This document shows, one piece after another, positions 1-20,762 of a DNA stretch of 20,762 nt. The notes under the pieces are model-generated. The model saw only the letters and a program-made list of their open reading frames with translations. It did no database searches and was not told the origin of the DNA. Position 1 is the first letter of the stretch, and each line of letters opens with the position of its first letter. The stretch is from Gammaproteobacteria bacterium (GTDB lineage: Bacteria > Pseudomonadota > Gammaproteobacteria > Xanthomonadales > Xanthomonadaceae), in the NCBI GenBank assembly GCA_025360985.1, contig JANYBA010000366.1, positions 1 through 20,762 on the forward strand. Direction: 5' to 3'. The translations under genes and the position numbers were made by a program.

Positions 1-443
1 TCTTGGTCATTGCGATGCCTTTTTTTGCCCCCTCCCCTGCTCGCAGGGGAGGGTTGGGGTGGGGTCGACGCTTGTCGGTGGATTTCGTTGAGTACGAGTT
101 CAGTTTCACGCAGTATCTGGTCGTTCCAGAATCTCACGACGCGATAACCATTGATTTCAATCAGACCCGTCCTTTTCTCATCGTAATGCGTTCGTGCCAG
201 ATGCTGACCACCGTCTAGTTCGACCACCAACCGCACCTCGATACACACGAAGTCCACGATGTAACCTGCAATTGGGTACTGCCGCCGAAACTTCAGCCCA
301 TGTATCTGTCGTCGGCGCAGCCGTAGCCAAAGCATGCGCTCGGCGTCGGTCATCTCGCGGCGCAAGCGACGCGCGTTTTGCCAGATTCGCTGCAAACCCC
401 TACCCCCTCCCAACCTCCCCCTGCTGGCAGGGGGAGGAGACAT
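1..443 (-). CDS. DUF559 endonuclease-domain protein, C-terminus off window
   Basis: The reverse strand reads a DUF559-type protein, a family with a Vsr-like/PD-(D/E)XK nuclease fold. Visible hallmarks in order are RRLRREMTDAERMLW, then LKFRRQYPIAGYIVDF with a candidate metal-binding Asp, VVELDGGQH (the acidic signature), YDEKRTGLIEINGYRVVRFW and a final helix QILRETELVLNEI. The frame stays open to base 1, so the true stop is outside the window. The start is uncertain. ATG at 443 has no clear ribosome binding site and makes the first 16 residues come from a palindromic repeat (MSPPPASRG...). A TTG at 395 lies behind a purine-rich stretch and gives a more usual N-terminus. The C-terminal tail (PSPASRGGGKK) is also encoded by a repeat copy. 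The gene lies downstream of ubiB on the same strand. Substrate and role of most DUF559 proteins are unknown; a DNA repair or mobile-element role is only a guess. Confidence 0.82.
   Translation of the reverse strand, partial: MSPPPASRGRLGGGRGLQRIWQNARRLRREMTDAERMLWLRLRRRQIHGLKFRRQYPIAGYIVDFVCIEVRLVVELDGGQHLARTHYDEKRTGLIEINGYRVVRFWNDQILRETELVLNEIHRQASTPPQPSPASRGGGKKRHRNDQ
30..64 (-). repeat. Palindromic repeat, copy 1 (11-2-11 stem with G-rich tail)
   Basis: CCCTCCCCTGC (30-40) pairs perfectly with GCAGGGGAGGG (43-53) across a 2-base centre, followed by TTGGGGTGGGG. Read on the minus strand it is tail then stem, opposite in orientation to copy 2. It encodes the tail of the DUF559 protein. The run of T lies on the 5' side for plus-strand transcription, so it does not look like an ordinary terminator for the minus-strand genes. 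Confidence 0.75.
397..437 (+). repeat. Palindromic repeat, copy 2 (11-2-11 stem with C-rich tail)
   Basis: CCTCCCCCTGC (414-424) pairs perfectly with GCAGGGGGAGG (427-437) across TG, preceded by a C-rich tail ending CCCAA. It has the same architecture as copy 1 but is inverted relative to it, so the two tails face each other across the DUF559 gene. It lies within or just upstream of the 5' end of that gene, depending on the start chosen, and 93 bp beyond the ubiB stop. Confidence 0.75.
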
Positions 444-529
444 TCGGCCGCGTACCGAACTGGAGCGTGACCCAGGAGTTTGCGAACGTCCGTAGTCCAT
501 CACTGAACTGGGCGTCGGGGATTGCTGCG

Positions 530-2182
530 TCAACTCTGCCGCGGCCATGCGGCCAGGAAAGCGCCGAGCGCGCCAAGTCCGGCGAGCCAGGTCGCGGCGG
601 TGAGACCAACGACGCGCGGGCCGCCAGCGTCGTAAACAAACAGCAAGGCGGCGACGATCAGCAGGCCGGTACCAAGGATGGCGAACACCGTCTGCCGTTG
701 GCCATCGCGGGAGATCCGCGCCAGCTCGGCCAGTTCGTTCGACTGCATGCGCAACGAATGCGTGCCGTCGACCTGCTGCGCCAGCCAGCTGCGCAGCAAT
801 CGCGGCATGTCCGGCGCCTGCGTCACCAGTTCCGGCAGGCGCTTGCGGAATTCCGCCAGCAGGCTGCGCGGGCTGTAGCGTTCGCGCAGGATGGCTTCCA
901 GCACCGGTTTGGCGACCGCCCAGATATCGAGATTCGGGTCGAGCTCGCGGGCGACGCCTTCGACGTTGAGCAGGGTTTTCTGCAGCAGGATCAATTGCGG
1001 CTGCAGGGTCAGTTCGTAGCGTTGCGCGGTCTTGAACAGCTTGACCAGCACCTCGGCCAGCGAGATTTCCGACAGCGGCCGGGTGAAGTAGGGCTCGCAG
1101 ACCGAACGCGTCGCCGCCTCCAGTTCGTCCAGGCGCAGGTGCGCCGGCATCCAGCCGGCCTCGACGTGCAACTCGGCGATGCGCCGGTAGTCGCGCTGGA
1201 AGATCGCCATGAACTTCTCGGCCAGGAAGTACTGGTCGCGCGCGGCGAGCTGGCCGACGATGCCGAAATCCAGGGCGATGAAGCGCGGGTTGTCCTTGCG
1301 TTTCGCGTCCACCCAGATATTGCCGGCGTGGGCGTCGGCGTGGAAGAAATTGTCGCGGAACACCTGCGTATAAAACACACGCACGCCCTTGGCGGCGAGT
1401 GCCTTGCGGTCGATGCCGGCGGCGTCGAGCGCAGCGGTGTCGTCCGAGCCGATGCCGTACACGCGTTCGAGCGTGAGCACGGTTTCGCTCGACAACGGCC
1501 AGTGCACCTCCGGTACGTACAAGTCGTCGGAATCGGCCCAGAGTCGACGCATCAGGCTGGCGTTGGCGCCTTCGCGGAGCAGGTCGAGCTCGGCGTGCAG
1601 CGTCGTTTCGATCTCGGAAACGATTTCCTGCGGGCGGATCTTGTCGGCGCTCGGATGGTGCCGGTCGGCCAGCGCCGCCAGGCTGCGCAGCAGGGCGATG
1701 TCGGCTTCGATCTGCGCGCGGATATTCGGCCGCAACACCTTGACCACCACTTCGCGGCCGTCGTGCAGGGTCGCCGGATGCACTTGCGCGATCGAGGCCG
1801 AGGCCAACGGCGTGGCATCGAAGCGCGCGAACAGCTCGCCGACCGGCTTGCCCAGCGCGCGTTCGATCTCGGCCACTGCCAGTTCGCCGGGGAAGGACGC
1901 GACCTGGTCGCGCAACAACGCGAGTTCATCGGCGATGTCGGCCGGCAGCAGGTCGCGGCGCGTGGACAGGATCTGGCCGAACTTGACGAAGATCGGGCCG
2001 AGTTCCTGCAGGGCCAGGCGCAGGCGCTGGCCACGCGGCAGCGCGTCTTCTTCGCGGCGCGTCGGCGTGAACGGGCGCAGCAGCCACAGCCAACGTCCGA
2101 ACGCGGTGTCCTCGAGCAGGCCGTCGAGCCGATGCTTGAGCAGGACGCGGGCGATGCCGACGGCGCGGAAAACCGACTTCAT
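530..2182 (-). CDS. ubiB: UbiB, ABC1/ADCK-family ubiquinone biosynthesis ATPase/kinase-like protein
   Basis: UbiB is an atypical protein-kinase-like ATPase needed for aerobic ubiquinone synthesis, thought to help move hydrophobic intermediates out of the inner membrane. The 550-residue protein has the family signatures: KFGQ at 67-70 (the KxGQ motif), the Ala-rich loop [10 protein letters not shown] at 126-135, the VVVKV lysine (K148), ELDLLRE near 198 (ExD motif), HADAHAGNI at 281-289 and DFG at 305-307. Two C-terminal membrane helices lie near 498-517 and 522-546. Length and motif order agree with E. coli UbiB as I recall it, so this looks like the housekeeping enzyme rather than a distant paralogue. 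The ATG overlaps the ubiJ stop (ATGA), implying translational coupling. No ubiE is present in the window. The gene is the last of the coupled series that begins with oleA. Confidence 0.95.
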
Positions 2183-2820
2183 GCCCCGCCCCGCGTGCGC
2201 AAATTGGCCAGGCGTGCCGCCAGGCGTTCGGCGCGATCGCGCAAGGCGTCGACGTCGTCGTGGAAGGCCGAGAGTTCGGCCTTGCCGAGGACATCCCGGC
2301 TCTCTTCGGTCAGGAATTCGGCGGCATCGCGGGCGAGGTTGCCGGCGACGCGACGACCGCCGCGCAGGCCTTCGCGCAGCCCGCGCGCGATTTGCGGGCC
2401 AAGGATCGGACCGAAGGCGTCGGCGAAGGGCTTGTCCCAGTCGGGATCGAACCGTTGCGCCAATCGCTGCAGCGTCCGCGCCAGTTCGGCATCGCCGTTG
2501 AGGCGCAGCTTGCCGACCGGCGTGCTGTTGGCCGGGCGCAGGAACGGCAGCTGCGAGAGCAGCCCGCCCAGCGTGGCGCGCAGACCGAGGTCGGGCTCGG
2601 TCGTGGCGTCCGGCGGCCCGACTTCCAATTGCTCGCCGCGGACGGTGATCGACAGCGCCAGGTCCGGCGCCGACAGCGCCAGTTCGATCCGACGGCCGTC
2701 GAGTTTCGCCAGCGCGGCGCGCGTGTCGGGATCGAGCGCGAGCAGCCCGTTCAAGGCTGCTTCCAGGGCGCGGCCAGCGACCGGCTTGAGCGAATTCAAT
2801 GGCGAAGGACGGGCATTCAT
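2179..2820 (-). CDS. ubiJ: UbiJ, SCP2-domain ubiquinone biosynthesis accessory factor
   Basis: UbiJ is a soluble lipid-binding scaffold of the aerobic ubiquinone assembly; its SCP2 (sterol carrier protein 2) fold holds polyprenyl intermediates for the Ubi enzymes. This 213-residue protein has an N-terminal SCP2-like beta-rich region (about 15-120, including [11 protein letters not shown]). It ends with the helical [10 protein letters not shown]...[15 protein letters not shown] segment typical of UbiJ. The stop overlaps the ubiB ATG, and its own ATG overlaps the oleD stop (ATGA). The usual gammaproteobacterial order is ubiE-ubiJ-ubiB; here ubiE is replaced upstream by the olefin genes. The assignment rests on the domain pattern together with the adjacent true UbiB. 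Confidence 0.88.
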
Positions 2821-3809
2821 TCGCGCATTGTAGCCGCCAAGCGGCGCAGGCCTTCGGCGATGCTCACCTTAGGCACGTAGCCGAAATCGCGCGTCGCCGG
2901 CGCCATGTCGTACCAGTGCGTGGTCGAGAGCTGCTCGGCGAGGAATCGCGTCAGCGGTGGCTCGCCCTTGAGCGGCAGGACGTGCCAGGCCGCCTCGCAG
3001 ATCACGCCGATGGCGTATGCCGCGGCGAAGGGCAGGGTCTTGTCCACCGCCGGCGCGCCGCCCGCCACGAGCAGGGCATTGATGATCTCGCGCGCCGGCA
3101 TCGGCTCGCCGTTGGAAATGAAGTAAGCCTTGCCGGCGCACGCGGCGTTTGGGGCGAGCGCGGCGAAGGCGTCGAAATGCGCTTGCGCGGCGTTGTCGAC
3201 GTAGGTCGTGTCGATCCTGTTCTGGCCGCCGCCGACGAAACGCAGGCGGCCGGCCTTGGCGCGTTCGACGAGGCGGGGCAGCAACTGGTTGTCCCCCGGG
3301 CCCCAGATCAGGCGCGGGCGCAGCGAAACGGTCGCGAGGCTCGCGTCGTTCGCGGCCCGCACGGCTTTTTCGGCAATCGTTTTCGTGGTCGCGTACGGCG
3401 CCTTGAAATGTTCGCCGTAGGGCACGGTTTCGGCGGTGCCACCTTCGACCGGATGGGTCGCGCGATGGGTCACGCTCGGCGTCGAGGTGTAGACCAGCCG
3501 GCCGATGCCGTGACGGCGGCAGGCGGCAAGCACGTTTTCCGTGCCGAGCACGTTCGGTCGGAAATAACTCTCGTAACTACCCCAGGCGCCGGCCTTGGCG
3601 GCATTGTGGAAGATGGCATCGGCGCCGGCGCTCGCGCGCAACACCGCGTCGGCATCGGCAAGGTCGCCCAGCACCTGGCGCACGCCCAGCGTATCGAGCG
3701 CCAGCGAGCGGCCCCGCTGGAAACTGGTGACCTCGTGGCCGCGCTCCAGCAATCCGCGGCATAGCGCCAGGCCAAGGAAACCGCCGCCACCGGTGACGAT
3801 TATTTTCAT
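2817..3809 (-). CDS. oleD: OleD, NADPH-dependent 2-alkyl-3-oxoalkanoate reductase
   Basis: OleD reduces the 2-alkyl-3-keto acid made by OleA to the 2-alkyl-3-hydroxy acid, the third gene product but second chemical step of long-chain olefin synthesis. The 330-residue protein is an extended short-chain dehydrogenase of the 3-beta-HSD type. It has a Rossmann TGGGGFLG at 6-13, a catalytic serine region YTSTPSV near 107-113, and the YxxxK pair Y139/K143 (YATTK). [10 protein letters not shown] and the [11 protein letters not shown] segment are also typical of the group. The ATG at 3809 overlaps the oleC stop (ATGA) and the stop overlaps the ubiJ start, so it is coupled on both sides. In the family OleB, OleC and OleD form a multienzyme assembly in the cytoplasm. 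Confidence 0.95.
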
Positions 3810-5515
3810 TTTTGCTTCCGCAATTGCTTTTGCGCCCAGGCCGCGAGGATCTCCCGGCCGATCTTGGCGTTGTGGCGAATATCGACCGGAAACTTCGGAT
3901 GCACGAAGAAGGTCTCGATGCGCGCCGTGTGCACGAATCCGAGGCCGGAATTCCGCACTTCGTCGACGATGCGTTCGTGCTGGTCGCGCTTGATCCCGGG
4001 CCGCAGTTCCAAGCACAGCACCGGCGATTGCCGGCCTTTCTCGCCGACGCCGACCAGGGCGCTGCGCCGCACGTCGGGGTGGCGGTTGAACACCGGCTCG
4101 ACCTGTTCGGTGTACAGGCCGCCAAGTTCGGTCAGCACGCGCTGGGACTTGCGCCCGCAAAACCACAGCCGCCCTTCGGGATCGAAGTAGCCGAGGTCGC
4201 CCATGCGGTGGACGATGCGTTCGCCACCGCTCGCTTCGCTCGCGCCCGCACCCCAACCCTCTCCCGCACGCGGGAGAGGGAGTTTTTCCACGATTTTTGC
4301 CAGAGCCGTGGCTTCCGGCCGACGGAAATATTCGTCGGTCACCGACGGACCGGCGACGCTGATCTCGCCGATCTGGCCGCGCTGGACTTCCAGGTCCTCG
4401 CGCCACTCGGCGATGGCCTCGTCGCTGATGCCGATGATGCGCACCTCGTTTGGCGGCACCGGCCGTCCGACGCAGGTGCCGGCGCCGTGCTCGGTGGCTT
4501 CGCGCGTTCCCCGCAGTTCGCGGCCTTCGATCACCGCCACCGGCAAGCACTCGGTGGCGCCGTACGGCGTCCACAGTCGCGCGTCTTCCGGCAACAGGGC
4601 GCGCATCCGTTCGACCACGTCGGGCGGCACCGGCGCGCCGGCCGAGGTCACGCGTCGCACCGTCGGCAGCTTCGCGCCGTGGCGGGCGAGCACATCCACC
4701 AATGCCGGCGAACCGAAAAGCTGGGTGACGCCGAAGCGCTCGATCGCGGCCAGCAGCTTGCGCGGATCGGCCCGGGCTGGGTGGGTCGGATCCATGTCGG
4801 GAATGATCGAGGTCAGCCCCAGCGCCGGATCGAACAGGGCGAACGGCGGAAACGTCGGCAGGTCGACGCCGCCGGCTTCCATGCCGAAGGCCTCGCGCAG
4901 CATGTCGATCTGCGCGATGAAATGCCTGTGCCGGTAAACCACGCCCTTGGGCAGGCCGGTCGAGCCGGAGGTGAACAGGATCGCGGCAATCTCGTCGGGC
5001 GCGGTCTCGGCCAACTGCGGCGGCGCGAAGCGACCGGTGTATTCGACCTCGGTGAGCGTCTTGCCGCCGCCCCAAACACCGCGCTTGCCGACGGTCACAT
5101 GGATGCGCGCCGACCGCGCCCAGCCGAGCAGGCGCCGCGCGACGTGCGCGAGCGGGATGCCGATGAAGCCATCCGGCGCGACTTCGGCCAGGCAGCGCTT
5201 GAGCGAGGATTTGGCAATGCCCGGATCGACCAGCACCGGCACCGCCCCGGCCTTGAACAGGGCGAACATCAGCAGGAAGAATTCCGGCGAAGGCCGCACC
5301 ATCACCACGGTGCGCGTGCCGCGGCCGATGCCGACGCGGGACAGGCCGTCGGCGATCGCGTTCGAGCGATCTTCCAATTGGCGATAGGTCAAGGCGACGT
5401 CGTAGCGCGCCAGGCCATCGAGCCCGCGCGAACCCGGGCAGCGCATCGCGACCTGGTCGCCGCGCTCGGCGGCCATCTTCGGCAGGATCGCGGCGATGTT
5501 GCAGGTTTCAGCCAT
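3806..5515 (-). CDS. oleC: OleC, beta-lactone synthetase (AMP-dependent ligase family)
   Basis: OleC activates the 2-alkyl-3-hydroxy acid with ATP and closes it to a cis-beta-lactone. The 569-residue protein belongs to the acyl-adenylate superfamily: [11 protein letters not shown] at 181-191 (P-loop), YGATEC at 318-323, a GD at 439-440, and FCGRK near 452-456 before the C-terminal lid domain. The N-terminus ([11 protein letters not shown], then [20 protein letters not shown]) matches Xanthomonad OleC proteins as I recall them. Residues about 410-431 ([20 protein letters not shown]) look foreign. They are encoded by palindromic repeat copy 3 and interrupt the stretch between the EATALAKI and RIVHRMGD segments, where homologues have a shorter linker. 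The ATG at 5515 follows the REP-type repeat; the gap to oleB is 91 bp. The stop overlaps oleD. Confidence 0.95.
4249..4280 (+). repeat. Palindromic repeat, copy 3, in frame inside oleC
   Basis: CCCTCTCCCGC (4257-4267) pairs perfectly with GCGGGAGAGGG (4270-4280) across AC, preceded by CACCCCAA. Arm length, 2-base centre and tail match copies 1 and 2, and the orientation is that of copy 2. On the minus strand it is translated as [11 protein letters not shown] in OleC without breaking the frame. Confidence 0.75.
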
Positions 5516-5544
5516 GGCCTATTGTGCCGCACGGCGTTCGCTGT

Positions 5545-5611
5545 TGTAGGAGCCAGCTTGCTCGCGACACAGGGTCAAATGCATTCGGTCGCCAGCAAGC
5601 TGGCTCCTACA
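5545..5611. repeat. REP-type inverted repeat between oleC and oleB
   Basis: The left arm begins TGTAGGAGCCAGCTTGCT (5545-5568). It is matched by its reverse complement (5588-5611) over 24 positions with one mismatch, around a 19-base loop. The TGTAGGAGC...GCTCCTACA form is a common REP-like family in pseudomonads and Xanthomonadaceae (recalled, not searched). The pair would fold into a long hairpin in the ole transcript. The oleB stop codon TAG (5607-5609) lies inside the right arm. Confidence 0.85.
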
Positions 5612-6542
5612 CGGGATTCCGATCCAGGAAGTCCCGGATCGCCGGCACCAGTACCTCGTGCTTGTCCTCAAGCACGTAATGGCCGGCGTCGGCGAAGACG
5701 TGTTGCTCGGCCTGCGGCAGCGCGCGCTGGAAGCCGGCGAGGAAATGCTTGTCGAAAACGAAATCGCGCAGACCCCAGCCGAGGAACGCCGGGCGGTCGG
5801 AATAGCCGGACAGGGCCAGGCCGGCCGCTTCGACCAGCGGCCAGGCGCGATCGCCGGGCGCCAACGGAATGTCCTGCATGAAGCGCAGCGTCGCGATGGC
5901 ATCGTCCCAGCCGTCGTAGATCGCGCTATAGGCGTGGCGTACGTCGGCCGAAAGCTTGCGCGTCGTGCCGAAGCGCGCGGCGCCGCCCGCGAACAGGTTG
6001 AAACGGCGGATCGCCCAACCACCCAGTTTCGAGTCGCGACCCAGGCGCAGGCGCCAGGGCATGCGCTTGGCCGACGGCAACGGAAATGCCGAGGTGTTGA
6101 GGATGACCAGGCGCTTGACCCGGTCGCTGCGCGCGAGCGCCCAGCCGAAGCCGATCATGCCGCCCCAGTCGTGCACCGCCAGCGTCACCGGTCCGGTGAC
6201 GCCCAGGTGTTGCAGCAGCGCCTCGAGGTCGTCGATGCGCGATTGCAGCGTGTAGGCGTACTTCGAATCGTCGGGCCGGTCGCTCAGGCCCATGCCGATG
6301 TGGTCGGGCACGATGCAGCGGCGTCCTTGACCAGAAGCCGGGTCGCGCAGTCCGAGCACCAGGTGGCGCCAGTAGAAGCTCCACGACGGATTGCCGTGCA
6401 GCATGACCACGACTTCGCCGTCGCGCGGGCCTTCGTCGAGATAGCTTTGCGTGAGGCCATTCGCATGCACGAAAGCCTTCGGTTCGAACGGGTAGTCGGG
6501 AAAGGGGCCCCGCGCGCGCAGGCGCGCCTGCGCAGCAGTCAC
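5607..6542 (-). CDS. oleB: OleB, cis-beta-lactone decarboxylase (alpha/beta hydrolase)
   Basis: OleB removes CO2 from the beta-lactone to give the final cis-olefin. The 311-residue protein is a haloalkane-dehalogenase-like alpha/beta hydrolase. It has the oxyanion-side motif HGNPSWSFYWR at 49-59 and HDWGG at 124-128 with Asp125 as the expected nucleophile. D260 (WGLRDF) is a plausible acid, and H288 (GHYVLED) the catalytic histidine. I chose the GTG at 6542 because it overlaps the oleA stop (GTGA) and gives the length expected for the family; no ATG lies near. An 18-bp perfect palindrome sits 9 bases inside the gene. The stop is provided by the REP-type repeat. A general hydrolase is unlikely given the oleA and oleC neighbours. 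Confidence 0.94.
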   Translation of the reverse strand: MTAAQARLRARGPFPDYPFEPKAFVHANGLTQSYLDEGPRDGEVVVMLHGNPSWSFYWRHLVLGLRDPASGQGRRCIVPDHIGMGLSDRPDDSKYAYTLQSRIDDLEALLQHLGVTGPVTLAVHDWGGMIGFGWALARSDRVKRLVILNTSAFPLPSAKRMPWRLRLGRDSKLGGWAIRRFNLFAGGAARFGTTRKLSADVRHAYSAIYDGWDDAIATLRFMQDIPLAPGDRAWPLVEAAGLALSGYSDRPAFLGWGLRDFVFDKHFLAGFQRALPQAEQHVFADAGHYVLEDKHEVLVPAIRDFLDRNPV

Positions 6543-7555
6543 CAGACGACTTCGGCCATCGAGCAATTCAGGCCCGAGCCGATGCCGAGCAGGGCGACGC
6601 GATCGCCCTTCTTCAGGCGGCCGAGTTCCTTGAGCTTGCTCAGCACGATCGGCACCGACGCCGGGCCGATGTTGCCGTGCTCGTTGAAGATGGTCAGTAC
6701 TTTCTTCGGGTCGATGCCGAACGCCTTGATGAAGGCCTCGGTGTGCACCTTGCTGACCTGGTGGATCACGAACTGGTCGAGTTCCTCGACCGCCCAGCCG
6801 AGCGCCAGTCGCGCGGCGATAAAAGTTTTCTGCGCCAGCTTCAGGCCTTCGATCAGCAGCATGCGCGTGTCGGTGACCATGCGATCGAGGTTGCCGCGGC
6901 ACAGCGAATTCCATTCGGTGGCGGCGCGATTGACGCCGCCGCGGTAGCGCGGCGCGTCCGGCACGAGCTCGGCGCGCGCCATCACCATGGCGGCGGCGCC
7001 GCAGCCCAGCGTCAGCGACGCCAGCTCGTTGCGGAACTGGTCCTCGGTCACGTCCGGCGCCGACAGGCGGTCCATCGTCTTCTTGTAGACGAGGTTGGCG
7101 GTTTCGCCATCGACGACCAGGGCGTATTCGATCTCGCCGCGCTCGATCATCCGGCTGGCGATGTCCATGCCGTTGAGGAAGGCCAGGCAGGCGTTGGCGA
7201 CGTCGAAGTTCTGGCAGTTTTCGCCGAGCCCGAGGTTGCCGGAAACGATCGAGGCCGTGGACGGCTCGAGGTAGTCCCGGCTGACCGAAGTGTTGACCAG
7301 CAGGCCGATCTTGTCGCGCGCCACCCCAGCGTCGAGCAGGGCTTTTTCCGCCGCCAACGTCGCGGCATCCGACGACTGCATGTGGTCGTCCCACATCCGA
7401 CGGGAATAAATCCCGGCGATGTCCTGCAGGACGTCGGTCTTGATGCCGAGCCGGTCCATGGTCGGTTGCAGCCGGGCATTGATATCGGCCGACGACAAGG
7501 CGTGCGGGGCGTCGATATGCGCGAGACCGGCGATGGCAACGTGCTGGAACAGCAT
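6539..7555 (-). CDS. oleA: OleA, thiolase-fold condensing enzyme for long-chain olefin synthesis
   Basis: OleA joins two fatty acyl-CoA molecules by a non-decarboxylative Claisen condensation to a 2-alkyl-3-keto acid, starting head-to-head hydrocarbon synthesis. The 338-residue protein is thiolase-fold, KAS III-like. Cys123 sits in NACLAFLNGMD, His265 in VIHQVSK and Asn295 in NEHGNIGP, forming the catalytic triad. Glu97 in RDYLEPS corresponds to the glutamate contributed across the dimer. These agree with residues C143, H285, N315 and E117 of the Xanthomonas enzyme as I recall them, with a constant offset of 20. The ATG at 7555 has only a weak ribosome binding site. A 78-bp gap separates it from the lipoprotein gene, so it probably has its own promoter. 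The stop overlaps the oleB GTG. Confidence 0.97.
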   Translation of the reverse strand: MLFQHVAIAGLAHIDAPHALSSADINARLQPTMDRLGIKTDVLQDIAGIYSRRMWDDHMQSSDAATLAAEKALLDAGVARDKIGLLVNTSVSRDYLEPSTASIVSGNLGLGENCQNFDVANACLAFLNGMDIASRMIERGEIEYALVVDGETANLVYKKTMDRLSAPDVTEDQFRNELASLTLGCGAAAMVMARAELVPDAPRYRGGVNRAATEWNSLCRGNLDRMVTDTRMLLIEGLKLAQKTFIAARLALGWAVEELDQFVIHQVSKVHTEAFIKAFGIDPKKVLTIFNEHGNIGPASVPIVLSKLKELGRLKKGDRVALLGIGSGLNCSMAEVVW

Positions 7556-7582
7556 GGGCTTGGCCTGGGGGGAAACCCTGCA

Positions 7583-7611
7583 AACTTACTCGTTTCAGCC
7601 GCTTAGCTCAA
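7583..7611 (-). promoter_or_regulatory. Weak sigma-70-like promoter candidate for the ole operon
   Basis: On the minus strand TTGAGC (7606-7611) and TAAGTT (7583-7588) are separated by 17 bases and lie upstream of the oleA ATG. Matches to the consensus are 4 of 6 and 3 of 6. The position and spacing are right, but a chance match is quite possible. Confidence 0.25.
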
Positions 7612-7633
7612 CCTAAATGGCGTCGAACTGCGC

Positions 7634-7975
7634 TTAAGTCGACGCTTTTGCCCGGCACCGGAAGGCAAAAAAACGCTGCGCGCCGTCGGCCGGCTCGGCC
7701 TTGGGCTGGACGGTGTCGGCGCCCAGGCCGGGCGCCTCGTTGCGGGCCAGGGTCTCCAGCTCGTCGCGAACCCGGATCGCGTCGCGCGAGTAGGGGCCCA
7801 GCCGGTCCTTGACCGACACCTCGATCTCGCCACGCCGTTCGCAGGCGGAAAGGTCGGCGCCGAGCTTGGCCACGCGCACGTTTTCGGCGCCGGGCGCCAT
7901 CTTGACGAAGGTGCAGGCGGAGGCGAGCAACGCAGTCGCTGTCGCGGCCAGTAGCAAATGCGATGGAGTCGTCAT
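7634..7975 (-). CDS. Small lipoprotein, DUF4156-like
   Basis: This 113-residue protein starts with a signal sequence ending LLASAC, so Cys21 is a likely lipidation site, although the residue three before it is Ala rather than the usual Leu. The mature part has the DUF4156 pattern. An early cysteine lies in [13 protein letters not shown], the [18 protein letters not shown] segment follows, and FFAFRC is near the end. The two mature cysteines may pair. The family has no known function. The start at 7975 gives a proper signal peptide; longer readings upstream lose it. It is divergent from the sigma-54 controlled small gene and lies 78 bp ahead of oleA on the same strand, probably as a separate transcription unit. 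Confidence 0.85.
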
Positions 7976-8034
7976 GGGTCGGGGCGTCGATTTTGGGGGT
8001 CGCGCCATCCTAGTCGCGTTTTCCGCCGCCACGA

Positions 8035-8090
8035 CTGTCCGCGCGTTGCTGCGGACAGCCGGCGGACAGCCTTCGAAGCGACGCGGACAG
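8035..8090 (+). promoter_or_regulatory. Array of four GCGGACAG half-sites upstream of the sigma-54 promoter
   Basis: CTGTCCGC at 8035-8042 is the exact reverse complement of GCGGACAG at 8051-8058, giving an 8-bp inverted repeat with an 8-base spacer. Two further direct copies of GCGGACAG lie at 8062-8069 and 8083-8090. Direct copies start 11 and 21 bases apart, close to one and two helical turns. They end 45 bp before the -24 element, where enhancer-binding proteins usually bind. The regulator is not identifiable from the window. Confidence 0.6.
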
Positions 8091-8133
8091 TTCCTTGCGC
8101 GCCCATCTGCCTGTTTATGCAACCAAGTTCCCT

Positions 8134-8148
8134 TGGCACGCATCCTGC
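8134..8148 (+). promoter_or_regulatory. Sigma-54 (RpoN) -24/-12 promoter
   Basis: TTGGCACGCATCCTGCT (from 8133) contains GG (8135-8136) and GC (8147-8148) with the required 10 bases between them. It matches TGGCACG-N4-TTGCT in all but one of the conserved positions. Transcription would begin about 8160, some 50 bases before the ATG at 8209. Enhancer-like half-sites lie upstream. Confidence 0.75.
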
Positions 8149-8208
8149 TATGTACGAACAAAGCGCACCAAGCCCAACCGACCCACCACCGCATTACGGA
8201 GAGCCGCC

Positions 8209-8448
8209 ATGTCACTGACCACCCAACTGCTGCGCGGCGCCTTCGCGATGTCCATGCTGCTGATGTTCGCCCTGCTCGCCTTGGCGGCCACGCCGGGCGT
8301 GCCGCGCATGGCCTTGCAGGCCGACGCGGCCACGGCGCGACCGCTGGTCTGCCGGGTCGAAGTGGCGCATACCCGGATCCTGCTGCTCGCGCAGACGCCG
8401 GCCGACCTGGAAACCCCGGCGCGCTGGAGGCAGGCCTGCCGGGCGTAG
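8209..8448 (+). CDS. Small exported or membrane protein, unknown function
   Basis: I do not recognise a family. The ATG at 8209 follows GGAGAG at a good distance and starts a 79-residue protein. Residues about 10-27 are strongly hydrophobic ([19 protein letters not shown]), a signal peptide with possible cleavage after ALA, or else a membrane anchor. The short mature part contains two cysteines (LVCRVE and RQACRA) that could pair, and a hydrophobic [15 protein letters not shown] stretch. Third codon positions are strongly G/C, as in its neighbours, which supports real coding. Expression is probably sigma-54 dependent. trmL starts 11 bases after the stop, so part of trmL expression may come from the same promoter. 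Confidence 0.65.
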
Positions 8449-8459
8449 ATACTGACGGG

Positions 8460-8930
8460 ATGATCCACGTCCTGCTGCTTGCTCCGGAAATTCCGCCCAA
8501 CACCGGCAACGTCATCCGTCTTTGCGCCAACACCGGCGCGCAGTTGCATCTGATCGATCCGCTCGGATTCGAACTCGACGATGCCCGCCTGCGTCGCGCC
8601 GGCCTCGACTACCACGAATACGCCGACGTCCATCGCCACGCCACCCTGGCCGACTGCCTGGCGCAGCTCGGCGCGCCGACGGTCTACGCGTTCACGACCC
8701 GGGCCGGGCGCCGGTTCGACGCGGCGGAATTCCGTGCCGGCGATGCCTTGTTGTTCGGTTCGGAATCGCGTGGCCTGCCCGATGCGGTGGTGGCGTCATT
8801 CCCGGAGTTGCAGCGCCTGCGCCTGCCGATGCGCGCCGGACAGCGCAGCCTGAACCTGTCCAACGCGGTGGCGGTCGCGGTGTTCGAAGCCTGGCGGCAA
8901 CTCGGTTACGTCGGCGCCGACCCACGATGA
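8460..8930 (+). CDS. trmL: TrmL, tRNA (cytidine/uridine-34 2'-O)-methyltransferase
   Basis: TrmL methylates the 2'-O of the wobble nucleotide in certain tRNA-Leu species using S-adenosylmethionine. The 156-residue protein has the usual length and the three SPOUT motifs. Motif 1 is [15 protein letters not shown] (12-26), motif 2 [11 protein letters not shown] (98-107) and motif 3 [22 protein letters not shown] (124-145), which form the trefoil knot and SAM site. The ATG at 8460 is the first residue of the conserved core ([17 protein letters not shown]), which fixes the start. It follows the small exported-protein gene closely and converges with gpsA, the two stops being 30 bp apart with no evident terminator hairpin. 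Confidence 0.95.
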
Positions 8931-8960
8931 CGCAACTGCCTCGGCACGACGCGAAGCGGC

Positions 8961-9986
8961 TCAGCCGAACAGCCCTTCCGGATACTCGGGTTTCTGTTCC
9001 CGCGCCAGGATGATCTTCAGGCCTTCGGCTGGCGTGATCTCTTCGTGCAGCACGCGTTGCACCAGCATGGAAATCGGCAATTCGATGCCGTGCCGCTGCG
9101 CCAGGCGCATGACTTCGTCCACCGTCTGCACCGACTCCACGACCTGGCCGATCTCCGCCACCGCGGCGCGCAGCGATTGCCCGCGGCCGAGCGCAAGACC
9201 CAGCCGCCGGTTGCGCGACAGGTCGCCGGTGGCGGTGAGCACGAGGTCGCCGAGGCCGGCCAGGCCCATCAGCGTTTCGGCGCGTCCGCCGATCGCGGCG
9301 TTGAGACGCAACATTTCATTGAGGCCGCGGGTGATCAGCCCGGCGCGCGCGTTCAGCCCCAGGTTCATGCCGTCGGCGATGCCGGTGGCGACCGCGAGGA
9401 CGTTTTTCATGGCGCCGCCGAGTTCGGCGCCGAGCATGTCCGAACCGGTGTAGGCGCGGAAGGCCGGGCCATGCAGGGCCTCGGCCACGGTCTGGGCGAA
9501 GTCTTCTGAATCCGAGTGCACGGTGACGGCGGTCGGCAGTCCGACCGCCACTTCCTTGGCGAAGGACGGGCCCGTCACCACCGCCAAGGGCACATCGGCG
9601 CCGAGGCATTCGGCCGCGACCTCGTGCAGGAAGCGCCCCGAGCCGGGCTCGAAACCCTTGGTCGCCCAGGCCACGCCGACGCCCGGGCGGCGGTGAGGGG
9701 CGAGCGCGCACAGCGTGGCGTTGAAGGCGTGGCTGGGCGTGACCACCAGCAAAAGGTCGGCGCCGGCGACGGCATCGGCCAGATCATCGGTGGCGCGCAG
9801 GGACTCGGGCAGGGCGATGCCGGGAAGGTAGCGGGCGTTCTCGTGATGCGCGTTGAACCGTGCGACCTGCGCCGGATCCCGACCCCAGAGCGAGGTCGGG
9901 TAGCCGTGGCGCGTGAGCAGCGCCGCCAGCGCCGTTCCCCAGGAACCGGCGCCCAAAACGGCGATGGCAGGCTTGGCGGTGCTCAT
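8961..9986 (-). CDS. gpsA: GpsA, NAD(P)-dependent glycerol-3-phosphate dehydrogenase
   Basis: GpsA reduces dihydroxyacetone phosphate to sn-glycerol-3-phosphate, the backbone for phospholipid synthesis, in the cytoplasm. The 341-residue protein has the Rossmann motif [11 protein letters not shown] (11-21). ATKGFEP carries K110, [13 protein letters not shown] the substrate-site segment, and [13 protein letters not shown] the catalytic K194. The region [22 protein letters not shown] is the well conserved C-terminal active-site part. Length is normal. The start at 9986 lies 16 bp after the secB stop, in the conserved secB-gpsA order, so the two are probably co-transcribed. Confidence 0.97.
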
Positions 9987-10002
9987 GGCCCCGCTCGGTC
10001 GA

Positions 10003-10518
10003 TCAGGCGTTGCCGCCCTCGGCCAGGGCGACCGAGCCCTGGCTGGCCCCCTGTTCCGAGCGGCGGCGCATGCCTTCGGCGTACAGGGCTTCGAAATTGA
10101 TCGGCTGCATGTAGAACGGCGGGAAGCCGCCGCTGGTGATCAGGTCGCTGATCGCCTGGCGCACGTAGGGGAACAGCACGTTCGGGCAGTAGGTGCCGAG
10201 CATCATGTCCAGGGTGCGTTCGTCGAAACCGCTCAGGCCGAAGATGCCGGCCTGCTCGACTTCCGCCAGGTACACGGTCTTGTCGTTCAGGGTGCAGGTC
10301 AGTGTGGCGCCGAGGATCACTTCGTACATGGCCTCGTCGAGGCGGCCGACCTTCTGGTTGATGTTCAGCCCCAGCTGCGGCTGGCCCTGCTCGTTGAACA
10401 CCTGCGGGGTGTTCGGCGCCTCGAAGGACACGTCCTTGACGTAGATCTTCTCGACGGTGAACTGGGCGGCATTGGGCGCGGCGGCGTCGAGGGCGACGGG
10501 CGCGGTCTGGTCGGTCAT
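10003..10518 (-). CDS. secB: SecB, protein-export chaperone
   Basis: SecB is a cytoplasmic tetrameric chaperone that keeps outer membrane and periplasmic precursors unfolded and passes them to SecA. The 171-residue protein contains the family's [20 protein letters not shown] start of the fold, [10 protein letters not shown] in the central sheet, and the C-terminal [24 protein letters not shown] block. The alanine- and glycine-rich tail replaces the zinc-type SecA-contact tail of enterobacterial SecB, as in many other proteobacteria. The ATG at 10518 follows CCGGAG at 8 bases. It lies between rhodanese and gpsA, a conserved neighbourhood. Confidence 0.97.
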
Positions 10519-10557
10519 GGCGGTGCTCCGGGAAAGTCTGGATGGGCTAAACGACGA

Positions 10558-10585
10558 ATTATGGCATGCGGTTCAAACCCGGCAA
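10558..10585 (-). promoter_or_regulatory. Possible sigma-70 promoter for secB-gpsA
   Basis: In the 74-bp gap before secB the minus strand has TTGCCG (10580-10585) and CATAAT (10558-10563) with a 16-base spacer. Only the -10 part is a good match. It would give secB expression independent of the rhodanese gene. Confidence 0.3.
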
Positions 10586-10592
10586 AATCAAG

Positions 10593-11030
10593 CTAGGCCT
10601 TGCCCTTGAGCAGCGGCAGGTCGGCTTGTTGCCAGGCGGCGATGCCGCCATCGAGCCAGTACACCTGCTTGAAACCGGCCTTGACCAGGCGCTTGGCCGC
10701 CAGCGCCGAGGTCGCGCCGGTCCGGCAGATCAGTGCCACCGGCAACTCGCGAACCTTGGCCAGGGCCTTGTTTTCCGGGTCGAACTGGCTCATCACGACA
10801 TTGCGCGAACCGACGATGTGGCCTTTCTCGAAATCGCCGGTCGGACTGACGTCCACCACCAGCGCGTCTTCACGATTGATCAGCGCGGTCAGCGCCGCCG
10901 GATGCACCGACTTGTAGCCGGTGAACAGGCGCGAGACCTCGTGGTAGACGATGGCCAGCGTCAGGCCGACGAACGCCAGCGACAGGAACGGGTTGTTGCT
11001 GGCGAAAGCCTGCAGTGCAGCCAGGGTCAT
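10593..11030 (-). CDS. Membrane-anchored rhodanese-domain protein
   Basis: The 145-residue protein has an N-terminal membrane helix (about 12-32, SNNPFLSLAFVGLTLAIVYHEV region) followed by a single rhodanese domain. The active-site loop is CRTGATS with Cys102 as the likely persulfide-carrying residue. DVSPTGDFEKGHIVGSRNV is the CH2-type motif before it and VYWLDGGIAAW the closing segment. It corresponds to E. coli YibN, which sits beside grxC and secB; the exact sulfur acceptor is unknown. Here the glutaredoxin gene is missing and secB follows directly after 74 bp. The start at 11030 is the one that gives the membrane anchor. Confidence 0.9.
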   Translation of the reverse strand: MTLAALQAFASNNPFLSLAFVGLTLAIVYHEVSRLFTGYKSVHPAALTALINREDALVVDVSPTGDFEKGHIVGSRNVVMSQFDPENKALAKVRELPVALICRTGATSALAAKRLVKAGFKQVYWLDGGIAAWQQADLPLLKGKA

Positions 11031-11101
11031 GGACGGGCTCGGGGGGAAGAACGGGCCGGCATTATCGGTGCAGGCGCCCGCGCCGCCAAGCGCGGCGTCG
11101 T

Positions 11102-12811
11102 TCAGGTCGCGGGCGACACTGCCTGGCGGGCCCACTGCAGGGCGGTGTCGAAGTCCTCGGCGAAGCCCAGCAGGTTGCCGGCATCGCCCAGCCCCTGGTC
11201 GAGCAGCACCCGGTGCGGCTGCGCCTGCACGCCGGACAGGATCACCACCGTTCCGGCCTTGCCGCAGCGAGCGATGAACTGCCTGAGCGCATGCGCCCCG
11301 GAGGCGTCGATCATCGGCACCCGGCGCATGCGCAGGATGAACACCTTGGGCGGCAACGGGAACTGGTCGAGTACTTCGTCGAGCCGGTTCGCCACGGCGA
11401 AGTACAGCGGGCCGGCGATGCGGAAGGCAGCCACGTCCCTGGGCAGCAGGTCGCGCTGGTCCGGCAGCTCCGGCCGGTCCAGGTCGTCGACTTCGTCTTC
11501 GAACATGCCGCCGGCCGACTCCACCGACACCACTTCGCTCATCCGGTGCATGAACACGAACGCGGCCAGGACCACGCCCGCCTCGATCGCCACGGTCAGG
11601 TCGAACGCGACGGTCAGGAAGAAGGTCACCAGCAACACCAGGCGATCGCCCCAGTGGCCGCGCAGCAGGTGCTTGAATTGTTCGACCTCGCTCATGTTCC
11701 AGGCCACGATCAGCAACACCGCCGCCAGCGCCGCCAGCGGCACGTAGGCCATCAGCGGCGCCGCCACCAGCATGAACAGCAGCAGGAAGGCCGCGTGCAT
11801 CATGCCGGCGACGGGGCTGCGCGCGCCGGCGCGGACATTGGTGGCGGTGCGCGCGATCGCACCGGTTGCCGGCAAGCCGCCGAACAGGGCCGAGACGCAA
11901 TTGGCGACGCCTTGCGCGACCAGTTCGCAATTGGATCGGTGGCGGCCCCCGGTCATGCCGTCGGCGACCACAGCCGACAGCAGCGATTCCACGCCAGCCA
12001 GGAACGCGATCGTGAACGAGGCGGGCAGCAATTCGCGGGTGCGTTCCAGCGGGATATGCGGAAAATCAAACGCCGGCAGCGCCGACGGAATGGCGCCGAA
12101 CGCCGTGCCGATGGTCGGCACCGGCAACTGCATCGCCAGTGTCGCCAGGGCGCCGACGATCACCGCAATCAGGAATCCGGGCCAAAGCGGCCGCATTCGG
12201 CGCAACAGGACGACCACCAGGATGCAGGCCACGGCGAGCCCGATGCTCGCGTCGTTGAAGGTCCGCCACTGGTCGAAGTAGGCCTGCCACTTTCCGAGGA
12301 AATCGCCGGGCAGGTGTTCGATGCGCAAGCCGAACAGGTCCTTTACCTGGCTGGAGAAAATGCTCACCGCGATGCCGGCGGTGAAGCCGGTGATCACCGG
12401 CTGCGGCATGTAGCGCATCAGCGCGCCGAGGCGCAGCAGTCCGGCCGCGATCAGCATCAGCCCGGCCAGCAAGGTGCACAGGATCAGGCCGCCGAAGCCG
12501 AATTTCTCGATCACCACGTAGACCACCGGGATGAAGGCCGCGGTCGGTCCGCCGACTTGCACCCGCGAGCCGCCCAGCGCCGAAATCAGGAAGCCGGCGA
12601 TGATCGCCGTGTGCAGCCCCTTGACCGGGCTCGTGCCGGAAGCGATCGCCAGGGCCATCGCCAGCGGCAGCGCGACCACGGCCACGGTAAGCCCGGCCAG
12701 CAGGTCGTGGCGAAAGTCGGCGCCGTGGTAGCCGCGGCGCAGGACGGTGAAGAGTTTTGGAACGTAGAGGTGCCAGGTCGCCGGGCCGCGCACCGCAGGG
12801 TCGGCCGGCAC
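11102..12811 (-). CDS. SulP-family anion transporter with STAS domain
   Basis: SulP proteins are inner-membrane anion transporters (sulfate, bicarbonate or dicarboxylates); substrate cannot be read from this sequence. Residues about 30-425 are the membrane domain: DLLAGLTVAVVALPLAMALAIASG at the first helices, VGGPTAAF (87-93) at the conserved substrate site, and QPVITGFTAGIAVSI. FGGLPATGAIARTATNVRAGA near 310-330 is the second conserved part. A cytoplasmic STAS domain covers about 440-565 with IDASG at 501-505. The start is GTG at 12811, with AGGA 9 bases before it; a TTG at 12820 overlapping the upstream stop is the alternative. Resulting length 569 is normal. It follows the small exported-protein gene without a gap and is probably in the thioesterase operon. 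Confidence 0.93.
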   Translation of the reverse strand: MPADPAVRGPATWHLYVPKLFTVLRRGYHGADFRHDLLAGLTVAVVALPLAMALAIASGTSPVKGLHTAIIAGFLISALGGSRVQVGGPTAAFIPVVYVVIEKFGFGGLILCTLLAGLMLIAAGLLRLGALMRYMPQPVITGFTAGIAVSIFSSQVKDLFGLRIEHLPGDFLGKWQAYFDQWRTFNDASIGLAVACILVVVLLRRMRPLWPGFLIAVIVGALATLAMQLPVPTIGTAFGAIPSALPAFDFPHIPLERTRELLPASFTIAFLAGVESLLSAVVADGMTGGRHRSNCELVAQGVANCVSALFGGLPATGAIARTATNVRAGARSPVAGMMHAAFLLLFMLVAAPLMAYVPLAALAAVLLIVAWNMSEVEQFKHLLRGHWGDRLVLLVTFFLTVAFDLTVAIEAGVVLAAFVFMHRMSEVVSVESAGGMFEDEVDDLDRPELPDQRDLLPRDVAAFRIAGPLYFAVANRLDEVLDQFPLPPKVFILRMRRVPMIDASGAHALRQFIARCGKAGTVVILSGVQAQPHRVLLDQGLGDAGNLLGFAEDFDTALQWARQAVSPAT

Positions 12812-12816
12812 TTCGC

Positions 12817-13248
12817 TCAATCCTGGGCGGTGATGTCCGGCAGGCCGCTCATCAGCCAGAGACGCTTGGCCTTGGCATCCCAACGCCAGTGCTGGCGGTC
12901 GGTGATGGTGCGTTCGACCTGGGTGAACTTGCCGGCCAACTGGATTTCCATCAGCTTGTCGACCGAGCCATCGGGCAGGACCACGCTGGCTTTTTCCGTG
13001 ACCTCGGTGATCTTCACCATCTCGAAACGCTTGAGCTCGAGCTGGGTCAGCGGGTGGTCGACCCGGACCACCGGATCGACGTACTCCCAGGCCTTGCCCC
13101 ATTCGCCCCAACGCACGGCGTTGTTGTAGTCGTCGATGACCATGAACGCCTTCCGGTTGATCTTGACGGGCTTGGCGTCCTTGGCGTCGCCCGCGCCGGG
13201 CATGGCCAGCAGCAGCGCGACGACGAACAGGGCGAGGAAGGATTTCAT
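12817..13248 (-). CDS. Small exported protein, unknown function
   Basis: The 143-residue protein has a clear signal peptide (MKSFLALFVVALLLAMPGAG, cleavage probably after GDA), so it is likely periplasmic. The mature part starts with basic residues (KDAKPVKINRK). It then has VIDDYNNAVRWGEWGKAWEYVDP, a helix suggestive of an NTF2-like fold, strands through KITEVTEKASVVLPDG, and ends RQHWRWDAKAKRLWLMSGLP. I cannot name the family; NTF2-like is only a shape-based guess. It lies 7 bp after the thioesterase-like gene, and its stop lies 6 bp before the chosen SulP start, so the three are probably one transcript. Confidence 0.8.
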   Translation of the reverse strand: MKSFLALFVVALLLAMPGAGDAKDAKPVKINRKAFMVIDDYNNAVRWGEWGKAWEYVDPVVRVDHPLTQLELKRFEMVKITEVTEKASVVLPDGSVDKLMEIQLAGKFTQVERTITDRQHWRWDAKAKRLWLMSGLPDITAQD

Positions 13249-13255
13249 GGCGCCA

Positions 13256-13744
13256 TCATGCCACGGCCTGGTCGCCGTTGGGCACGGCGATCAGGGCGAA
13301 GCGCGCCGACAGGGTCGCCACCACCGCGCCGCGTGCGTCCAACACCCGCGCGTGCAGGCTGGCCCGCGCGCGTTGCCGATCCTGCAGGCAGCGCAGGATG
13401 ACCGGCCAATCCTGGTCCGGCGCCAGGCGCGCGCTGCCGACGAGATCGTCGTAGAGCGGCGCGAGGTAACGGATCTGGCTGTCGGCGACATAGACCTCGG
13501 CGACCATGCCGGCGTCGCGCAGGCTGAGCATCAGCCAGCCCCAGCCAGCCAGGGTCATCAGGCTGGCCAGGCTGCCGCCGAACGCGCAACCCTTGTCGTT
13601 GACGTTGGCGGCCAGCGGCGCCACCAGGCGCAACTCCTCGCCGTCGAATGCGCTGGCGCGGATGCCGGTCGCGGCCACCGGCGGCATGGCGTCGAAGTGC
13701 GCGTTGAGGACGTCGAGCGTGGCGGGGCTGTGGAGGGCGGTCAT
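13256..13744 (-). CDS. Thioesterase-fold (YiiD C-terminal domain-like, hotdog) protein
   Basis: The 162-residue protein looks like the putative thioesterase domain found at the C-terminus of E. coli YiiD and as free-standing proteins. It has a long first segment ATLDVLNAHFDAMPPVAATGIRASAF, then LRLVAPLAANVNDKGCAFGGSLASLMTLAGWGWLML, where NDKGTAFGGS-like loops precede the central hotdog helix. VADSQIRYLAPLYDDLVGSARL follows, with final strands. No substrate is known; an acyl-CoA or acyl-ACP thioester is the family expectation. The start at 13744 has a poor ribosome binding site. It is divergent from hemD, with only 39 bp between starts, and heads a group with the exported protein and SulP transporter. 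Confidence 0.85.
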   Translation of the reverse strand: MTALHSPATLDVLNAHFDAMPPVAATGIRASAFDGEELRLVAPLAANVNDKGCAFGGSLASLMTLAGWGWLMLSLRDAGMVAEVYVADSQIRYLAPLYDDLVGSARLAPDQDWPVILRCLQDRQRARASLHARVLDARGAVVATLSARFALIAVPNGDQAVA

Positions 13745-13783
13745 CGCGTGGTCTTGCCAGGGGCCTTGTGCCAAGCTCGCATC

Positions 13784-14563
13784 ATGCCGCGCGCAAACCC
13801 CGCACTGTCGTTGGCCGAATGGTACGTGATCTCGTTGCGTCCGCTCGGGCAGCACGCCGGCGTTCGCCGCGCCGCCGCCGCCTTGGGTGCGCGCACGTTT
13901 GCCTTGTCGACCCTGTCGATCGAGCTCCTGGCCGCGCGCGCCGAACTGAAAGCGGCGCTGGCGTGCCGCATCGTGGTGGTCACCAGCCCCAATGCCGCGC
14001 GCCAGGCGGCGGCGCTGGCATCGCTGAAAACGCGGCGCGGCCAGCGCTGGTACGCGGTCGGTCCCGGAACTGCCGCCGCCTTGCGCCGCGTCGGCGTGGC
14101 CGACGTTGCCGGCCCCGCCAGCGGCACGAATTCCGAAGCCCTGCTGGCGCTGCCGGCCCTGGCCGACCTTTCCGACCGGACCGTCGGCGTCATCACCGCC
14201 CCGGGTGGGCGCTCACACCTGGCTTTGGCGCTGGCGGCGCGCGGCGCGCGCGTCCGCCTCGCCGAAGTCTATCGACGCCAGCCCCTGACGCCGAGCCCGT
14301 TTCGCCTGGATGGCTTGGCCGCCCTGCCCCGCCGCAGCGCATTGCTGGTGAGCAGCGGCGAAGCCCTCGCCAACCTGTGGCAAGTGCTCGAGGAGCGCAT
14401 CCGGGCGCGACTGCGCTCGCGCGCGTGCGTGGTCAGTAGCGAGCGCTTGCGCGAACGGGCGCGGGCGCTGGGTTTCCGCCATTGCCTGTTGGCTGTGGAT
14501 GCGCAACCGGCCAGCCTGCTCGCCGCGCTTGCCAGCCACGCCCGGTCGCCGCGCTTCCGGTAG
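13784..14563 (+). CDS. hemD: HemD, uroporphyrinogen-III synthase
   Basis: HemD closes and isomerises hydroxymethylbilane to uroporphyrinogen III, the branch point of heme, siroheme and cobalamin synthesis. The sequence family is weakly conserved, but the two-domain pattern is clear. VISLRPLGQHAGVRRAAAALGART opens the first domain, VVVTSPNAARQAA is a typical segment, and RWYAVGPGTAAALRRVGV begins domain two. VGVITAPGGRSHLA, VYRRQPL and ALLVSSGEALANL complete it. The 259-residue length is normal. The ATG at 13784 gives a short extra N-terminus; a GTG a few codons in (YVISLRP) is possible. The hemC gene often found before hemD is not here. hemX follows after 39 bp. Confidence 0.92.
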   Translation: MPRANPALSLAEWYVISLRPLGQHAGVRRAAAALGARTFALSTLSIELLAARAELKAALACRIVVVTSPNAARQAAALASLKTRRGQRWYAVGPGTAAALRRVGVADVAGPASGTNSEALLALPALADLSDRTVGVITAPGGRSHLALALAARGARVRLAEVYRRQPLTPSPFRLDGLAALPRRSALLVSSGEALANLWQVLEERIRARLRSRACVVSSERLRERARALGFRHCLLAVDAQPASLLAALASHARSPRFR

Positions 14564-14602
14564 CATGCGCACGCCGTTCGCTCTTCCCCCGCGCCCGATC
14601 CG

Positions 14603-15610
14603 ATGACGACCCCCGCGCCAGACAATCCCCCGCCCTTGCCGCGCCGCCAACTGCCGGCGGCTTTGTGGGCGCTGCTCGCCTTGTCGGTGGTGCTCGCCGC
14701 GATCCTGGTCGGCAAACAATTCCGGCAAGCGCCCGATCCCGATGCCGAACGATTGCAACCGGAAGCCCTGGAGTCCCGCCTGCTGCAGGCGGAATCGACC
14801 CTGGCCTTGATGAAGCGCAACCAGGACGCGGTGAACCAACGCCTGACCGATGCCGGCGCCCGCACCAGCCTGCTTCGCGATGAAGTGCTCGGCATCACCC
14901 AGCGCTCGGCGCTGATCGAAGACAGCGTGCGCGAACTGGCCGGTGCGCGTCGCCAGGGCGAGATATCGCTGCGCGTGGACGAAACCGAGCTGTTGCTGAC
15001 CCTGGCGCAACAACGCCTGTTGATCGCCGGCGACGTGCCCGGCGCCGTGCGCGCGACCGAATTGGCGGCCAACGTGCTGGCGCAACAGCGCGATCCGACC
15101 TTGCTCAACCTGCGCCAGGCGCTGGCGCAGGAACTCGACGCGTTGCGCCAGGCGCCGCCGATGCCACCCGCTGTCGCCGCGCGCGGCCTCGACACGCTGG
15201 AAGCGGCGCTGCCCGCGCTCGACGCGGCGGGCCCGGCCGCCGCCGTGGCCCCGGCCGGCACCGACTCCGGCTGGCAGCGTTTCCTCAGCGCTTTCGTGCA
15301 AGTGCGCTCCAGCGGCGAACAAGACTTGCTCGCGCCCGAAGACCGCGCCACCGGCAGCGCCGCGCTCGGCTTGGAAATCGCGCTCGCCCGCACCGCCCTC
15401 GACCACCGCGACCAGCCCGCGTTCCGCGCCAGCCTCGGCCGGATCGATCGCTGGCTGGTACGCCTGTACGCGGCCGGTCCGCGCCTGGCGGCGCAGCGCA
15501 CACGGCTGGTCGCGCTCGGCAAACTCGACCTGGGCGCCACCATGCCGACCGCCGGCAGCACCCTCGAGGCCTTGCACGCCTGGCAACGGCAACGCGCCGC
15601 ATCGCCGTGA
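14603..15610 (+). CDS. hemX: HemX-family membrane protein
   Basis: HemX proteins are encoded between hemD and hemY in many proteobacteria. They are annotated as uroporphyrinogen-III C-methyltransferase-like, but this one lacks any methyltransferase motif and its biochemical role is unsettled. The 335-residue protein has a proline-rich start, one membrane helix at about 17-37 (LPAALWALLALSVVLAAILVG), and a likely coiled coil at about 50-115. A helical domain LRVDETELLLTLAQQRLLIAGDVPGAVRATELA is the family signature. The C-terminal part is periplasmic in topology predictions for such proteins. Its TGA overlaps the hemY GTG, so the two are coupled. Confidence 0.88.
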   Translation: MTTPAPDNPPPLPRRQLPAALWALLALSVVLAAILVGKQFRQAPDPDAERLQPEALESRLLQAESTLALMKRNQDAVNQRLTDAGARTSLLRDEVLGITQRSALIEDSVRELAGARRQGEISLRVDETELLLTLAQQRLLIAGDVPGAVRATELAANVLAQQRDPTLLNLRQALAQELDALRQAPPMPPAVAARGLDTLEAALPALDAAGPAAAVAPAGTDSGWQRFLSAFVQVRSSGEQDLLAPEDRATGSAALGLEIALARTALDHRDQPAFRASLGRIDRWLVRLYAAGPRLAAQRTRLVALGKLDLGATMPTAGSTLEALHAWQRQRAASP

Positions 15611-16086
15611 AAGTCTTTCGCACCCTGTTGCTGTGGCTGGCCCTGGCCGCGCTGGGCGCCCTGGTCTGGGATTTGCTGGCCCCGGACCTGGGCACGGTGC
15701 TGGTCCGCTGGCACGGCACGACGGTCGCGACCACGGTGGCGTTCTTCCTGCTCGCCTGGGCGCTGTTGTGGCTGGCGTTGTGGCTGCTGTGGTGGCTGGC
15801 GCGACTGCCGTTCACCGCCTGGCAGCGGCTGGCGCAGAACGAAGCGCGCATGCGCCTGGTCAATGGCCTGACCGCGCTTTACCAGGGCAATCCGGAGCGG
15901 GCGGAAATCCTGCTGGCGAAAGCCGCCGAAGATCCGGACAGCCGTTTCGTGGCGCTGAGCGCCGCGCACGACGCGGCGCTGCGTCGTGGCGATGCCGCGG
16001 GCGCCGCGCGTTGGCTGGCGCTGGCGGAAGCAGCGCGCGCGCCGGCCAAGACGACCGCGACTACGGCTGCAGCACCCCACCCTTGA
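15607..16086 (+). CDS. hemY: HemY N-terminal-domain protein, shortened
   Basis: HemY is an inner-membrane protein with two N-terminal helices and a TPR region, encoded after hemX; its role in late heme synthesis is unclear. Here GTG at 15607 overlaps the hemX stop (GTGA). The two membrane helices are at about 5-25 and 41-65, followed by LPFTAWQRLAQNEARMRLVNGLTALYQGNPERAEILLAKAA, the conserved end of the HemY_N domain. The protein stops at residue 159 with an Ala/Thr-rich tail, whereas typical members are about 400 residues. The last 26 bp overlap the 3' end of the convergent amidohydrolase gene. No continuation of HemY is visible in other frames, so the C-terminal TPR part looks deleted rather than frameshifted. 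Confidence 0.8.
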   Translation: MKVFRTLLLWLALAALGALVWDLLAPDLGTVLVRWHGTTVATTVAFFLLAWALLWLALWLLWWLARLPFTAWQRLAQNEARMRLVNGLTALYQGNPERAEILLAKAAEDPDSRFVALSAAHDAALRRGDAAGAARWLALAEAARAPAKTTATTAAAPHP

Positions 16087-17362
16087 TCACGGCCTGGACG
16101 CTTTCCAGCGTCTCGATGTGCTCGAGCGGATCGCCGTTCACCGCGATCAGGTCGGCGTACTTGCCAACCGCGATCGAGCCGACATCGGCCTCGACGCGCA
16201 TCAATTCGGCGGCGCGCGTGGTCGCCGCCTGGATCGCCTGCAACGGCGTCAGCCCGTACTTGACCATGTAAGGGAATTGGCGCGCGTTCAGGCCGTGCGG
16301 ATAGACGCCGGCATCGGTGCCGAAGGTGATCTTGACTCCGGCGGCGGCCGCTTCGCGAAAAGCGGTGCGCTGGGTTTCGGTGGTCTCGTCGTTCTTGCGC
16401 AGGATCTCCGCCGGCCAGCCGTCGCGATGGCCGATCTCGTCGATGTAGTCACCGTTGTAGATGTCGGCCGACAGGTAGGTGCCGTACTTCTTCATCAGCG
16501 CCACGCCTTCCGGATCCATCAGCGAGGCGTGTTCGACCGAACGGGCGCCGGCGCGGATCGCGTCCTTGACGCCCTGCGCGCCATGCGCGTGCACGGCCAC
16601 GTAGGTACCGTGCTTGGCCGCCTCGTCGACCGCGGCATGGATTTCCTCTTCGGTGAATTCCGAGGCGCCGGGCGTGGTGCCGGCGGCGAGCACCGCGCCG
16701 GTGCCGATCACCTTGATGAAATCGGCGCCGCCGGCCAGCAGTTCACGCACGCGCTGGCGGACTTCGTCGGCGCTGTTGGCGACGCCGCGGCGCATGTCGG
16801 CAGGAATGCCGACGTCGGGCGCCATGCCGGTGACTTCGCCGCCGCCGCCGCTGACCGTGATATAGGCGCCGGCGACCTTCATGCGCGGCCCGGGCACGAT
16901 GCCGGCGTTGATGGCGTCGCGCAGGGCGACGTCGGTGAAGGCGCGGAAGCAGCCGACGTCGCGCACGCTGGTGAAGCCGGCATGCAGCGTTGCGCGGGCG
17001 TTCTTGACGCCCAACAGCACGTCGCGCGCGGCGCTGCTCATCAGCGGTGCGGCGATGTTGGCCGATTCATCGTCGCCGATCAGGTGCGTGTGGGTGTCGA
17101 TCAGCCCTGGCAGCACGGTGTAGGCCGACCAGTCGATGATCCGGCGATCGGTCGGCGCCGTGGACTGGATGGCGACGATGCGCTCGCCATCGACCAGGAT
17201 CCAGCGATCACGCAGGCGCTCGCCAGACACGACGTCGAGGACGACGCCGGCGTGCACGGCCAATCGTTCGACCGGCGCGTCGGCGCGGGCCGCGAACGGC
17301 GCCAACATCGCGATCGCAAGGGCGCACTGGCCGATTCGACGCAGCGCAGCAAACTTCGACAT
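16061..17362 (-). CDS. Exported metal-dependent amidohydrolase (imidazolonepropionase-like)
   Basis: The 433-residue protein has a signal peptide (MSKFAALRRIGQCALAIAML, cleavage probably after ARA near 27), so it acts outside the cytoplasm. The TIM-barrel amidohydrolase ligands are all present: HTH at 91-93, K217 (FIKVIG) as the expected carbamylated bridge, and H258/H260 (VHAHG). H278 (EHASL) and D350 (FGTDAG) complete the set. This resembles the group of Xaa-Pro dipeptidase or imidazolonepropionase-related enzymes annotated as amidohydrolase family proteins. A peptide or other amide is the likely substrate, but it cannot be specified. It is divergent from the sulfotransferase/receptor pair and converges with hemY, overlapping it by 26 bp. 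Confidence 0.93.
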   Translation of the reverse strand: MSKFAALRRIGQCALAIAMLAPFAARADAPVERLAVHAGVVLDVVSGERLRDRWILVDGERIVAIQSTAPTDRRIIDWSAYTVLPGLIDTHTHLIGDDESANIAAPLMSSAARDVLLGVKNARATLHAGFTSVRDVGCFRAFTDVALRDAINAGIVPGPRMKVAGAYITVSGGGGEVTGMAPDVGIPADMRRGVANSADEVRQRVRELLAGGADFIKVIGTGAVLAAGTTPGASEFTEEEIHAAVDEAAKHGTYVAVHAHGAQGVKDAIRAGARSVEHASLMDPEGVALMKKYGTYLSADIYNGDYIDEIGHRDGWPAEILRKNDETTETQRTAFREAAAAGVKITFGTDAGVYPHGLNARQFPYMVKYGLTPLQAIQAATTRAAELMRVEADVGSIAVGKYADLIAVNGDPLEHIETLESVQAVIKGGVLQP

Positions 17363-17445
17363 GGACGACCCCGGTTGGCTTGTATTCGACGAGAGTTCAA
17401 TCCTACTATCGGGCCGACCCTCGTGCCGGCCCTGGCCGGTTTCTT

Positions 17446-17466
17446 TCCGTGCGAAGTGCGCACGGA
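17446..17466. promoter_or_regulatory. 8-bp-arm palindrome in the divergent amidohydrolase/sulfotransferase region
   Basis: TCCGTGCG (17446-17453) is followed by AAGTG and then CGCACGGA (17459-17466), a perfect 8-bp inverted repeat with a 5-base loop. It ends 7 bases before the ribosome binding site of the sulfotransferase gene and lies within the 119-bp gap shared by two divergent genes. It could be an operator or a 5'-leader hairpin. Confidence 0.5.
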
Positions 17467-17481
17467 CGCCGTTGGAGAATC

Positions 17482-19443
17482 ATGGCTCTCGCGCCCGCGC
17501 CCACCGCTACGCTCGACGCCGCGCTGGCGCAGGCGCATCGCCTGCTCGACGAAGATCCGGCGCTGGCGCGCGAGCAGGCCGAGGAGATCCTGAAGTTCCA
17601 TCCGCGCTTGCCGCTGGCGTGGCTCCTGCTCGGCCTGGCGCAGGGGCGGCTGGGCCAGGGCGAGCAAGCCCTGGCCGCGTTGCGCCAGGCGGTGGCGCTC
17701 AAACCCGACTTGCCGCAAGGCTGGCGCGCGCTCGCCGACCAACTGGGCGAACTCGGCGATCGCGCCGGCGCCGACGCGGCGTTCGCGCAACACATCCGCC
17801 ATGCCGTGCACGATCCGCGCCTGCTCGCGGCCGGCGCCGCCCTGCACGAAGGCCGGCTGCCGGAAGCCGAGGCCCAGCTCAAGCAGCACCTGCGCGCGTT
17901 TCCGACCGATGTCGCGGCCATCCGCATGCTGGCCGAACTGGCCATCCGCCTGGGCCGCAACGAAGATGCCGAGAACCTGCTCGAGCGCTGCATGGAACTG
18001 GCGCCGGGTTTCCGCGAGGCACGGCATAACTACGCCCTGGTCCTGCAGCGCAGCCAGCAACCGGAACGCGCCTTGGCCGAACTGGAGACCTTGCTGGCGA
18101 ACGATCCGGGCAACCCCAGCCATCGCATGCTCAAGGCCTCGATCCTGTGCCGGATCGGCGAGTACGAGCAGGGCATCGCCCTGTACGAACAGATCCTGCA
18201 AACCCACTCGGGCAATTCGCGGGTCTGGCTCAGCCAGGGCCACGCGCTGAAGACCGCCGGCCAGCAGGCGGCCGCGATCGCCGCCTACCGCCGCTGCCTG
18301 GCGCTCGATCCGGCCTTCGGCGAGGCTTACTGGAGCTTGGCCAACCTCAAGACCGTTCGCTTCGAGGCTGCCGACATCGCCGCGATGCGCGCGCAGCTGC
18401 AGCGCCCGGAACTCGCCGGCGAGCATCGCATTCCGCTGGAATTCGCGCTGGCCAAGGCGCTCGAAGACGACGGCGAATTCGAGGAATCGTTCCAGCATTA
18501 CCTCGAAGGCAACCGGCTGCGGCTGGCCGCCATTCCCTACAGCGCCAGGGAACAGCACGCCCGCCTCGAGTTCTCCCGACGTACCTACACCCGCGGTTTC
18601 TTCGAACGGCGCCAGGGTTGGGGCGAGCCCGCGCCCGACCCGATCTTCATCGTCGGCCTGCCGCGCTCGGGCTCGACCCTGCTCGAACAGATCCTCGCCA
18701 GCCATCCGCAGGTCGAAGGCACGATGGAACTGCCGGAGATCACCCTGCTCACGCGCCAGTTGCGCCGACAGGCCGGCCCTGGCGGGGCGGCCAGTTACCA
18801 CGGCGTGCTCGCCGGCCTGGACGCCGACGCGGTCCGGGCGCTGGGGCGCGAGTACCTGGAGCGGACCCGGATCCAGCGCAAGACCGACGCGCCCTATTTC
18901 ATCGACAAGCTGCCAAACAACTTCCAGCACCTGGGCCTGATCCGCCTGGCCCTGCCCAACGCCAAGGTCATCGACGCGCGCCGGCATCCGTTGGCCTGCT
19001 GCGTGTCGGGCTTCAAGCAGCATTTCGCCAACGGCCAGAATTTCACCTACAACCTGACCGACATCGGCCGCTACTACCGCGACTACGTCCGCCTGATGGC
19101 GCATTTCGACGCGATCCTGCCCGGGTACGTGCACCGCGTCATCCACGAGGCCCTGCTCGAGGACACCGAGGGCGAGGTCCGGCGCCTGCTCGACCATTGC
19201 GCCCTGCCCTTCGACCCGGCCTGCCTGCGCTTCTTCGAAACCGAGCGGCCGGTGCGCACCGCCAGTTCGGAGCAGGTGCGCCGGCCGATCAACCGCGACG
19301 GCGTCGACCAATGGCGGAATTTCGAGCCCTGGCTGGAGCCGCTGAAAAAGGCGCTCGGGCCGGTACTGGAGGCCTATCCCGATGTACCATGCTTCGAAAG
19401 GGACCCAAACCGTTCCGCAGAAATCACCAGCCCGGGGGAGTAA
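17482..19443 (+). CDS. TPR-repeat sulfotransferase
   Basis: The 653-residue protein combines TPR repeats (about residues 11-280, for example LPLAWLLLGLAQGRLGQGEQALAALRQAVALKPD) with a sulfotransferase domain. The PAPS-binding P-loop is GLPRSGSTLLEQ at 392-403. The 3'-phosphate-binding region DARRHPLACCVSGFKQHF lies further on, and KLPNNFQHLGLIRLALPNAKVID lies between them. It should transfer sulfate from PAPS to an unknown acceptor, perhaps a protein bound by the TPR part. No signal peptide is seen, so it is cytoplasmic. The ATG at 17482 follows GGAGA closely. The receptor gene starts 7 bp after the stop, so the two are almost certainly one operon. A palindrome lies just upstream. Confidence 0.93.
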   Translation: MALAPAPTATLDAALAQAHRLLDEDPALAREQAEEILKFHPRLPLAWLLLGLAQGRLGQGEQALAALRQAVALKPDLPQGWRALADQLGELGDRAGADAAFAQHIRHAVHDPRLLAAGAALHEGRLPEAEAQLKQHLRAFPTDVAAIRMLAELAIRLGRNEDAENLLERCMELAPGFREARHNYALVLQRSQQPERALAELETLLANDPGNPSHRMLKASILCRIGEYEQGIALYEQILQTHSGNSRVWLSQGHALKTAGQQAAAIAAYRRCLALDPAFGEAYWSLANLKTVRFEAADIAAMRAQLQRPELAGEHRIPLEFALAKALEDDGEFEESFQHYLEGNRLRLAAIPYSAREQHARLEFSRRTYTRGFFERRQGWGEPAPDPIFIVGLPRSGSTLLEQILASHPQVEGTMELPEITLLTRQLRRQAGPGGAASYHGVLAGLDADAVRALGREYLERTRIQRKTDAPYFIDKLPNNFQHLGLIRLALPNAKVIDARRHPLACCVSGFKQHFANGQNFTYNLTDIGRYYRDYVRLMAHFDAILPGYVHRVIHEALLEDTEGEVRRLLDHCALPFDPACLRFFETERPVRTASSEQVRRPINRDGVDQWRNFEPWLEPLKKALGPVLEAYPDVPCFERDPNRSAEITSPGE

Positions 19444-19450
19444 TTCCACG

Positions 19451-20762
19451 ATGCAAACGACCCGCAATCCCAATGCCCGGCGGCCCGCGAAACTGCCCCT
19501 CGCCGTGGCCATCTGCCTGGCGATCAGCGCGCCGGCCTTCGCCCAGGACGCGCCAGCGCCAGCGCCAGCGCCGGACGCAACGGACGCGCCGGTGGCGGCG
19601 CCCAAGGACGTCAAGGCCGCGCCGACCTTGGGCGCGGTGACGGTGACCGCGCAGAAGCGCGTGGAAAACCTGCAGGAAGTCCCGGTCAGCATCCAGGTAC
19701 TCGGCAGCGAGAGGCTCGAGCAGGAACACGCCACCGACTTCGACGACTACGCCAAGCTGTTGCCGAGCGTGTCCTTCGACCGCAGCGACGCCGGCGGATC
19801 CGTGGCCTATATGCGTGGCGTCGCCAGCGGCGAGAACGGCAACCACTCCGGGCCGCAACCCAGCGTCGGCGTGTACCTGGACGAAGAACCGGTCACCACC
19901 ATCGGCGGCGTCATCGACGTCAATCTCTACGACATCGAGCGGGTCGAGGCCCTCGCTGGCCCGCAGGGCACCCTGTACGGCGCCAGTTCGCAGGCCGGCA
20001 CGCTGCGCCTGATCAGCAAGAAGCCCGATGCCACCGGCTTCTCCGCCGGCTACAGCACCGAGGTCAATTCGATCTCCCACGGCGGCAACGGCTACGTCGC
20101 CGAAGGTTTCGTCAACGTCCCGTTCTCGCCCTCCGCCGCCCTGCGCGTCGTCGCCTGGGACAAGAAGGACGCCGGCTGGATCGACAACGTCTTCGGCACC
20201 CGCACCTTCCCCGGTTGGGACCTGCTCTCGGGCGGCCACGGCACGATCGACAATGCCGCCGTCGCCAAGAAGGACTACAACGACACCGAAACCCGCGGCG
20301 GCCGCGCGGCGCTGAAGATCGACTTCAATGAAAACTGGTCGATCACGCCGACCGTGCTGACCCAGACCCAGAACGGCCACGGCAGCTTCTCGTCCGACCC
20401 GGCGGTCGGAGAGCTCGAGACGCGCCGCTTTTTCCCCGAGCGCTACCGGGACGCCTTCACCCAGGCGGCACTGACGGTCACCGGCAAGATCGGCAACTTC
20501 GACCTGACCTACGCCTACACGCACCTGAACCGGCACATCGACAGCGATTCGGACTACCGCGACTACTCGTTCTGGTACGACGCCTACTATCAGGATTACT
20601 ACAGCACCTATGGTTCCAACCCGGCCGCCGAGTTCTTCGTCGACGACAACGGCAATCCGATCAATCCTTCGCAGCTGATCCACGGCGACGACCGCTACAT
20701 GAAGACCAGCCACGAGCTGCGCCTGTCCTCGCCGCAGGACCAGCGCTTCCGCTTCATCGTCG
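19451..20762 (+). CDS. TonB-dependent outer membrane receptor, 3' end off window
   Basis: This open frame runs past the right edge; 437 codons are visible. A signal peptide ends AISAPAFA before QDAPAPAPAPD, a short Ala/Pro repeat. The TonB box region is LGAVTVTAQKR (60-70). The plug domain follows: VPVSIQVLGSERLE, LLPSVSF, YMRGVASG, VGVYLDEEPVT, and DIERVEALAGPQGTLYGASSQAG ending about 190. Beta-barrel strands rich in Tyr/Trp/Asp come next. The ATG follows GGGGGAG at 10 bases; that Shine-Dalgarno overlaps the end of the sulfotransferase gene, suggesting coupling. The substrate is unknown. A central stretch SGENGNHSGPQPS in the plug is unlike siderophore receptors I can recall, so an oligosaccharide, peptide or other organic ligand is as likely as iron. 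Confidence 0.95.
   Translation, partial: MQTTRNPNARRPAKLPLAVAICLAISAPAFAQDAPAPAPAPDATDAPVAAPKDVKAAPTLGAVTVTAQKRVENLQEVPVSIQVLGSERLEQEHATDFDDYAKLLPSVSFDRSDAGGSVAYMRGVASGENGNHSGPQPSVGVYLDEEPVTTIGGVIDVNLYDIERVEALAGPQGTLYGASSQAGTLRLISKKPDATGFSAGYSTEVNSISHGGNGYVAEGFVNVPFSPSAALRVVAWDKKDAGWIDNVFGTRTFPGWDLLSGGHGTIDNAAVAKKDYNDTETRGGRAALKIDFNENWSITPTVLTQTQNGHGSFSSDPAVGELETRRFFPERYRDAFTQAALTVTGKIGNFDLTYAYTHLNRHIDSDSDYRDYSFWYDAYYQDYYSTYGSNPAAEFFVDDNGNPINPSQLIHGDDRYMKTSHELRLSSPQDQRFRFIV

Follow-up and report, generated by a model that had tools for sequence, protein, structure and literature searches.

A predicted sigma-54 promoter with clustered candidate activator half-sites before a small exported-type protein gene of Arenimonas, and its probable link to a MacB-like exporter operon

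Among described systems, GlrR (QseF/YfhA) is a response-regulator activator of sigma-54 promoters with the site TGTC-N10-GACA, and PilR of P. aeruginosa uses a (C/G)TGTC element. The accessible part of PMC6058289 gives TGT-N11-AGA and GTCT as hallmarks of PilR sites, and the accessible part of PMC3224663 names only NtrC and PilR as sigma-54 activators of Xylella, where the pilA1 promoter is TGGCACACCTTCTGCT. As far as the accessible text of PMC5985334 goes, MacAB of Salmonella and E. coli is controlled by PhoPQ, the peptides that MacB transports are commonly small and held by disulfide bonds, STII entering the periplasm by way of Sec, and BceAB-type transporters are MacB-architecture ABC systems linked to their own two-component systems.

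Here we describe a locus in a stretch of 20,762 nucleotides that was analysed as a whole (the window), from an organism whose genus we infer to be Arenimonas. Our reading, which we hold with good though not full confidence, is that it contains an enhancer and a sigma-54 promoter for the gene of a small exported peptide, and that this promoter would be driven by the response regulator of an unlinked exporter operon. As found in Arenimonas, this operon shares with MacAB and the darobactin exporter DarBCD a MacA/RND-type adaptor (129.5 bits to TIGR01730, cut-off 94.9), a DarD/LolD-like ATPase, and MacB_PCD and FtsX permeases. It differs from them in that the ATPase and the two permeases are separate proteins, that no outer-membrane factor was seen in the operon, and that its proteins score below the MacB and Dar equivalog cut-offs. 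Its control, moreover, is predicted to involve sigma-54 and not PhoPQ. As in BceAB-type transporters, a MacB-architecture ABC system is linked to a two-component system of its own, but here the exporter is Gram-negative and has an adaptor, the response regulator is a sigma-54 activator, and an unlinked small exported protein is under the same type of promoter. With pilA1 of Xylella, a related bacterium, the locus shares the sigma-54 promoter class; unlike in a PilR regulon, the sites of its array differ from those at Arenimonas pilin-type promoters. The likeness to GlrR lies in the type of activator, in the TGTC/GACA ends, and in the position of the exporter operon next to a gene that we take, from its sequence, to be glmS. 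On the other hand, the regulator scores 287 bits against a cut-off of 763 for the GlrR model, and in the window the first inverted pair has the spacing TGTC-N14-GACA. The literature searched, to which subscription papers were largely external, yielded no description of this circuit, in keeping with the preliminary description of the locus as a candidate for an undescribed one, and none of the trigger or cargo of this class of MacB-like exporters.

The promoter region in the window

The putative -24/-12 element, TGGCACGCATCCTGCT, is located at 8134..8149 on the forward strand. It reads exactly TGGCACG-N4-CTGCT, as had been claimed, with GG and GC correctly spaced and CTGCT replacing TTGCT, and is the sole exact match in the window. 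Since the core pattern with two mismatches is matched at close to the chance rate (10 matches, 6.47 expected), the argument rests on conservation and not on the match as such. A scan for sigma-70 promoters between 7950 and 8600 found none, and an rpoN gene is present in the genome to which the window belongs (G000, an assembly of 2.28 Mb in 401 contigs, 81.6% complete). The core is followed by a likely ribosome-binding site, GGAGAG (8198..8203, forward strand, read from the sequence), and by an open reading frame for an exported-type protein of 79 amino acids, P0002 (8209..8448, forward strand). The preliminary description had foreseen a 79-residue exported or membrane protein in this place; it was right about the order of core and gene, but put the start about 50 bp from the core, whereas the ATG begins 60 nt after the core's last base. 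A gene on the same strand that we presume, from its sequence, to be trmL, for a tRNA methyltransferase, begins 11 nt after the small reading frame (8460..8930). A divergent gene for a DUF4156 lipoprotein-like protein (7634..7975, reverse strand) is a neighbour outside the proposed circuit.

Upstream of the core, the 8-mer GCGGACAG occurs in exactly four copies in the window, all inside 56 nt and one of them inverted. The inverted copy (CTGTCCGC on the forward strand) lies at 8035..8042 on the reverse strand, and the direct copies are at 8051..8058, 8062..8069 and 8083..8090 on the forward strand, so that the direct steps of 11 and 21 noted earlier are exact. Copies of CGGACA, as in the first direct half-site, recur upstream of the core in congeners, as does the class of site to which the second belongs; the third, closest to the promoter, reads GCGGACAT in the closest relative, G005. 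By itself, the count of GCGGACAG is ordinary (1.73 expected; four copies reached in 11 of 100 shuffles), and three copies of an 8-mer within 60 nt are common (64 of 300 shuffles). What is unusual is the tight clustering. Defined as four non-overlapping copies, within 60 nt, of an 8-mer with at least three different letters, such a cluster arose in none of 300 dinucleotide shuffles, and this one is the only example in the window. A search for more arrays found no second direct pair of GCGGACAG at most 30 nt apart in the window's assembly, with one match for the backward-read control, and a plasmid collection searched with the region gave no match. The array had also been called phased, and this is only loosely true: the steps of 11 and 21 hold in the window, but the spacing of direct copies in relatives is 7-13, 17-22 or more nt. 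Judging from these sequences, the array does not conserve a strict helical phasing.

Conservation beside trmL in Arenimonas

We used trmL as an anchor to compare the promoter region among 27 Arenimonas genomes. It was found in 26 of these, as 27 loci, and the small gene lies directly before it in 19 genomes. At eight trmL loci, in seven genomes, another gene takes the place of the small gene and no core lies there; the promoter thus goes with the small gene. Core-like matches about 600 nt upstream of trmL in three genomes that lack the small gene were ignored as situated elsewhere. All 19 small-gene congeners have the -24/-12 core with at least two exact copies of CGGACA or TGTCCG within the 130 nt upstream of it. 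Altogether, the 19 promoters contain 61 exact hexamers, while shuffled sequences gave a mean of 1.6 and a maximum of 6 over 200 rounds. This conservation marks the hexamers as predicted upstream activator sites, and it answers the preliminary description, which had made its case depend on half-sites being retained in relatives.

In relatives, the distal TGTCCG is often part of the final codons of the upstream gene, and the hexamers were therefore recounted in the stretch after its stop codon, with the upstream gene recognised by homology. This left 38 hexamers, with at least one in 17 of the 19 promoters and at least two in 14. A cruder stop finder, for which any long open frame counts, left 27 (at least one in 12 of 19, at least two in 10). 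At the loci L031 and L038, every exact hexamer falls inside the inferred coding part of the upstream gene. In many relatives, then, conservation of the distal copy may be partly due to coding, given where the equivalent copy sits. In G005, the 20 nt around the core are identical to those of the window and the flanks have diverged. A DNA search of 61 genomes gave matches in 17, and the promoter region itself aligned only in G005, since the small gene evolves fast, as can be seen from the identity of only 23-54% between congener small proteins and P0002.

The exporter operon and its regulator

The strict pattern CGGACAS N26-56 TGGCAYG N4 YTGCW matched in 18 of the 27 genomes, and its reversed control in none. 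Besides the trmL site, it identified seven promoters, all before the same periplasmic adaptor gene. With a relaxed pattern, 20 of 27 genomes gave matches, and its reversed control gave five; counted from the table, it covers 39 distinct promoters, namely 19 at trmL, 17 at the adaptor gene and three others (G013:C23:16365, G022:C237:25561 and G019:C92:5419). The patterns are strict, and other targets or activators may escape them. A protein search gave 18 adaptor promoters, each of which has the core. At least one exact hexamer is present in 17 and at least two in 13, and the sum of 35 hexamers compares with a shuffled mean of 1.7 and a maximum of 7. On this comparison of sequences, the pair of motifs marks essentially one other promoter in the genus, which is that of the exporter operon.

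The genes of this operon encode, in order, a MacA-like adaptor, an ABC ATPase, two FtsX/MacB permeases, a response-regulator sigma-54 activator and a histidine kinase, and the adaptor gene is divergent from the presumed glmS. The regulator, of about 451 amino acids, has the receiver-AAA-HTH layout of sigma-54 activators, and the same motif is present at the promoter of its own operon. An exact scan for the IHF consensus gave nothing at those Arenimonas adaptor promoters that it covered. In three genomes (G017, G025 and G008), a distant adaptor (28% identity) has a paralogous activator 4-5 kb away (L174/L339, L190/L341 and L192/L340), which suggests, from gene arrangement, a second type of exporter-activator operon there.

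The distribution of the regulator was read from a tree of 92 activator hits over 26 genomes, taken from the sequence stretches retrieved. Its exporter branch has 20 tips, of which L174, L190 and L192, without the Walker A sequence GPNGxGK, were set aside. Exporter-type activators with GPNGxGK were found in 17 genomes, each of which also has the small gene. The exporter is evident, from activator or adaptor, in 19 genomes, the small gene is present in 19, and both are found in 18; only the small gene is found in the incomplete G000, only the exporter in G010, and neither in seven genomes. The hypergeometric value for this co-occurrence is about 7e-5, worked by hand and taking no account of shared ancestry. 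With G000 set aside, 16 of 18 small-gene genomes have both activator and adaptor, G011 has the activator only and G019 the adaptor only; the regulator is therefore present in 17 of 19 small-gene genomes, and is missing from G000 and from the G019 hits. Searches of the window's own assembly found neither activator nor adaptor, so the circuit is assumed there from close relatives such as G005. The adaptor promoter of G010 (L335) carries the array, though this genome has no small gene before trmL; its peptide partner, if any, would be located elsewhere.

From this genome context, which the preliminary description had proposed as a route to the activator, the exporter operon's response regulator emerges as a strong candidate and the likely activator of the small gene. 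The foremost alternative is that NtrC or another activator reads the array and the exporter's regulator only happens to accompany it. Matches to strict patterns do not prove the identity of the protein that binds the array, and NtrC-like proteins, so labelled from likeness alone, occur in 26 of the 27 genomes. The small-gene promoter is found in 19, however, and since NtrC-like proteins are present in all seven trmL genomes that lack the small gene, NtrC does not track it. The exporter regulator does (17 of 17), and the same motif stands before its operon in Burkholderiales and Xanthomonadales. We therefore regard this alternative as improbable.

Still less credit can be given to the idea that the array is a set of PilR sites and the small gene part of a type IV pilus regulon, which was our first thought. 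Of the two strong sigma-54 activators that the window's assembly contains, one is PilR-like, its clade lies near pilin genes in several relatives (the label is based on likeness and on pilin genes within a few kb in several genomes), and CTGTC in the array recalls the (C/G)TGTC element of P. aeruginosa. Against this, the hallmarks TGT-N11-AGA and GTCT, as given in the accessible part of PMC6058289, are absent from both strands of 8001-8210. Among 25 pilin-type loci, a core was found near the gene in four, and these four promoters have no CGGACA or TGTCCG, but carry other repeats. The distributions do not match either: the PilR clade is found in 19 genomes, including G002 and G010, which have no small-gene promoter, and not in G017, which has one. 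PilR was dropped on these three grounds. In all four of the pilin-type promoters (L090, L093, L098 and L104), GTCACTTTGTGAC or a near copy lies upstream of the sigma-54 core, and repeats of this kind are candidate sites for the pilus regulator.

Just as doubtful is the possibility that the promoter serves trmL, and hence tRNA modification, with the small reading frame a leader or spurious. The 11-nt gap makes co-transcription probable, but the eight trmL loci without the small gene are also without the core, and the small frame is intact in 19 of 19 congeners, with R9, P64 and C77 invariant; a profile search at E<=0.001 gives 132 proteins, one of which is the query. Sequence comparison thus points to trmL as a probable read-through passenger of the small-gene promoter, kept where the small gene is absent. 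Finally, that the array is a product of chance or a hairpin repeat with no regulatory role hardly needs to be entertained: a hairpin could indeed form from the inverted pair, and many relatives have a distal copy that overlaps a coding region, but the hexamers are conserved far beyond shuffled sequences, clusters were absent from all 300 shuffles, and the motif recurs at a second, unlinked promoter.

The small protein, the predicted circuit and candidate targets in other genera

P0002 consists of a hydrophobic N-terminal helix followed by a short tail, in which two cysteines are near-invariant and an AxxPxDL motif is present. The preliminary description had assigned it to no family, and searches against Pfam and NCBIfam matched 0 families. 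In an alignment of 39 rows, R9, L60, P64 and C77 are invariant and C48 is nearly so. The congener frames encode 73-111 amino acids, which begin with a hydrophobic stretch and end in an AxxPxDL...C tail. Among the 120 relatives listed from the 132 hits, the few organisms that are named are nearly all Arenimonas, with one MAG labelled Rhizobium. The AlphaFold model shows a confident helix at residues 3-26 and an ill-defined tail (mean pLDDT 66.5). Since MacB substrates are commonly small and disulfide-bonded, according to the accessible text of PMC5985334, cargo would be the most economical role for P0002, which is small and has an N-terminal helix and two near-invariant cysteines. By this analogy, the peptide could be the exporter's cargo, which we propose tentatively and at less than even odds; it may instead be an accessory or a sensor ligand.

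A gene under an enhancer-binding activator, as the layout had first suggested, is supported by core and sites in 19 of 19 congeners and by their presence before an operon that itself encodes a sigma-54 response regulator. Building on this conservation, on the motif common to both promoters, on the co-occurrence and on the place of the regulator gene, we propose the following circuit. Copies of (C/G)TGTCCG or CGGACA(C/G) would be half-sites for the response-regulator activator, which in relatives is encoded together with its histidine kinase at the end of the glmS-divergent MacB/DarB-like exporter operon. A periplasmic or envelope signal would cause the kinase to phosphorylate the regulator, which would then bind the array, contact sigma-54 polymerase at 8134-8149 and switch on the small gene, and would activate its own exporter operon from a promoter of like design. 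The peptide would be exported, with a disulfide between its two cysteines. In a bolder version, which we consider rather unlikely, the peptide would be both cargo and signal, the kinase sensing the peptide or its failed exit, so that peptide export under sigma-54 would amplify itself; in Pseudoxanthomonas and Stenotrophomonas, the same slot would then be filled by a repeat protein that has no detectable similarity to the peptide. For a class of MacB-like exporters across Burkholderiales and Xanthomonadales, the proposed circuit names an activator, an operator motif and a partner operon as candidates. Small exported proteins with this type of promoter become direct candidates for cargo or sensor, and the motif allows the regulon to be read from sequence in related genomes.

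The exporter activator has at least 586 relatives in named genomes, and we analysed the best 80 of them. These 80 include Massilia, Duganella, Undibacterium, Pseudoxanthomonas, Stenotrophomonas, Xanthomonas, Lysobacter, Thermomonas and two Kofleriaceae bins. All six operon genes are present in 77 of 80 loci, and the adaptor lies within the stretch examined in 78. A core is found within 330 nt at 66 of these 78 adaptor loci, and at 61 it is accompanied by at least two exact hexamers. The full exact pattern is missing in 17 of the 78, in several lineages: Massilia, Pseudoduganella, Telluria, Janthinobacterium, Undibacterium, Chiayiivirga, Lysobacter, Thermomonas, one Pseudoxanthomonas, A. composti, a Burkholderiales bin and both Kofleriaceae. 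The exact 16-nt core of the window is also found at the exporter promoter of six Pseudoxanthomonas loci, and a GTGTCCGCGGACAC palindrome occurs at several Pseudoxanthomonas promoters. The DNA-reading segment of the regulator is LSRQALYRR in 67 of 80, MSRQALYRR in nine and LSRQAFYRR in one, and was not found in three. An IHF-like AATCAA-N4-TT(A/G) is visible in several promoters of these named genomes.

A search for other targets covered 19 genomes, chosen because the exporter pattern was already known in them. The pattern matched in all 19, and its reversed control matched twice. Adaptor promoters in the resulting table were assigned by their cores (L317, when checked, proved to be the adaptor of operon L261), and 13 further sites are listed beside them. 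Five of these, in two Pseudoxanthomonas and three Stenotrophomonas genomes (L313, L316, L314, L318 and L342), precede exported-type proteins with VxVRPsaxxL repeats, which have at least 500 relatives at E<=1e-5 and no Pfam domain among the 120 listed. Profile comparison of the Arenimonas peptides with four of the Pseudoxanthomonas and Stenotrophomonas repeat proteins found no similarity (probability 0.7%), and so no homology is claimed. Two sites, in Duganella (L344 and L345), combine a core and CGGAC-rich sites before an exported protein of 505-508 amino acids, presumably an M61-type peptidase. In a Burkholderiaceae MAG (L319), a CGGACA array and a -24/-12 core stand before a gene for an exported hydrolase-like protein of 529 amino acids, a possible further target. 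The rest comprise one site before a gene for a MacB-like permease, one before a gene for a secreted-type protein, one without a clear gene, and two in apparent coding sequence that are probably due to chance. Judging from the genes behind the 13 sites, putative targets outside Arenimonas lean to exported proteins.
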